From Planctomycetes bacterium syqfu (GTDB lineage: Bacteria; Planctomycetota; Phycisphaerae; Phycisphaerales; Phycisphaeraceae): DNA of 64,000 nucleotides. The stretch spans positions 6,572,001 through 6,636,000 of the forward strand of contig CP087563.1 of NCBI GenBank assembly GCA_020974905.1, written 5' to 3'. The notes beneath the pieces were generated by a model. The model had not been told where the DNA came from. It searched no databases and saw only the letters and a list, made by a program, of their open reading frames with translations. Shown here one piece after another: positions 1-64,000 of the stretch (position 1 is the stretch's first letter; each line of letters starts with the position of its first letter). The position numbers and the translations under genes were made by a program.

Positions 1-17
1 GCTGCTACGTGTAGTGA

Positions 18-812
18 TCAGGAAGCGTTTTCGTCCAGTCCCACCGGAGTCTGGGCGGGTTTGGTTTCCTGTGCTTTTTTCCAGAACTGGAGTTTACTCA
101 TAAAACCACGGGGTGGGGTGTAGGGTTGCCACATGTAGGTTTTCTGGTTGGCGAAGAGATTGGAACTGTTGGATTCGCGGTACGCAATCCAGGCGCTGGC
201 CTGATCGCCGAGTTCCTGGCCGGTGATGGTGGACAGTGATTCGCTGGCTGCCAAAGCGACACCGTAACGTTCGTCATCCAAAGCAGCGACCAAAGCGCCG
301 TAAACTTCCGGGGTGGCATACTGTCCCAACGCATCGGCGCAGGCCATTCGCACATCGGCGTCCGAGTCCTTGTTCATCGTGTTGATCAAAGGCTTGATGG
401 CTTCGGGATTGTGAATTTTCTGTAAGGCCTTGGACGCTTCCCAGCGAACCATGTCAGCCGGATCACCCAAACGGATCGTGATCAGGGGCACATCTTTGAC
501 TTCGCCATGCAAACCCAACGCCTTGACGGCAGCGGCACGCACGGTGGGGTCCGGGTCATCAATGAGAAGACGATACAGACGCACATACGGACCTTCGCCA
601 CCGAACGGTGATGCTGAGAGATTGTTCAATGCTCGGCGGCGGATGTCCGGATCGTAGACATTAAAGACGTTTCGTGCTTCTTCGCTGGGGGTTGGGGGTG
701 AGATCATGTTATCGATCGCACTGCCGGTGCTGTCAATGACTTCACATCCGACAAACATGCCGGTGGTCATAACCAGCACAGCCATGAAACCCAACTTGGA
801 GACTGTCTTCAT
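18..812 (-). CDS. HEAT-repeat lipoprotein
   Basis: 264 residues. The N-terminus is a lipoprotein signal peptide: a short basic start, a hydrophobic stretch and FVGC with Cys23 as the likely lipidated residue. Residues about 45-205 are a run of HEAT/PBS-lyase-type helical repeats, seen as recurring DPDxxVRxxAxxALG units (DPDPTVRAAAVKALG, DSDADVRMACADALG). Such repeats are protein-binding scaffolds; no catalytic motif is present. The last 50 residues are proline- and lysine-containing and look unstructured. It stands alone, reading leftwards; the next gene upstream (GH16) reads in the same direction across a 114-bp gap. The role is inferred to be an envelope-anchored scaffold. The family call is firm, the partner unknown. 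Confidence 0.8.
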   Translation of the reverse strand: MKTVSKLGFMAVLVMTTGMFVGCEVIDSTGSAIDNMISPPTPSEEARNVFNVYDPDIRRRALNNLSASPFGGEGPYVRLYRLLIDDPDPTVRAAAVKALGLHGEVKDVPLITIRLGDPADMVRWEASKALQKIHNPEAIKPLINTMNKDSDADVRMACADALGQYATPEVYGALVAALDDERYGVALAASESLSTITGQELGDQASAWIAYRESNSSNLFANQKTYMWQPYTPPRGFMSKLQFWKKAQETKPAQTPVGLDENAS

Positions 813-926
813 CTTTTATCCCATATCCTTGACCATTTAATTGCTAACAGTCTAGCGTACAGGTGCTTGGTTTGCACACCCGCATGGCATTGTGATGAAG
901 ATGTGTCCGTCGTGGCGATTGGTCGA

Positions 927-2312
927 TCAGTTACGCGGTTGACCGGGACCCTGAACGAGTTTGGGGTCAGCCTGGAAGACGCGAAGGTAGTCGACCCACA
1001 TATCCGTGCCGTTATCGTAGCGTTCCATGTCGATTTTCCAACCACTGATCCCACCGATGGCATAGTTCATTAACAGGATATGCGGGTTAAGTGATTCGGG
1101 ATTGGTCGGGTGACGCAACACTTCAAAGTTATCGAAGTAGTAAACGGTGTCCTTTTCGTCGACACGCACCGCGTAGGTGTGGAACGTGGTGGACCAATAG
1201 GACTTGCTGCCCAGTTCCATGATGGGCGGGCGGACGTGGAAGCTTTTCTTTTTGCTGCCGTCGGGATTTTTCTGATTCCAGAAATGCGAGACGATGGAGT
1301 AGGACGGATGATTGGGATTGCCTTTGCCCACGCCACCGTAGAGTTCACAGATGTCCAGTTCGTCACCGGGTGTACCGCGTTTGGGTTGCGTGATGGTCCA
1401 GAAGGCAGGCCAGGTTCCCGGCGCGGACTGTGCGGTGAAGCGACATTCCGCGTAGAAGGGGGGATTGGCCCAGAAGCCTTTGCCGTCCATGTCCACGGTG
1501 GCCAGTAAACCGGTGCTTCCCTTGGTGCCTTCGGGCTTGCGAGCCTTGATGCGCAGGAATCCGTCACGGTGTTCAAACGGTGGGGCGGCCTGCCAGTCAT
1601 GATTGCGGAACGGCCAACCGCTGAAGTCTCCGAAGAACGGTTTGTGTGCGTTGTATCGCGCGCCGCGACCGTCGTTGGCAATGGACATTGCACTGTCAAA
1701 ATCATCCTCGAACACCACGGTCATGCCTTTGGCACCGGGGGGTGTCTGTTGCGGGATGCCCTGGTTCCACTTCACGCCACCTGTGTTGTAAAGCTGTAAT
1801 TCACAGATATCGCGCAGGCCCTTACCGTTGTTGGCAAAGATGCGAATGTTCACCGGGCCGTGCGGGAACTTGTCCGCGGGGAAGACAAAGGAACCGCTAC
1901 TGCCTTCGAGTACCAGGCCACCTGGCGTCAGATCTTCATCGTGTCCCCACTTATTGGGATTCGCCTGGGTTGGTTGTTGCCAGCACATGGCGTTGGCATA
2001 CTTCATTCCCGGTGCCTTGAAGCTGATGGTGACATCGCCGGAGACATCCGCGCGGTAGGCAGGACTCAGAACACGAATGGATTGAACCCATTCATCACTG
2101 CCGATGTCCTGGCCGTAGTTGAACTCAAAGTAGTCACGTGTTTCAGCCAGGGCGCAACGCAGATTCATTCCCCATACCAGGACAGTCAATAGACAAAGGA
2201 TTGTGGTGCGATTCATCAAACGATCTTTCATACTTTGGGCCGACACTTGGGCGGTCAAGCCAATGAGGAGCAATGATGGGAAAATCATACGGGTCAGTAA
2301 TCGCATTTTCAT
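927..2312 (-). CDS. Secreted glycoside hydrolase family 16 (laminarinase/agarase/carrageenase type)
   Basis: About 461 residues from the ATG chosen here. The GH16 signature ELDICE holds the nucleophile Glu318, assisting Asp320 and acid/base Glu323 in the usual ExDxxE order, and the C-terminus has the typical YxxDN(F)E...NYAIGG...WVDYLRVFQ ending. A separate all-beta domain of about 120 residues precedes it. Members retain-cleave beta-1,3- or beta-1,4-glucans or algal galactans outside the cell; the substrate cannot be told from the motif. The start is uncertain: two signal peptides lie in tandem, one from Met at 2312 (cut after VSA) and one from Met at 2216 or 2231 (cut after ALA). Neither has a good ribosome-binding site. 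The reading frame stays open to a TTG at 2405. Confidence 0.85.
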   Translation of the reverse strand: MKMRLLTRMIFPSLLLIGLTAQVSAQSMKDRLMNRTTILCLLTVLVWGMNLRCALAETRDYFEFNYGQDIGSDEWVQSIRVLSPAYRADVSGDVTISFKAPGMKYANAMCWQQPTQANPNKWGHDEDLTPGGLVLEGSSGSFVFPADKFPHGPVNIRIFANNGKGLRDICELQLYNTGGVKWNQGIPQQTPPGAKGMTVVFEDDFDSAMSIANDGRGARYNAHKPFFGDFSGWPFRNHDWQAAPPFEHRDGFLRIKARKPEGTKGSTGLLATVDMDGKGFWANPPFYAECRFTAQSAPGTWPAFWTITQPKRGTPGDELDICELYGGVGKGNPNHPSYSIVSHFWNQKNPDGSKKKSFHVRPPIMELGSKSYWSTTFHTYAVRVDEKDTVYYFDNFEVLRHPTNPESLNPHILLMNYAIGGISGWKIDMERYDNGTDMWVDYLRVFQADPKLVQGPGQPRN

Positions 2313-2624
2313 GATCGTCCAACAGCCTTTCGGAAATAAGTGATGGATATTTGTCAGAGAGCCACTGCCTTTGGATTGTTCGAGGGCATGTTTGAGGGTT
2401 TTCAATCAATCCTGGCGATCGAACCTTTGTGTGCTGAACGGAGGGGGAGATACTTTGAGGCAACCTGCCTTCAGCGCATCTGCTCAGACGCTTCATGAAT
2501 GGCATGGCGATAATATACAATAATTGTCCAATATGACAAGTGTTATTTTTGACCTGCAATCTGTTGCAGTTCTGTTTCCAAGTGACATCCGGGAGACTAA
2601 CATGCTTTGGCGTGGGAAGGTTGG

Positions 2625-3620
2625 ATGAGCTTAATGACAAACAAAACCCGGTTGGTTGATTGGCTGGAGCTTGCGCGCCCGGAACACCTGTTTTCTGCGA
2701 TCAGCAATTGCTGGCTGTTGGTTTTGATGTCAGCACACATTGAACCGACCAGTCATCAGAATCCGATCTTGATGCAGATGCCACTGTGGGAGCGCCTGCT
2801 CATCGCGACACTCATCCCGATGGGGCTTGGGATTTTCGGGTTCGCGTTTAATGATGTGCTGGACCTCAAGCATGACCGCACATTTCGCCCTGCAAGTCCG
2901 TTGGCAGCAGGGCGGGTGTCGGTGACCACGGCTGCTTCCTTTGCTGTCGCGTTCCTGTTGGTAGCCTTTGGGGCTGCGACGTTTCTTGGGCGACTGTCCC
3001 AGTTTCTCTGCGTCATCACCGCAGGCGCCATCCTGTTTTTTAATCTCTGTGGCAAGTTTCTGCCGGCTACCGGACTTATCAGCATGGGCCTGATCCGGAC
3101 GCTGACCATGTTCATCTGTGTCCCGCGCATGGGCTTTGCCTGGCCGGCCTGCATGACCATGGCACACATCATCATCTGCATGGCACTGGTCTACGCGATC
3201 CAGGGCCGACGCCCGCGCATGCGCGGCAGCGATCTTGGCCAACTCGCAGCAGGGACACTGTTCTGGGCCGTGTTGCTCGTTTTATTCATGGTGCTCCGCC
3301 AAACCGTCCTGCTTCATGACTACCCGCAAATCTGGGTCGGCCCGCTTATCGCCCTGGGACTCTTCGTCCTCGTGAGTATCATTTATCTCAAAAAACGTCT
3401 GCCCGATCTGCGCGCCCGACGCCAGACCGCCCAACGCTATCAACAGCTAGCCATGCTCTGGTTGATTGTCTATGACGTGAGTTGGATGCTCAGCCTGTAC
3501 CAATACACCGATGCCTTGCTATTGGCAGTCGTCGGAATCGTTGCTTTGGCGATCGTGATTTTCATCAGTATCCAGCGACATCTCTCCCCGGAATCAGGCC
3601 AATACCGTGTACGTGAGTAG
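2625..3620 (+). CDS. UbiA-family prenyltransferase
   Basis: 331 residues, polytopic, about eight to nine membrane helices. The first Asp-rich motif, NDVLDLKHD, which binds the Mg-diphosphate of the prenyl donor, is clear near residue 80 and is followed by RPASPLAAGRVS, matching the R-P-x-x-x-G-R pattern of UbiA enzymes. The second Asp-rich motif of UbiA/MenA is not evident, as in some side families. It probably transfers an isoprenoid chain to an aromatic or polar acceptor at the membrane; the acceptor is unknown and no quinone-pathway gene is next to it. I chose ATG at 2625 because GGAAGG lies 4 nt upstream; TTG at 2607 and ATG at 2634 are alternatives. Confidence 0.75.
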   Translation: MSLMTNKTRLVDWLELARPEHLFSAISNCWLLVLMSAHIEPTSHQNPILMQMPLWERLLIATLIPMGLGIFGFAFNDVLDLKHDRTFRPASPLAAGRVSVTTAASFAVAFLLVAFGAATFLGRLSQFLCVITAGAILFFNLCGKFLPATGLISMGLIRTLTMFICVPRMGFAWPACMTMAHIIICMALVYAIQGRRPRMRGSDLGQLAAGTLFWAVLLVLFMVLRQTVLLHDYPQIWVGPLIALGLFVLVSIIYLKKRLPDLRARRQTAQRYQQLAMLWLIVYDVSWMLSLYQYTDALLLAVVGIVALAIVIFISIQRHLSPESGQYRVRE

Positions 3621-3629
3621 AGGAGTTTT

Positions 3630-3805
3630 AATTTCGAATGGTGGATTTCGAATTTCGAATTTAACGCAAACGTGATTGATGGATTACGGATTAAATTGAC
3701 ACCGATTCGATCTTGCAATGCTGCGTAGAATTCAGATCAAGACATCCTAAGCCGGGAATCGGGTTCAAAAACCTGCTGTCAATTCGAAATCCGCCATCCG
3801 AAATT
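3630..3805. repeat. Inverted repeat of AATTTCGAA type (MITE-like)
   Basis: Arms at 3630-3654 and 3781-3805 are inverted copies matching at 23 of 25 positions (AATTTCGAATGGTGGATTTC against its complement). The left arm is extended by more TTCGAATT units. The element fills the gap between the prenyltransferase and atpG. It encodes nothing recognisable. Confidence 0.7.
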
Positions 3806-3860
3806 GGAAAACAAAAAAACTCCAATCACTCTTTTATTCACAACTTAAAACGTTTGCCAG

Positions 3861-3888
3861 TTGTCTGCGCCTGACAAGTCGTTATGAT
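3861..3888 (+). promoter_or_regulatory. Putative promoter of atpG
   Basis: TTGTCT, 16-nt spacer, TATGAT. The -10 box ends 6 nt before the ATG at 3895, so initiation would fall at or next to the start codon, giving a leaderless mRNA. No ribosome-binding site precedes the ATG. Based on consensus match only. Confidence 0.45.
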
Positions 3889-3894
3889 ACGCAC

Positions 3895-4794
3895 ATGGCA
3901 GGAAAGACCCGAGAAATCCGTGGCCGAATCAAGGCCGTGTCCAACATCAAACGCATCACCCGCACGATGCAGATGATCGCCACCGCGCGGTTCCAGGCAT
4001 CCCAACGCCGCGCCACTGCAACCCAACCCTACACGCGCAAGATTGCCGAGTTGGTGGGCGAGTTGGCCAAGGCCGCTGCCGCCGATCCCAATGCGAATCT
4101 CAGCCATCCGCTGCTTCGCAAGCCTGATCCCAAGGTGGGTAAGGAACTGCTGTTGGTGCTGACTTCCAACCGTGGTCTTTGCGGTGGTTACAACGGCAAC
4201 GTGCTCCGCACCGCTACCCAGTACCTCAATGCCACCAAAGAGTCCGGCCAGCAGGTCGATCTGGAAGTGGTCGGTCGCAAGGGAACGTCCTACTTCAAGT
4301 TCAACAAAATTCCTGTCACCAAGGTGCATAACCAGTTTGGTGACTCAGCCAAGTTTGAAGATGTCCAGGAACTCGTTGAGTCCTACATGGCAGACTTCAC
4401 CGCAGGCAAGTACGACAAAGTCAGTGTGATCTTCATGGCCTTTGAGTCCATGTCCCGCCAGACCCCGCAGGTGCTTCAGCTTCTACCTCTGAAGGATCCG
4501 ACCGAAGGTGTTGAAGGCGAAGTGAGCAAGGCGCAGGTTGATTACGAATACTCCCCCGAACCCGAGCAGTTGCTTGCAGAGCTTTTGCCGGTGACGGTCA
4601 AGACGCAGTTGTTCCAGAGCTTCAACGAATCGGAAGTCAGCGAACAGATCGCGCGTATGGTTGCCATGAAGGCTGCCACCGACAACGCCAATCAGATGAG
4701 CAAGGATCTTACCCGCGTGTACAACCGTGCACGTCAGTCTGCCATCACCACCGAACTGACGGAAGTCATCAGCGGTGCCATGGCTCTGGGTTAA
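3895..4794 (+). CDS. atpG: ATP synthase F1 gamma subunit
   Basis: 299 residues, the usual length. The N-terminal rotor helix MAGKTREIRGRIKAVSNIKR and ITRTMQMIATARF are diagnostic, as is the C-terminal helix ending AITTELTEVISGAMAL. The middle contains TSNRGLCGGYN, the conserved Rossmann-like section. Gamma is the central stalk that couples rotation of the Fo ring to the alpha/beta catalytic head at the inner membrane. No other atp gene lies within view on either side: the neighbours are a prenyltransferase and a methyltransferase. An atpG split from atpA/atpD is unusual. A clean terminator follows the stop, so it is likely a one-gene unit. Confidence 0.97.
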   Translation: MAGKTREIRGRIKAVSNIKRITRTMQMIATARFQASQRRATATQPYTRKIAELVGELAKAAAADPNANLSHPLLRKPDPKVGKELLLVLTSNRGLCGGYNGNVLRTATQYLNATKESGQQVDLEVVGRKGTSYFKFNKIPVTKVHNQFGDSAKFEDVQELVESYMADFTAGKYDKVSVIFMAFESMSRQTPQVLQLLPLKDPTEGVEGEVSKAQVDYEYSPEPEQLLAELLPVTVKTQLFQSFNESEVSEQIARMVAMKAATDNANQMSKDLTRVYNRARQSAITTELTEVISGAMALG

Positions 4795-4828
4795 GTATTA
4801 AACCGCAGTGTTGGCAAACGAGAAATTC

Positions 4829-4861
4829 AAAACCGATTCACGATGGTGAGTCGGTTTTTTT
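4829..4861 (+). terminator. Rho-independent terminator after atpG
   Basis: Stem AAAACCGATTCAC / GTGAGTCGGTTTT (13 bp with one G-T pair), loop GATG, then a T run. Confidence 0.85.
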
Positions 4862-4913
4862 ATGGATGTTGCGAATACAATCGTCATGATGATGCGAAGT
4901 ATTGAAACATCAG

Positions 4914-5007
4914 TCGTCACTCCCGCGCCCCCGGAAGTCTGGAATCCAGTGGCATTCTGTTCACGCTTGCACCAATCACTGGATTCCCGCCTGCGCGGGA
5001 ATGACGT
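4914..5007. repeat. Dimeric palindromic repeat, copy 1 of 3
   Basis: The right half holds the perfect palindrome ATTCCCGC-ctgc-GCGGGAAT (4983-5002); the left half (about 4914-4953) is a decayed copy. The linker CATTCTGTTCACGCTTGC is shared with the copies at 28120 and 48451. The core resembles the widespread ATTCCC...GGGAAT (dRS3-like) repeats. It ends 44 nt before the methyltransferase start. Confidence 0.8.
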
Positions 5008-5050
5008 CCAAGGGCGCTGGCACATCGTCGGTCATTGATAAAACGTAGAC

Positions 5051-5851
5051 ATGAAACTGCAATTTGATCTTCAATCCGTCGAGCAGACCTTGCTCATCAC
5101 GCTCTATGCCAAGGCGATGGAGTCGTATCACGCGCAGTCGATTCTCAATGATCACCATGCAGCCAGACTCGTTGAGCAGATGGATTTTGATTTCTCAATC
5201 CTCAAAGTCCACCGTGATCAACAGGTTTCCCTGGCATGTCGGGCCAGCCAATTTGATCAATGCGTCCGCGACTTTCTTGCAAAGCATGAGCATCCGTTGA
5301 TTCTCGATCTGGGCTGTGGCATGGACACGCGCTTTGATCGACTGGGTAAGCCGAATCATTGCCAATGGATCAATGTCGATTTTGAACACGTCATTGCCAT
5401 GCGCCATGCGTACCACACGAAGCATGAAAATGTCCACGACATCGCTGCGTCATTGGAACAAACCGGTTGGCTTGATGCGATTGCTTGCAACCAGCCGACG
5501 ATGGTGATCGCAGAAGGGGTGTTCCCATACCTGCATGCAGTAGCGATCAAGAACCTGTTGGGCAAACTATCCGAGCATTTTCAGAATCCGCAGTTGGTCT
5601 TCGATGCCTACAACAAACTCGGCACCTGGCTATTGCGCATGGATGGCAGCATCCGCGTCACCGGTGCTCAACTCTGTTCGTCCTTGCGGGATATTGCTTG
5701 TGTGATTGACGAGGAGAAACTCAAGTCCAATGGCTTTTATCATGCTGATCATTTGCCACATTTTTCCAGACTGTCTCGCGGTCTGATCCGTTGTTGGCAA
5801 GCCTTGCCGGTGTTCAGCGGTTTGGCGGGGTTGTATCAGTGTGGGTTGTGA
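5051..5851 (+). CDS. LCM/TcmP-family SAM-dependent methyltransferase
   Basis: 266 residues. LDLGCGMDTRFDRL (about residue 83) is the SAM-binding motif in the form typical of the leucine carboxyl methyltransferase family, which includes polyketide O-methyltransferases such as TcmP; the family also shows AEGVFPYL. Members methylate carboxyl or hydroxyl oxygens. No biosynthetic cluster is beside it, so the substrate is unknown. It lies just downstream of the dimeric repeat at 4914-5007 and converges with the membrane-protein gene at 5858, with only 6 nt between the two stops. Confidence 0.8.
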   Translation: MKLQFDLQSVEQTLLITLYAKAMESYHAQSILNDHHAARLVEQMDFDFSILKVHRDQQVSLACRASQFDQCVRDFLAKHEHPLILDLGCGMDTRFDRLGKPNHCQWINVDFEHVIAMRHAYHTKHENVHDIAASLEQTGWLDAIACNQPTMVIAEGVFPYLHAVAIKNLLGKLSEHFQNPQLVFDAYNKLGTWLLRMDGSIRVTGAQLCSSLRDIACVIDEEKLKSNGFYHADHLPHFSRLSRGLIRCWQALPVFSGLAGLYQCGL

Positions 5852-5857
5852 AATGTT

Positions 5858-6745
5858 TCATGCGAAGATGCGGGCAAATCCATCAAGCACCGATTGTAAA
5901 AAAGCAACAAGATCGACCGTCGATAAAACGAGGATTGCCCAGACGATCATCATGCCGATGCCCAGGTTGCGCACCGGTTTGGAGACATGCTTTTGACCAA
6001 TGTGATACTCGCCCGGTTCCAACCACGGCGCACCACATTCCGGGCATGACTGACTGATATCACCACGCTTGGGGTAGGTGTACTCACATGTCGCGCAGAA
6101 TCGATTGAGCCCCTGGCGGGTGGTCATGGTTGACTGCACCAATGCCCAGCCCATGAACAAACCAATCGCTCGAAAGGCATACCACAGGTTAAAAAACAGT
6201 GATCGATAGCCGACGATGTAGGTGTTGAAAATCGCAAGCCCGAGCCAAATGGTCAAGTCGAGGTAGAAGACACCATATTTCTTGTCGGGCTTGGGGATGA
6301 AAGCCAGTAACTCAGTTAAGCGAGTCGGCTTTTTGATCGTATTCGTCACGGATAATGTTCTGGTTTTTATTGCTTGATCCGAATCCAGTGCATAGCGAAT
6401 CCAATAACGCTCCACTTCAACCGTGTCGATTTTCCGTTTGCATTTGGGGCAGATGCAGATGTTGTCATCGCCGATCAAGGGTTTGAGACACCATGGGCAG
6501 AGCTTGCCATCGGTTTGCGGGACATCTTTCTGGATGATGCGATAACGCTGATACGATTTGAAGCCGCCCACGAGAGCCAGTGTGAATAAGGTGATTAGCA
6601 GCAGATCGAGCCAGAGCAGCTTCGAATGAAGGATGGAAAACAGAATGATCAAGGCAGGCAATATTGGGCCGAGGATCAAGATCGGCGTGAGTCTGCGGGT
6701 TGCGATCTGTTTTTGCCACGGACTTTTGGCGCGGTGCCAACTCAT
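5858..6745 (-). CDS. Membrane protein with two zinc ribbons
   Basis: 295 residues. Two N-terminal membrane helices (about residues 20-65) lead into a CPWC...CPKC zinc ribbon (about 80-100). Two to three more hydrophobic helices follow, then a second CATC...CPEC ribbon (about 235-260) and a last helix. Hydrophobic proteins with such ribbons are common in planctomycetes and have no settled function. I use ATG at 6745; the open frame begins at a TTG at 6754, too close to the GGGGAT that may serve as ribosome-binding site. The next gene upstream is tRNA-Arg. Confidence 0.65.
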   Translation of the reverse strand: MSWHRAKSPWQKQIATRRLTPILILGPILPALIILFSILHSKLLWLDLLLITLFTLALVGGFKSYQRYRIIQKDVPQTDGKLCPWCLKPLIGDDNICICPKCKRKIDTVEVERYWIRYALDSDQAIKTRTLSVTNTIKKPTRLTELLAFIPKPDKKYGVFYLDLTIWLGLAIFNTYIVGYRSLFFNLWYAFRAIGLFMGWALVQSTMTTRQGLNRFCATCEYTYPKRGDISQSCPECGAPWLEPGEYHIGQKHVSKPVRNLGIGMMIVWAILVLSTVDLVAFLQSVLDGFARIFA

Positions 6746-6798
6746 GTCAAACAATCCCCGGGCGAGATGATTGGGTGAAGTGAATCAGAGTGAAAAAG

Positions 6799-6872
<74 letters not shown>

Positions 6873-7027
6873 TGCTGAGTTGAGACAGTTTAGCACAACG
6901 GCGGACTTGTTGCGATGGGCAAGTCGTTGTGATGTGTTGAGGATACCTGTCAGATTCACCATGGCTGATCGCTGGTTTGCGTTGATCAGAGGTGCAATGC
7001 AGGTATGTCGGGGAATGTGGCTTTGCG

Positions 7028-7582
7028 TTACGTGGTGCGACGCCAGCGTTTTTCGGAGTTGCTTACTGGGCTGCCACCCATTTCCAGTTCGATTTCCTCG
7101 TTGCTGGATTTGGACTTTTTCGTGGCTGATGACTTGAACAGAGGATCCATCAGGGGGTCAAGGTGTTCGTCGGTTTCATCATCAGCCTGCGATGCCTTGG
7201 TGTGATCGGCTTTGAACAGAGCGATGGCATAGGCGATGAGGATGACTAACGTGGTGATCACCCACATGTCCATCTGAAACAGGGCACTGTTTGGATGGTT
7301 GGTGTAGTTGTCACCCATGCTGATGATGAACAGGTAATACAACCCGATGAGCAGGCAACTGCCAAAGGCCAGGATGTAGCGAATTTGATGGCTGATCACG
7401 CGAATGGGGGTCAGGCTCAAACCGATACAGGCCACGAGGAAACAGGCCGGCTCAACATATTGCTGAAGCTCCGTCACAGAAGTCGCAGCCTGTTTGTTGA
7501 ACGTACTCATCGCGCTGATGAGCAGAAACACCAGGCAAAAGGACATGCTGGTGAGCCAAAGGAGCATTTGCAATGTCTTCAC
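7028..7582 (-). CDS. Four-helix membrane protein of unknown function
   Basis: 184 residues from a GTG at 7582; the stretch GGGGGGG upstream may act as ribosome-binding site. Four hydrophobic helices lie at about 5-27, 40-62, 68-88 and 107-127, followed by a charged cytoplasmic tail rich in Asp, Glu, Lys and Ser (about 130-184). I do not recognise the family. It lies in a group of similar-size membrane-protein genes (5858-10424) all reading leftwards, but long gaps argue against one operon. Confidence 0.55.
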   Translation of the reverse strand: MKTLQMLLWLTSMSFCLVFLLISAMSTFNKQAATSVTELQQYVEPACFLVACIGLSLTPIRVISHQIRYILAFGSCLLIGLYYLFIISMGDNYTNHPNSALFQMDMWVITTLVILIAYAIALFKADHTKASQADDETDEHLDPLMDPLFKSSATKKSKSSNEEIELEMGGSPVSNSEKRWRRTT

Positions 7583-7997
7583 TGGGCCCCCCCAGTCAAT
7601 TCATCACAGTAAGGCAATGTCAAAATGATAGGCATTCGTTCTCGCTTCCACCGGAAAGTATTGCGATCAAACAAGTTGATCATGCAACTTCTGTCAAGCA
7701 CACTGACAGGTGACACATGGGATGATTCTACGCGATGTCAGTAGAAGTGTATTCAGATTTCTCGCTGGTTCAAGCGACTTGGGCCGAAAGTTGAACACTT
7801 GACCTGATTGAGCATGCTACTCATACCCCATAAAGCGATGTGACACACTTGTTTGTCATCAATCAGGGGATGACTGTGGTACTCGGTAAGGTGAATCTGA
7901 TCGGGTTACCCGTCATGTTTTGCACATGATAGGCCGGCGGTCTCGCGAATCACCGAGTGTCGAAATTCAGATCAATATCGATTGTGCCAGCTGTCAA
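7583..7997. other. Gene-free interval
   Basis: 415 bp between two leftward membrane-protein genes. I see no convincing open frame, RNA fold or long repeat in it. It presumably carries the promoter of the 7028-7582 gene. Confidence 0.4.
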
Positions 7998-8855
7998 TCA
8001 AGCGGATTGCTTGACGATACCGGAGATTTTAAACCAGTGACTGCCGACCTGATCACCATCCATGAGCAGTTCAATGCGTTGCATGGAATAGGCTTTGCCT
8101 GCATAGACAAGCACCAGTGCCGGGAGCAGTGTCCAGAGCATGACCGAAGCACTGATCAACATGCCGGTGTAGCTGCCACTAAGCCAGTAGCTGGAGATAA
8201 AACCAACCATGTGTATCTGAACAACGGCTGAGAGTCCGAAGCTGATAGCTGAAGCGATGAACAGGCAATAGGTCATCCCAGCCAATTGCATGTAACGGTC
8301 ACCTTTGCGGAAGCTGTGTTGCATGATCAATGCCCATGCCGCCCATGAGACAAGTACAGTAAACCAGATGATCATCGTCTGGGGCATCCAGATACAGCCA
8401 TAGGCACGGAACGATTCGCCTGGCAAATACTCCCAGAGATCCGCAGCTTGCAGCAGGGTGGTCATCACACTGACGGTCAAAAGGGCGGCAGGGAAGGCTG
8501 CCATCACGTAGACATAGGATGAGGCGGCAGTCCGATGGATCAAATGCTTTCGCCAGTGACGTCCCGGTTCCAGGAACAGGAATTGGGTCATGAAGAACGA
8601 GAACAAGCCAAAGATCGTGATCATCCAGTGCGCTTCGAGCGTTTCAGGATAAACGCCCATCGCACCACGGATGCCATGCTCATACATCGGCCAGAAGCCG
8701 TACCAGATCGACAGGTGCTTGAGCATGAATGAACCGATAGGGTAGCGCATGATCAGATCAGCCATCAATAGCCAAATGACCAAAGTCATCAGCAGCGCCA
8801 GCATCGTAAACAGAAGCTTGCGAGTATGGTAGAGAATGGCAAGAGTTAGCGGCAT
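7998..8855 (-). CDS. Polytopic membrane protein of unknown function
   Basis: 285 residues from ATG 8855 (the frame is open to a TTG at 8894). About seven hydrophobic helices with short loops; the loop after helix 2 carries HGIRGAMGVYPETLEAHW. No zinc ribbon, nucleotide motif or transporter signature is visible. The start lacks a clear ribosome-binding site. It follows the RdgB gene by 125 nt on the same strand. Function unknown. Confidence 0.6.
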   Translation of the reverse strand: MPLTLAILYHTRKLLFTMLALLMTLVIWLLMADLIMRYPIGSFMLKHLSIWYGFWPMYEHGIRGAMGVYPETLEAHWMITIFGLFSFFMTQFLFLEPGRHWRKHLIHRTAASSYVYVMAAFPAALLTVSVMTTLLQAADLWEYLPGESFRAYGCIWMPQTMIIWFTVLVSWAAWALIMQHSFRKGDRYMQLAGMTYCLFIASAISFGLSAVVQIHMVGFISSYWLSGSYTGMLISASVMLWTLLPALVLVYAGKAYSMQRIELLMDGDQVGSHWFKISGIVKQSA

Positions 8856-8980
8856 CGGTGTTATTATTATCCAGTTCAGTTGAACGCAATTCAAGAAAAA
8901 ATTATCGGATCATGCCCAATTTTTGATGCTTAAGGTGAAAAAAGCAGCTTTTTCTGTCAGAAATGTGTTTGGTCACCCAA

Positions 8981-9583
8981 TCATGGCATCGCCAACTGGC
9001 GTAAGGGTTGCCATTGCCTTAAGGCATTATTGAAGACGGTTTGACGCTGAGCAATGATGTCCTGCTCTCCATGGATCAGGGCTGTCATCGGCGAACCTGC
9101 TGTCATTGGACGAATTGGGGCACGAGCAATCCGAAAAGCAGATTCCTGGTAAAGCACGTGAACCTGTCCACCTGTAGCCAGTGCCCAACCCACAATGAAT
9201 CTCCCGGTACGCGATCCATCGGGCACGTCCTTCATTCGGTCGAGCAGATACGCCATCCAGTCTTCGTCTGAGATGTTTTCGTCGAGCTTCCCACCCCAAC
9301 GTCGAGCCTGCACGCCCGGTTCGTCATCCAGTGCATCAAAGCAAAGTCCGACATCATGTGCAAAGACATGCGGGTAAGCAGCACACCGGTAATGCACCGC
9401 TTTGATCGCTGCGTTCTCCGTCACCGTCAATGCATCTTCTACGGGTGTGTCAGTTCGGATACCACAGGCTTGCGATAAGTCCACGACATCAAACCCCATC
9501 CCCTCAAGCAAGGGGCGATAGATCAGATGCTTGGTCGGATTGCCACTGGCAAAGAGAATGGTGGGGCGGGGGATATCAGTCAT
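8981..9583 (-). CDS. rdgB: RdgB/HAM1-family non-canonical purine NTP pyrophosphatase
   Basis: 200 residues from ATG 9583. The opening ILFASGNPTKHLIYRPLL matches the S-x-N-x-x-K substrate motif; ENAAIKAVHY and AHDVGLCFDAL-DDEPGVQARRWGG match the conserved Mg-binding and substrate loops (usual form ADDSGLEVDAL...PGVxSARY). The family hydrolyses dITP, ITP and XTP to monophosphates, cleansing the nucleotide pool. The match is divergent in the C-terminal third. Its ATG lies inside the end of the upstream zinc-ribbon membrane gene (8-nt overlap), implying translational coupling. Confidence 0.75.
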   Translation of the reverse strand: MTDIPRPTILFASGNPTKHLIYRPLLEGMGFDVVDLSQACGIRTDTPVEDALTVTENAAIKAVHYRCAAYPHVFAHDVGLCFDALDDEPGVQARRWGGKLDENISDEDWMAYLLDRMKDVPDGSRTGRFIVGWALATGGQVHVLYQESAFRIARAPIRPMTAGSPMTALIHGEQDIIAQRQTVFNNALRQWQPLRQLAMP

Positions 9584-10424
9584 CACGTGACGTGGGGGCT
9601 TGTTCCTGCTCGATCTCAAAACCACATTCCGGGCAAGTGCCGTCCCCATGTTCCATTGAGCCTTGCAGGTCATAGCCGCATTTCATGCATCGACAATGGG
9701 CATAGCGGAAAAATGGGCGAATCCCAAACAGCAGAATTGCACTGGTTCCCATCGCCCACAACACCACGGAGATCTGCATCATCAATGCAGCGGTGAACCC
9801 CGGGACATTTTCAATTTGCTGTGATGTGAGATGGTAAACATATCGGCCAACAATCTTGGTCCCAAACGGTCCAATGATCAGACCCAAACCCAGCAGCAGT
9901 GACAGCAATTTGTAATCTGAATAAAGCACGCGTTCACGTCGGCTAAACCATGTCTGGAAAACCATCCCCCAGATCACACTCATCAGCATCACTCCCGAGA
10001 GCCGATGCAGCGGACCCAGTGGTAGGAGATATTCCTGCTTGATGGCAAGCCCATAAACCATCACATCGCGCAGGATCACCCCGACTTCGATCACACTCAT
10101 GTTCAACACACCCGCTGCAATTGCCCCTGCAATGAGCATCCGTCTTGGAAGGGCTTTGCGATCCGCCAGATCGTGATGCCAGTAGCGATGCGGGGAGAGC
10201 GTGGCAATCGGCGCAAAGAGCATTAAGGTCACATACCCCAACCACGTTTGCCTGAGAAGGCCCGGGGTTTCAGGAAACCAAAGCAATAAGTTGAAGCTGT
10301 TCCAATCGTAATCGTCATATTGCAATGGGATGAACAACACCCCACACCAGATGCCAAGCACGATCAGCCATCCCAACAGGAACGGCCAACGCAGCGAGTG
10401 TGCAAAATCAACGTGCTTTTCCAT
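9576..10424 (-). CDS. Membrane protein with C-terminal zinc ribbon
   Basis: 282 residues from ATG 10424. About six hydrophobic helices occupy residues 15-240; the C-terminus is CMKCGYDLQG...CPECGFEIE, the zinc ribbon form seen repeatedly in planctomycetes. Function unknown. It overlaps rdgB by 8 nt, so the two are probably one transcript. The frame extends to a TTG at 10448. Confidence 0.65.
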   Translation of the reverse strand: MEKHVDFAHSLRWPFLLGWLIVLGIWCGVLFIPLQYDDYDWNSFNLLLWFPETPGLLRQTWLGYVTLMLFAPIATLSPHRYWHHDLADRKALPRRMLIAGAIAAGVLNMSVIEVGVILRDVMVYGLAIKQEYLLPLGPLHRLSGVMLMSVIWGMVFQTWFSRRERVLYSDYKLLSLLLGLGLIIGPFGTKIVGRYVYHLTSQQIENVPGFTAALMMQISVVLWAMGTSAILLFGIRPFFRYAHCRCMKCGYDLQGSMEHGDGTCPECGFEIEQEQAPTSRDD

Positions 10425-10585
10425 CGACAAAACGAATGGTCCTTTCAATCACCAGTCTGTCCCATTGCGATCAGACCAGCCAGCGTGACCATTGTACTCA
10501 AATGTCCTGCCATGTCTCGGGTTAGAGATGTAAATCATGGGATGCTGGTCGTCAATATTCCAGCAGAAGGCACCCCATGCACAAC

Positions 10586-10611
10586 AGCGAGCCGTCTCGT
10601 GTCGATCCGGT
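10586..10611. repeat. 26-bp repeat left of nuoD
   Basis: Begins AGCGAGCCG and ends GTCGATCCGGT. It matches the copy at 11997-12022 at 24 of 26 positions in the same orientation; the two copies flank nuoD. In this copy the hairpin is imperfect. It lies in the 305-bp gap 10425-10729, which otherwise holds only the nuoD promoter. Confidence 0.7.
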
Positions 10612-10691
10612 CTGAGCAAAGCTCAGCTTATCTCACCTTTAAACACCCTTAACCTGAATCCCTTCACATCAACATCCCCATCCACCCCCAT

Positions 10692-10720
10692 TTGGCCCCC
10701 AGCGTACATCCGTCTACAAT
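10692..10720 (+). promoter_or_regulatory. Putative promoter of nuoD
   Basis: TTGGCC, 17-nt spacer, TACAAT. The -10 ends 9 nt before the ATG at 10730, so the transcript would have at most a few leader bases. No ribosome-binding site precedes the ATG. Confidence 0.5.
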
Positions 10721-10729
10721 AGTCCGACT

Positions 10730-11935
10730 ATGACGACCACCGACTCCCAACAGACCGAATTTATCATCGCCAAACCCGATGGCGTGGGCCCCGTTGCTGG
10801 TGACGGCAAGCAGGTTGACGTCCGCACCGAGGAAATGCTCGTGAACATGGGCCCGCAGCACCCCTCGACCCATGGTGTGTTGCGCATCGTCCTGCGAACC
10901 GACGGCGAGATGGTCCTCGAAGCGGTCCCGCATATCGGTTACCTGCATCGTTGTGCTGAGAAGATCGGTGAGAACGTGGCCTATTTCCAGTACGTCCCAT
11001 ACACCGACCGTATGGACTACCTGGCAGCCATGAACGAAAATTGGACATGGTGTCATGCTGTCGAGAAACTTGCTGGCCTGGAACTGCCTCGCCGCGCTGA
11101 ACTCATCCGCATTCTCGTCGGTGAGTTGGGACGTATTGGCTCACATCTCGTGAGTTTCGGGACCTACGGCCTGGATATCGGCGCCTTCACGCCGTTCCTC
11201 TACGCCTTCCGCGAACGCGAGTATGTCCTTGACCTTTTTGAAATGCTCTGCGGTGCCCGTCTGACCTACAGCTACTTCACCATTGGCGGTTCGACTTACG
11301 ATCTGCCCGATGGGTATCTGGACAAGGTCACCGAGTTCCTTGATTACTTTGAGCCGAAGATCAAGGAATACAACGACCTGCTTTCCTATAACAAGATTTT
11401 CATCAAGCGTACTGCTGACGTCGGCGTGATGTCGCCTGAAGTCTGCACCAAGTATGCCATCACCGGCCCGGTCCTGCGTGGCAGTGGTATCGCCTACGAC
11501 CTGCGTCGCGACCTGCCTTACAGCCTTTACGACGAGTTCGACTTTGACGTCATCGTCGGTGACGGCGAAATGGGCACCCTCGGCGACTGTTGGGATCGTT
11601 ACATGGTTCGCATGAAGGAAATGGTCGAAAGCTGCAAGATCCTCCGCCAGGCCATTGCCAAGCTCAAGGATTGTGCAGGCGATTACCGCCTGAAAGTCGG
11701 CCGAAACTTCAAAGCCGACGAAGGCGAAATCTACGTCGAAACCGAAAACCCCCGCGGCGTACTTGGCTTCTATCTCGAATCACAGGGCGGCCCCATGCCA
11801 TACCGCGCCAAAGCCCGTGCCGCGACGTTCTGTAACCTGTCCGTCACCACCGAACTCTGCCAAAACGTCTTACTCTCCGACGTCCCCGCCATCATCGGCT
11901 CCATCGACATCGTCATGGGACAGGTGGATCGGTAA
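10730..11935 (+). CDS. nuoD: NADH-quinone oxidoreductase subunit D
   Basis: 401 residues, typical for the 49-kDa/NuoD subunit. Diagnostic segments include MGPQHPSTHGVLR, HIGYLHRCAEKIGE, DRMDYLAAM, and the C-terminal DIVMGQVDR. NuoD is in the peripheral arm of complex I and lines the quinone site with NuoB. No other nuo gene is in the window; the left neighbour is the zinc-ribbon membrane gene and the right neighbour a toxin-antitoxin pair, so the gene is a singleton here. It is flanked by two direct copies of a 26-bp repeat (10586 and 11997). Confidence 0.97.
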   Translation: MTTTDSQQTEFIIAKPDGVGPVAGDGKQVDVRTEEMLVNMGPQHPSTHGVLRIVLRTDGEMVLEAVPHIGYLHRCAEKIGENVAYFQYVPYTDRMDYLAAMNENWTWCHAVEKLAGLELPRRAELIRILVGELGRIGSHLVSFGTYGLDIGAFTPFLYAFREREYVLDLFEMLCGARLTYSYFTIGGSTYDLPDGYLDKVTEFLDYFEPKIKEYNDLLSYNKIFIKRTADVGVMSPEVCTKYAITGPVLRGSGIAYDLRRDLPYSLYDEFDFDVIVGDGEMGTLGDCWDRYMVRMKEMVESCKILRQAIAKLKDCAGDYRLKVGRNFKADEGEIYVETENPRGVLGFYLESQGGPMPYRAKARAATFCNLSVTTELCQNVLLSDVPAIIGSIDIVMGQVDR

Positions 11936-11996
11936 CCCCCGGAACCCCGGATCCCCGGAACCCACAAAGCAGAACTAGCCATCGCATTAATGTCTT

Positions 11997-12022
11997 AGCG
12001 AGCCGGATCGTGTCGATCCGGT
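11997..12022. repeat. 26-bp repeat right of nuoD, hairpin
   Basis: Contains the perfect stem CCGGATCG-tgt-CGATCCGG (12003-12021). Same orientation as the 10586 copy. No T run follows, so it is not a standard terminator. Confidence 0.7.
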
Positions 12023-12087
12023 GCCTTGATGTTGTGATATTTGTGATGCCTTGTATCCGCATCAATGCAACCTGTGAAATAAAACAC

Positions 12088-12135
12088 TGGACATTGTCCA
12101 TTGGTAAACCGATAATATGACTAGTCAAACTAGTC
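12088..12135 (+). promoter_or_regulatory. Promoter and operator of the toxin-antitoxin operon
   Basis: TGGACA (12088), 17-nt spacer, GATAAT (12111-12116): five of six matches in each box. Two perfect palindromes overlap it: TGGACA-T-TGTCCA (12088-12100, covering the -35 box) and GACTAGT-caa-ACTAGTC (12119-12135, at the predicted start point). These are well placed to bind the antitoxin or toxin-antitoxin complex for autorepression, which is the known mode of Phd/YefM systems. GGAG at 12146 serves the ATG at 12157. Confidence 0.7.
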
Positions 12136-12156
12136 TTAAAAGATTGGAGAGCCGTC

Positions 12157-12408
12157 ATGAATAAACCATGGAATGTGGCCGACGCCAAGAGCCGGTTCAG
12201 TGAACTGCTCAATCAGGCAGATCACGACTCCCCACAAGTCATTCACCGGCGTGACACGGACTATGTATTGATGACCGGCGAGCAATACCGTTTACTCACT
12301 GGCAAGGTCCCCGACTTTCTGGACTATCTCATCAACCACGGCCCCAAGACGGACAAGCTTGAGCCGATGCCGCGGCAGAAGACTGCGATGCGGGAGGTTG
12401 ATCTGTGA
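12157..12408 (+). CDS. Type II antitoxin, Phd/YefM family
   Basis: 83 residues. NVADAKSRFSELLNQA is the Phd/YefM N-terminal fold (usual form ...EAKxxLSELL), followed by VIHRRDTDYVLMTGEQYR, the typical beta-hairpin and helix. The N-terminal half should bind DNA at the palindromes upstream; the flexible C-terminal part should block the toxin. Strong ribosome-binding site (GGAG, 7 nt). The stop overlaps the GTG start of the toxin gene by 4 nt. Confidence 0.88.
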   Translation: MNKPWNVADAKSRFSELLNQADHDSPQVIHRRDTDYVLMTGEQYRLLTGKVPDFLDYLINHGPKTDKLEPMPRQKTAMREVDL

Positions 12409-12827
12409 GAATCCTGCTTGATACCAACGTCCTCTCGGAAGTCCGCCGTCCCAAACCCAATCGACGTGTCATTGAGAATCTGTTGGCTTTCGATCCTGAC
12501 AACGTTTATGTGAGCAGCATCACCATTGGCGAATTTGTCTATGGCATTGACCGCTTGCCCAAGAGCAAAAAGCGTGCTGAATTGGAACGTTGGCTGCTGG
12601 GTATTGAGCAAATGTACGCAGGCCGCATCCTGCCCTTTGACACTGAGACAGCTCATCTATGGGGCCAACTCATGGCAACCGCTCAAAGCAAAGGCCAAAC
12701 AATGTCCCCCCAGGATGGTCAAATCGCAGCTACTGCCATCCAACACGGCCTGCACCTGATGACCCGCAATGTTTTCGACTTTGAGATGTCGGGTGTGATG
12801 CTGATTAATCCGTGGGAAGTAATATAA
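12405..12827 (+). CDS. vapC: VapC-type PIN-domain toxin
   Basis: 140 residues. MRILLDTNVLSEV gives the first catalytic Asp (residue 6 in LLDTN); Glu in TIGEFVYGI and Asp in SPQDGQIAATA supply the other metal-binding acids, and MTRNVFDF is the usual C-terminal motif. PIN toxins are Mg-dependent ribonucleases that cut tRNA or rRNA when freed from the antitoxin. The GTG start sits in a GTGA overlap with the antitoxin stop, the common arrangement for coupled translation. The pairing of VapC with a Phd-type antitoxin is well known. Confidence 0.9.
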   Translation: MRILLDTNVLSEVRRPKPNRRVIENLLAFDPDNVYVSSITIGEFVYGIDRLPKSKKRAELERWLLGIEQMYAGRILPFDTETAHLWGQLMATAQSKGQTMSPQDGQIAATAIQHGLHLMTRNVFDFEMSGVMLINPWEVI

Positions 12828-12904
12828 CTTCATGAGTCATTTGAACATTGTTGATGTATTGTGCTTTCTGAGTTTTGAATTTTGAAAATTTCGGGAAAAG
12901 TAAA

Positions 12905-13654
12905 ATGTGCAAAATAGTAAAAACTGTCACTGAATATATTGATTGTGTGAGAAGTTTAACTACATATTCCGATCATTTATTGTTTAGAGGACAGACTCAA
13001 GACTGGCCTTTGATACCATCTGTCGGAAGGTCTAAAGCATCTAATGGAGAAGAGAATTTGATATGTGATTTCAAGACTGGTGTTCAAGCATATGTCGATT
13101 TGAGTGGATTGAGTGAATGGGATATATGGGCACTTGCTCAACATCATGAATTGAGAACACGATATCTTGATTGGTCACTGAACGCTTTAGCTGCATTATG
13201 GTTTGCAATGATGGGTAAGAAAGCCGATCAGGAAGAAGATAAAGAATGCAAGCAAGCGGTTGTTTGGGTGTTGTCCTCTTACAAGCAATTCACTTTGAGT
13301 GATGATCAACTGCAGTCTATACAAGATCCATTGTCGCTTAAACAATCAATTATCTACCAGCCGAAAGCAATCTCCCCAAGAATTGTGGCACAGCAAGGCC
13401 TGTTTAGCATACACGTGAAAAATGAAAGTGGTGAATTCGTACCGTTGGAGGAGCAATATCAATTCAGAGATGAATTAACAAAGCTTGTTATTCCTTACGG
13501 TACAGAAGCTGAATCGAACGCATTTGATGAAATGCGAAATGAGATAAATAGTTTAGGTGCTAATGGGGCAGTTTTTTATCCTGATATTGACGGCTTGTGC
13601 CAACATTTAAATTGGTTGCATTCGAAAGATCGCAACTACTTTAAATTACCTTAA
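12905..13654 (+). CDS. FRG-domain protein
   Basis: 249 residues from ATG 12905 (a TTG start at 12875 is possible). LLFRGQTQDWPLIPSVGR (near residue 30) and ALAQHHELRTRYLDWSLNAL (near residue 85) are the two hallmarks of the FRG domain (named for its Phe-Arg-Gly motif). The biochemical activity of FRG proteins is not settled; many occur alone in accessory and defence-rich DNA. Codon use is clearly more AT-rich than the neighbours, suggesting recent transfer. It follows vapC by 77 nt on the same strand and ends in a terminator, so the three genes may share a transcript. Defence or stress function is inference. Confidence 0.8.
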   Translation: MCKIVKTVTEYIDCVRSLTTYSDHLLFRGQTQDWPLIPSVGRSKASNGEENLICDFKTGVQAYVDLSGLSEWDIWALAQHHELRTRYLDWSLNALAALWFAMMGKKADQEEDKECKQAVVWVLSSYKQFTLSDDQLQSIQDPLSLKQSIIYQPKAISPRIVAQQGLFSIHVKNESGEFVPLEEQYQFRDELTKLVIPYGTEAESNAFDEMRNEINSLGANGAVFYPDIDGLCQHLNWLHSKDRNYFKLP

Positions 13655-13665
13655 GAAAAGATTCT

Positions 13666-13707
13666 GGAGTTGAAAAGGGAGGAGTTCAAAAGGGGAGTTC
13701 AAAAGGG
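13666..13707. repeat. Three tandem 13-15-bp repeats
   Basis: GGAGTTGAAAAGGGA, GGAGTTCAAAAGG and GGAGTTCAAAAGGG lie end to end after the FRG gene, followed by GACATTCTGAATATTC. Possibly the worn end of a mobile element. Confidence 0.55.
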
Positions 13708-13768
13708 ACATTCTGAATATTCGCTATGCGCCTGTTGTTTTATCTCAGCAAGTCATTCATTCAGTCTG

Positions 13769-13799
13769 AATCACAGTGATCCATCCTGTGATTTTTTTT
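13769..13799 (+). terminator. Terminator of the FRG/toxin-antitoxin unit
   Basis: Stem AATCACAG / CTGTGATT (8 bp perfect), 9-nt loop, run of eight T. Confidence 0.85.
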
Positions 13800-13936
13800 A
13801 CGCTTAAATTTCACATAGCGAAATACAATTTCACAATATCTTGCATTGTGTTTGCGGCTTGGCCATAATGGCTGCCTTGATGGGACTTGGCGTTTTGACA
13901 TGCATGACGCCAAACACGATCCACAGGAGACAGACC

Positions 13937-15424
13937 ATGCCGTTCGATGATTTCAAAACGTTGACTTACCTGGGCAAACTCAAAACTACCAAGAGCACCG
14001 AGCAAACCCACTCCCGTTTGGGGGTCGGCTTTGAGTGTCTGGATCGGGACATGTGGAAAGTCGAGCAGGCTTGGCCGGTCCTCGAACAGCTTGGCGTCAA
14101 GTGGGCGCGCGTGCAGACCGGGTGGGCGAAGACCGAACAGGAACCCGGCGTCTACGACTTTGCATGGCTCGATGAGATCGTCGACAAACTCATCGCCCGT
14201 GGCGTCACGCCTTGGCTGAGCATCAGCTATGGCAATCCGCTTTACACCAAAGACATGAACACAGCGGTCGATGGTGAAGACGAAAAACGCGTTGAATGCA
14301 ACAAGTTCGGCGTCGGCTTCCCGCCGATCCATACACCGGAGGAACGCCAGGGTTGGCAGAACTACGTCCGCGCTTTGGTCGAACATTACAAAGACCGCGT
14401 GACTCATTACGAAGTCTGGAACGAGCCGGACCTGCTGAGCTTTTGGAAGTGTCAGCCACGTGCTGCAGACTATGTTGATCTTGTGCGACTCACTGCTGAA
14501 CCCTTGCGTGAAGTCCAACCTGATGCCAAACTCATCGGTGGGGCGATTGCCTGGGGCATGACCGTCTGGAGTTTAAAGTGGCTTGAAGACTGCATGAAAG
14601 CCGGCTTGCATGAACTGATCGACATCCTCACCTACCACGGCTATAAGTCCGTCCCCGAACGTCACAGCGCGCAGGAAATCGCAGCTTTCAAACAGATCAT
14701 CAACAAGTACAAACCTGGTCTGGAATATTGGCAGGGCGAAGCGGGTGTGCAATCCAAGGTGCCCTCAGGTGGTAATGCTGGCGCACTGTCCACGATGAAA
14801 CTTTCTGAACCGATTCAAGCACGCATGCTTCTGCGTCGCACCATGCTCGAACTGATGCATGGTGCCTCCATGAGTAGCTACTTTCACATGGGGGACTTTG
14901 CTCACTATGCAGGTGATGTCCGCACGTATCACTACGGCCTGGTCCGCTTGGAAGATGGTTCGCCCAAGCCTGCGTTTTATGCACTGCAAACGCTGTGCAC
15001 CTTGCTTGGCGGTGACACTGAAAATGCGGAAGGTCGCTCTGCTGCTCACATGAGTCTGCGCGATGATACCGATGACCCGCGTGCCACCAAGGCGTTTACC
15101 TGGCATGCCAATTTCGTGCGAGGCAATGTGCCGATCCATGCATGGTGGTTGCCTGACTCACTGGAAGAAGACCCCGTCGTGCATAACACGGAGATGACGT
15201 ACTGGCTGGATTCAACGTGCAACCTCCAAAACCCGGTGTTGATCGATCCGGTTTCACAGGATGTCTATGCCGTCGAATATGAGATGGAAAAACGCACCTG
15301 TGCTGAGACATGGATGGCACCCGACCCCAAAGCAGAGGGGGTGCATTATTTCCCGTCTCTACCTGCAAGCACCGATGCCCTGATTCTCACGGATCGCAGC
15401 ATTATTGAATTGCTCGGAGATTAA
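13937..15424 (+). CDS. Clan GH-A glycoside hydrolase, GH39-like
   Basis: 495 residues from ATG 13937, chosen for AGGAGA 6 nt upstream. The N-terminal part of the barrel shows LGVKWARVQTGWAKTEQEPG and WLDEIVDKLIARGV, as in GH39 xylosidases. The acid/base Glu is in YEVWNEPD (about residue 160) and the likely nucleophile in YWQGEAG (about 265), at the ends of strands 4 and 7. No signal peptide is evident from this start, so it may act in the cytoplasm on imported oligosaccharides. The gene is followed closely by an epimerase/dehydrogenase. The family call at subfamily level is tentative. Confidence 0.75.
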   Translation: MPFDDFKTLTYLGKLKTTKSTEQTHSRLGVGFECLDRDMWKVEQAWPVLEQLGVKWARVQTGWAKTEQEPGVYDFAWLDEIVDKLIARGVTPWLSISYGNPLYTKDMNTAVDGEDEKRVECNKFGVGFPPIHTPEERQGWQNYVRALVEHYKDRVTHYEVWNEPDLLSFWKCQPRAADYVDLVRLTAEPLREVQPDAKLIGGAIAWGMTVWSLKWLEDCMKAGLHELIDILTYHGYKSVPERHSAQEIAAFKQIINKYKPGLEYWQGEAGVQSKVPSGGNAGALSTMKLSEPIQARMLLRRTMLELMHGASMSSYFHMGDFAHYAGDVRTYHYGLVRLEDGSPKPAFYALQTLCTLLGGDTENAEGRSAAHMSLRDDTDDPRATKAFTWHANFVRGNVPIHAWWLPDSLEEDPVVHNTEMTYWLDSTCNLQNPVLIDPVSQDVYAVEYEMEKRTCAETWMAPDPKAEGVHYFPSLPASTDALILTDRSIIELLGD

Positions 15425-15447
15425 TCGAATTGGCTAGAATGGGTGTC

Positions 15448-16359
15448 ATGCAAACCAACACCCCCAGGCAAATTCTGATCATCGGTGGCAGTGGCTTTCT
15501 CAGCGGGACCATCGCGCGATTGGCTGTCTCACATGGACATCAGGTCACCATCGTCACCCGTGGCAATAAACCCATCCCTGATTCAGTGGATGCCATTAAG
15601 GTCGATCGATCCGATCGTGGTGCCTTTGCACAATTACTCGCTGAGCGAAACACGACTTGGGACCTGGTTGTCGATTCCATCGCATTCTCACCGGAAGATG
15701 CGCAACAGGATGTCGATGTTTTTACAGGTAAAACAAGGCGATTCGTGTTGGTCTCCACGGACTTTGTTTACGATCCCAAGCGTCGCCATGTCCCACAAAA
15801 TGAAACCGATGCCCATTACACCACCGAAGGCTATGGCGGCAAAAAACGTCAAGCCGAATTGATACTCCAAAAGACGGACACCGCGTCATTACCCTGGACA
15901 GTATTGCGACCCGGGCATATTTACGGTCCAGGTTCGTTACCCGGCTGCCTGCCGCTACATGGTCGTGATCCGAAGTTGATTGATCTGATTCGTAACCAGC
16001 AACCATTGACATTGGTCGAAGGCGGCAAGATGCATCAGCATCCGATCTTCGCTCCGGACTTGGCAGCGACCCTACTCAGTGCGATGGATGACGAAAAAGC
16101 AATTGGACAAATCCTCAATGTGGCAGGGCCTCAGAGTTTTGCATCCGTGGATTATTACCACATACTTGGTCGACTTCTTGGTCAGTTGGTGAACATTGAA
16201 TCCATCGACACGCAGTCCTTCCTTGCAGAAAACCCGGATAAAGCACCATTTTGCTGTGAACGTGTTTACGATCTGAGCGCACTGCGCGCAACCGATCTTG
16301 TGATTCCCAAAACGACGTTGGATGAGGGTTTGAAACAGATGCTTGCTGCGCTGTTGTGA
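15448..16359 (+). CDS. NAD-dependent epimerase/dehydratase (extended SDR)
   Basis: 303 residues from ATG 15448 (ATG 15439 and TTG 15430 are possible). ILIIGGSGFLSGTIA is the GxxGxxG Rossmann motif at the very N-terminus. LVSTDFVYD and EGYGGKKRQAE supply the conserved Ser/Thr and a Tyr-x-x-x-Lys (YGGKK), and RPGHIYGPGS is the usual loop. Such proteins act on nucleotide sugars or related diols. It begins 23 nt after the GH39-like gene, so the two are probably co-transcribed and may share a sugar pathway. Substrate unknown. Confidence 0.75.
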   Translation: MQTNTPRQILIIGGSGFLSGTIARLAVSHGHQVTIVTRGNKPIPDSVDAIKVDRSDRGAFAQLLAERNTTWDLVVDSIAFSPEDAQQDVDVFTGKTRRFVLVSTDFVYDPKRRHVPQNETDAHYTTEGYGGKKRQAELILQKTDTASLPWTVLRPGHIYGPGSLPGCLPLHGRDPKLIDLIRNQQPLTLVEGGKMHQHPIFAPDLAATLLSAMDDEKAIGQILNVAGPQSFASVDYYHILGRLLGQLVNIESIDTQSFLAENPDKAPFCCERVYDLSALRATDLVIPKTTLDEGLKQMLAALL

Positions 16360-16373
16360 TTAGACAGTTTGGT

Positions 16374-17177
16374 TTACCTCAGCAGAAAATCCGCCACTGT
16401 GTCCCAAACAGGTGTTGTTGCGATCTGCCATATGAATAGACTCATCGCGACGAGTGTGGCAAAGCCGATGTTGTAAATACGATCCGGTTTGCCTGTCAGT
16501 AACCACTTGGCAGGAATGATCACCGCGCCGAAGACCAGTGTAAAGAGAAACGGTCCGAAGGCATGCATCCAGATTGTGCCGATGTAAAGGTTGCTTAAAG
16601 CATCAATGCGACTGATGGCAGCGGACATCGCACTGAGAGTTGCAAGCAACATCATCGCACGGTGAAACTGTGGTTTGCGACGCTTCCATACACCCAGTGC
16701 AACATACACCCCAAAGCCGACAATCGACAGGATCGGTACCGACAGGAACTGTTTATACGTGATCCCCCAGATGAACATTTCTGGTCCGGTGGCTTTGACA
16801 GCATGAATACCGGTCATGATCCCCAGCACAACAATCAACGTTGCAAGAACCGCACCGATTTTACCCATGAGCATATGCACCTTGTGACGCTTGAGTGCAA
16901 TGAGTAACGGTTGAGCGAAAAACAGTACCATCCACAACGTCATGGAAATGGCATGCGTCACGATCATTGTCTTGGCGGCCGGAGCGATGGGGCGGCCCGG
17001 ATATGCTTTGCCTTGTGTGTAAAAGTGATGGAATCCCCAGAACGTGAACACCAGTAACATGCCACACACGACAGTGTAAAAATATCGCGGTAAACGGTTG
17101 GGGCGTGAAGATGACTTAATCGTTGATACTGCAACAGCCACGGCATCGTTGCTCGGTGGGGAGGGAATATTCGTCAT
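16374..17177 (-). CDS. Seven-helix membrane protein of unknown function
   Basis: 267 residues from ATG 17177, chosen for AAGG 7 nt upstream; an ATG at 17219 would add 14 residues. A 30-residue polar N-terminus precedes about seven membrane helices. Several His residues sit near membrane edges (FHHFYTQG, VTHAIS, RHKVHMLMGK, FHRAM), reminiscent of heme-binding or DUF420/DUF2306-type membrane proteins, but I cannot fix the family. It converges with the epimerase gene (14 nt between stops). Confidence 0.55.
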   Translation of the reverse strand: MTNIPSPPSNDAVAVAVSTIKSSSRPNRLPRYFYTVVCGMLLVFTFWGFHHFYTQGKAYPGRPIAPAAKTMIVTHAISMTLWMVLFFAQPLLIALKRHKVHMLMGKIGAVLATLIVVLGIMTGIHAVKATGPEMFIWGITYKQFLSVPILSIVGFGVYVALGVWKRRKPQFHRAMMLLATLSAMSAAISRIDALSNLYIGTIWMHAFGPFLFTLVFGAVIIPAKWLLTGKPDRIYNIGFATLVAMSLFIWQIATTPVWDTVADFLLR

Positions 17178-17348
17178 GTCATACCTTGGGGAGTCATGAG
17201 GGTAACTATTCTGCGACATGCAGAATCAGTCATCAGCCATAATCTACCACAAACCAGCCACCTGTTAAGATTACATCTTGGTTGTATGTATGGGTGATCA
17301 ATCCATCTGTTTAAAGGATATTCTAGGCTGATGATCACCGTGTTCGCG

Positions 17349-17966
17349 TCATGTCTTGGCAAACAGATAACCGCCCATGCCAACCATCAGACTGCCCGTT
17401 GTGAGTTTGACGGGGCGTTCATATTTGAGTTGTCGCGTCGCGTTCACAAGCTTCTGCGAAGCTAATGCATAAGCGAACTTCACACTGCCGATGGTGATGA
17501 TCGTGATGACAATGACCAGCAAGACATCGAAGAGTTCTAGTGATGTGATGTCCACAAACACCGGGAAAAGACTTGCATAAAACACAATCGCTTTGACATC
17601 ACCCAAAGTCAGCGTCAAACCTGCCAGATAACTGTTGGCATAATGCCCATCACGTTGCTTACCGGTTTTGATTTCTTTTTTCAGAGCTCCTCGGATCAGG
17701 CCTAAACCAAACCAGATCAGATACATTGCAGCAACATAACGCACACCAGCAAACAGAGTCCCCATTATTTTCGATAAGGTGGTTAACCCCAGAATCGCCA
17801 TGAGTATGAATATCAGATCACCAGTGATGATACCCATGATCGTTGCGATGCCATGCCTGAGGCTATGCGTTGCGCTGCGCACGACAACCAGGCCGACGCT
17901 GGCGCTGGGGATTGCAGCCAGCAGGAGCATGATCAGGATGAAGCTCACCGTGTCGTAAAGATTCAT
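17349..17966 (-). CDS. LysE/RhtB-family exporter
   Basis: 205 residues with six hydrophobic helices. The N-terminal helix with a Pro (AAIPSASVGLVVVRSATHSLRHG), then GIITGDLIFILMAILGL and YLIWFGLGLIRG, is the standard LysE/RhtB pattern (usual PGP...G...G...GD). Members export amino acids or similar small solutes by antiport. The substrate is unknown. It starts 21 nt after the stop of the alpha-galactosidase gene on the same strand, so the two may be co-transcribed although no functional link is obvious. Confidence 0.75.
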   Translation of the reverse strand: MNLYDTVSFILIMLLLAAIPSASVGLVVVRSATHSLRHGIATIMGIITGDLIFILMAILGLTTLSKIMGTLFAGVRYVAAMYLIWFGLGLIRGALKKEIKTGKQRDGHYANSYLAGLTLTLGDVKAIVFYASLFPVFVDITSLELFDVLLVIVITIITIGSVKFAYALASQKLVNATRQLKYERPVKLTTGSLMVGMGGYLFAKT

Positions 17967-17987
17967 TGCAGCATTGTAACTTGCAAA

Positions 17988-19526
17988 TCATCCAACCGTA
18001 AGCAGGCTGCATCCATGAGTATTTACATTACAGGTGACCACCTTTTCAAACGAACCGAGTTCCTGTTGACGCCAGGCGTCACGGACGGTTTGACGGCCGG
18101 TTAATTGCAGGTCATCCCATGTCGCCGAGATTGGTGCCGATTTATCCGTGCAGTTAAACAGTCCGACGGCGATACGACCATCCTCCAGCGGTTTTCGCCA
18201 AATATCCAGTCCGTTGTTACTGCTCACACGCTTGGCAGCCTGGCAAAGCGGATCCTGGTTGATGTCGATCACTTCATCATTAGTGATCAGACCCAGTGTA
18301 AAGTCATCCATGTTCTGGATGTCACAGCTTAAGAGCAATGGAGCGGAAACCAAGGCCCAAAGACTCACCTGCGTGTATTGTTCGTCGAAGGTGAGTTTTG
18401 TGGGGCGCAGTTCCCGATTGAGCTTGTTGGGGATGCCGAAGTGGCCGATCTGGAGCATGTCCGGATCGCTGTAGGCCCCGGGCCGGGTGTGTTGATACCA
18501 GGCAGCTAATTCCATGCATTCAAGTAAACATAGCCACTCGTCCTTGATGTCACCGGTTACCCGCCAGAGATTGGAAAATTGGCTGAGGTTTCGGGCATTT
18601 TCGATCATGGAATCAGGTGAAAGACTGAGCACGATATCACGGTTGACAGCACGCAGATCATTGAGCAGCCGCTGCAGGGTTTGAACTTTTTTCGGGCCAC
18701 GGGACAGTTCTTTGCCATCCTTGAGTTGCCAGTTAAACCAGTCGCATTTGAGATAGTCAACGCCCCAATCGGCAAACTGTTTGCAGTCACGATCAACCAA
18801 CCAGTGTTCGCCGATCTGTGCCATATCGCGTTCGATGGAACCGGGGTAGCGTCCGAAAAACTGGGTTGGCGATAGGCGTTTATCTTTCGGCAAGGCATAG
18901 GGAGTGTAATCGCCCTGGACATTGGGGCTGCTGCCACCGATGTGTCCGGCATAGGAAGCCATCCAGCAAGTGGAATAAATCCCGAATCGCAAGCCCAGTG
19001 AATGGATGTAATCGCCCAGTGATTTGAAGTCGGGGAATTTTTCGTTGCCTTGGATGGCATGGTACTGGCCGCCACGTACACCTTGCCAGCAGTCATCAAT
19101 ATTTACGTAGCTCCATCCGTGATCGACCAAGCCGCGATCGACCATGGCTTGAGCGACGGATCGGATTTTGGCATCATCGACCGATTCGCTCCAGCAATAC
19201 CAACTGTTCCAACCCATCGGTGGGGTCAGGCAGATTTGCTCGCCTACGACGATGCGTATCTCGCGCGTGTTAGAACCGATTGAGTTGCTGACGGTGACTT
19301 GGATGCGATGCGTCCCCGGCGTGTCGATGCGTCCCGTGAGAATGCCGGTGGTAGGGTCCAGATGCACCTGTTCAGGCAACGAATCCACGGTATAGCGCAA
19401 TGGTTTTCGCCCACTGGCAGCGATCTTGAAGAAAACGGGTGATCCCGGGCGAACCCCCAGAACTTTGGCACCATTGATCCGGGGGTGAAGCGATGGGGGT
19501 GGGGTTAGAATTGGAGCCTGATTCAT
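17988..19526 (-). CDS. GH27 alpha-galactosidase with N-terminal Ig-like domain
   Basis: 512 residues. Residues about 15-95 form an Ig-like domain (LDPTTGILTGRIDTPGTHRI, the 'putative Ig' pattern). The GH27 barrel starts at LTPPMGWNSWYCW; VNIDDCWQG and YLKCDWFN follow, the latter holding the nucleophile Asp262, and WRVTGDIKDEW holds the acid/base Asp. A C-terminal beta domain ends the protein. It should release alpha-linked galactose from oligo- or polysaccharides with retention. No signal peptide is present: the protein begins MNQAPILTPPPSLH. It may be cytoplasmic, or the start may be wrong. The stop is 21 nt from the LysE-type gene start. Confidence 0.88.
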   Translation of the reverse strand: MNQAPILTPPPSLHPRINGAKVLGVRPGSPVFFKIAASGRKPLRYTVDSLPEQVHLDPTTGILTGRIDTPGTHRIQVTVSNSIGSNTREIRIVVGEQICLTPPMGWNSWYCWSESVDDAKIRSVAQAMVDRGLVDHGWSYVNIDDCWQGVRGGQYHAIQGNEKFPDFKSLGDYIHSLGLRFGIYSTCWMASYAGHIGGSSPNVQGDYTPYALPKDKRLSPTQFFGRYPGSIERDMAQIGEHWLVDRDCKQFADWGVDYLKCDWFNWQLKDGKELSRGPKKVQTLQRLLNDLRAVNRDIVLSLSPDSMIENARNLSQFSNLWRVTGDIKDEWLCLLECMELAAWYQHTRPGAYSDPDMLQIGHFGIPNKLNRELRPTKLTFDEQYTQVSLWALVSAPLLLSCDIQNMDDFTLGLITNDEVIDINQDPLCQAAKRVSSNNGLDIWRKPLEDGRIAVGLFNCTDKSAPISATWDDLQLTGRQTVRDAWRQQELGSFEKVVTCNVNTHGCSLLTVG

Positions 19527-19661
19527 TCGGTAAACTTCCGAGCTATCGTTGGGGTTAGTGTTTTAATTCAGAGTTACACATGCGGGGCAGGAGATATGTT
19601 ACTTCCCGATTACAGCAGGATTCAAAGACATTTTTCCTGAGGTGATGCAGGTGCTATAGGA

Positions 19662-20507
19662 TTACCACCACATTTTGGTTGCATTGAATTCAAGCTGACA
19701 AAGTGAACCATCCAGGCTGCCGGTATCCAGCCCCATGTCCGAGCGTTGTCGCCACTTACCCGAGCCATCAATGAGAAAGACATTGGTGCCTCCCTGGCCG
19801 TCCTTGAAATACCGACCACCACCATCGGTAAAATCGTTCATGCCACTGAAGTGACCGGAAAAGCTGTCAAAGGAGTTGCCGTATGTGCGGGTGATATCGG
19901 TGACCACTTCATTGTAGACTGCTTCGTGTTCAATATTCATATGGACTGATTCGACGTTTGTTGGTGTGAGTTTGACCCATGTCGCTGAAGAATCCACTGC
20001 TGACTGGAGCGAGGAGGTGCTGGTCATGCTTTTGCGTTTGAGTCCCTGTCGACCTGCCAGAACTTGATAGCCAATGTTGGTCAGTTGACCGGCTCCGAAG
20101 GACAAGGCATCATCAGGTCCCCAATTGCTGCCGCTGTTGATGGCGGTGTTATTGGGGCAGTAAAAGCTGTCGCGTACCAAACCGTAATCCAGCATGAAAT
20201 CACGGGCACCAGCATTAATCTGGTAAGGCCGACTGCTGACCGTCGGACTGGCGCCCCCAAAATATCCTTCAGAACCTCCCCAGTTACCAAGGTCCGGGAA
20301 GATGTGTTTAAAGTCTTCCGAAGCCATGATCATGGCCTGTCCCATGCTGCGCACATTGGTCAGACACTTGATCTGAATGGCTGATTGTCGGGCTTTGGCC
20401 AAGGCAGGTAAGAGAATGGCAATGAGTAGTGAGATAATCGAGATAACAACAAGTAACTCGATGAGTGTAAAAGCGCGACGACATTGGAAAGAGGGGGTGA
20501 AGTTCAT
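19662..20507 (-). CDS. Type II/IV pseudopilin-like protein
   Basis: 281 residues. A basic leader ending CRRA is followed by FTLIELLVVISIISLLIAIL, the prepilin N-methylation helix with Glu at position 5 of the mature form; the prepilin peptidase would cut before Phe. LPALAKARQSAIQIKCLTNVRSMGQAM is the planctomycete form of the linker. The C-terminal beta-rich part has FTDGGGRYFKDGQGGTNVFLIDGSGKW, resembling the H-x9-DG region. Such proteins are numerous in planctomycete genomes and are often solitary, as here. Role inferred to be surface or periplasmic assembly; no secretion genes are adjacent. Confidence 0.88.
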   Translation of the reverse strand: MNFTPSFQCRRAFTLIELLVVISIISLLIAILLPALAKARQSAIQIKCLTNVRSMGQAMIMASEDFKHIFPDLGNWGGSEGYFGGASPTVSSRPYQINAGARDFMLDYGLVRDSFYCPNNTAINSGSNWGPDDALSFGAGQLTNIGYQVLAGRQGLKRKSMTSTSSLQSAVDSSATWVKLTPTNVESVHMNIEHEAVYNEVVTDITRTYGNSFDSFSGHFSGMNDFTDGGGRYFKDGQGGTNVFLIDGSGKWRQRSDMGLDTGSLDGSLCQLEFNATKMWW

Positions 20508-20535
20508 GGTCAGCCTTCCAGTTGGAGTGATTTCT

Positions 20536-20778
20536 CATATTGATCCAATATGCAAGTCAGACATGAAGATGTTTCTCATGCCAACTGCTCTCAAACGGAC
20601 GCACCGATAGCCAGTGACGATGGGTGACCCATGACCTGATCAAGACGCCCGATCTTTCTTACAGAGGCCCAAGTATGAATCGGTGTGTTATGCACTGGTT
20701 CTGGTCTGTGCGCAACACAACAGCATGCTTTGCCTTATACAACTGTATCTATTATAGATGTCTCGCGACATCAAGCAA
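20536..20778 (-). promoter_or_regulatory. Putative promoter, operator and long leader of the pseudopilin gene
   Basis: On the minus strand TTGCTT (20778-20773) and a perfect TATAAT (20756-20751) are 16 nt apart. The whole spacer is the inverted repeat GATGTC-gcga-GACATC, a natural repressor site. The leader would be about 240 nt and carries a second inverted repeat CATATTG-nnn-CAATATG at 20536-20552 just before the gene. The rest of the 359-bp gap 20508-20866 shows nothing else. Confidence 0.5.
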
Positions 20779-20866
20779 GTTTTGGGCGTAAAAACCAGCA
20801 GGTTTCTGTTTTGTCCCTGCACGCCAAACAATTAATCAAGTGATCAAATTGAAGGTATGGCTTCGT

Positions 20867-22549
20867 TTATCGTTTGAGTGTGCGATACTTCACACGATGT
20901 GGTTGGTCGGCTTCTGCGCCAAGACGACGTTTACGGTCTGCTTCGTAGGCTGAGAAGTTGCCTTCGTACCAATGTGTTTTGGAGTCGCCTTCGAATGCGA
21001 GGATGTGCGTTGCCAAACGATCAAGGAACCAACGGTCGTGGCTGATGACCACTGCACAACCTGCGAAGTTTTCAAGCGCGTCTTCCAAAGCACGCATGGT
21101 GTTTACATCCAGGTCGTTGGTCGGCTCGTCGAGAAGGATGACATTGGCACCGGCTTTGAGCATGCGCGCAAGGTGTACACGGTTGCGCTGTCCGCCCGAG
21201 AGTGTGCCAACGGGTTGTTGTTGGTCACTGCCGGTGAAGCTGAAGCTTGCTGCATAGGCACGGGCGTTGACATCCTGATTACCCAGGCGGAAGGTTTCCT
21301 GGCCATCAGCAATGACGGACCAGACCGGTTCCTTGTCATTCATCGCATCACGGGATTGTTCGACGTAAGCCAGTTTGACGCTGTCTGCAATGCGCATCTC
21401 ACCGCCGTCGGGTTGCTCTTGGCCGGTGATAATGCGGAAGAGTGTCGTCTTGCCTGCACCATTGGCACCGATGATCCCGACAATGCCATTGGGCGGGAGT
21501 TTGAAGGAAAGGTCTTCAAAAATGATGCGGTCGCCATAGGTCTTGGTCAAGCCGTTGGCTTCGATGACCAGTTCACCAAGACGCGGGCCATCGGGGATGA
21601 AAATTTCGACATCCTTTGCGCGGCGTTCGGCATTTTCTTTGACCATTTTTTCGTATGCTGCCAAACGCGATTTACTCTTGGACTGACGAGCCTGCGGGGA
21701 TTGACGGACCCATTCCAGTTCGTGTTTGAGAGCCTTTTGACGCAGCGATTCCTGCTTTTCTTCAACCTTGAGTCGGTTGGACTTTTGTTCAAGCCAACTG
21801 GTGTAATTGCCTTTCCAGGGGATACCGTGGCCGCGGTCGAGTTCGAGAATCCAGCCTGCGACATTGTCCAGGAAGTAACGGTCGTGGGTGACAGCGATGA
21901 CGGTGCCTTCGTAGCGTTGCAGATGCTGTTCCAACCAACCAACAGACTCGGCATCAAGGTGGTTGGTTGGTTCATCCAGCAGCAGAATGTCGGGCTGTTC
22001 AAGAAGCAATTTGCATAACGCGACACGACGTTTCTCGCCGCCGGAGAGTTTTTCAATGGGAGTGTCCGCAGGGGGGCAACGCAGCGCATCCATCGCATGT
22101 TCAAGTTGGCTGTCGATATCCCATGCATTACGTGCATCGATTTGATCCTGAAGCTTGCCCTGATCATCGAGGAGCTTCATCATCTGGTCATCATCCATTG
22201 GCTCAGCCAACTTGTCGGAGATGGCATTGAACTTATCGAGGATGTCCATCGTCTCCTGCACGCCACGACGCACATCATCAATCACCGTCGGACCATGCAA
22301 ATGCGGTTCCTGTGGGAGTAGCCCGATGGTGTAGCCGGGGGTGACCTGTGTTTGACCGTCGAAGTTTTTGTCTTCGCCTGCAAGGATGCGCAACAATGAC
22401 GATTTTCCCGAGCCGTTAAGTCCGAGCACGCCGATTTTTGCACCATAAAAATAGGACAGGCTGATGTCCTTGAGGACGGTTTTCTTTTCGTACGTCTTGG
22501 AGACGCCTATCATGGAGTAGATAATTTTGTTGGGGGTGTCTTTTGCCAT
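20867..22549 (-). CDS. ettA: ABC-F ATPase, energy-dependent translational throttle EttA
   Basis: 560 residues, the EttA length. Two ABC domains without membrane helices: Walker A GLNGSGKSS and GANGAGKTT, signatures LSGGEKRRVALCKLL and LSGGQRNRVHLARML, Walker B DEPTNHLD and DEPTNDLD. The linker and the C-terminal RRLGAEADQPHRVKYRTLKR match EttA rather than Uup or antibiotic-resistance ABC-Fs. EttA binds the ribosomal E site and gates the first peptide bond according to ATP/ADP. It is divergent from the transketolase gene. It has a consensus-like promoter almost touching the start codon and no ribosome-binding site. Confidence 0.95.
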   Translation of the reverse strand: MAKDTPNKIIYSMIGVSKTYEKKTVLKDISLSYFYGAKIGVLGLNGSGKSSLLRILAGEDKNFDGQTQVTPGYTIGLLPQEPHLHGPTVIDDVRRGVQETMDILDKFNAISDKLAEPMDDDQMMKLLDDQGKLQDQIDARNAWDIDSQLEHAMDALRCPPADTPIEKLSGGEKRRVALCKLLLEQPDILLLDEPTNHLDAESVGWLEQHLQRYEGTVIAVTHDRYFLDNVAGWILELDRGHGIPWKGNYTSWLEQKSNRLKVEEKQESLRQKALKHELEWVRQSPQARQSKSKSRLAAYEKMVKENAERRAKDVEIFIPDGPRLGELVIEANGLTKTYGDRIIFEDLSFKLPPNGIVGIIGANGAGKTTLFRIITGQEQPDGGEMRIADSVKLAYVEQSRDAMNDKEPVWSVIADGQETFRLGNQDVNARAYAASFSFTGSDQQQPVGTLSGGQRNRVHLARMLKAGANVILLDEPTNDLDVNTMRALEDALENFAGCAVVISHDRWFLDRLATHILAFEGDSKTHWYEGNFSAYEADRKRRLGAEADQPHRVKYRTLKR

Positions 22550-22558
22550 AGGCGGAGT

Positions 22559-22586
22559 ATTATCGCGACTTTTGCTTACTTGTCAC
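22559..22586 (-). promoter_or_regulatory. Putative promoter of ettA
   Basis: Minus strand GTGACA (22586-22581), 16-nt spacer, GATAAT (22564-22559), five of six matches each. The -10 box ends 9 nt before the ATG at 22549, predicting a leader of about 3 nt or none. Confidence 0.55.
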
Positions 22587-22729
22587 ATTCTCGTTACGTC
22601 TCTGTTTTGTCAGGGCCTTGATCGGTCGGTATACTTTGCCTCTCGATTCTGTGTGATATCACATGTCGAATCGCTTCCCATGATTCCCTGTGCAGACAAT
22701 GATGTCTTGATTGGCACCCCTGTCATATT

Positions 22730-22757
22730 TTGACGTAGAGGCGGCGATCAGCATAAT
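22730..22757 (+). promoter_or_regulatory. Putative promoter of the transketolase gene
   Basis: TTGACG, 16-nt spacer, CATAAT; both five of six. Predicted leader about 40 nt, containing GTGAGAG 10 nt before the ATG. Confidence 0.5.
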
Positions 22758-22804
22758 TATTCGTTTCCGATTGACTGAAAAACCTTAACCGTGAGAGCAA
22801 CAAG

Positions 22805-24742
22805 ATGCCCATCACCATCGACAGCAAAGACTTCCCCATTGATCTGACCCAATTCCGCCGCATGGCATTGGATCCGAAGGTAACCAAACTCACCGACGAG
22901 CAGATGGCGGATCTGAAATTCAACATACAACTCTGCCGTGACGCCATTGTCTTTTTCACCGCCATGGCAGACGGCAAGGGACTCGGTGGTCACACCGGCG
23001 GCCCATTCGACACCGTCCCCGAAACGCTCATCAGCTATGCGTTCATCGAACATGCCCGTCAGTCGGGTAATGACAACATCGTGCCGATCTTCTTCGATGA
23101 AGCTGGGCACCGTGTTGCCACGCAGTATCTCATGGCCGTGCTCGAAGGGGATATGCCTGCTGAGAAGCTCAAGCATTACCGCGAGTATCTCTCGCACCTG
23201 CCCGGTCACCCTGAAAAAGGCTTTACCCCCGGCGTGAAGTTTTCGTCCGGTCGTCTGGGGCACATGTGGCCGATGGTCAACGGCGTGGCGATGGCCAACC
23301 CCGGCAAGGTGACCTTCATGCTCGGCTCCGACGGTTCGCAGATGGAAGGCAACGATGCCGAAGCTGCACGTCTCTGCGTAGCTCAGAATCTCAACGTCAA
23401 ACTCATGCTCGATGACAACGACGTGACCATTGCCGATCACCCGTCCAATTACATGCCCGGCTACGACCTTGCCAAGACGCTTGCGGGTCACGGTCTGCGT
23501 GTGTGTGTTGGTGACGGTGAAGATATCACCAGCTTGTACACCCGCATGGCCACGGCTTTCACCTACGAAGGCCCCGTTGCCATGATCAATAAACGTCCCA
23601 TGGCGCCAGGCATCGAAGGTCTCGAAGGTTCCTGTCACGGTCACGATGTGATCAAGGTTGCCACCGCAATTGAATACCTTGAAAAACAGGGCCGCACCGA
23701 AGCTGTCGAAGAACTCAAGAACCTGGATAAAGGTCCCAAGGCACCTTCCTACAAGGGCTCAACCGGTTCAGGGAAAAACCGTTCGGCGTTCGGCAAGGTG
23801 GTCAACGGCATCCTCGAAAAGATGACGCCTGAACAACGCAAGGCTTCCGTCCGTGTCTTTGACTGTGACCTGGAAGGCTCCTGCGGTTTGGATGCCATCC
23901 ACAATGCCTATCCCGAAATTTTCGTCGCTGCGGGCATCATGGAACGTGGCAACTTCTCCGCCGCCGCCGGCTTTGGTTTTGAAGACGGTAAGCAGGGCAT
24001 CTTCGGCACGTTCTCTGCCTTCCTGGAAATGATCATCTCCGAAGCGACCATGGCACGCCTCAACGGTGCCAACGTCCTCTCGCACTTTAGCCATGCCGGC
24101 TGTGATGACATGGCAGACAACACCTGTCACTTCGGCATCAACAACCTCTTTGCTGCCAACGGTCTTCCTGATGAAGGCAAGGACACCACCCGTGTCTACT
24201 TCCCGGCTGATCAACACCAATTCGCCAAGTGTGTCACCAAGGTCTTTGATGATCCCGGACTGCGTTTTGTCTTCTCCACCCGCAGCGCGGTTCCCGATAT
24301 CCTTGATGACAACGACAACCTGCTCTTTGGTGATGACTACGAATTTAAAGTCGGCAAAGATGACATCGTCCGTGAAGGCACCGCTGGCTACGTCGTGAGT
24401 TTCGGCGATACGCTTTACCGTGCTCTCGATGCAGTCATCACCCTCAAAGAAGCGGGCATCGACGTCGGCCTCATCAACAAGACCACGCTCAACGTCATGG
24501 ACGAAGAGATGATGGCCAAGCTCGCCAAGGCACCAGCAGTGCTCGTCGCTGAGTCCTTCAACGTCAACACCGGCTTAGGCTGCAAGTTCGGCACGGAACT
24601 GCTCAAACGCGGCTTCACCGGCAAGTACAACAACATCGGCATCAACAAAGAAGGCTCCGGCGGACTCTGGCAGCAGCACGGCTACCAAGGCATCGACACC
24701 GACGGCATCCAAGCCAGCTTCAAAGCCCTCATCGGCAAATGA
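22805..24742 (+). CDS. tkt: Transketolase (divergent TPP-binding motif)
   Basis: 645 residues with the three-domain transketolase order: TPP-binding domain (about 1-300), pyrimidine-binding domain (about 345-500), C-terminal domain (about 515-645). GKGLGGHTGGPFDTVPE holds the catalytic-site His near the N-terminus. The TPP/Mg motif reads SDGSQMEG...DDND in place of GDG...N, so the first Gly is Ser. VLVAESFNVNTGLGCKFG is the C-terminal core. It should shift two-carbon units between sugar phosphates in the pentose phosphate pathway. The motif deviation leaves some doubt about exact reaction. A divergent promoter is shared with ettA. Confidence 0.8.
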   Translation: MPITIDSKDFPIDLTQFRRMALDPKVTKLTDEQMADLKFNIQLCRDAIVFFTAMADGKGLGGHTGGPFDTVPETLISYAFIEHARQSGNDNIVPIFFDEAGHRVATQYLMAVLEGDMPAEKLKHYREYLSHLPGHPEKGFTPGVKFSSGRLGHMWPMVNGVAMANPGKVTFMLGSDGSQMEGNDAEAARLCVAQNLNVKLMLDDNDVTIADHPSNYMPGYDLAKTLAGHGLRVCVGDGEDITSLYTRMATAFTYEGPVAMINKRPMAPGIEGLEGSCHGHDVIKVATAIEYLEKQGRTEAVEELKNLDKGPKAPSYKGSTGSGKNRSAFGKVVNGILEKMTPEQRKASVRVFDCDLEGSCGLDAIHNAYPEIFVAAGIMERGNFSAAAGFGFEDGKQGIFGTFSAFLEMIISEATMARLNGANVLSHFSHAGCDDMADNTCHFGINNLFAANGLPDEGKDTTRVYFPADQHQFAKCVTKVFDDPGLRFVFSTRSAVPDILDDNDNLLFGDDYEFKVGKDDIVREGTAGYVVSFGDTLYRALDAVITLKEAGIDVGLINKTTLNVMDEEMMAKLAKAPAVLVAESFNVNTGLGCKFGTELLKRGFTGKYNNIGINKEGSGGLWQQHGYQGIDTDGIQASFKALIGK

Positions 24743-24775
24743 AACGCGCCATGTGAAGCCAAATGCACATTAAAG

Positions 24776-24797
24776 CCCTGGGACTTTAGTCCCAGGG
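24776..24797. repeat. Perfect 22-bp palindrome
   Basis: CCCTGGGACT-tt-AGTCCCAGGG downstream of the transketolase stop. It belongs to the GGACT-TT-AGTCC class common in repeat-rich genomes. Confidence 0.7.
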
Positions 24798-24843
24798 GAT
24801 GCCTTGAAAACAACTTCCGGGGGTTTGCAAATTTAGCGAATTC

Positions 24844-24875
24844 ACAACAGGCTGCCCATCTCGGCAGCCTGTTGT
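24844..24875 (+). terminator. Terminator-like hairpin after transketolase
   Basis: Perfect 13-bp stem ACAACAGGCTGCC / GGCAGCCTGTTGT with loop CATCTC. The following bases are only moderately T-rich, so it may act as a Rho-aided stop or RNA 3' end stabiliser. Confidence 0.55.
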
Positions 24876-24937
24876 CATATCATGACGGACTGAACCTGAT
24901 GCGCGTTACAATACCGGTTCGCTTTGTTGTTGTTTAA

Positions 24938-28039
<3,102 letters not shown>

Positions 28040-28119
28040 GACGCTATTGTTTACGTCGTTGATGCAACAGCAACACGCAGTGTTGCAGCTGGGACGAATC
28101 AAACAATCCTTTATTTTCT

Positions 28120-28203
28120 GTCAAACCCGCGCAGGCGGGTGTCTAGTGGAACTTGCAAGCGTCAACAGAATGCCACTGGATTCCCGCCTGCGCGGGAATG
28201 ACG
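28120..28203. repeat. Dimeric palindromic repeat, copy 2 of 3 (inverted)
   Basis: Left half CCCGCGCAGGCGGG, right half GATTCCCGCCTGCGCGGGAATG, linker CTTGCAAGCGTCAACAGAATG. The linker is the reverse complement of those in copies 1 and 3. Confidence 0.85.
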
Positions 28204-28265
28204 AAACGACTTTTATTATGTGTATAAGTTGTGTGTTGCAGCAATTTTCAATGCGTTAGTAATCA

Positions 28266-28302
28266 ACAAAAACACCAACCCGAATTGAGTTGGTGTTTTT
28301 GT
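28266..28302. terminator. Bidirectional terminator between lacZ and the ClpP-like gene
   Basis: Stem ACAAAAACACCAAC / GTTGGTGTTTTTGT (14 bp), 9-nt loop, T-rich on both strands. The genes converge here. Confidence 0.9.
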
Positions 28303-28322
28303 TTTGTGTTGGGATGTTTTAA

Positions 28323-29903
28323 TCAATCCATGCGGTAGAAATTCTTGGGATTGTAAATCATGTAAGCATCCATGGGTTCAAGCGGGGGGAGTTTGCAGTA
28401 GGTCTGCCCCTTATCGTCTTCCATGAACAGGCGGTAATACCAGGGCATGGGGGGATCACCTTGCGGACGCTTGCGCAAGGACTCTTCGCGCAGTTCATTG
28501 ACGATGGTGTTGACCCATTTGAGTTTGACCGCCTGGTCAGCAAATTCGTCCCAGTCACCGGTCTTGCGGTGGTCATACATCTGCTGTTTGAACTCTTCGA
28601 TACTCAGGCCCATCTTGGCAGCAACGGGTTGGGCTAAACGGCGTTCCCATTCCTTCATGGTTTTGACGGTTTGCTCGATATCGGTCATGTTGCCCCAGAC
28701 ACCTGCTGACATCTGGTGATGCATGATGATGGCATTGGGATAGGCATAGGAGTGATCCGCGAGAGTGGTGATGACTGCTGCCATCGAAGCTGCAAAGCTT
28801 TTGACAACGACATGCACCGGGGCGCTGGAGGACTCAATGGCTTTGACGATGCGATAGCCCTGCATGACCGAACCGCCGGGGCAGTTATCCATGACGATGA
28901 AGATCGGTTTGTCATTGGATTCGTTATTGAAAAAGTGAATGCGTTCACAGACGTAGTCTGCGGTGCCGGTGATGATCGGGCCGTTGAGCTTGATGCGACG
29001 GTCGGAGATGTAAAGCGTGCTGGTCTCTTTGTCGAAGGGATTATTGCGGTAGTCGATATCACCATCGAGTTGCATTTTCTGCTGCTCGTCGATGCTCTTG
29101 AGGCTGAGTTCACTTTGCGCCAATTGCAATTCAGTTTGCATGGCATTGGTTTTGATGTTGTTTTCAAGGGTCTGCGTCTGAAACTCAGCCTGCTTGACCG
29201 CCATTTCGAGCATGAGTTTGTCACGTTGATCTTCCAGGTCAGCAAACTTTTGTGAGTTGCGTGCCTTGTCGAGTTGGCGTTCGGTGGAAAGGCGTTCGAT
29301 CTGGGTTTTCATCTCAGCCAGTTCACGTTTGGCGCGGGCTTCGCGGAGTTGCATGAGTGTGTTGATCTCGGCGATCTCGGCTTTGAGATCAGCACTGTCA
29401 CGGTCCTGTTTGGCTTTTTCCAGTGACGAAATGGCTGAAAGTTCCTGCTTTTCCAGTTCCATCTTCAGCAGGGCGTTGGCCTGACGTTGCTTGGCAAGGG
29501 TGGCCTGCATCTGCAGACGTTCGTTTTCTTCCTTGAGTTCAGCGAGTTCTGCTTCGAGTTGCTTGGAACGCAGTTGCGCTTTGGCGGCCAGGAGTTTGGC
29601 TTCTTCGCGGATTTCGTCTGCTGGGTCGGACTTCTTTTCTGACTTGGCGGTTTGCGTTTCTTCCGTTTGAGTTTCCGGTTTGGCAACGGAGTTTTCTGCA
29701 GCTTGTTCAGTCATTTTGTCAGCAGCAACGCGATTGATATGTTCGACTTCATCTGCCGACTTTTCGGTCGGTTTGGCTTGCTCGGTTTCAGCAGCAACTT
29801 CGACTGCTTCGGCTGATTCCTGTGCCCAGAGGGTGTTGACGGGCATGAAAGATAGTGCTGCCATACCCAAGGCCACACTCAGTGAATGTCCCAGCTTTGT
29901 CAT
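28323..29903 (-). CDS. Exported ClpP-fold serine protease with long coiled coil
   Basis: 526 residues. A signal peptide (MTKLGHSLSV...LWAQ) is followed by an acidic region, then an unbroken coiled coil of about 200 residues (roughly 95-295), then a ClpP-like domain. DNCPGGSVMQGYRIVKAI matches the ClpP SPGGS segment. Ser373 (SFAASMAAV), His396 (IIMHHQM) and Asp450 (TGDWDEF) line up with the ClpP catalytic triad by motif and spacing. ClpP normally works in the cytoplasm with an ATPase; export excludes that, so this is likely a periplasmic protease with its own scaffold, in some ways closer in habit to SppA. AAGGAGA lies 7 nt before the ATG. Monocistronic. Confidence 0.8.
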   Translation of the reverse strand: MTKLGHSLSVALGMAALSFMPVNTLWAQESAEAVEVAAETEQAKPTEKSADEVEHINRVAADKMTEQAAENSVAKPETQTEETQTAKSEKKSDPADEIREEAKLLAAKAQLRSKQLEAELAELKEENERLQMQATLAKQRQANALLKMELEKQELSAISSLEKAKQDRDSADLKAEIAEINTLMQLREARAKRELAEMKTQIERLSTERQLDKARNSQKFADLEDQRDKLMLEMAVKQAEFQTQTLENNIKTNAMQTELQLAQSELSLKSIDEQQKMQLDGDIDYRNNPFDKETSTLYISDRRIKLNGPIITGTADYVCERIHFFNNESNDKPIFIVMDNCPGGSVMQGYRIVKAIESSSAPVHVVVKSFAASMAAVITTLADHSYAYPNAIIMHHQMSAGVWGNMTDIEQTVKTMKEWERRLAQPVAAKMGLSIEEFKQQMYDHRKTGDWDEFADQAVKLKWVNTIVNELREESLRKRPQGDPPMPWYYRLFMEDDKGQTYCKLPPLEPMDAYMIYNPKNFYRMD

Positions 29904-30167
29904 GTAAAGTCTCCTTGTGACTCAGTTGTTCAAGTCAATGTCCCGGTCCGTCCGTGATGACTTGTTTGATGCTTACTTAATATAGACACATCAGGTGGGA
30001 AAAAGTTTCATGTGTCGAATGGTTTTTTGATCGCAATTACATGATAACGCGTCCACGTGATGCAGCATTGCCAAAGTGACAGCGATTTATCGCAAATTGG
30101 GGAACTTTCCTGCGATATGCTGCGTTGGCAGTGGGGAAAGCAATGTCAGGCAATACGCATTAGCGTG

Positions 30168-31124
30168 TCAGTTCAGATTAAACGTCGCGTAGATTGGGGC
30201 GTGATCCGAACCTGCGAGTTTGGATTCGTCTGCGGGTAAGCCGGTTTTGGATTTGTCCAGATGCTTGATGAGTTCCGGGCCTGCCAGGATGTAGTCGATG
30301 GTGCTGCGGTAGGGCTTGTGCAGGTAGGTGATGCGTTTGTCTGCAGTCAGGTGGCTGTGTGTGTCTGTCAGGAACTTAGGGGATGCGAGCAGGTGTTGGA
30401 TGGTTTTGCTCTCGGGCGTGTCGTTGAAGTCCCCCATGATGGCGATCCAGTGATCAGGGTGTGCTTTGCGGGTCTGCTCCATGATCTGTCTTGCCATGGC
30501 AGCTTCAGCTAGTCGCCACTTGGCGGAGTCGGGGTCACCTGACGTGGAACGTTTACTCTTGAAGTGGACCAGGAAGACATCGAGAATTTGAGTGTCTGTG
30601 ACCTGTACGGTGACCTGCACCAGATCGCGGGCGAAGGACCATGTGCGTTTTTCGCCGGGGAGCGTGAGCGTACGGAATTTGTGGCTGGTGATACTGAGAA
30701 TCGGCAAGCGGCTCATCACGCCGATCTGAATGCCGCGGCCGGAGTTGGATTCGGTGGCACCAAAATACTTGTAACCACTCTCAGGCAGCAGGTCCATGGC
30801 CATGGCTCGGAGGATGTGATCGTTTTCCAGTTCGACACAACCGACCACATCTGCATCAATCTCCTTGATGATTTTGGCGACGGCTTCGATCTGCTCTCTG
30901 GGTTTGACGCGTGTGGATTCATCCTGCGTGTAAGGATCATCGTAAATGTCGAACATGTTCCAGAGATTGTAGGCAGCGAGTTTGAGCTGCTTTTGACTGG
31001 ATTGGGCTTGGAGTGTTGATGGTGCGAAAAACAGCGTGACCAGCAACAAACAAACCAGACGACTTGCCAGACGATCAGAACGATGCATGACGGTCCGTTT
31101 CGTGAAAAGGGAAAATAACTTCAT
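30168..31124 (-). CDS. Exported endonuclease/exonuclease/phosphatase-family protein
   Basis: 318 residues with an N-terminal signal sequence (VCLLLVTLFFAPSTLQAQ). The EEP fold motifs appear in order: KLAAYNLWNMFD, DVVGCVELEND (metal-binding Glu), VFLVHFKSK (catalytic His), IMGDFNDTP (Asp/Asn pair) and LAGSDHAPIYATF (final Asp-His). Members cut phosphodiester or phosphoester bonds in DNA, RNA, lipids or inositol phosphates; in the envelope it may scavenge nucleic acid or phosphate. It starts 9 nt after the asnB stop, so the two are likely one transcript. Confidence 0.88.
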   Translation of the reverse strand: MKLFSLFTKRTVMHRSDRLASRLVCLLLVTLFFAPSTLQAQSSQKQLKLAAYNLWNMFDIYDDPYTQDESTRVKPREQIEAVAKIIKEIDADVVGCVELENDHILRAMAMDLLPESGYKYFGATESNSGRGIQIGVMSRLPILSITSHKFRTLTLPGEKRTWSFARDLVQVTVQVTDTQILDVFLVHFKSKRSTSGDPDSAKWRLAEAAMARQIMEQTRKAHPDHWIAIMGDFNDTPESKTIQHLLASPKFLTDTHSHLTADKRITYLHKPYRSTIDYILAGPELIKHLDKSKTGLPADESKLAGSDHAPIYATFNLN

Positions 31125-31133
31125 GCCCGACGA

Positions 31134-33035
31134 TTATACCGTCTTTGCAGGCGGGGGCGGTGTCGGATGGTCGACCCACTGTTTCCAAATCGTTAATTCC
31201 AGCAGTGCGAAAAGTCGGTGAGTGTTGTCTGCCTGATCATTGACGTGCTCAGCAAGCAGACGTTGGGCAACGGTTTCATCCAGGCCCAGTGTCCCCAGTG
31301 TGCCGGATTTGAAGAGTGTTTCAGCCGGTTCACGCAGCTGGGTTTTAAACCAATGTCCGATCGGCAGGGCGAATCCCTGTTTGCGACGCTTGACGATTTC
31401 TTTTGGCAAGACCTGTGCAGCGATCTGTCGGAGCAGTCCCTTGGGTTGTCCCGAGGGCATGACCAGCGATGGGGGCAGGTGCGTTGCCAACTCGCAAACC
31501 CGTGAATCAAGCAGGGGACAGCGGACTTCAAGGCCGACTGCCATCGAAGCGCGGTCCACTTTGCGGAGCACTTCCATCGGCAGGTAATGCATCAAATCCC
31601 AACGCATCGCAGCATGCACCGGATCAGTGCCTTCAGGCCACTGGGGCATGGCGACATAGGGTTGGGCCGCATCATGATTCTTGATCCCCAACTCCTTGAT
31701 TTGTTCTTCATTGAACAGATGCATCATGCTCTTGTACTGTGTCGGAGCATCTTCCTGACGTGCTGCATCAATCAGACGTTTGACGCGGCTGACCGTGCTC
31801 TTGGGGTTGGTGGAGTTGAGCATGTCAGCAGGAACGTGCTTAAGCCACCAACGGTGTTTTTGCAGTAGTCGCATCGCGCGATAGCGGTCATACCCGCCAA
31901 AGAGTTCGTCACCACCATCGCCGGATAAGGCAACGCGCAGATGCTTACGGGTTTCCTTGCTCAGCCAATACGTTGGCAGGATCGAGCTATCCGCTGTGGG
32001 TTCACCATAGACACTAATCAGAAATTTCAAGTCACTGAAAACGTCATTGTCCGGGCTGGCATGCAACTCGGTGTGATCGGTACCGACATGCTGGGCAACC
32101 ATACGTGCCGCATCGGATTCATCGTATTCGACAACGGGCATTTTGACGCTGAAAGTTTTGAGTGGTCCCTGGCCGCGACGCATCAGTTCGTTGTGTGCGT
32201 AGTAGGTGACCAGTGATGAATCAATCCCACCGGAGAGAAACGCACCGAGGGGGACGTCCGCTTCAAGTCGGTAGTTGATCGCTTCGATGATGATGTTGGT
32301 GGTGTCATCAATGAGATTCAAATCCGAGCTGTGACGCGAGGGTTCAGGCGGTCGCCAGAACGGGTTGGTTTCATGTTTGCCGGACTTGTGGTCGACAATC
32401 ATGTAATGCCCGGGCATCAGTTCGTGAATGTCATCAAGCAGTGAGTCATAGCTGGTGTAACCCAATCGCAGGTACGTCAGCAGGGCGGATTGGTTGACCT
32501 TGGGGACACCACCAGCAACGGGGGTGAGCAGCGGTGGGATCTGGCTGGCAAAGCAAATGGCTTTACCCGTGTGTCGGATGAACAGCGGTTTTTGACCGAT
32601 ACGATCGCGTGCCAGCAGGAGTTTTTTCTTGCCATCATCCCAGAGTGCGAAGCTGAACATGCCACGCAGACGCTTGGTGAACTGCGGCCCCCATTGTCGG
32701 TAGGCAAAGAGCAGTACCTCGGTATCGCTGTGATCCGTCTGGAACTGGTGACCCAAATTTTCCAATTGCTCGCGGAGTTCACGGTGGTTGTAAATCTCAC
32801 CGTTGAAGACCACGGTCAACGTGCCACAACTGCCGGTGGCAGCGGCCTGCATGGGTTGCAAACCACCTTCCAGATCGATGATGGAAAGCCGTGTGTGACC
32901 AAACGCACACGGGCCGACCACGCGAATCTGTTCACCATCAGGCCCACGGTGACGGACATAATCCAAGAGATGATGGACGTCCTTATCAGAAGAACGCTGG
33001 TCATCAAATCGGAGAATGCCTGCAATGCCACACAT
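31134..33035 (-). CDS. asnB: Asparagine synthetase (glutamine-hydrolysing)
   Basis: 633 residues. MCGIAGILRF gives the N-terminal nucleophile Cys2 of the class II glutaminase; residues to about 210 form this domain (NGEIYNH, DTEVLL). The synthetase domain has the PP-loop FLSGGIDSSLV and ALSGDGGDELFGGYDRYRA. It makes asparagine from aspartate, glutamine and ATP; some relatives amidate other carboxylates during cell-surface sugar synthesis. It lies between aspS and the EEP gene on the same strand, separated from aspS by a nested palindromic repeat. Confidence 0.92.
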   Translation of the reverse strand: MCGIAGILRFDDQRSSDKDVHHLLDYVRHRGPDGEQIRVVGPCAFGHTRLSIIDLEGGLQPMQAAATGSCGTLTVVFNGEIYNHRELREQLENLGHQFQTDHSDTEVLLFAYRQWGPQFTKRLRGMFSFALWDDGKKKLLLARDRIGQKPLFIRHTGKAICFASQIPPLLTPVAGGVPKVNQSALLTYLRLGYTSYDSLLDDIHELMPGHYMIVDHKSGKHETNPFWRPPEPSRHSSDLNLIDDTTNIIIEAINYRLEADVPLGAFLSGGIDSSLVTYYAHNELMRRGQGPLKTFSVKMPVVEYDESDAARMVAQHVGTDHTELHASPDNDVFSDLKFLISVYGEPTADSSILPTYWLSKETRKHLRVALSGDGGDELFGGYDRYRAMRLLQKHRWWLKHVPADMLNSTNPKSTVSRVKRLIDAARQEDAPTQYKSMMHLFNEEQIKELGIKNHDAAQPYVAMPQWPEGTDPVHAAMRWDLMHYLPMEVLRKVDRASMAVGLEVRCPLLDSRVCELATHLPPSLVMPSGQPKGLLRQIAAQVLPKEIVKRRKQGFALPIGHWFKTQLREPAETLFKSGTLGTLGLDETVAQRLLAEHVNDQADNTHRLFALLELTIWKQWVDHPTPPPPAKTV

Positions 33036-33042
33036 ATTAATT

Positions 33043-33154
33043 CAGGGAGTAGTGAATAGGGAGTAGGGAATAGGGCAAGGCAGTTTCAAGTTCAGCATCA
33101 TCTTTAAAAAATGCTGTCTTGAACTACTCCCTAATCACTACTCCCTACTCCCTG
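33043..33154. repeat. Nested inverted repeat between aspS and asnB
   Basis: Outer arms are GGGAGTAGTGAATAGGGAG-type units (33044-33068) against CTACTCCCTAATCACTAC-type units (33124-33154). Inside is a hairpin TTCAAG..CAGCAT / ATGCTG..CTTGAA (33085-33122). The element fills the whole gap. Confidence 0.75.
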
Positions 33155-33157
33155 CTT

Positions 33158-34939
33158 TTATCCTTTCACCGCATCGGCTTTGATGGACGGGGCCAGACGC
33201 AGGTGCAATTCCTGGAGTTGTGCCGGGTCGACTTCCGATGGTGCCATGGTCATCAAGTCCACGCCGTTCTGGGTCTTGGGGAAGGCGATGACGTCGCGGA
33301 TGTTGGTGGTGTTTTCCAGGTGCATGACCGTACGGTCTAAGCCCAGTGCGATACCACCATGCGGCGGAGCACCAAAACGCAGTGCATCAAGCAGGAAGCC
33401 AAACTTGACCTTGGCATCTTCCTCGCTGATCCCCAGCAGACTGAAGACCTTGGATTGCGTGTTCTTGTCGTGAATACGGATTGAGCCACCGCCGACTTCC
33501 GAGCCGTTGAGAATGATGTCATAGGCAAGCGAACGAACCTTTGCCGGATCGCTGTCGAGCAGATGCATGTCTTCGGGGTTGGGGGCGGTGAAGGGGTGAT
33601 GCAAGGAATCGTAACGGTTTTCGTCTTCGTTGAATTCGACCAGCGGGAAGTCAACAACCCACAGCCATTCCCATTGACCGGGCTTGATCATGTCCAACTG
33701 GTGAGCGATCTTGACGCGGAGTTCACCAAGCACACGGTGAACTACGGTGGACTTTTTGTCAACGCCGAAGCAGATCAGGTCGCCATCCTGAGCTTCCATC
33801 TTGGCGATGAGTTCGTCGGTGATGGGTTCGAGGAACTTGGCGATACCGGTTGCCAGTTTGCCGCCTTCGACCTTGGTGACAGGCAAGCCGCCAGCACCGA
33901 ACTGCTTGACCCATTCAGCCAAAGCGTCGGTTTCCTTGCGACTCATGCTTGCACCGCCGGGGACGCGGATGGCCTTGACCAAACCACCATCGGCGATGGC
34001 ACCCTTGAAGACTTTAAAGTCGGTCTTTTCTGCCAGGTCGGAGATGTTGACTAACTCCATGCCGAAGCGAAGGTCCGGGCGATCCGAACCAAAACGGTCC
34101 ATGGCTTCGGCGTAGGGCATCCGTTTAAGCTTGGGCACGTCGACATCCAGAATGTCTTTCCAGAGCTTGCGACAGAGGTTTTCGATGCAGTCCATCACAT
34201 CGTCCTGATTGACGAAGGACATTTCAACGTCCAACTGTGTGAACTCGGCCTGACGGTCTGCACGCGGGTCTTCATCACGGAAGCAGCGTGCGATCTGGAA
34301 ATAGCGTTCCATGCCAGCGACCATCAGGATCTGCTTGAACAACTGTGGACTCTGGGGCAGGGCGTAGAAGCTGGATTCCTGCAAACGCGAGGGGACCAAA
34401 AAGTCACGTGCACCTTCGGGTGTGCTCTTGCACAGGAAGGGCGTTTCGATTTCCAGAAATTCATTTTCGTCAAAGTAGTCACGCATGAGCTTGGTCACGC
34501 GGTGACGGGTCTTGAGAATCTTCTGCATACGCTGCTGACGCAGGTCAATGAAGCGGTAACGCAGACGGGTTTCCTCGCCAACCTTGGGAGCTTCGTCAGG
34601 GGTGAAGGGCGGGGTGTCGACCTTGTTGAGAATCTCCAGTTCGGTGGCTTCAATTTCGATATCACCGGTGGCCAGCTTGGGGTTGGCCATACCTTCTTCA
34701 CGGGCGATGCAGGTACCCTTGACCCAGATCACGTCTTCATTACGCAGACGATCGGCATTGGCGTGGAGCTTCTCGTCGGAGGGACGGAAAACCAGTTGCG
34801 TAATGCCCTTGCGGTCACGGATGTCGATGAAGATCACCCCGCCGTGGTCGCGGTACTTGTTGACCCAACCCGCCAGGGCAACGGTCTGGTTAACGTGTTC
34901 GGAGCGCAATTCCCCGCAGTGGTGCGTGCGTGCCTGCAT
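33158..34939 (-). CDS. aspS: Aspartyl-tRNA synthetase
   Basis: 593 residues from ATG 34939; the open frame begins at a GTG at 34957, but GAAGGA then sits correctly for the ATG. Domains: N-terminal OB fold for the anticodon (about 1-105), class II core with GAD insertion. ALPQSPQLFKQILMVAGMERYFQIARCFRDEDPRADRQ-type motif 2 is intact (FRDED) and GLDRTVMHL is motif 3. Residues His32 (YRDHGG) and Gly83 (REEGMANP) match the pair found in non-discriminating bacterial AspRS, which also charges tRNA-Asn with aspartate for later amidation. That specificity is inference. Confidence 0.95.
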   Translation of the reverse strand: MQARTHHCGELRSEHVNQTVALAGWVNKYRDHGGVIFIDIRDRKGITQLVFRPSDEKLHANADRLRNEDVIWVKGTCIAREEGMANPKLATGDIEIEATELEILNKVDTPPFTPDEAPKVGEETRLRYRFIDLRQQRMQKILKTRHRVTKLMRDYFDENEFLEIETPFLCKSTPEGARDFLVPSRLQESSFYALPQSPQLFKQILMVAGMERYFQIARCFRDEDPRADRQAEFTQLDVEMSFVNQDDVMDCIENLCRKLWKDILDVDVPKLKRMPYAEAMDRFGSDRPDLRFGMELVNISDLAEKTDFKVFKGAIADGGLVKAIRVPGGASMSRKETDALAEWVKQFGAGGLPVTKVEGGKLATGIAKFLEPITDELIAKMEAQDGDLICFGVDKKSTVVHRVLGELRVKIAHQLDMIKPGQWEWLWVVDFPLVEFNEDENRYDSLHHPFTAPNPEDMHLLDSDPAKVRSLAYDIILNGSEVGGGSIRIHDKNTQSKVFSLLGISEEDAKVKFGFLLDALRFGAPPHGGIALGLDRTVMHLENTTNIRDVIAFPKTQNGVDLMTMAPSEVDPAQLQELHLRLAPSIKADAVKG

Positions 34940-35070
34940 ATGTGTGTATTCCTTCACAGGTGTTATTCAAAATTCACAGTTTCAAAGAGCGACAATGATA
35001 ACAGGTCGAAATGGGTATTTCGAATCAACAGGCTGGAATATGAAAACAGAAATGAGTTATGATGCTCAAC

Positions 35071-35919
35071 ATGCTGCTGATTGGTTCGACATCGATTCTT
35101 GGTTACCACATGGTCAGACTTGGCGACAAGCGTGTCGTACCAGTCTGTCATATCAATTCTGACGCATGGGCACGCAGGTCGGTTCGGGTTGACCTGGACA
35201 ATCCTGGCGCGTTGGGTGCTGTGGTCAAAACCTATGGTCCGCAACCGTTGGTCTACGCTCATGCGGTGTGCAATGTCAATAAATGTGAGCAGAATGCGGA
35301 TTGGGCGTGGGAAGTCAACGTTGAGAATCTCAAGCGATTTCTCGAAAACCTGCCCAAGGATCGGCGGCTGGTCTATCTCTCATCAGATCATGTTTTCGGG
35401 CAGGGTGGTCTGTGTGATGAATTGACCATCCCCCAACCTATCAGTGTCTATGGTCAGACGCGCATTGCAGCAGAAAAACTCGTCCTTGCCCGTCCCAACA
35501 GCATGGTGATCCGTGCCTCGTTGGCGTTGGGCGATTCACATGACGGGCGCAGTGGTCACTGGAATTGGCTCAATCACCGGCTGGGTAAGGAACTGCCGGT
35601 GACGATCATCACTGATGAAGCCCGCACCACCATCTGGGCGCCTGAGGCTGCCTGGCGGATCATGAAACTGGCCAACAGTCGCGTCAACGGCATGGTGCAT
35701 CTATCCAACGATTTTTACATCTCGCGTGAACAGTTGGCCATCGAACTCTGTGAAATCGGGAAGCTCAAGAAACAACTCAAGTACGATCAGCGTGCCAACC
35801 AGACCTACCCCCATTTGGGGCAGGTCCAGTTGGTCAGTCGCCGACATGAAGGCCGTCTGTTGATCAACCCCTTGAAACAGTTGGCACTTCACGTTCAATC
35901 GGAATGTTCCATCGTTTGA
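35071..35919 (+). CDS. RmlD-like sugar-nucleotide reductase
   Basis: 282 residues from ATG 35071 (an ATG at 35059 is possible). MLLIGSTSILG is the Rossmann loop at the N-terminus, VYAHAVCNVNKCEQNADWAWEVNVEN and YLSSDHVF are standard for the RmlD_sub_bind family (dTDP-4-dehydrorhamnose reductase relatives). The catalytic Tyr-x-x-x-Lys reads YGQTR, with Arg in place of Lys. It probably reduces or only binds a nucleotide sugar; exact substrate unknown. It is divergent from aspS. A TATGAT sequence 7 nt before the chosen ATG may be another near-leaderless promoter, but no good -35 accompanies it. Confidence 0.7.
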   Translation: MLLIGSTSILGYHMVRLGDKRVVPVCHINSDAWARRSVRVDLDNPGALGAVVKTYGPQPLVYAHAVCNVNKCEQNADWAWEVNVENLKRFLENLPKDRRLVYLSSDHVFGQGGLCDELTIPQPISVYGQTRIAAEKLVLARPNSMVIRASLALGDSHDGRSGHWNWLNHRLGKELPVTIITDEARTTIWAPEAAWRIMKLANSRVNGMVHLSNDFYISREQLAIELCEIGKLKKQLKYDQRANQTYPHLGQVQLVSRRHEGRLLINPLKQLALHVQSECSIV

Positions 35920-35969
35920 CAGAATCGTTTTAAATCGTGATGCATCTGCCCGGAAAGGGTGTTGGTGGG

Positions 35970-36188
35970 TTAGTCGGGTAAGCTTGGTGCAGCGCCTTGG
36001 GCGTACTCGTATCGGTGGTAGAGCTTCTTGAGCGGTTTAGGGACCGTTTCAAAACAAGTCGGGCAAATCTTGTCTGTACGTGGCACGCGGCTGCGTGTCT
36101 TGTTCATTGAGTAGCAGACTTCCTGTAACACTTTGCCACACGATTGGCAGCAGTGGTTGGGGATATTCATGCATGAGGTGCGGGTCAT
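35970..36188 (-). CDS. Small CxxC zinc-binding protein
   Basis: 72 residues from ATG 36188, with GGAG 7 nt upstream. HCCQSCGKVL and ICPTCFETV provide two Cys pairs 25-30 residues apart, a zinc-ribbon pattern. The section between them is basic (MNKTRSRVPRTDK), so RNA or DNA binding is possible. No family recognised. The strong ribosome-binding site and clean motif argue that it is a real gene; the open frame extends 33 residues further upstream without support. Confidence 0.55.
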   Translation of the reverse strand: MTRTSCMNIPNHCCQSCGKVLQEVCYSMNKTRSRVPRTDKICPTCFETVPKPLKKLYHRYEYAQGAAPSLPD

Positions 36189-36475
36189 GTCTTTCTCCGT
36201 ATATCCATCACACAATGAAAGCCTGGGACAGCAAAACGCCATGGCCCGTCGTCCGTGTGAAGGCGTTGACTCAATCCTTCGAGTCAACCAGTTTTTACTT
36301 GTCAGTCAATCCATGGTCTGGCGGGTTGGTTAAGCCTGATCGTCCTGACGGACATGGGGGGCAGGCTTGCCAGCATTGGCTCACGTATGGGTAATATACC
36401 TGATACCGGGGTGGTTGGGCAACCGCATATTACTAAATGGTAACATACAACTCAGTACATTGGTTGCAGAGAAAT

Positions 36476-37498
36476 TTACCTTTTGAGTAAATTTTTGATC
36501 ACTTCGCCTGGATTCTCAGCACCGCAGACCACGCTACTCACCGCAATCCCCTGAACACCGGTATCAACCAACTCCGGCAAGTTCTCCGGGGTGATCCCAC
36601 CAATCGCCAGATGTGGGAGCTTGTCCCACTGTCGATATTCACGCAGATAGTCCGGCCCAACGATCACCGGCTTGTGCTTGGTCGTCGTCGGAAACATGGG
36701 CCCAATGCCACAGTAATCCGCACCATCAATATGGGCTTGCTGAGCCTGCGATAATGCACTGGTACTCACACCAATGAGCAATTGCTGACCCACCAGCTTA
36801 CGGACTTCCTTGCAGGGCAGGTCACCTTGCCCCAGATGCACACCATCGGCACCAGCAAGCATCGCGATATCCGGCCGGTCGTTGATAATCACGCTGACAC
36901 CCGCTTGATGACATTGCTCGACAAGCCAGCTTGCCCGATCCAGCAATTCGCCGCCTTCCAGTGATTTTTCTCGCAACTGAATGCAGTCACCGCCACCGTC
37001 GATCACAGCCTTGGCAACCGTATGCCAATCACCGTTGGGGCAGAGACTCTCGCTGATCAGAACGCAGAGTTGCCATTGCTGACGTGTCGTCATGTCCAGA
37101 CGTTGAGTCAGTTGCTGTTCAATGGTGTAACCGCGGTAACGCAACTGCTCAATCATCGCTGGAGCAGGGCAACTGGGTAATGTCTTGGCATACTCTTCCA
37201 TCGCCCGCAGCGCTTCGGACAGTCGCTTGCCAGCAGCGATCACCACCTCATTGACCGAAGCCCGTGACGTCTCCGTCGGTAACGTGATCTGCGTCCCCAC
37301 GTCATTGGGGGTATCCCGATACAACGGCAACTCCACCGGTATCGCTTTGACCGCATCTGCAAAATCATGTCGCAGTGATTTGATCGACTCAGATAGCGCA
37401 GCATCATCCAACAAAAACCGCGCAGCCTCCTCCATCACCCGCATCGCTTCACGCGCACGGTTGCAATTGGCATCAATGATTCGGGCGACGGGTTTCAT
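36476..37498 (-). CDS. thiE: ThiD2-ThiE fusion, thiamine phosphate synthase
   Basis: 340 residues. The first 125 (MKPVARIIDANCNRAREAMRV-type start, RHDF, SRASVNEVV, LSEALRAMEEYAK) match the ThiD2 domain described as a monofunctional HMP-phosphate kinase. Residues about 145-340 are ThiE: CIQLREKSL, IINDRPDIAMLAGADGVHLGQGDLP, GVSTSAL, YCGIGPMFPTTTK and IGGITPEN. Together they would phosphorylate HMP-P and couple HMP-PP to the thiazole phosphate, giving thiamine phosphate. No TPP riboswitch is seen upstream; instead a nested repeat fills the gap to the LAB_N gene. Confidence 0.92.
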   Translation of the reverse strand: MKPVARIIDANCNRAREAMRVMEEAARFLLDDAALSESIKSLRHDFADAVKAIPVELPLYRDTPNDVGTQITLPTETSRASVNEVVIAAGKRLSEALRAMEEYAKTLPSCPAPAMIEQLRYRGYTIEQQLTQRLDMTTRQQWQLCVLISESLCPNGDWHTVAKAVIDGGGDCIQLREKSLEGGELLDRASWLVEQCHQAGVSVIINDRPDIAMLAGADGVHLGQGDLPCKEVRKLVGQQLLIGVSTSALSQAQQAHIDGADYCGIGPMFPTTTKHKPVIVGPDYLREYRQWDKLPHLAIGGITPENLPELVDTGVQGIAVSSVVCGAENPGEVIKNLLKR

Positions 37499-37552
37499 GG
37501 CAATGTGGCTCTCAATCTTGCAGATTTAGATAAGCGATGGGGGATAAGAATT

Positions 37553-37717
37553 TTAACCACAGATGAACACAGATACACACAGATGAGAAACCAGACTTTG
37601 AGCACCAGATGTCAATCTGGTGCAGGTCACTTGATCGAATACACGACCTGCACCGCATTGACATGCGGTGCTCAGATCAAATTGTTCTTGCCTTTATCTG
37701 TGTGCATCTGTGGTTAA
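37553..37717. repeat. Nested inverted repeat, ACAGAT family copy 1
   Basis: Outer arms: TTAACCACAGATGAACACAG (37553 on) against TTATCTGTGTGCATCTGTGG (to 37717). Inner arms 37600-37628 and 37645-37673 pair with each other, and each also folds by itself (ACCAGAtgtcaATCTGGT and ACCGCAttgacATGCGGT). The same outer arms recur at 50061-50267 around a different core. Confidence 0.8.
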
Positions 37718-37742
37718 TTTGTCTTGGCATCCAAAGACGAAC

Positions 37743-38306
37743 TTACTCCGCAACCGCTTCAGCACCTTCCGGCACTTCGCCGAGTTGTTGCGATTTTTTG
37801 TGGCCGTAGATCAGATACAGGTTACGGACATAGATAAACCAACCCGTTGCCTGACCCAAAACCCCGACGACGTCCTTACGCCAGATGAAGTAAGTGATGA
37901 GCATCGTCGCGCCAATCAGACTCATCCACCAGAATGCCGTCGGCACGACGGATCGCTTGGATTTTTCGCTGGCAATCCACTGCACAATCATCCGGCCGGT
38001 GAACAGAACTTGTCCCAATAAGCCAATGCCCACCCAGACCAGACCAAACGGCGTGGTGATGTTGAAGATCGTCTTCATCCAGTTGCGATCGACATTGTCA
38101 TCGACAATCAACTGTGTGAATGCATCCGGGGAAAGCTTCTCCATGCGACCGTCACGATAGGTCACCTGGTATTGATTCCCGTCAGTATCACTGGTGACGA
38201 TCATCACTTTCTTAACCGTCGATAACTCCGGCTGAATATGAATCTCCGTGCCTTCGGAGACCGGGGCAGCAGCCAGGACGAGACTTAACAAGACAACCTG
38301 AATCAT
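37743..38306 (-). CDS. Membrane protein with LAB_N domain (lipid A disaccharide synthase N-terminal-like)
   Basis: 187 residues. An N-terminal hydrophobic segment and a short extracytoplasmic part precede three to four helices with GQVLFTGRMIVQWIASEKSKRSVVPTAFWW, the core of the LAB_N domain, and GWFIYVRNLYLIY. Stand-alone LAB_N proteins regularly sit beside GT2 dolichyl-phosphate-mannose-synthase-like enzymes and GT39 transferases, as here. The ATG overlaps the GT2 stop by 4 nt. Likely role: handling a lipid-linked sugar for envelope modification. Confidence 0.85.
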   Translation of the reverse strand: MIQVVLLSLVLAAAPVSEGTEIHIQPELSTVKKVMIVTSDTDGNQYQVTYRDGRMEKLSPDAFTQLIVDDNVDRNWMKTIFNITTPFGLVWVGIGLLGQVLFTGRMIVQWIASEKSKRSVVPTAFWWMSLIGATMLITYFIWRKDVVGVLGQATGWFIYVRNLYLIYGHKKSQQLGEVPEGAEAVAE

Positions 38307-39052
38307 TGTCCATCCCCAGCAACAGTCGCATCAAACGCTGCGGGATTGCGGTAACGCTTGAGCATCCAACGCATCGCAAAGCAGTCCACCAAACCCACAA
38401 ACGCGCGGTTCATCACGCCGTACTTGGCAACACCGGCATGACGCTGACGGTGATTCACCGGCACCTCCACGATTCTGGCGCCGAGCATCAGCGAGTAAAC
38501 CGGGATGAATCGGTGCATGCCTTTGAACAGCAACGGCAACTGCTTGGCAAACTCAGCTTTGATCAGTCGGCTTGAGCAGCCGGTGTCACGAACGGTATCC
38601 TTGAGGATCAATTTACGGGCCGTGCGACCCACCCATGATGTGACACGGCGGACAATGTTGTCATTACGGTTGCGGCTGCGGTCACCCTGAACCAGATCCA
38701 CGTTACCCTTGCACATTTCCGCATACATGTTGGGGATGTCGGCAGGGTCGTTCTGAAGGTCCGCATCGAGCATGGCAATGTACTTGCCTGATGCGAACTG
38801 GATACCAGCGTACATGGCTGCACTTTGCCCCTGAGCCTTGTCGCGATGCAATGCCTTGACCCACGGGTAAACCTTGGCAGCGGCCTGGAGTTTGGCCAAA
38901 GTGGTGTCCGTCGAACCATCGTCAACGACGATCATCTCAAGGCTGATATCCTTGTCCGCGATGGCCTTCTTGACTTCCTCGACGAGCAGGTCAATGTTCT
39001 CCTCCTCGTTGAGGGCAGGGATAACGATACTGATTTCCGGTTGCTCGGGCAT
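38303..39052 (-). CDS. GT2 polyprenyl-phosphate glycosyltransferase (DPMS/ArnC-like)
   Basis: 249 residues. ISIVIPALNEEENIDLLVEEV opens the GT2 fold; VVDDGSTDTTLAKLQ and MLDADLQNDPADIP carry the nucleotide/metal-binding Asp residues, and QGDRSRNRND and RDTGCSSRLIKA are typical of dolichyl-phosphate mannose synthase relatives. It should move a sugar from a nucleotide to undecaprenyl phosphate at the inner face of the membrane, making the donor for the GT39 enzyme encoded 15 nt upstream. Confidence 0.92.
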   Translation of the reverse strand: MPEQPEISIVIPALNEEENIDLLVEEVKKAIADKDISLEMIVVDDGSTDTTLAKLQAAAKVYPWVKALHRDKAQGQSAAMYAGIQFASGKYIAMLDADLQNDPADIPNMYAEMCKGNVDLVQGDRSRNRNDNIVRRVTSWVGRTARKLILKDTVRDTGCSSRLIKAEFAKQLPLLFKGMHRFIPVYSLMLGARIVEVPVNHRQRHAGVAKYGVMNRAFVGLVDCFAMRWMLKRYRNPAAFDATVAGDGQ

Positions 39053-39067
39053 GAGAGCGTGGTTTCC

Positions 39068-41035
39068 TTACTGGTTTGTGGCATTCGAAGGCGAAGTTGT
39101 ATCAGCAATATCGTATCGCCACAACCTCAGGCGGGCATCTCGCAGGACATTGAGTGGGTGAATATCAGGGTGATCAATGCGTAAATCCATCGGACCGATG
39201 ATCACGACATACTTACTCGGTCGCTCGGTTTGCAGGGTTTGCAAAGCTGCTCCAAGCTGAGAAAACTTGATTTGAGGTACGCTTCGTTGCAGGTAAAACA
39301 ACACACGCGGATCAGGCGACTGCGGTTCGACATCACGTTCAAGCCACAAAAGTGAGGCGTTGTTCAAATGGTTGGAAAGTTTGAGCACATCTTCCCGCCC
39401 TGCATAGCTGGCGGCTTCGGTGCGTGTGATCGGTGCCATCACCACCGTGGCAACGGCGATACACCACAGACTCCAGCAAACCAATGCCCGCGCAGGACGG
39501 TGATTGATCACCCCCGGCAGCGATAAAATCCATAGTCCAATCAGACACAGCAACAATGCACCAATGATCTTGCCTGGGATCGCCATCGCCAGACTCGCGG
39601 GCAAAAATCCCGCTTGTACCATCGCTTCCTGATTGGCTAAACACCAGGGCACAATCAGGGACAAGGCTAAAAACACGCACGCCTGTGGCCAACGCAACCA
39701 ACGCCATGTCCGCGGCGCGTGGTCGGCTTTGCACAGGTCACCCAGGTGGTTGAATAGCTGCCCAACCGCCAGACACACTGGTGGTATGAGCAATACCAAC
39801 TCACTGAGTTTGGTCGGCGTGGGCATCGGTAAGACAAGTAGAATCACCCCCAGCGACCAACTGCTGGCAAGCCACAGACTGATCCGACGCATTCCTTTGG
39901 TAGACCGACTGAACGGTTGGGCGATCACAGCCAATATCCACATCAGCCATGGGGCAAAAGCAAGTAGTAACCAACCCCCACGTTTGATCGTCTGCTCCCA
40001 TAGAAAGCCCGGTTCAAGCTGTTTGACGGAGATGATGCTCGCTAACCAGTGTTCCCAGACCTGTTGATTGTGTTCATGGGCATACATCAACCACGGGACC
40101 ACCAGCAGCAGGGTGATGAGCAATGAAGCGAGCAGACCAATGAGATGACTCACCCGGTCTGGGCAGAGCAGAATCAACAGGAAGATCGGTGCGACGATCG
40201 TTGCCAACGTGATCGGGCCAGCAGCCAGGGTCGCAGCACCCAGTGCAAGGCCGCAGATAACCCAGCCGATAAATTGGCGCTCAGTCGAGGGCATCGGACG
40301 CAGGGGACGGATGGCCCACAAACTCGTGGCAATGGCAAGCATCCCCCAACCCGCCTGGATCATCGCAGGTGTCGCTGTCCGGGCGTAGTACAGGAACACC
40401 GGGTTGGCAGCAAAGACCAGCATGCTCAACATCGCGGTCCGATGTCGCCCCAGCGAGTAGCCTGCCCAATACACGCAGATGATCGCGATCATCGCAAAGA
40501 ACACTGAACAGAATCTGGCGCGTAAGGTCAACTGTCCGGGTGTGATATGCAACGGATCCATCGACATCAACCAGACCATATGGGTCCACGTCAAACCTGG
40601 TGGTTCATTCAAAGCCGACTCACCATTTTCATGGGGGATCAGGCATTCCAGGGAGAACCCGCGTTGATCGCTAAGAATGTCATATCGCTGCCAGGTCTGC
40701 AATGAGCGAAGCAGATACGACGCTTCATTGGGATCGACCACATCCGGCTGCCCGAGATTAATCAGCAGAATCGGCAGGCAGGTGAGCAGTAACAGCACAA
40801 ACAGCAGGACATTTCGCCAAGCATTGGTGTTGCGCGGTTCGCTTAACGCGTTGGTTGACTGCGGATTTTTACCTTTGCCTTTGCTTTTGGATTGGCTGGT
40901 CTTTGTTTTGGACGAGGATTGTTTGGTGGTTGATGACGAGGCTGCCGATTGTTTAGGCGCACGCGGTGTCGGCTCGTCTGGTGTGGTGGCCAGCTCGTAC
41001 GTCCCGGAGGATGAATTGGAACGTTGCGGCTTCAC
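39068..41035 (-). CDS. GT39/ArnT-like membrane glycosyltransferase
   Basis: 655 residues from a GTG at 41035. The first 75 residues are Ser/Lys/Thr-rich and unstructured, unusual for the family. About eleven to twelve membrane helices follow; the first periplasmic loop DVVDPNEASYLLRSLQTW matches the D-x-x-E region of GT39/ArnT enzymes, and GLTWTHMVW follows. A soluble C-terminal domain (about 570-655) ends the protein. It should take a sugar from undecaprenyl phosphate and place it on lipid or protein in the periplasm. Part of the leftward GT39-GT2-LAB_N set. Confidence 0.85.
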   Translation of the reverse strand: MKPQRSNSSSGTYELATTPDEPTPRAPKQSAASSSTTKQSSSKTKTSQSKSKGKGKNPQSTNALSEPRNTNAWRNVLLFVLLLLTCLPILLINLGQPDVVDPNEASYLLRSLQTWQRYDILSDQRGFSLECLIPHENGESALNEPPGLTWTHMVWLMSMDPLHITPGQLTLRARFCSVFFAMIAIICVYWAGYSLGRHRTAMLSMLVFAANPVFLYYARTATPAMIQAGWGMLAIATSLWAIRPLRPMPSTERQFIGWVICGLALGAATLAAGPITLATIVAPIFLLILLCPDRVSHLIGLLASLLITLLLVVPWLMYAHEHNQQVWEHWLASIISVKQLEPGFLWEQTIKRGGWLLLAFAPWLMWILAVIAQPFSRSTKGMRRISLWLASSWSLGVILLVLPMPTPTKLSELVLLIPPVCLAVGQLFNHLGDLCKADHAPRTWRWLRWPQACVFLALSLIVPWCLANQEAMVQAGFLPASLAMAIPGKIIGALLLCLIGLWILSLPGVINHRPARALVCWSLWCIAVATVVMAPITRTEAASYAGREDVLKLSNHLNNASLLWLERDVEPQSPDPRVLFYLQRSVPQIKFSQLGAALQTLQTERPSKYVVIIGPMDLRIDHPDIHPLNVLRDARLRLWRYDIADTTSPSNATNQ

Positions 41036-41087
41036 TCTTTGGCTCTCTCGTCCCGCGAAATACGATCATATTCGACCGGTCGCTGGT

Positions 41088-43427
41088 TTACGTTTTGACC
41101 TTGGCACCGCGACGAAGCAGGGCATGTTCAAGCAGACGCATGTGATCCTTGACGCGATTGCGACGGTCATCGTCCATTTCCCGGTGTCCGAATCGAATCT
41201 CATAGAAAATCTCGGTCAGCGAAATAACCGGGTTAAAACGATTGGGATTGGACCGGGCCAACTCACGTGAAAAGTCCAACGGACTCTGCCAGATGGGGCG
41301 GATATAGCCGTTGCGTTCGAGCATCTCCAGCATGTTCAGATACCACTTCAGACGCTTGGCTAAAGCCTTGCGGTCTTTACGTGACAGACGCTGAAGCTGC
41401 AATGCGGTCAGACGGCGTTTCTGGACAACAATCGTGTGAATCAAACTGGCAACACCCAGAATGATCAGGAAGATGATCACACCCATGATCGAATAACTGA
41501 GCTTGTTGAGTTTCAAGGTGTCAGGCAGGTTCTTGACCCACTCGATGATCTTGGTGATGTGTTTGTTGGGTGTCCGTGTCACGGCCTTGAGGGTGTGCGT
41601 GGCACCGCTGACCATTTGCTTCTGACGCTTGGCATCATACGAAACAACGGTGTCAACCCACATGAATTCCATGTACTCATAGAACTCACGTAACGGATCA
41701 AGCATGCTGCGGTTTTGGGTATGCTCTGCCATCACGCGATCCGGCGGTGTGGCATCGTAGACAGTCCACACGTCCGGCGTCAGTTCCACTTCCGTCCAGG
41801 CATGCGCGTGAATCGGACGGGCGACGTAGTATCCACCGAACCGGTTGTACTCACTGACGCGGTAGCCGGTGATCACACGGGCGCGAATGTCAATGCTGCG
41901 GAGCATCGCTGCCAAACCGGCTGCAAAAAGTTCGCAGTGACCGGCCTTGGAGGTGAACAAAAACCCGGTGATCGGTTCGCGGTCTTTGGACAGATCCACC
42001 GCATCAAGCTGGTAAGCGAAGTTTTCCTTGAGGTAGGTTGAAAGGAACGCGACGATTTTCTGCTTCTCTTCGTCGGAGAGATTTCTGTCGTTGATCTTGT
42101 TACCAAAGCCGTTGTTTTTGAGAATCTGCTGGGTGTAGTTGGCGATGACCAGCTTCTGTCGACGATCCTTCCAACGCAGAGCATAGTTTTCCTCGTTAAA
42201 CCGGGATCGATTGTATCGCACACTCTGTGTGACCTGACCTGATGAGGTGTCGATCTGGGGGTAGGTTTCGTAGAACTTGGTGTCCGGTGCAACGGGTGCT
42301 TGGATGGTGTAATGCAACGCGCCACGGAAGGACTTGGCTGTGTTGAACTGGTGATCCAGAATGTTGAACTTGATCTGCTGCTTGGCCAGATCCGGACTGT
42401 CGAAAAAGACCGTGGGCTTGTCTTCAAAGGAGAAAAGGTTTGAAGCATCAGACCCACCGCGCTGGGTGATCTCCAGTTGGTAGACTTCGCCGTAGCTCCC
42501 TTCGACTGCCAGATGTGCCGGGACTGTGATGTCGCGGTCATACTCACTGAGATTCGAGCGGGTCCAGTTGTGGGACGTGCTTGAGTATTCGTCCATGGTC
42601 GCACCACGGAGCAAAAACGAGAAGTCCGGATCGCTGTTACTCACCGACTTGCCGTTTTTCTTGACCTTGACGTACAACGCTGGTGTCAACGGGCCGGAGT
42701 TGATGGGTTTGCCATCAAGGGTGATGGAGGTGTTGAATCCTGCACCGTTGGATTGGCCATAGCCTTGCCCGAGATTGGGATTGAGCTGGGATTGACCGGA
42801 TCGCGGGATGACCAGGAAGACGAAAAAGGCGACAAAGCAGCAACCGGCACCGATGGCCATGGCCACACTGCGGAACTGCCATTTATGCCCGCGACAGGCA
42901 ACGGCTTTGGGGCGGGGCAGGTCCACGTGAGCGGGTGCGGCAATGCGATTGGCTTCAAGGACCAGATCACTGGTTGCCTTGAGATGAAAGAGCAATAGCG
43001 TGAACAACGCCAGTACACAGTACGCAGCCAGCAGCACACCGAAGATCATCGACACCGTCAACACGCTGGCACCGATCATCTGCATCAGACTGAGTACCAG
43101 GATTTCGCCATATTCCCGGTTGGTCTTTTTTGCGTAGAGCAGCAGAATTTGCAGCCACATGGTGAAGTGACCCATCGCGCCGATGATCTGACCGTGTTGC
43201 CACCACAGATCAAAAAGCAGCCATGCCACCGCACCCACGGCACCGGGGAGAATGATCCATTGCGGCAAGGGTTTGCCCGTTGGACCTTCCACCACGTACC
43301 AACTCAAAGCGCCAAGGGCGCCAGCGATCAGCAGCATGCCCGGGTTGGGTTCTGCCATGCAAAAGGCCACGATCCCCAGCAGGACCTGTGCGAAAACCAG
43401 ACGACGGAAAAGGTAGATTACACCCAT
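41088..43427 (-). CDS. TgpA-like membrane transglutaminase (DUF3488, transglutaminase-like, DUF4129)
   Basis: 779 residues. Residues about 1-215 hold six to seven helices (DUF3488-type); the periplasmic part carries a transglutaminase-like domain with KAGHCELFAAGLAAMLRS (Cys), IHAHAWTEV (His) and VYDATPPD (Asp). A further helix (about 655) leads to a C-terminal domain with GYIRPIWQSPLDFSREL. TgpA-type proteins form an operon with DUF58 and usually a MoxR ATPase. DUF58 ends 3 nt away here, but no MoxR gene is present nearby. Likely role: envelope protein or peptidoglycan-associated cross-linking or cleavage. Confidence 0.9.
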   Translation of the reverse strand: MGVIYLFRRLVFAQVLLGIVAFCMAEPNPGMLLIAGALGALSWYVVEGPTGKPLPQWIILPGAVGAVAWLLFDLWWQHGQIIGAMGHFTMWLQILLLYAKKTNREYGEILVLSLMQMIGASVLTVSMIFGVLLAAYCVLALFTLLLFHLKATSDLVLEANRIAAPAHVDLPRPKAVACRGHKWQFRSVAMAIGAGCCFVAFFVFLVIPRSGQSQLNPNLGQGYGQSNGAGFNTSITLDGKPINSGPLTPALYVKVKKNGKSVSNSDPDFSFLLRGATMDEYSSTSHNWTRSNLSEYDRDITVPAHLAVEGSYGEVYQLEITQRGGSDASNLFSFEDKPTVFFDSPDLAKQQIKFNILDHQFNTAKSFRGALHYTIQAPVAPDTKFYETYPQIDTSSGQVTQSVRYNRSRFNEENYALRWKDRRQKLVIANYTQQILKNNGFGNKINDRNLSDEEKQKIVAFLSTYLKENFAYQLDAVDLSKDREPITGFLFTSKAGHCELFAAGLAAMLRSIDIRARVITGYRVSEYNRFGGYYVARPIHAHAWTEVELTPDVWTVYDATPPDRVMAEHTQNRSMLDPLREFYEYMEFMWVDTVVSYDAKRQKQMVSGATHTLKAVTRTPNKHITKIIEWVKNLPDTLKLNKLSYSIMGVIIFLIILGVASLIHTIVVQKRRLTALQLQRLSRKDRKALAKRLKWYLNMLEMLERNGYIRPIWQSPLDFSRELARSNPNRFNPVISLTEIFYEIRFGHREMDDDRRNRVKDHMRLLEHALLRRGAKVKT

Positions 43428-43430
43428 GGG

Positions 43431-44750
43431 TCAGGCACCAACCTTTCCGATTTCCTCGCGTTTGGACAGCACGGTCACCTGCTTGTTGAGCACACTTGCT
43501 GAGCCATCTTCAAACTCAAGGACGAAGGATTGCATTTCGTCAGCACGAAGTACCTGCGTCTGCGGACCCGCTGGGACATTGCCATGTTCCGAGCATTGGA
43601 TGACCACCGAGGGGACCATGCTGATGGAACTTGTTGATGTCAGTGAGTTGTCCAGATATTTGAGGTCCAGCTGCGACAGGGCTTCGAGCATACGGGTTCG
43701 GTGAGGCAATGAGTGATGGACCGGGAAGGGCACCGAAGGCACACCGATGACACTCATGCCGATCTGGTAACCATGCAGGTACGCGTCGCAAGCCATGGAG
43801 GCCGCCAGACAAATGCAGCGTTCGTGAAGCATCGCCTGTTGCTGAGCCATTGAGAGTTGTTTTTTCTTCTTGCCTTTGCCGAAGAGTCCGCCGAGCATGC
43901 CACCGGATTCGCCGTCGGCAGCCAGCTTGGATTCGTCGTAGGTCAGGTCCAGCACCATGGTGATCTTCGGCGGGCTGGGTTGGGTCATTTCACGGCTGAT
44001 GAGCTTGCCTGCTCGTGCGGTGCGTTTCCAGTCAACGACCTTGAGGCTGTCACCACTTCGATACTCACGGAGTCCGAAGAATTCTTCATTGCCACCGGCT
44101 TTTTCCAGCTTCTTGCGACCATGTGGATCAGCATCGCTCAGACGGTAGAGCACGTGGCGATTGATGCGGAAAAGCTGCGGGTAGACGAGCATCTGCGAGG
44201 TCTGCTCAAATTCGAGCATCCGACGGATCACGCCAAAGGGGAAGGAGGTGTAAACCTGGATTTTCTCAAAACGCAACGCGCCACGTCGGATCGGCCAGCA
44301 GGGGGCTTCAGCCTGGACACGTTGATTGGGACCAAGATGCAATACCCAACCGTGGGGCATGCCTTTGAGTTTGATTGGATCGTCAACCAGTGGGCCGGAC
44401 TTTTTCCAGCCGTTACTCCCACGCCCCCATGTTTCGCGAACCACCAGTGAGAAGACCGGCATGAATCGTTTGTGATTGACAATTTGATAACGAATGGCTG
44501 TCGATTCACCCGCCACACCGTGACTGGGCAGAATACGCTGCACGGTTATGCCACGCATCATCTGCCAACTGACGATCGTGGAGATGCACAGGGCCCCGAT
44601 CATCAAACCAAAAGCACCGTAAAGCAAAGGCGAATTGGTGTACAGCGCAACCGATAGAATCAGCATGGAGACAATGATGAACATCATCCCACCGGATCCG
44701 AATTGGATGCGGCTTTTTGGGGGTCTGTAGCTTTGACGCTGATGATGCAT
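43431..44750 (-). CDS. DUF58 domain protein
   Basis: 439 residues. Two N-terminal helices (about 20-60), a beta-rich region, and the DUF58 core GLREYRSGDSLKVVDWKRTARAGKLISREM (seen as LREYRSGD and VDWKRTAR). The C-terminal half resembles a von Willebrand A fold (TMVLDLTYDES, then a basic insert KGKKKKQ). DUF58 proteins pair with TgpA-like transglutaminases and MoxR AAA ATPases; the exact task is not established. It lies 20 nt after the lipoprotein gene and 3 nt before the TgpA gene. Confidence 0.9.
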   Translation of the reverse strand: MHHQRQSYRPPKSRIQFGSGGMMFIIVSMLILSVALYTNSPLLYGAFGLMIGALCISTIVSWQMMRGITVQRILPSHGVAGESTAIRYQIVNHKRFMPVFSLVVRETWGRGSNGWKKSGPLVDDPIKLKGMPHGWVLHLGPNQRVQAEAPCWPIRRGALRFEKIQVYTSFPFGVIRRMLEFEQTSQMLVYPQLFRINRHVLYRLSDADPHGRKKLEKAGGNEEFFGLREYRSGDSLKVVDWKRTARAGKLISREMTQPSPPKITMVLDLTYDESKLAADGESGGMLGGLFGKGKKKKQLSMAQQQAMLHERCICLAASMACDAYLHGYQIGMSVIGVPSVPFPVHHSLPHRTRMLEALSQLDLKYLDNSLTSTSSISMVPSVVIQCSEHGNVPAGPQTQVLRADEMQSFVLEFEDGSASVLNKQVTVLSKREEIGKVGA

Positions 44751-44770
44751 TCGACGAAACCTTTACCCGT

Positions 44771-45286
44771 TTACTGACCCATGAATCGATCTTTGAGTTG
44801 CAACGATTCCTTGAGAATGTCCCCCGGCGGTGGTGGTCCGGCTGCTCCCCGTTTCATCATAACCAAAAGTCGCTTTTTAGCCGACGGTAACTTGATCGTT
44901 TGCCAGAGATTCCGATGCTTGGGAGCGGTGATGAGAATCCCTAGATCATACTCCTGAAAGCTGCCTGCGCCCATGGCTTGGATGTCCAGAATGAAATCAC
45001 CGTTGCCATCACTGACAATTGTCCCCAGTCGCTTTGGTGAGATGGATGATGGATCAAGCGTTAATTCGATGGTCGCACCGGGGAGCGGTTCTTCGTCCAA
45101 TCGCGGGTCATTGGCACTGACCTGACTGACTAATTGCTCAGAGCCGACCACAACGCGTCCCTTGAGTTGATAGGGGCTGCAGGCACCCAGTGACATGCCA
45201 ATCAGCAACAGGCCAAGTGACATCGTCAGCTTACGATGAGCTTTCAGAGGATTCATGATGCATGAAACGTCACTGGGCATGGTCAC
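44771..45286 (-). CDS. Lipoprotein with carboxypeptidase-regulatory-like fold
   Basis: Up to 171 residues. The lipobox is MSLGAC after a hydrophobic stretch; the mature part GATIELTLDP...IVSDGNGDFILDIQA looks like a transthyretin-like/CarboxypepD_reg beta-sandwich. Three starts are possible: GTG 45286 (overlaps the scpB stop by 4 nt), ATG 45280, and ATG 45256, which gives the most normal signal peptide. Overlap with scpB and close spacing to DUF58 put it in the same operon. Role unknown. Confidence 0.65.
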   Translation of the reverse strand: MTMPSDVSCIMNPLKAHRKLTMSLGLLLIGMSLGACSPYQLKGRVVVGSEQLVSQVSANDPRLDEEPLPGATIELTLDPSSISPKRLGTIVSDGNGDFILDIQAMGAGSFQEYDLGILITAPKHRNLWQTIKLPSAKKRLLVMMKRGAAGPPPPGDILKESLQLKDRFMGQ

Positions 45287-46254
45287 TCTTGCTTGGTGGC
45301 TTCGTCGTTTTGAGTTTCTGGCGTGTCGGATGTTTCCTGGTCCGTGTCAGTTGATTCGGGTTGATCTTCCGATGGCGGTTGTGCTTTGTCTACCTGAGCT
45401 GAGGCATCTGCTTGCTCGGTTGTCACTTCATCTGATTCCGTTGCTGGTGTCTGCTGCTCAGTGTCCTGTTCCTGGGCGTCATCCTGTTTGTCGGAGACTG
45501 CCTGGCCGTCTTCAGCCAGTTCATCCTTGGCCGGGATCAGGGCGCGAGGCTTTGGCGGTCGGAGTTCGCCAGCATTGGGCAGGTCTTTAAGCGATGCCAA
45601 ACCAAAGACTTCCAGGAACTGTTTGGTCGTGCCATACAGCATCGGTCGCCCGATTTCCTCTGCACGTCCGACGATTTTGACCAAGTGACGTTCCATGAGA
45701 CTGCGCACGGTTTCGCCACTGGAAACACCGCGAATCGCCTCAATCTCGGCACGCAGGATCGGCTGCTTGTAGGCGATAATGGCCAGTGTTTCCATGCCAG
45801 CAGCGGTGAGTTTGTTGCTCTGGCGCGATTTATGCAGATTCGCCAGCACCTGTGCATACTTGGGCAAAGTCACAATCTGATACCCGCCAGCAAGCTGTTC
45901 GATGCGGAAACTGCGGTTGGATTCGTCGTAAACCTTGTTGAGTTGGTCGATGGCATCTTTGATAGGCTTGCCTGCAACACCACCGAGAATCTCAGTGAGT
46001 TTAGCTACACTGATCGCACGGTCCGTGGTCATCAGAGCCGCTTCCACGCGCAGATCCAGATCCTCTGGAACCGGGACTTCTTTCTTCGGAGCTGCGGACT
46101 TTTTCTCGTCAGCTTCCGGGGCTTCCGGGGTTTCCGCGGGCGTGGATTGGGATTTAGACGCCTCCTGTTCCGGCAACTCTTGGGGCTGTTCGGGCACGTC
46201 TGCGTCCTGAACTTCCGAGACTTCCGGGGAGGAGGGCGGAGTTTGTTCTGTCAT
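45283..46254 (-). CDS. scpB: Segregation and condensation protein B
   Basis: 323 residues, longer than the usual 180-200 because of acidic, Pro/Glu/Gln-rich tails on both sides (about 1-65 and 235-323). The core has LRVEAALMTTDRAISVAKLTEIL and METLAIIAYKQPILRAEIEAIRGVSSGETVRSLMERHLV, with GRPMLYGTTKQFLEVFGL, the two winged-helix domains of ScpB. ScpB is the kite subunit of the SMC-ScpAB condensin that organises the chromosome. scpA is not in the window. It heads the envelope operon, an unusual pairing. Confidence 0.92.
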   Translation of the reverse strand: MTEQTPPSSPEVSEVQDADVPEQPQELPEQEASKSQSTPAETPEAPEADEKKSAAPKKEVPVPEDLDLRVEAALMTTDRAISVAKLTEILGGVAGKPIKDAIDQLNKVYDESNRSFRIEQLAGGYQIVTLPKYAQVLANLHKSRQSNKLTAAGMETLAIIAYKQPILRAEIEAIRGVSSGETVRSLMERHLVKIVGRAEEIGRPMLYGTTKQFLEVFGLASLKDLPNAGELRPPKPRALIPAKDELAEDGQAVSDKQDDAQEQDTEQQTPATESDEVTTEQADASAQVDKAQPPSEDQPESTDTDQETSDTPETQNDEATKQE

Positions 46255-46306
46255 GGCAGTATTCTAAAGCAAACAGGCTCAAGATACCTGCCCAAACACC
46301 TGATTG

Positions 46307-47023
46307 TTAAGGCATCTGGACACGGAAAACACTTAATGTCCACAGGTAACGCGAACGACGGGCTTCAAAACTCACCGCGCCCTGTTCACAGAGCTTGGTC
46401 AGTTCGTCAATCACGTCCGTGAGTTCCTTGGAAAACGGAATCCGAAAGGCGCCCAGTTCTTCGATCTTTTGACCAAGATACTCATTGGCACCGTCGAGAA
46501 TCCGCTGGACATTGGATAGACTTGATGTGGCAAAGTACAGAACACCACCGGGGTTAAGGTGGTTTTTGACGTTCTGGAACATACGGATCACCACGTTGGC
46601 ACCATCTTCGCCTCCCGTGGGGACATCCTTGGGATACCAACCGGCAGCACGGCCGGGAAGCTCGGCAATGCCCGAAACATCGTTGACGATCACATCAAAC
46701 TTCTGATCGGCAATCGGGGCAAACAGGTCGCCACAGTGCACTGTCACCTTGTCTTCAAGGCCGTGACGCTTGACGTTTTCCGCAGCGATCTGGGCGGCAC
46801 GTGGGACAACGTCCACCGCAGTCACTTTTGCTGCACCATGCTTGGCGAGAAAAATGGCCAACGGGCCGCAGCCACATCCAAGATCCAGCACATCCTTGCC
46901 TTCGATTCCCTCAATGGTCTGGGCAATGCGGCTGGTCGTCAGATTGGGGCAGAAAACTTCGCTGCTGGTTTGCAGTTCCAGTTCCAGATCACCAATCTGA
47001 AAGGTTTGAACTTGGTCCGACAT
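46307..47023 (-). CDS. Class I SAM-dependent methyltransferase, PrmB/C-like
   Basis: 238 residues from ATG 47023 (GGAG 8 nt upstream). VLDLGCGCGPLAIFLAKHGAAKVTAVD is motif I and II, followed by GDLFAPIADQKFDVIVNDVSG. The place of the catalytic NPPY of N-methyltransferases reads NDVS, so it may not methylate glutamine or adenine. The fold is near ribosomal or small-molecule methyltransferases. It is 52 nt upstream of scpB on the same strand. Substrate unknown. Confidence 0.75.
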   Translation of the reverse strand: MSDQVQTFQIGDLELELQTSSEVFCPNLTTSRIAQTIEGIEGKDVLDLGCGCGPLAIFLAKHGAAKVTAVDVVPRAAQIAAENVKRHGLEDKVTVHCGDLFAPIADQKFDVIVNDVSGIAELPGRAAGWYPKDVPTGGEDGANVVIRMFQNVKNHLNPGGVLYFATSSLSNVQRILDGANEYLGQKIEELGAFRIPFSKELTDVIDELTKLCEQGAVSFEARRSRYLWTLSVFRVQMP

Positions 47024-47127
47024 AAAAATTACTCCAGGGTCTGATATTGAGATTGTAGATGGTACCCGCAATTGACCGGCAGGCCAACTCCACGGTATTC
47101 ATCAGACCCATATTGTAACGCATTGAT

Positions 47128-48423
47128 TCAGTTGATGGGCTCAAGTGACACCGAAAGTGGCGAGATCACAACGGTTTTGTTGCCTTGACCCTCAGGCAGA
47201 TCAGGCACGTAAACACTCGTGTAAGCCACCTGCCCGTCGGGCAATGTCGCAGAAAGGTCGTACAGTCCCGCAAACACACGTGTCATCACGCTGCCTCGTG
47301 CATCGGTTTTCAATTCGCCGCGTGATATCCACGTCTCAGCAAACATCTCATCGACCACGCTACCGGCACGGGTCATCTGCCCCCGGGCATCCGTCAGTGG
47401 CAATCTCGCAGGGGAGGTCACCTCATCCACACTCGGTAAAGCAAGGTAGAGCCCTTTTACCGCCGGATGCGAATAAAGCATGATCAAGGCGGTCCGCACT
47501 GTCCCCAATGAGCAGTCCGAAGCAAAACTCAGATTCGTGACCATGATCGGCACGTTCAGACTGGCTAACCAATCCAGGCCGCTTTGGAGTTTATGTGGAT
47601 CGACATCTGCAGGAATATGTACACCAATCGACCACTGTTCCACGGGGACGAACGCATTTTTCAATTCGCTCATCCGGGCGACCGCCTGCTTCACATGCAT
47701 GGGATTCAGCACATCATCCATCTGCACTGCCATGGGAACCTGCGGGCAGACGGCAGTGGCCTGTTCATACATCCGGCGGAGCATTACCGTACTTAACTGC
47801 TGCTCAATGAAGTGATGTCCCAATGCATGCCCGTAGAGATCAACCGCGCTGACGCGGGTGCCGAACTGGTTGAGAATCTGGCGTTGATGCAGTTCCAGTG
47901 ATGCCATCAGGTCCCGGCGTCCGAGGATGGAAACCCATTCGGTCTGGTGATTGGGATTGGCGGAGAACACGCTGCCATAGCGGACGCGCATGCCCAGTTC
48001 ATTGGCCCAGTTCAACCAATACTTGATCCGGCCCGTATCGCCCAGGCCCATCTCCGGTTCGAGATGATCCCAGCGGCCGATGTCCCCGAGATTCACACTG
48101 TTAAACACACGGAACAATGGGGCGGAGAGATTCTGTCCCGCCAGAATATCCAAGGGCAATTGGTCTGGGCTGACGGTCATTCCCAACGGCATGGCATGAC
48201 GACGCTGGGTGATCTTGACGTTGATTCGCGGAAGTGGCGTTTGGCCTTGATCCAGCACAATGACCTTCAGATTCTCACGCCGTATCTGATCGATCCGGCT
48301 GTGCGCTTCACGCTCCCATGCGGGCATGGATTGAGCTTTGACTGAATGTGAAGTCAGGATAAGTAACATCATCGCACACAAGAGCATTGCCACGTTGCAA
48401 GGCAACAGGAATGCAATCGGCAT
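47128..48423 (-). CDS. Exported GH10-like protein lacking both catalytic glutamates
   Basis: 431 residues from ATG 48423; the frame upstream runs into a palindromic repeat and is not likely coding. A signal peptide ends near HSVKAQ. REAHSRIDQIRRENLKVIVLD...RRHAMPLGMTV is the N-terminal domain of planctomycete-type GH10 enzymes, followed by a barrel. Where GH10 has WDVVNE (acid/base) this protein has AVDLYGH with His199; where GH10 has TELD (nucleophile) it has TNLS with Asn297. Xylanase activity is therefore unlikely. It may bind glycans instead. The family call rests on fold motifs. Confidence 0.7.
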   Translation of the reverse strand: MPIAFLLPCNVAMLLCAMMLLILTSHSVKAQSMPAWEREAHSRIDQIRRENLKVIVLDQGQTPLPRINVKITQRRHAMPLGMTVSPDQLPLDILAGQNLSAPLFRVFNSVNLGDIGRWDHLEPEMGLGDTGRIKYWLNWANELGMRVRYGSVFSANPNHQTEWVSILGRRDLMASLELHQRQILNQFGTRVSAVDLYGHALGHHFIEQQLSTVMLRRMYEQATAVCPQVPMAVQMDDVLNPMHVKQAVARMSELKNAFVPVEQWSIGVHIPADVDPHKLQSGLDWLASLNVPIMVTNLSFASDCSLGTVRTALIMLYSHPAVKGLYLALPSVDEVTSPARLPLTDARGQMTRAGSVVDEMFAETWISRGELKTDARGSVMTRVFAGLYDLSATLPDGQVAYTSVYVPDLPEGQGNKTVVISPLSVSLEPIN

Positions 48424-48450
48424 GGTGACTCGCCAATTGGCACTCTGATT

Positions 48451-48535
48451 CGTCATTCCCGCGCAGGCGGGAATCCAGTGGCATGCAGTTGACGCTAGCA
48501 GGTTCCACTGGACTCCCGCCTTCGCGGGAGTGACG
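48451..48535. repeat. Dimeric palindromic repeat, copy 3 of 3
   Basis: Two palindromes, CATTCCCGCGCAGGCGGGAA and GACTCCCGCCTTCGCGGGAG, joined by CATGCAGTTGACGCTAGCAGG. Same linker as copies 1 and 2. It lies 28 nt before the GH10-like start. Confidence 0.85.
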
Positions 48536-48611
48536 GATGGTGGATAGTGTTGATGCAAGCACTGCACTTTTGGCATGAAATTGTGTTGAAATGTCAGGTG
48601 TCTGTCGCGTC

Positions 48612-50027
48612 TCAATTCAAAAATTCCAATGCGGCTTCAATGCGCTCTACTGCGACATATCGACCGGATCGGGACTTTTTCTTTGCAACTTTGGGACCAA
48701 TAATGTGAGAAAAGCCGAGTTTTTCTGCTTCGGAGAGTCTTTGATCAAGGTGCTGGACGTGCCTGATCTCCCCGCCGAGACCCACTTCACCGATGACACA
48801 GACGTTGCCATCGGAGATACCCACCTGCCGATTCTGGAAGGCTCCGGCAATGGCCATGGCGATGGCTAAGTCTGCTGCGGGTTCTGCGACTTTCAGGCCA
48901 CCGACCACGCTGGCAAAGATATCCTGGTCGGCTAATCGCAATCCGCCACGCTTCTCCAACACCGCGATGAGCATCGCCAAACGGGATGAATCAAGCCCGC
49001 TGGACTTGCGTTTGGCCGACCCCAGAAAACCAGTTGCAGTCAGCGCTTGAATCTCCACCATCAGACACCGTGAGCCTTGCAACACAGGGCAGACCACGCT
49101 CCCCGCCTGGGGCTTGTACTCGGCAGCGAGTAGTCCGGTACCGTCAGCGACTTCGACAAGGCCTTCTTCGCGCATCTCAAACAAGCCGACTTCAAGCGTG
49201 GTGCCGAAGCGGTTTTTAATGCCACGGATAATGCGGTGCGAGTGATAGCGATCACCTTCGAAATACAGCACGGTGTCGACCATGTGTTCAAGCAGTCGCG
49301 GGCCAGCAAGTTTACCTTCCTTGGTGACATGGCCAACGAGAACGACACAACACCCCTGAGCCTTGGCAAGGTACACCAGTTCCAGGCAGCATGTCCGAAG
49401 CTGACTGATGGAACCCGGTGCCGCTGCAAGGTCGGATTTGTAGATCATCTGGACCGAGTCAATGATCACCACCGCGGGTTGGGTTTTACGGATTTGCTCT
49501 GCGATACGCGCCAGGTTGGTGTCCGCCAGAATCAGCAGGTGGTCGGCTTTTTTGCTGTCCACACCCAGACGTTCAGCACGCATCCGAAGCTGTTGGGCAG
49601 ATTCTTCACTGGTGACGTAAAGCACGGTTTGGCCGCTGCGATTAAGCTTGTCTGCTGCCTGTAATAACAATGTCGATTTACCGATTCCCGGGTCACCGCC
49701 AAGCAGGATCGCACAACCGGGAACCAGACCCCCGGGCAGTGATTTGCCTTCGATATCCCGGCCACCCAGCACGCGATCCAGTTCACCGATGCCCGTGGGG
49801 ATGCGCGCGATCGGGGCGCGGTCAGCATCCTGTTTCACAATTTCCGACAGTGGCAGGGCAGCCGTACTCACCGGGCTCTGACTTTGTGCGGTGCCACGGT
49901 GCGTGTCCTTGGAATGGACGATTTCTTCCAGCGAGTTCCACGCACCACAATCAGGGCATTTACCTAACCACTTGGGATGCATCGAACCACAGGAACTGCA
50001 GACGAATTGTTTGGTTGCTTTGGCCAT
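48612..50027 (-). CDS. radA: DNA repair protein RadA
   Basis: 471 residues. N-terminal C4 zinc finger CSSCGSMHPKWLGKCPDCG, RecA-like ATPase with Walker A GGDPGIGKSTLL and Walker B VVIIDSVQ, the RadA-specific KNRFG motif (IKNRFGTTLEVG), and a C-terminal Lon-protease-like domain (FASVVGGLKVAEPAADLAIAMA). RadA is a DnaB-like helicase that promotes branch migration during recombination. A nested palindromic repeat separates it from moaB upstream. Confidence 0.97.
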   Translation of the reverse strand: MAKATKQFVCSSCGSMHPKWLGKCPDCGAWNSLEEIVHSKDTHRGTAQSQSPVSTAALPLSEIVKQDADRAPIARIPTGIGELDRVLGGRDIEGKSLPGGLVPGCAILLGGDPGIGKSTLLLQAADKLNRSGQTVLYVTSEESAQQLRMRAERLGVDSKKADHLLILADTNLARIAEQIRKTQPAVVIIDSVQMIYKSDLAAAPGSISQLRTCCLELVYLAKAQGCCVVLVGHVTKEGKLAGPRLLEHMVDTVLYFEGDRYHSHRIIRGIKNRFGTTLEVGLFEMREEGLVEVADGTGLLAAEYKPQAGSVVCPVLQGSRCLMVEIQALTATGFLGSAKRKSSGLDSSRLAMLIAVLEKRGGLRLADQDIFASVVGGLKVAEPAADLAIAMAIAGAFQNRQVGISDGNVCVIGEVGLGGEIRHVQHLDQRLSEAEKLGFSHIIGPKVAKKKSRSGRYVAVERIEAALEFLN

Positions 50028-50060
50028 AGGCTTGTTTTGAGTCTCTCGTTTTAAGGCAGT

Positions 50061-50267
50061 TTAACCACAGATAAACACAGATGCACACAGATCAAAGCAG
50101 AAAGACATTGCCTCACGCCCGCTTCGCTCAAGACGCCAAGACGCGAAGTTTTTAAGACAAGATTTAATGGCTTTGTCTCTGTCTTGGCGTCTTGAGCGAA
50201 GCGGGCGTGAGTTTGTATTAAATTCAATGTCTTGAATCTGTGTTCATCTGTGTGTATCTGTGGCTAA
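50061..50267. repeat. Nested inverted repeat, ACAGAT family copy 2
   Basis: Outer arms: TTAACCACAGATAAACACAG (50061 on) and CATCTGTGTGTATCTGTGG (to 50267). Inside, 50112-50142 and 50181-50211 are perfectly complementary over 31 bp (CTCACGCCCGCTTCGCTCAA start). The outer arms match the copy at 37553-37717; the inner palindrome does not. Confidence 0.9.
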
Positions 50268-50294
50268 ATGGGTTCGGAACGTTGTGCTTAGACA

Positions 50295-50801
50295 TTACCG
50301 TTTACGTTCCCACACCAGGTGACTCAACTCGGGCACGATGAGTTTCTGCATGGCCAGGTTCACCGCGTTTTTCGAGCCAGGCATCGTGAAGATGAACGTG
50401 TCCCCAGCCAGACCTGCCATCGCTCGGCTGAGCATTGCAGCGGATTTGACCTGCTGGTAACTGAGCACCCGAAAGAGTTCGCCAAAGCCCGGCAAGGGTT
50501 TGGTGATCATCCTACGGACCACTTCAATCGTGCTGTCACGTCGGGCGATCCCCGTGCCCCCTGTGGTCAGAATCACCTGCACTTCGTCGTCTTCGATCCA
50601 GTTATGCAGTGTCGAACCGATATGCGTCACCTCATCGCGAACCAAAGCCCGGTCGACGATGTGATGCCCGGCTTCTTCCACGAGTTTGGCAATCAGATGG
50701 CCACTGCTGTCCGTATCCAGTGTGCGGGTGTCACTGATGGTCAAGATCGCGCAATTTGCTTTGACTTCTTTTGCCATATCACGGTGTTCTGTCGTCGACA
50801 T
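50295..50801 (-). CDS. moaB: Molybdopterin adenylyltransferase/MoaB-type protein
   Basis: 168 residues from ATG 50801 (ATG 50777 also possible). AILTISDTRTLDTDSSG opens the MoCF-BD fold; LTTGGTGIARRDSTIEVVRRM is the molybdopterin-binding signature, and FTMPGSKNAVNLAM the C-terminal loop. MoaB/MogA proteins adenylate molybdopterin before metal insertion. No other moco gene is nearby. Confidence 0.92.
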   Translation of the reverse strand: MSTTEHRDMAKEVKANCAILTISDTRTLDTDSSGHLIAKLVEEAGHHIVDRALVRDEVTHIGSTLHNWIEDDEVQVILTTGGTGIARRDSTIEVVRRMITKPLPGFGELFRVLSYQQVKSAAMLSRAMAGLAGDTFIFTMPGSKNAVNLAMQKLIVPELSHLVWERKR

Positions 50802-50972
50802 CTTGTTATACTCGCTCTCTACGCCCACACTTGAGTAAAATCACTCCGATGTTGGGCAGATATTCGGGGCATCCAGCCGGACTTTGACTGCATGACATGC
50901 AACCTTAAAGTCGGGTTCGGAGTACCGATATGCTACCGCAATCCACACGCCATCGGGAATTGAGTTGTTCGC

Positions 50973-52829
50973 ATGGGAAATCCGACGTTCACGCCATTAC
51001 CGTATCTCCGCAGCCAGACACATGGGTTGGCTTTACTTCTGTTTGCTTTTTGCATCAGCTTGACCAGCGGTTGTGCCAACTCGTCCATGGGGGTCATCGA
51101 CAAACAAACCAGTGAACTCATCCGTCAACACTGGACTCAAAGCATGGGGCATGAAGCTTCCGAGCAGATGTATGGCAAGCCCATCAGTGATGCCCCTGAT
51201 GACGAAGGGCGTGACATCAACAAAACGAAACTCCAAACCACCAACCCGCAGGTTAACCAACTCCCTGCCCGGACGCGCACAACATCCGATCCCGATGAAC
51301 TGGGCAAACTCTTCAGCGATGACATGACCAATGCCGTGCAAATGGACTTACAGGAATTGCTGGCATACGCCATCGCCAACTCCCGTCAGTATCGCTTCCA
51401 GAAGGAATCACTGTATATCGAAGCCTTGAACCTGCTCATGGAAGAACATCTCTGGGGGCCTCGCTTTTTTGCTGAAGTGGATGCCAGCATCTCCGGCACG
51501 CCTGAGTCCGGCGACTACGATCAGGCGTTGGATATCGTGACATCCTTCGGAGTGACGCATCGTCTTCCCAATGGGGGGAGTGTCTCAGCAACCGCGTTGG
51601 TCAACTTCGTGAATCTGCTCCATGATGCCTCCAGTGGTTCGGGTGAAGGACAGGATGCTGCCATAAAACTCGAAGCATCTGTTCCGCTGCTACGTGGCGC
51701 GGGGCCGGTCGCACGTGAAAGTCTGATTCAGGCCAAGCGTGATCTGATCTATGCTGCCCGGAACTTTGAACGGTATCGCCGTGAATTTCTGATTTCCATT
51801 TCAACACGGTATTACGACCTGATCCGACGGCAGGCAGAAATTCACAACCGCAAACGCCAACTCAAATCACTGGAATGGCTCAACGATCAGATGGAAGCGT
51901 TGGCCAAGGCTGGGCGTCAACCCAACTTCGAAATCCAGCGATCCGAACAGCAGGTGCTCTTTGCCCGCAACTCGCTGATCAACAGCCAGGAATCCTACGA
52001 CTCGGCTTTGGACAGTCTCAAATTACAAATCGGCATGACCATGAATCAGTCACTGGTGCTCAAGCCGATCGAGTTGCAGATTCCCGAACCGTTCCTTGAA
52101 CCGGAAAAAGCGATCACCACCGCTTGGGATTATCGCCTGGACCTGCAGACCAGTCGGGATCAGGTGGACGATGCCAGCCGTGGGGTGCGCAATGCCCGCA
52201 ATGATTTGCTGCCGGATCTGGATGTCAATGCCTCGTTGACCCTCAATACCGATTCAAACAAGACCAACGCTGGTGCGGACTTTGAAGCTGGCGATAGCGA
52301 CTATTCACTGGGACTTTCCTACGGTGCGCCATTGGATCGTCGTCGTGAACAGTTGGCCTTACGCAAATCAGTGATCACGCGCGAACGTGCCTGGCGTGAC
52401 TACACGCAAAGTCGTGATGAAGTCGCCTTGCAGGTTCGCTCCTCGATTCGTCAAATTCAACAGTCGCGTTTTTCACTGGCATTGCAGCAACGCAATATTG
52501 AAGTCTCTGCCAAGCGTGTGCGCAACGTCGTGCTGCGTTTGCGTGAGTTGGGTTCACGTGACTTTACTGAAGCGCAGGACGACTTACTTGAAGCTGAGAA
52601 CACGCGTGATTCAGCGTTGCGTGACTTGCGTGTGAGTATTCTCCAGTACCTGCTTAACACCGGGCAGATGCGTGTGGATAATCGGGGGCAGTGGGATGCG
52701 CCGGTGAATCTGGTGCCGATGGTTGACCCACAGGTACCACAGACGCCAGACAAGATGATCAAAGATATGAATCAAGCCCAGGAAGAACTCCTGAAGGAAG
52801 CCGATGAGTTACTCAAGAAAACCAACTGA
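50973..52829 (+). CDS. TolC-family outer membrane efflux lipoprotein
   Basis: 618 residues. Signal peptide with lipobox LTSGC (Cys34) marks an outer-membrane lipoprotein like OprM. Long coiled-coil stretches (IEALNLLMEEHL, RREFLISISTRYYDLIRRQAEIHNRK and the C-terminal VALQVRSSIRQIQQSR, LRLRELGSRDFTEAQDDLLEAENTR) are in the usual internal-repeat arrangement of TolC. It forms the exit duct of a tripartite exporter. The hlyD-type adaptor gene overlaps its end, so the two are translated together. Confidence 0.88.
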   Translation: MGNPTFTPLPYLRSQTHGLALLLFAFCISLTSGCANSSMGVIDKQTSELIRQHWTQSMGHEASEQMYGKPISDAPDDEGRDINKTKLQTTNPQVNQLPARTRTTSDPDELGKLFSDDMTNAVQMDLQELLAYAIANSRQYRFQKESLYIEALNLLMEEHLWGPRFFAEVDASISGTPESGDYDQALDIVTSFGVTHRLPNGGSVSATALVNFVNLLHDASSGSGEGQDAAIKLEASVPLLRGAGPVARESLIQAKRDLIYAARNFERYRREFLISISTRYYDLIRRQAEIHNRKRQLKSLEWLNDQMEALAKAGRQPNFEIQRSEQQVLFARNSLINSQESYDSALDSLKLQIGMTMNQSLVLKPIELQIPEPFLEPEKAITTAWDYRLDLQTSRDQVDDASRGVRNARNDLLPDLDVNASLTLNTDSNKTNAGADFEAGDSDYSLGLSYGAPLDRRREQLALRKSVITRERAWRDYTQSRDEVALQVRSSIRQIQQSRFSLALQQRNIEVSAKRVRNVVLRLRELGSRDFTEAQDDLLEAENTRDSALRDLRVSILQYLLNTGQMRVDNRGQWDAPVNLVPMVDPQVPQTPDKMIKDMNQAQEELLKEADELLKKTN

Positions 52830-54447
52830 ATTCGTGATGAACTCCAATGCCCGACGCGGTGGGGTGATGATCTGGCTGGTGCTGTTGATCATTCTGGCTG
52901 TTGTTGTCGGTGGTGGCTATGCAGCGTATCGCTCTTTTGCCAAACCGGCTGCCAGTTCACTTACCGCTCAGTCGCTTGCCACCCATCGTGTCACGCGTGG
53001 CAGCTTTGACATGCTCGTCATTGCCAACGGTGAAATCGAAGCCAAAAACAAGGTCGAAATCAAAAACGAAGTCGATGGTAACACCACCATTCTCGATGTT
53101 GTCCCCGAAGGGACGCAGGTCAAAAAGGGCGATGTCCTGATTCGTCTGGCAGATGACGACATTCGTGACAAGATTGAAAACGAAACACTCAGCGTTGAAC
53201 AAGCCCGTGCAGACAAACTCGCTGCCGAGCAGGATCATGCCATCCAACTCAACGAAGCTGACAGTGATCTTAAAGCCGCTGAACTCAAACTCGAGTTAGC
53301 CAAGTTGGATCTGGAAAAATGGTCGCTCGGTGATGATCCGAAAAAGACGCGTGAGCTTAACGTCGCGGTCCAGAAAGCCACACGTAATCTCCAGCGTGCC
53401 AAGGAAGAACTCGAAGCTTCCGAGCAGTTGTACAAGGAAGACTTCATCTCCCGCAGTGAACTTGAAGATGATCGTCTGGATGTGATTGAAGCCGAGTCTG
53501 CACTGAAGACCGCCATGCTTGATGTCGAGGTGTACAAGAAATACACACGTCCCAAGGAACAGAAAAAAGTCCAGTCGGATGTGGATGAAGCCGCTGCCGC
53601 ATTGGAGCGCACCAAGCGTCGCAATGAAAGCAAACTCGCCCAATCGCAAGCCAAGTTGCAAGGCAAGATTCGCACGCTTGCCATCCGTGAAGACCGCCTG
53701 GAAAAACTCCGGGAACAGTTGTCCTTCTGTGTGGTCAAGGCACCGCAGAACGGCATGGTGATTTATGCCACCACCGTCGGCGGTTGGCGTCGGCGTAATG
53801 ATCCGATTGTCCAGGGCAAGCAGGTTCGCAAGAATGAATCGCTGATTGTTCTGCCTGACACCAGCCAGATGGTTGCCTCCGTCAAGGTGCATGAATCATT
53901 GGTCGGCCAACTCAAGGCAAGGCAAAAGGCGATGGTCACCATCGATGCCACACCCGGCCAACCCATTCAAGGCGAAGTCTACGAAATCGGTGTGATGGCA
54001 ACCAACGGGGGTTGGATGAATCCCGACCTGCGTGAATACACCGTCAAGATCGATCTGCCCCCCAGTTCCGGCGAAGACCTCAAACCGGCCATGCGTTGTT
54101 CATCACGCATTCTCACCGGCCGCGTGGAGAATGTCCTTTTCGTCCCCATTCAATGCGTGGTCACCGTGGGCAAACAAAGCTATGTCTACGTGCGTGAAGG
54201 TGATAAATCCATCCGCCGCAAAGTCACCACCGGGCGCTCCAACGAAAGTATCGTTGCGATTCTCGACGGACTTGAAGAAGGCGATCGCGTGATGATGGTC
54301 CCACCCGCCCAAGTCGAACAGGCCGGTAAAGGCAAAGGCAAGCCCGGCAATGACACCGATGCCGAAGCTGCTACGGAAGCAGGTTCCAAACCGCAAGCCG
54401 CCGACAAGCCCAAACGCGAGATGCCCGCCAAGCAGGAATCTGAATAA
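52804..54447 (+). CDS. HlyD/MFP-family periplasmic adaptor
   Basis: 547 residues from ATG 52804, with GAAGGAAG just upstream inside the end of the TolC gene (26-nt overlap); ATG 52837 is the alternative. A membrane anchor (IWLVLLIILAVVVGGGYAAY), lipoyl half-motifs (VLDVVPEGTQVKKGDVLIRL and FCVVKAPQNGMVIYATTV), a coiled-coil hairpin of about 170 residues between them, and a beta-barrel (QPIQGEVYEIG). The C-terminal 45 residues are Lys/Pro-rich. It bridges an inner-membrane pump and the TolC-like duct. No pump gene follows: a terminator lies 50 nt downstream. Confidence 0.9.
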   Translation: MSYSRKPTEFVMNSNARRGGVMIWLVLLIILAVVVGGGYAAYRSFAKPAASSLTAQSLATHRVTRGSFDMLVIANGEIEAKNKVEIKNEVDGNTTILDVVPEGTQVKKGDVLIRLADDDIRDKIENETLSVEQARADKLAAEQDHAIQLNEADSDLKAAELKLELAKLDLEKWSLGDDPKKTRELNVAVQKATRNLQRAKEELEASEQLYKEDFISRSELEDDRLDVIEAESALKTAMLDVEVYKKYTRPKEQKKVQSDVDEAAAALERTKRRNESKLAQSQAKLQGKIRTLAIREDRLEKLREQLSFCVVKAPQNGMVIYATTVGGWRRRNDPIVQGKQVRKNESLIVLPDTSQMVASVKVHESLVGQLKARQKAMVTIDATPGQPIQGEVYEIGVMATNGGWMNPDLREYTVKIDLPPSSGEDLKPAMRCSSRILTGRVENVLFVPIQCVVTVGKQSYVYVREGDKSIRRKVTTGRSNESIVAILDGLEEGDRVMMVPPAQVEQAGKGKGKPGNDTDAEAATEAGSKPQAADKPKREMPAKQESE

Positions 54448-54496
54448 GCGAAATCGCGCATAAAAACACCCGTAAAAATACACATAAACATACCTG

Positions 54497-54524
54497 CACC
54501 GGATTCACATCCGGTGTTTTTTTG
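54497..54524. terminator. Terminator after the adaptor gene
   Basis: Stem CACCGGAT / ATCCGGTG, loop TCAC, then seven T. It separates convergent genes. Confidence 0.9.
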
Positions 54525-54557
54525 TTACTCAATTGTGTTACTTGTCACGCGTTCAGA

Positions 54558-55394
54558 TCAATCCAATGGCTTGTCATACTTGTACAAGTCGCCGGAGTCT
54601 TCGGCCATGTAGAGATCGCCGTTGATCAGGACGATGCCTTCCTGGTTACTGCCACGGACTTTGTTCCAGCGTTTGAGAATCTTGCCTTCGCGTGTCATGG
54701 CAAGGAGGATATTGGGTTTGTCCCACATGCCAAGCAGGCGATTGTTGTCTGCGTCCCAGGTCAATCCTGCCAGGTCTTTTTCCTTGGGCAGGGGGGTGAA
54801 CTTGTCGATGAAGATTGCCTTGGTTTCAGTGGGGCTGGACTTGATGGAAAGGCGGATGCGGTAGATGCTGCCGGTCTTCTGGTAGCCGACATAAAACAGG
54901 CCGCCTTCGGGGTCGGTAGCATCTGGGACAAACGCGATGGCTTCAATGCCTTCGTTCCCGGCATTGGGCATGATGCTGCCTAAGTCGAACTGTCGGGTGT
55001 ATTGCTTGGTGACGATGTTGTATTCGATGACGGTGTTGGGGCGCTCCGTGCCGATGTAGACAAAGTCGGTTGCCGGGTCTGCAATGGTGACGGCTTCAAA
55101 GTCGGTTTTGACATTGATGCGAAAGAAGGTGTTTTGAGCATCACTGCCATCGAGATTCATGGTGGTGGTATCACCATCATCTCCGACGATGACGAGTTTT
55201 TGAAGGCGTGGGTGCCAAGTCAGACCGCTGGGTTCAAAGCCTTCGCGCAGTTGGCCAAGGGGCTTTTGACGGGCAAGGTGTTGGGGCTTGGGTTTTTTGG
55301 GGAATCGCAAAACCGTCTCCTGGGCAAGCAGTGAAAACGAGCAAAGCGATGTTACCAGAATGCCAATGATCCATTGGGTGTTAGCAGTATTCAT
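54558..55394 (-). CDS. Exported SdiA-regulated/esterase-like-of-phytase beta-propeller
   Basis: 278 residues with a signal peptide ending SLLAQ. EPSGLTWHPRLQKLVIVGDDGD, DFEAVTIADPATDFVYIGTERPN, GIEAIAFVPDATDPEGGLFYVG and DLAGLTWDADNNRLLGMWD are successive propeller blades as in SdiA-regulated (YjiK-like) proteins. The reaction, if any, is unknown; acidic loops suggest calcium binding. It converges on the adaptor gene. Confidence 0.75.
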   Translation of the reverse strand: MNTANTQWIIGILVTSLCSFSLLAQETVLRFPKKPKPQHLARQKPLGQLREGFEPSGLTWHPRLQKLVIVGDDGDTTTMNLDGSDAQNTFFRINVKTDFEAVTIADPATDFVYIGTERPNTVIEYNIVTKQYTRQFDLGSIMPNAGNEGIEAIAFVPDATDPEGGLFYVGYQKTGSIYRIRLSIKSSPTETKAIFIDKFTPLPKEKDLAGLTWDADNNRLLGMWDKPNILLAMTREGKILKRWNKVRGSNQEGIVLINGDLYMAEDSGDLYKYDKPLD

Positions 55395-55465
55395 GCCAAC
55401 ATGCTGGCGAATTGAACGCTTGGAGACAAGTTTAAAAATTGGTTAGCAAAATGATCTTGCTGAGC

Positions 55466-55984
55466 TCATGCGTTCTGGGGACGAAACTTTTTCATGTATC
55501 GGCAACCATCACGAATATCCGAATCCTCCCAACCCAAGTGTCGGTAGAACCCGTAGGCGCGCAGCTTGGTGTCGATATCCGTGGTTAGCCACAGTTCATC
55601 AAAACCTTCGGACCACAGCCAGTTTTCAACAGCCAGAATCAACGCTTTACCCATGCCCCTATTCTCGTACTCCGGCAAGACCGCAAGTACCCACATCTCA
55701 CCGGACTTGCGATTACCCATCGCAAACCCAACGACATGGTTATCCATTTCACATAGCCAACCCTGATGCGTGGTAGCCAACATCGATGCAACGCTCTCAT
55801 GCGTGATACCCAGTTGGTTTAACGTCTCCATACTCAATGCATTTTCTCGTGTTGCAACGCGAACAATGAACAACGCAGGGATGTCCGATTTTTCAATGGG
55901 ACGTATGATCCAGTTTTCTGGCATGGCAAGGCTTTCGGTTTTATAAAATGACATGACACGTTGTTTGGCAGGATCAGCTATCAT
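55466..55984 (-). CDS. GNAT-family N-acetyltransferase
   Basis: Up to 172 residues; starts at 55984, 55954 or 55924 are all possible, and the GNAT fold begins at WIIRPIEKSDIPALF. WVLAVLPEYENRGMGKALI holds the acetyl-CoA motif A (usual RxxGxG/A, here NRGMGK). The substrate is unknown. The promoter region is shared with the divergent lipoprotein gene at 56006. Confidence 0.78.
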   Translation of the reverse strand: MIADPAKQRVMSFYKTESLAMPENWIIRPIEKSDIPALFIVRVATRENALSMETLNQLGITHESVASMLATTHQGWLCEMDNHVVGFAMGNRKSGEMWVLAVLPEYENRGMGKALILAVENWLWSEGFDELWLTTDIDTKLRAYGFYRHLGWEDSDIRDGCRYMKKFRPQNA

Positions 55985-56005
55985 ACCGTTATTGAAGGAG
56001 TGATC

Positions 56006-56584
56006 ATGAAACGATCAATGATGGTTTTGAATTTGATGGCAGTGGCTTTGCTGATGGTTGCATGCCAGGGGATTGATGCTGCAGGCAATGGCGAGAACAC
56101 CCCCGGTCAAACGGAGAACCTGATCGTGAATCATGGCTATGCGTTGATCTATGACACGATCAACCAGGAATCACAGGTGGATAAAATCTTGATCCTCAAG
56201 GGGCCATCTGAAGATGTGTCCAACGTCCTCAAAGCCATCGCCAAGTTATCCCGTGATGCCAAAACCAAGATTGATGGTTTCGCCAAAGCCGACGCCGCGT
56301 TGCGTTTGAATCAGGATGGTATCCCCAAGGCTGAATCACTGACACGGAAAGCCATCAGCAGTGACACGACCAAGCGCATTCTCTTTTCTTCTGACAAGGC
56401 GTTTGAGTTCAACATTCTCCTGGCTCAACATCAGGCGTTGGACTACATCTCGCATTTGGCTCACATGCTTTCAGAGCAGGACACCGATGAGACGCGCAAG
56501 CAATACATGTCTGAACTTGCAGCAGACACCAAGGCATTGCATGAGCGCGTACTCAAACAGATGCGCGATGCGTATGTGGATTGA
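56006..56584 (+). CDS. Lipoprotein of unknown function
   Basis: 192 residues from ATG 56006, with GAAGGAG 5 nt upstream. The lipobox is LLMVAC (Cys20). The mature part is helical and polar, with repeated Ala/Lys/Asp-rich helices (NVLKAIAKLSRDAKTKIDGF, TRKAISSDTTKRILFSSD). No family recognised. It stands between a divergent GNAT gene and a convergent esterase gene. Confidence 0.7.
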   Translation: MKRSMMVLNLMAVALLMVACQGIDAAGNGENTPGQTENLIVNHGYALIYDTINQESQVDKILILKGPSEDVSNVLKAIAKLSRDAKTKIDGFAKADAALRLNQDGIPKAESLTRKAISSDTTKRILFSSDKAFEFNILLAQHQALDYISHLAHMLSEQDTDETRKQYMSELAADTKALHERVLKQMRDAYVD

Positions 56585-56648
56585 CACCAGTTTACTGCTG
56601 TGAATTCAAGGCAAGCCGTGTCACGGGAGTGATACGGCTTGGGTGGGA

Positions 56649-57566
56649 TCAGGGATTAAGTGAGTAAAGCTTGTTGATCCAATCACGACAGGGTTTGGCC
56701 CATTGTTCATTAAATCCAAACCCGTGCCCCTTGCCTGAGAGTAATATCAACTGGGTATCGACACCTTTGGCTTTAAGAGCATCACGGTAAAGCTCGCTGT
56801 TTTTGACGATCACGCCGGTGTCTTTATCACCATGAATCAAGAACGCGGGGGGCGTGCTGGGGGTGACCTGTTTTTCAGGTGACAGGAGCATGCGCATTTT
56901 TATGTCCTTGTGATTGCCGACCAGATTGGTGATCGCGCCGCGATAAGCAAAGTCTTCAATGAGTGTGATCACCGGGTAACACAGCACCGAGAAGTCCGGC
57001 TTGGCAGCAAGCTTGTCGATGTCATCAATCGGTGTGTGCAAGTCTTTGTTTCCAAGCGTACTCAAGGTTGCTGCTAAGTGACCACCTGCGGAAAAGCCCA
57101 TCACACCCACACGATTCGGATCGATGTTGTACTGCTTGGCCAACTGTCGAATCTGTCGCATACCACGTTGGGTATCAAGCAAGGGGACCGGATGTTTGTA
57201 GGGCTTGCAGCGGTATTTGAGGACGAAGGCTGCAATGCCTTGCTCGCTGAACCACTGGCCCACTTTGTGTCCTTCATGATTCATACACACCGTACTATAC
57301 CCACCACCAGGCAGAATCAGAATCGCCGGTGTTTTGCCTTTAGTGTTCTTCGCTGGGTAGATCGTCAGCGTTGGTGTGTGGATATTGATCAATCCCCAAC
57401 GCTGCCATGATTCAGGCTGTTGCTCTGATGCCGGTTTTTGCAATGGTACCTGCCTCGTCGGCCAAAGTTCCATCACCTTCGCATCATCCGGGCGGACTTC
57501 CTGAGCCAGTAATGAGGTTGAGCAAGTCATGAAGATCATCCAGATGGTGAAAAGTGTTTTGAGCAT
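56649..57566 (-). CDS. Exported alpha/beta-hydrolase, BD-FAE/acetyl-xylan-esterase-like
   Basis: 305 residues with a signal peptide ending STSLLAQ. LILPGGGYSTVCMNHEG is the oxyanion-hole loop with the G-G-G-Y form of bifunctional feruloyl/acetyl-xylan esterases. MGFSAGGHLAATLS holds the catalytic Ser, IHGDKDTGV the Asp and GKGHGFG the His. It likely removes acetyl or feruloyl groups from plant or algal polysaccharide outside the cytoplasm. It begins 6 nt after the lipoprotein gene stop (57573), so they form an operon. Confidence 0.85.
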   Translation of the reverse strand: MLKTLFTIWMIFMTCSTSLLAQEVRPDDAKVMELWPTRQVPLQKPASEQQPESWQRWGLINIHTPTLTIYPAKNTKGKTPAILILPGGGYSTVCMNHEGHKVGQWFSEQGIAAFVLKYRCKPYKHPVPLLDTQRGMRQIRQLAKQYNIDPNRVGVMGFSAGGHLAATLSTLGNKDLHTPIDDIDKLAAKPDFSVLCYPVITLIEDFAYRGAITNLVGNHKDIKMRMLLSPEKQVTPSTPPAFLIHGDKDTGVIVKNSELYRDALKAKGVDTQLILLSGKGHGFGFNEQWAKPCRDWINKLYSLNP

Positions 57567-57572
57567 GGCATG

Positions 57573-58007
57573 TTATTCGTAAGTGGTCGTTGGCTGAGTA
57601 ACTGGGTGTTGTGCAACACGTGTCAAAGCCCGGTCACGTGTGGTGAATGATTTGATGGTGTCTGCAACTTTCTTGGCTGCATGGGGACGATCCTGATTTA
57701 AAAAGATTGTGACGGCTTGATCCGCAGTTTTGTCGTGTGAGACGAAACTGGAAAAACGGTTCAACGCCTTGAGTGCATATTTCAAATTGCCTTGTTCCGA
57801 AGCTTCAATGGTAATCGTCGAAAGGACTTTATCGCGCGTGACAAAACTGCTGATGCGTTTGGCCGCGCTTAACCGGGTTTCCCATTGTCGATCCTGCTCA
57901 CACGCCGGGGTGTCGCATGGAATTTGAGGTTCGTGTGTTACGCATCCTGAAAAACAAGTGGTTGCGATCAAGATCAAAATGGCTGTGCAGATTTGTGGTG
58001 GTTGCAT
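57573..58007 (-). CDS. Small repeat lipoprotein
   Basis: 144 residues. Lipobox FSGC (Cys22). Three repeated segments carry S-F-V/T-x-R/H-D-K/R: SFVTRDKVLSTI, SFVSHDKTADQAV and SFTTRDRALTRV, about 33-35 residues apart, each followed by a helix with Ala and Lys. This resembles TPR-like helical hairpins in exported planctomycete proteins. Function unknown. Co-transcribed with the downstream esterase. Confidence 0.65.
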   Translation of the reverse strand: MQPPQICTAILILIATTCFSGCVTHEPQIPCDTPACEQDRQWETRLSAAKRISSFVTRDKVLSTITIEASEQGNLKYALKALNRFSSFVSHDKTADQAVTIFLNQDRPHAAKKVADTIKSFTTRDRALTRVAQHPVTQPTTTYE

Positions 58008-58047
58008 GATGTCTCCGGAAGGTTCAAACAGTTTGATATGTGTGTGT

Positions 58048-58220
58048 GATCCCAGGCTTCGCGTTGCTCAACTTTAGGCTTGAGGGGTTTGAATCACAAG
58101 GCATACGATGGGATAGATTATATCTCAAGCCCAAAGCTGAGCGAAGCTTGGGATAATAGATGGTTTGTTGTATACGGCTGGCTATCCCAGTCTTCGCTTC
58201 GCTCAGACTTGGGCTTGGGG
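58048..58220. repeat. REP cluster left of the RAYT gene
   Basis: Three REP units in alternating orientation: 58048-58090 (inverted, decayed), 58121-58155 (CTCAAGCCCAAAGCTGAGCG, direct) and 58184-58220 (inverted). Each folds around AGCTGAGCGAAGCTTGGG-type arms. Two related units lie at 58781-58887. Confidence 0.85.
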
Positions 58221-58247
58221 TGTGGATGGGGGATTGTCTTTGAAGGA

Positions 58248-58754
58248 TCATGTCCAATCGCCTGTTGATGCGTGTTCGAGAATGTAATGAAAAACTTTCT
58301 GCTGATGTTGGCGGTCCTGTATCAGAATCGGTTTGCCACCACGGGCCCAGATGCTGCCAGCAAGCTCGTTGCGAACAGCGTGTGATGCTGCCTGTTTGAG
58401 TTTGGCTGCAAAGTTTTGAGCATGCTCATATTGATTGAGGTATTGGACCAGCAGATGGGCGTGACTCGATCCGACGCTGATGGCAAGGACCTGCGTGTCG
58501 GTTTGGATGCATTTGGAATGTAACCGTTGGCCGAGGGTTGGAAGCAGATGATCGGGAATGATGATCGCGTTTTTGAGTTGAGATTCTTGATGATCGTATA
58601 AGCGTTGGTGTTCGCCGTCAGGGGGTAAATTTTTGTAATCACCATTGCTGTGGATGCGATGATTTCGTGATCGAAAGCCACGTGGATCGCCGTGTAACCA
58701 GGAGCCTTTGGTGTGAAGGATCAGATGCCACCATGCGTGACCCGGATTGGGCAT
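58248..58754 (-). CDS. REP-associated tyrosine transposase (RAYT, Y1/IS200-like)
   Basis: 168 residues from ATG 58754, with GGAG 7 nt upstream; the open frame extends 30 residues further but that stretch overlaps a REP unit. HTKGSWLHGDPRGFRSR is the RAYT signature, VGSSHAHLLVQY holds the HUH metal motif (His-Ala-His) and VFHYILEH the likely catalytic Tyr. RAYTs are domesticated single-strand transposases that cut REP hairpins. REPs on both sides in inverted pairs fit this role exactly. Confidence 0.9.
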   Translation of the reverse strand: MPNPGHAWWHLILHTKGSWLHGDPRGFRSRNHRIHSNGDYKNLPPDGEHQRLYDHQESQLKNAIIIPDHLLPTLGQRLHSKCIQTDTQVLAISVGSSHAHLLVQYLNQYEHAQNFAAKLKQAASHAVRNELAGSIWARGGKPILIQDRQHQQKVFHYILEHASTGDWT

Positions 58755-58780
58755 GGGTGTTTCTCCGGTTGATTGAACGT

Positions 58781-58887
58781 CGGCGCTTCGCTTCTCAGCC
58801 ATGGGCTTGAGGGGTTTGGGAGCGACAATTACGTTATGGATCATTATATCTCAAGCCCAAAGCTGAGCGAAGCGAAGCTTGGGATAT
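58781..58887. repeat. REP pair right of the RAYT gene
   Basis: An inverted unit at 58781-58819 and a direct unit at 58847-58886 (CTCAAGCCCAAAGCTGAGCG then AAGCGAAGCTTGGG). The direct unit matches the one at 58121 apart from an extra GCGAA. Confidence 0.85.
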
Positions 58888-58922
58888 CAACTGTAACCAT
58901 GCGGGGGATTCCCCTTAAAACA

Positions 58923-58968
58923 ACAAGCCCGAAGATCGGTGTGACCTTCGGGCTTGTGTTGTTTTTAT
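58923..58968 (-). terminator. Terminator after pckG
   Basis: Stem ACAAGCCCGAAG / CTTCGGGCTTGT (12 bp), 11-nt loop, T-rich on both strands. Confidence 0.85.
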
Positions 58969-59020
58969 TTAATTGTCAGAAGTGACTGGTCAATGCCAGT
59001 GATCCTTCCGGGGGCCGGGT

Positions 59021-60829
59021 TTACTTGGCGGCTTCAAGACGGGCCTTGAGAGCTTCGAGTTGTGCCTTGAGTTCTGCGGGAAGCTTGGCACCGAACTTGG
59101 CGTAGTGTTCTTCCATCTGGGGAACAACGGTCAGCCATTCGCTGGCATCAACCTTGAGCAGTTCAGCCATGTCTTCAGCGGGGACGTCCAGGCCGGTGAG
59201 GTCGATGCTGTCGGCGGTGGGAAGCTTGCCGATCGGGGAATCGACGACTTCGCCCTTGCCATCAACACGTTCGCAAACCCACTTGAGGATGCGGCTGTTT
59301 TCACCGAAGCCGGGCCACAGCCACTTGCCTTCGGGGCTCTTGCGGAACCAGTTCACGTAGAAGACCTTGGGCATCTTGGCACCAGCGGTCTTACCCATGT
59401 TCAGCCAGTGGCCGAAGTAGTCAGCCATGTTGTAGCCGCAGAAGGGCAGCATGGCCATCGGGTCAAAGCGGAGCTTGCCAACGGTACCGGCGGCGGCGGC
59501 GGTCATTTCCGAAGCCATGACGGAGCCGAGGAAGGTGCCGTGTTCCCAGTCAAAGGATTCCATGGCAACGGGCTGAGTCGAAGCGCGACGACCGCCGAAG
59601 AGGATGGCGTCGATGGGCACACCTGCGGGATCTTCCCAGTTGGGAGCGATCACGGGGCATTGTTCGGCCTTGGCGGTGAAGCGTGCATTGGGGTGAGCAG
59701 CCTTCTTGCCGGAGTCCGGGGTCCAGTCGTTGCCGTTCCAGTCGATGAGATGAGCGGGGACATCACCGTCGATGTCTTCCCACCACACATCGCCGTCGTC
59801 GGTCAATGCGACGTTGGTGAAGATGGCGTTTTCCTTGAGGGATTCCATGGCGTTGGGGTTGGTGGCATAGTTGGTGCCGGGAGCCACGCCGAAGAAACCA
59901 GCTTCGGGGTTGATGGCATAAAGCTTACCGTCTTCGCCGAACTTCATCCATGCAATATCGTCACCGACGCATTCGACTTTCCAGCCGTCGAGGGTGGGGT
60001 TCATCATGGCCAGGTTGGTCTTACCACAGGCCGAGGGGAATGCCGCGGCGATGTACTTGACGTCGCCTTGGGGGCTGGTGAGTTTGAGGATGAGCATATG
60101 TTCAGCCATCCAGCCTTGTTCCTTGGCCATGATGGATGCGATACGCAGAGCGAAGCACTTCTTACCCAGGAGGGCGTTACCGCCGTAACCTGAACCGAAG
60201 GACCAGATTTCCTTGGTTTCGGGGAAGTGAGTGATGTACTTATTGTCAGCATTGCAGGGCCATGCGACGTCAGCTTGGCCTTCTTCCAAGGGCATCCCCA
60301 CGGAGTGAACGCAGGGGACGAACTCGCCATCGTCACCAAGCACGTCAAGCACTTTGGTGCCGACGCGGGTCATGGTGTGCATGTTGGCAAGCACGTAGGG
60401 GCTGTCGGTCAGTTCCACGCCGATGTGAGCGATGGGGCTACCAACCGGACCCATGGAGAAGGGGATGACGTACATGGTACGACCCTTCATGCAACCCTTG
60501 AACAGGGGCATGAGGATTTCCTTCATTTCCTTGGGGTCTTTCCAGTTGTTGGTTGGACCAGCATCTTCTTCCTTTTCAGGGCAGATGAAGGTACGGTCTT
60601 CAACACGAGCCACGTCTGCCGGATCGGACAGGACGAGGATCGAGTTGGGCTTTTTGTCCTTGGCGAGCCATTTGGCAGAGCCGGAGTCAACCATCAGGTT
60701 GAGCATGTTCTGGTACTCGTCTTGAGAACCATCAGCCCAGTAGATGTTGTCCGGCGTCGTGAGCTTGGCGACTTCGTCAACCCAAGCCAGGAGCTTAGCG
60801 TGTTCGGTAGGGGCGGTCGTTGCGGTCAT
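59021..60829 (-). CDS. pckG: Phosphoenolpyruvate carboxykinase (GTP)
   Basis: 602 residues, the length of GTP-type [18 protein letters not shown] is the kinase loop with the reactive Cys; [28 protein letters not shown] and [25 protein letters not shown] are all family landmarks. It interconverts oxaloacetate and phosphoenolpyruvate with GTP, feeding gluconeogenesis or replenishing oxaloacetate. AGGA lies 5-6 nt before the ATG. A promoter and a hairpin lie upstream, and a terminator lies downstream, so it is a single-gene unit. Confidence 0.97.
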
Positions 60830-60887
60830 TTGTGATTCCTATCTAGTGGTACACAAAGGCGGTTAGAAGGAAATTCAGGCAAAAGTG

Positions 60888-60943
60888 GCCTGAGTCTTTT
60901 TTTACTCAGGCGGACATGATAGTGTTTTTACGAAATTAAGCAA
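60888..60943 (-). promoter_or_regulatory. Putative pckG promoter with leader hairpin
   Basis: Minus strand TTGCTT (60943-60938), 16-nt spacer, TATCAT (60921-60916). The predicted start lies in a perfect 8-bp hairpin GCCTGAGT/ACTCAGGC (60888-60911) with an A-rich loop. Confidence 0.45.
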
Positions 60944-60964
60944 GTATAGGACAAAAATATCCTA

Positions 60965-62041
60965 TTACTTTTCTGCTAACAGGTGTTCCAAAGCGCCCCC
61001 AATAGCGGGTCCACCGACGGATTTGACGGTTCCATTTCGATCTATAAGTACTAATCTTGGTAAAGAGTTAACGTTGAAGTGGGTTGCCATGTCAAATTGT
61101 CCTGACTCCTGCTTATAGCAGTCCCATGGGATCACAGGAGTTTGTAGTCCTGATTCATCAGAATGGCTCATGTTCACTAGTAGTACACTAATACCCGACC
61201 GTCGGATCAGCTGCCAGAGGGGGTCTTGCTGGGTAGACTTATCGGACGTTGCGTCAGGAAGTCTGACACCGGGCCAGAAGTAGATGACGATAGGCTTGCC
61301 CAGTTTCTGGCGACTGTCCCAAACTTTGCCATCTCGGGTGATGAGTCGTGCATTAAACTTTTGACCGATGAGATGACAGTAACCGTACTGCTGTTTGAGA
61401 TACTGGGCCAATGTCTGGTTTTCCGGATCCTGTTTGCGGGTTTGTTCACTGAGTTTGCAGACCTGAGCACTAAGTCCACGCTGGTCATACAATTGCAATA
61501 ACGCCAACCGCACCTGCTGGATCAAGTGCAGCGAACCGGGGTCCGTCGTCGCATCACCGTTGGCATGTGTTGCCAGGAACTGCTCCATCTTCGTGATGCA
61601 GGCCCGTTGACTGCTCTCAAGATCACGGGACAGCCGTGTGAGGTCCGCCAACTCGCATAGCAGATGCCAATACTCACCGAGCAGTTTCATCTGCGGGTTG
61701 TCAGAATGTCGCAGTTGCCACGCCTCGGAGCGCAGCGCCTGTTGCCACTTGGCCAATTGCTTGGGTTGACTGTTGATCGTCGCATCCACCGCCAGCGTAT
61801 GCAGGATGTCCAACCGCTGTTGAATCATCTGCAACTGCTGCTTGGGATCCGTGATCTGTTGGCTTTGCATCAGGATCTGTTGTTGCAGTTCAATGAGCTG
61901 CTCACGGGCCAGGTTCTGTGATACACCATTACTGTTAAGCAATTGGTTCTGCATCGCATCGGTCTGTGCATTGACCAGTCCGGGATGGACTTCAAGTAGA
62001 CACATAAACAACAGAATGCAATTGAACCATGATTTGATCAT
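60965..62041 (-). CDS. Exported thioredoxin-fold protein lacking CxxC
   Basis: 358 residues. Signal peptide, then a Gln-rich helical region of about 190 residues (LIELQQQILMQSQQITDPKQ), then a TlpA/redoxin-like domain: FNARLITRDGKVWDSRQKLGKPIVIYFWP, SVLLVNMSHSDESGL, HFNVNSLPRLVLIDRNGTVKSVGG. The active-site CxxC expected after FW is absent (FWPGVRLPDA), although the cis-Pro (SLPRL) is kept. It is thus unlikely to be a dithiol oxidoreductase. It ends a three-gene leftward cluster. Confidence 0.75.
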   Translation of the reverse strand: MIKSWFNCILLFMCLLEVHPGLVNAQTDAMQNQLLNSNGVSQNLAREQLIELQQQILMQSQQITDPKQQLQMIQQRLDILHTLAVDATINSQPKQLAKWQQALRSEAWQLRHSDNPQMKLLGEYWHLLCELADLTRLSRDLESSQRACITKMEQFLATHANGDATTDPGSLHLIQQVRLALLQLYDQRGLSAQVCKLSEQTRKQDPENQTLAQYLKQQYGYCHLIGQKFNARLITRDGKVWDSRQKLGKPIVIYFWPGVRLPDATSDKSTQQDPLWQLIRRSGISVLLVNMSHSDESGLQTPVIPWDCYKQESGQFDMATHFNVNSLPRLVLIDRNGTVKSVGGPAIGGALEHLLAEK

Positions 62042-62054
62042 TTTCTGTTCCTGA

Positions 62055-62606
62055 TTATTGCTGACTCTGCGAGGACGCCGGATTTACATCCGTTGTTGGC
62101 AAATCATTCATCGTGATGGTCTGCAAGTTAATGGAGAGTGCCATTACCTTCTGAACGTATTGGCCTGCGGTGTAATCTGAGCCGTCTTGCCATTTTTCGA
62201 GAATCGTCTGAGCGATTATGGCTTGGGCTTGTGGTGTTATTGTCACCAATTCACTGAGATCCGCAATTGAATTGACTTGATGGATCGCGCTGTGATAAAT
62301 GTAGTGGGGGGAGTATCTGGCACCGGGCGAAAACGTGTTGACGCGTTGCCATGAGGGTTTGGCGTCTGTTTTGTTGATCTTTTGAGAAAGCCACGTGTCT
62401 TTGACGGTTTCTGAGATTGGAAAGTACAGCAGGTATTGGATTTCTCTGGTTTTTCCAGTATTAATGTCAATCTCAATATGCTGACAGTTCAATTCGGACC
62501 ATTGAAAGACCCCACTGGTCATCCATAGAATGACAATCGTCAACCCGACGAAAGTCAAACCGATTTTCATTCTTTTACTTTTAGGCCAATATTGCCGCCA
62601 ACTCAT
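62055..62606 (-). CDS. Single-pass membrane-anchored protein of unknown function
   Basis: 183 residues from ATG 62606 (frame open to a TTG at 62615), with GGGGGAG 9 nt upstream. One N-terminal helix (IGLTFVGLTIVILWMTSGVF), then an extracytoplasmic domain with no known motif. It sits 13 nt before the thioredoxin-fold gene and 29 nt after the 62645-63478 gene, so the three are probably co-transcribed. Confidence 0.65.
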   Translation of the reverse strand: MSWRQYWPKSKRMKIGLTFVGLTIVILWMTSGVFQWSELNCQHIEIDINTGKTREIQYLLYFPISETVKDTWLSQKINKTDAKPSWQRVNTFSPGARYSPHYIYHSAIHQVNSIADLSELVTITPQAQAIIAQTILEKWQDGSDYTAGQYVQKVMALSINLQTITMNDLPTTDVNPASSQSQQ

Positions 62607-62644
62607 TTTACGCAACTCCCCCTATGTTGGTCAGCTTGAATGAT

Positions 62645-63478
62645 TCATTCCTCAAACTCATTCAAACACCGCGCGGCATCGGCAAGCAAAATGCGACCCA
62701 CACCCACCAGGCCGTATGCCTTGCAATCGTGAATCTGTTGCACGCCGAACATGCGTGTTTTCTCCGACCATAAAAAGCCGAACAGTCCCCACGGCTCCGA
62801 CGTGCAGTGGTCCGGCTGGGTGTTGTAAAGGTGATGCATCGCCACTTCTTCAACACGATCCGCCCACTTGTCATTGCGGTCATACAACGCGGCATTGGCT
62901 AGCGCGTGCAACCCAATCAACTCACGATACGTCCACGCATCAAGTGTGTCCTCGATGTCCTGAACCGTCAATGACTGTTCGGGAACTTCACGTTCAACGA
63001 CGGTATTGATCACCGTCTTGGCCAGCGCGATATCGTCGTCTGCATGACGCAGTGAGCCAATCAAGAGCAGTAGCCACGCCTGCCAAAGCACGGTATCCGT
63101 TTGCAGATAACTTGGCGGTGTGTCCTTGAACTGCTCAATGGCACGCAGCGGTTTAGCCAACGTTTCAAAGTCCGACGCAGCCGTCTCCCAGATACTGTCA
63201 GGCAACACCAGGTAGCGGCTGGCAAAGGCAGCTAAATGCACATGCATCGCCAGCAAAGGGTACACCGGGCGTTTATCCAACCCCTCGATTTTGTGTCCCG
63301 CTGCAAGCTTGCTGATCCCGTCGATGAGTGTTTGATGCGTTGCAGGATCATCTTCTATCATCAACTTGGCGACCGACATCAAGTCATCCAGATATGCCGT
63401 CTGCTTGGCTGAAAGGGGGGCCTGTTGGATCAGATCCATCACGATCTTACGATATTGGTTAAAATCATTATCTGTCAT
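62645..63478 (-). CDS. Helical cytoplasmic protein of unknown function
   Basis: 277 residues, almost entirely alpha-helical, no signal peptide or membrane segment. HVHLAAFASRYLVLPDSIWE and EPWGLFGFLWSEKTRMF are the most distinctive parts. I recognise no family. It heads the three-gene leftward cluster and is divergent from the Rieske gene (30 nt between starts). Confidence 0.65.
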   Translation of the reverse strand: MTDNDFNQYRKIVMDLIQQAPLSAKQTAYLDDLMSVAKLMIEDDPATHQTLIDGISKLAAGHKIEGLDKRPVYPLLAMHVHLAAFASRYLVLPDSIWETAASDFETLAKPLRAIEQFKDTPPSYLQTDTVLWQAWLLLLIGSLRHADDDIALAKTVINTVVEREVPEQSLTVQDIEDTLDAWTYRELIGLHALANAALYDRNDKWADRVEEVAMHHLYNTQPDHCTSEPWGLFGFLWSEKTRMFGVQQIHDCKAYGLVGVGRILLADAARCLNEFEE

Positions 63479-63508
63479 GGTCCCAATATCCTATGAAAGA
63501 CAATCGTC

Positions 63509-63826
63509 ATGGCCAACTGGCAAGCCACTGTCAACGAAAATGAACTCCAGGATTCCAACCCCACACCCGTCACCATTGAAGGGCAATCCATCGTGCTCTG
63601 CAAGGTCAATGGCGAGGTTTCCGCCTTTGCCAACACCTGCCCGCACGCCGGTCTGCCTCTGGATGGTGGCCACGTTGATGATGATGGTGTGATCACCTGC
63701 CCGTTCCACGGCTACACCTACAATGTCTGCACAGGCAAGAACACCACTTTCGAAACCGACCCCCAACTTCAAACCTTCCCCGTCCGCATCACCGAAGGCA
63801 AAGTCGAAGTTCAAATCGAAGAATAA
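63509..63826 (+). CDS. Rieske [2Fe-2S] ferredoxin
   Basis: 105 residues. TCPHAGLPLDGG (Cys-x-His) and ITCPFHGYTYN (Cys-x-x-His) bind the cluster; the small size matches NirD/biphenyl-dioxygenase-type ferredoxins. NTTFETDPQLQTFPVRI is the usual ending. It passes single electrons to a partner oxygenase or reductase, which is not in view. Starts at ATG 63509; no strong ribosome-binding site. Confidence 0.92.
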   Translation: MANWQATVNENELQDSNPTPVTIEGQSIVLCKVNGEVSAFANTCPHAGLPLDGGHVDDDGVITCPFHGYTYNVCTGKNTTFETDPQLQTFPVRITEGKVEVQIEE

Positions 63827-63838
63827 CACCCTCACAAT

Positions 63839-63973
63839 AACACAACCCGCCAGCCCCCGGAAGTTAACCACCGATTTAATCTGGTCAATGAACATGAGAA
63901 CAACACAAGCCGCCAACCCCCGGAAGTTAACCGCCGACTTGATCTGGCAATGAACGTAAAACACAAGCCGCCA
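63839..63973. repeat. Tandem ~60-bp direct repeat
   Basis: Two full units (63839 and 63902) and a partial third (63959). The conserved core is CCCCCGGAAGTTAACC then CCGAnTTnATCTGG then CAATGAAC. Units are 63 and 58 bp apart. Confidence 0.8.
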
Positions 63974-64000
63974 GATGAACGACCAACGGGAGTGATTCTG

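Follow-up and report, generated by a model that had tools for sequence, protein, structure and literature searches.

The intergenic region between radA (48612-50027, minus strand) and a mog-like gene (50295-50828, minus strand), both named from their translations, raises the question of what kind of element places a perfect palindrome inside a second one. In the window, which is the whole 64-kb stretch of DNA analysed here, this slot (50028-50294) is largely taken up by nested repeats of two families, A and B. The outer arms belong to family A and lie at 50060-50097 on the plus strand, where three CACAGAT words follow each other at a 10-base spacing, and at 50231-50268 on the minus strand; they are 38 nt long and 87% complementary. 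The inner arms belong to family B (CTCACGCCCGCTTCGCTCAAGACGC...) and occupy 50112-50142 (plus) and 50181-50211 (minus). They measure 31 nt, are 100% complementary, and enclose a 38-nt spacer (50143-50180) at the position where full-length B elements carry a gene. The first-pass annotation had described a perfect 31-bp inverted repeat inside a second inverted repeat, and these coordinates bear it out; by our own arithmetic, no such close perfect 31-bp inverted repeat is expected by chance in 64 kb.

Elsewhere in the genome, both types of arm surround a gene. Within one A element (6164639-6165093) lies an ORF with a G-x-x-E-x-x-Y motif, and the complete A and B elements alike consist of inverted arms around a single GxxExxY ORF of ~120-125 codons. 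The left A arm of the radA-mog site is identical at 28 of 32 bases to the A arm at GxxExxY gene 6164682, and its right A arm matches the other arm of the complete A element at 29 of 32 bases. Likewise, the left B arm (50112-50148) shares 34 of 37 bases with the B arm beside GxxExxY gene 7228304, and the right B arm shares 29 of 31 bases with the other arm of the full-length B element. The inner B repeat is therefore of the same kind as the outer A repeat, since each brackets a GxxExxY gene elsewhere in the genome. We consider it probable that the radA-mog site is a gene-less B mini-element nested in a gene-less A mini-element, both being relatives of complete GxxExxY elements.

The A- and B-armed proteins match the TIGR04256 profile with 142.7 and 135.8 bits, respectively, and PF13366, a profile of the PD-(D/E)XK superfamily, with 140.5 and 134.8 bits. 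In 43 aligned proteins, D, K, and Q are present in all and E in 98%; we take D, E-x-K, and Q to be residues of the PD-(D/E)XK superfamily type. To our knowledge, GxxExxY is a common family with no known role. The literature found, which includes few subscription papers, mentions GxxExxY only in passing and draws no link to inverted repeats. A sequence-profile search returned no solved relative (one match, E = 0.32), and a single-sequence structure model of a viral GxxExxY relative, with a mean pLDDT of 46.5, was too poor to search with. We infer both the nuclease activity of GxxExxY and the mobility of the elements. The B-armed ORF has no in-frame ATG, GTG, or TTG upstream, and at loci L302 and L304 of two related genomes (G001, contig 89, and G003, contig 40), it is the CACAGAG arm that encodes the predicted N-terminus of the protein, NHRGTETQRD.

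The association between arms and gene extends well beyond this genome. Inverted arms flank 55 of 58 GxxExxY genes in 37 genomes, as compared to 1 of 164 shifted controls, when arms are required within 220 bp on both sides and at a score of at least 26 bits. A TIGR04256 profile search of eight genomes found 28 genes in seven of them, and 26 of these were armed at this threshold, L317 and L319 being without arms; in 23 of the 26 armed genes, counted from printed rows, both arms lie at most 60 bp from the profile match. The first set of shifted controls reached 26 bits in 0 of 55 cases, with a maximum of 22.9 bits. In a wider draw, the family was present in 70 of 149 genomes of the phylum, and 30 loci, one per genome and the best matches among these 70 genomes, were taken for a second arm test, with the arm window extended 25 bases into the gene. 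Arms of at least 26 bits were found at 29 of the 30 loci in these 30 further planctomycete genomes (the exception was L347), and controls reached 26 bits in 1 of 109 cases. The arms lie at most 60 bp away on both sides at 13 of the 29 armed loci and further out at the rest, and a few are weak (e.g., L354 at 28 bits). The word expression fits 20 of the 30, and several others show related or different words by eye.

The four GxxExxY genes of the genome of the window (G000) bear A arms (46 nt, 98%), B arms (39 nt, 90%), J arms, and M arms, respectively. In G003, elements corresponding to the complete J and M ones lie between similar flanks, as judged by eye, which means that complete copies can be old residents. 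A TIGR04256 search found no A-armed gene in G001 or G003. Manual reading found no K or I arms at any of the 58 GxxExxY loci, and these two word families thus have no gene here. Genome G027 contains 23 A-arm matches, yet its two GxxExxY genes bear other arms. Outside the phylum, clear arms were present in three of eight plasmid records (Bacteroides, Sphingomonas, and Bernardetia), and the GxxExxY genes of the other five were without clear arms; for the Gemmatirosa plasmid, the best of three matching places was examined. A search of viral contigs gave no relative from one sequence and one from an alignment; the gene on this one contig is armed with an unrelated word, CGGAATAAA. A phage search gave two records of one haloarchaeal virus. 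It is worth mentioning that the GxxExxY gene on a Bacteroides finegoldii plasmid (L360, 1492-1866) has CACAGAG-type arms and lies directly downstream of radA; that the nested element of the window is also a neighbour of radA is probably a coincidence.

Families A and B belong to a set of palindromes in which each arm consists of about three copies of a 9-10-base word, the words being CACAGAT, CACAGAG, CGCCAAG, CACGAAG, and CGCAAAG. Family F has CACAGAG/CGCAGAG arms, J has CGCGAAGG/CACGAAG arms, M has CGCCAAG arms, I has GGGACTAG/GGGATTAG arms, and K has GGATTTCG arms. Identical criteria gave 201 palindromes in a 946-kb sample of G000, partly chosen for A arms, and 42 in a Markov resample. The sample contains 45 A pairs and 26 single A arms, and 42 of the 45 pairs span 61-208 bp between the outer words. 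Their interiors are empty or hold a B repeat, a REPIN-like core (C, D, or E), or a longer stretch. Two A pairs have long interiors, which contain, respectively, a small ORF that is not GxxExxY-like (1543901-1544595) and three different palindromes (1142271-1142720).

A second A element in the window has outer arms at 37553-37575 (plus) and 37695-37717 (minus), which are 23 nt long and 96% matched, around a REPIN-like D core with arms at 37599-37628 (plus) and 37645-37674 (minus), 30 nt long and 87% matched. The earlier description of like outer arms around a different inner palindrome at this place is thus confirmed. Two outcomes named there as refuting the idea can be set aside. The outer arms are not low-complexity sequence, as ACCACAGATNNACACAGAT has 56 exact copies in the genome against 0 for its reversed control, and inner and outer parts are not fixed together, since A may be coreless or hold any of the cores B, C, D, and E, and B is also found without A.

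The other arm words behave likewise, with empty, cored, or long interiors, in 40 stretches of 20 kb sampled systematically from G000, where word arms are present in 39 of 444 intergenic regions. By manual reading, this sample has 20 complete word-arm pairs, of which 8 surround a palindrome from a different family and one surrounds a GxxExxY gene; rough arithmetic on 93 kb of intergenic DNA gives about one nested pair from chance overlap. A elements lie between tandem, convergent, and divergent genes in 39, 14, and 2 cases, respectively, against a background of 261, 89, and 94. They avoid divergent promoters, as expected of tolerated parasites or terminators alike. Called ORFs contain 16 of 71 A elements. 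By eye, the A and B arms have no internal hairpin, and the cores C and D have one.

Some short motifs were followed separately. The tag AAGRCA/TGYCTT is found at many A, B, and CGCAGAG edges in G000, and CAAGGCA was counted 422 times against 178 in the partly chosen sample. As an insertion target common to all families it was rejected, being often absent, by eye, at the CACAGAG elements of G001. A DNA-uptake-like role of CACAGAT was also dropped, because the hexamer ACAGAT shows no excess in the window (38 copies, 34.3 expected). The 9-mer CCCCGGAAG is strongly over-represented both in the systematic 800 kb (52 against 3.8 expected) and in the window (9 against 0.4; positions include 305, 4929, 24814, 46113-46221, and 59005). 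Both coding and intergenic DNA contain it, and so do A words, at ACAG(A)^T, and C cores. At G000 position 4531342, an A arm in G001 carries it as a 9-base insertion, and this insertion is absent from G000.

Comparison with relatives shows what happens to individual sites. Going by the relatives of its radA gene, G000 belongs to Phycisphaerales. G001, its closest relative here, is collinear with the window over ~31 kb at 88-91% DNA identity. A segment of the window with a weak RAYT-like Y1 ORF, flanked by palindromes at ~58124-58219 and 58796-58873 (CTCAAGCCCAAAGCTGAGCGAAGC...), is absent from G001 at the collinear place. In the radA-mog slot, G001 has a coreless CACAGAG palindrome, and G002 and G003 have no clear element; at the 37.5-kb site, G001 has CACAGAG-type arms with a C core. 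Anchors placed 47 further sites in G001, including 36 A sites; for 9 of the 56 anchors, G001 offered no usable place. Anchors were assigned to sites, and slots sorted, by manual reading. Word arms are present at 29 of the 36 orthologous A sites, and at 21 of these they belong to another word family. The 36 sites carry A (8), CACAGAG/CGCAGAG (15), K (3), I (1), M (1), or J (1) arms in G001, one has a B core without A, and six have no word arm, including two with only a REPIN-like palindrome and one near a contig end. Among the 29 armed sites, 23 show an inverted pair and six a single orientation (sites 6, 22, 27, 28, 39, and 54). In G003, where 16 sites were taken from a larger number that had matched, the 13 A sites carry CACAGAG (6), J (1), or no arms (6).

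Since word arms occupy 29 of 36 sites in G001, as compared to 39 of 444 intergenic regions in G000, the place persists beyond chance while the word differs; the excess is about nine times, with the background taken from G000. CACAGAG elements are present in both G001 and G003 at sites 8, 16, 19, and 20, and at site 16, the loops and flanks of the two genomes look homologous by eye. Family A is therefore likely a newcomer in G000, and the pattern points to A having replaced an older CACAGAG element at the shared sites. This agrees with the numbers of A-arm matches, which are 56 in G000, where the A-armed gene is found, and 10 in G001, 6 in G003, and 2 in G002, which are without it. CACAGAG/CGCAGAG arms number 151 in G001 and 165 in G003, both of which have such a gene, and 95 in G000 and 2 in G002, which do not; G002 is incomplete and has no GxxExxY match. 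Family abundance in these four genomes of the genus, three of which are incomplete drafts, agrees with the gene found.

At the 13 slots shared between A and CACAGAG elements, neither the loops (p = 0.17) nor the 40-bp right flanks (p = 0.67) are significantly alike; the left flanks are (p = 0.002). In-place conversion of arms was dropped as an explanation, given these loops. The 11 non-A sites show the same family in G001 at seven places: J at G000 positions 3931345 and 5589763 (one arm), F at 4850733, 6125986, and 6133885, I at 5025102, and E at 5211930. Of the others, F arms with a G core at 4655845 face M in G001, K arms with a C core at 4837009 have, according to the scan, only C left in G001, a partial N lies opposite M at 4289901, and one site ends at a G001 contig end. 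The slot of 5589763 in G001 (L274, contig 84) contains a mixed element whose left arm has J words and whose right arm has CGCAGAG-like ones.

These comparisons bear on the proposal of the first-pass annotation that the outer arms are a container for exchangeable cores. Cores do differ within kept arms at three sites. At 4819460, where G000 has A arms around a D core, the A arms of the G001 ortholog hold K and C. At 5252769, an A element with an E core in G000, G001 has an extra C core flanked by a repeat of the inner edge of the arm. At 4412334, CACAGAG arms contain a REPIN-like core in G003 and none in G001, as judged by eye. However, the outer arms themselves differ in G001 at the radA-mog site, at the 37.5-kb site, and at 21 of the 36 further A sites. 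The proposal is thus partly right: cores are exchangeable, but so are the arms, and the persisting thing is the site. The repeats around the extra C core at 5252769 look as they would after an insertion, and this sole insertion with flanking repeats concerns a REPIN-like core. For word-arm elements, no transposition event, target-site rule, or target duplication was seen at the 36 A sites compared in G001, and no clean empty site was seen there, the intergenic DNA of G000 and G001 having diverged too far.

The word-arm elements share several features with known systems. They resemble MITEs in being short, gene-less, and intergenic, with inverted ends and many copies, and in having, for A and B, a complete relative in the same genome with a gene between the same ends, whose product may mobilise them. 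They differ from MITEs in that the gene of the complete element is for a GxxExxY protein (PD-(D/E)XK superfamily) and not for a DDE or HUH transposase, that the arms are word triplets, and that no target duplication is apparent. We regard them as a kind of MITE with a nuclease-superfamily gene as the likely partner. In PD-(D/E)XK homing endonucleases, a small nuclease-fold protein is the only gene of the element, and a predicted nuclease-fold protein is likewise the sole gene of a word-arm element; unlike homing endonuclease elements, word-arm elements have palindromic arms, many non-allelic copies, and gene-less minis. Among the published systems found, the REPs and TIRtrons come closest, in which Y1 transposases are flanked by inverted repeats (PMC3733652). 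REPINs with RAYTs and TIRtrons with TIRYTs are similar to our elements in that palindromic repeats between genes go together with an enzyme gene of their own, which has similar repeats on either side. The inner cores C, D, E, G, and H fit the REPIN kind, whereas the gene with the word-arm families is not a Y1 tyrosine transposase and no GTAG or CGTC tag was noticed by eye in the arms.

This similarity suggests another reading, in which A and B are REP- or TIR-type repeats that RAYT- or TIRYT-like Y1 (HUH) transposases mobilise and the GxxExxY genes are passengers. We consider it unlikely. The genome does contain six Y1_Tnp matches, each with its own flanking palindromic repeats (manual reading), and one of them, a weak one, lies in the window (ORF 58248-58844, minus strand; 22.4 bits, cut-off 23), flanked by the H palindrome type that is also the core inside CGCAGAG arms at 4194296 and 3413101. 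For the REPIN-like cores (C, D, E, G, and H), the Y1 reading works well, but a Y1_Tnp gene flanked by the same repeat holds for the H-type core and not for A or B arms. Word arms surround none of the six Y1 genes (manual reading), as compared to 55 of 58 GxxExxY loci with inverted arms, and A and B arms lack an internal hairpin by eye. Y1 transposases were therefore dropped as movers of A and B. Slightly less probable still is that the host retains the palindromes because they serve it, for example in terminating transcription, protecting mRNA 3' ends, or organising the chromosome, with a sequence free to drift or swap. Such a role would account for sites that are kept while words differ and for the avoidance of divergent promoters, although a parasite would be expected to avoid them as well. 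It leaves unexplained why the same word occurs at dozens of sites, differing by family, and why several types bracket a nuclease-family gene.

The strongest rival concerns the slot pattern only, namely that different families insert independently into permissive intergenic regions and do not interact. We regard such hot spots as possible but doubtful. Independent insertion keeps its weight because the loops and near right flanks at the 13 shared slots are not significantly alike, and it suits the K, J, M, and I elements, which are unlike A in sequence and lie at six A sites in G001. Against it stand the CACAGAG elements present in G001 and G003 at the same four sites, one of them homologous by eye, and the ninefold excess of coincidence over background.

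A possible mechanism goes with the explanation we favour, that of gene-less relatives of complete GxxExxY elements. A cognate GxxExxY protein would recognise the arm word and act in trans, and the three word copies per arm might reflect several protein contacts. The protein would act on palindromes at intergenic sites, where host repair would copy the element in. Minis may have arisen by loss of the gene and spread via the nuclease and host repair, or via another helper, and cores would enter near the tip of an existing palindrome. An active family, presumably A in G000 and CACAGAG in its relatives, would take over the sites of other families. A farther-reaching reading, which we consider less likely than not, makes GxxExxY proteins the enzymes behind a widespread and so far nameless class of palindromic elements driven by nucleases. 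Each lineage would carry its own word, and orthologous sites would keep a palindrome while the word changes between species because an active nuclease lets its word overwrite rivals at the same slots.

If this is true, nesting as seen at the radA-mog site would be a by-product of word overwriting. Tying GxxExxY to intergenic word palindromes makes the function of this protein open to testing, and it offers an origin for such repeats, seen here in planctomycetes as well as on Bacteroidota and Pseudomonadota plasmids. If the exchange of slots is real, these would be selfish elements competing for the same chromosomal places.
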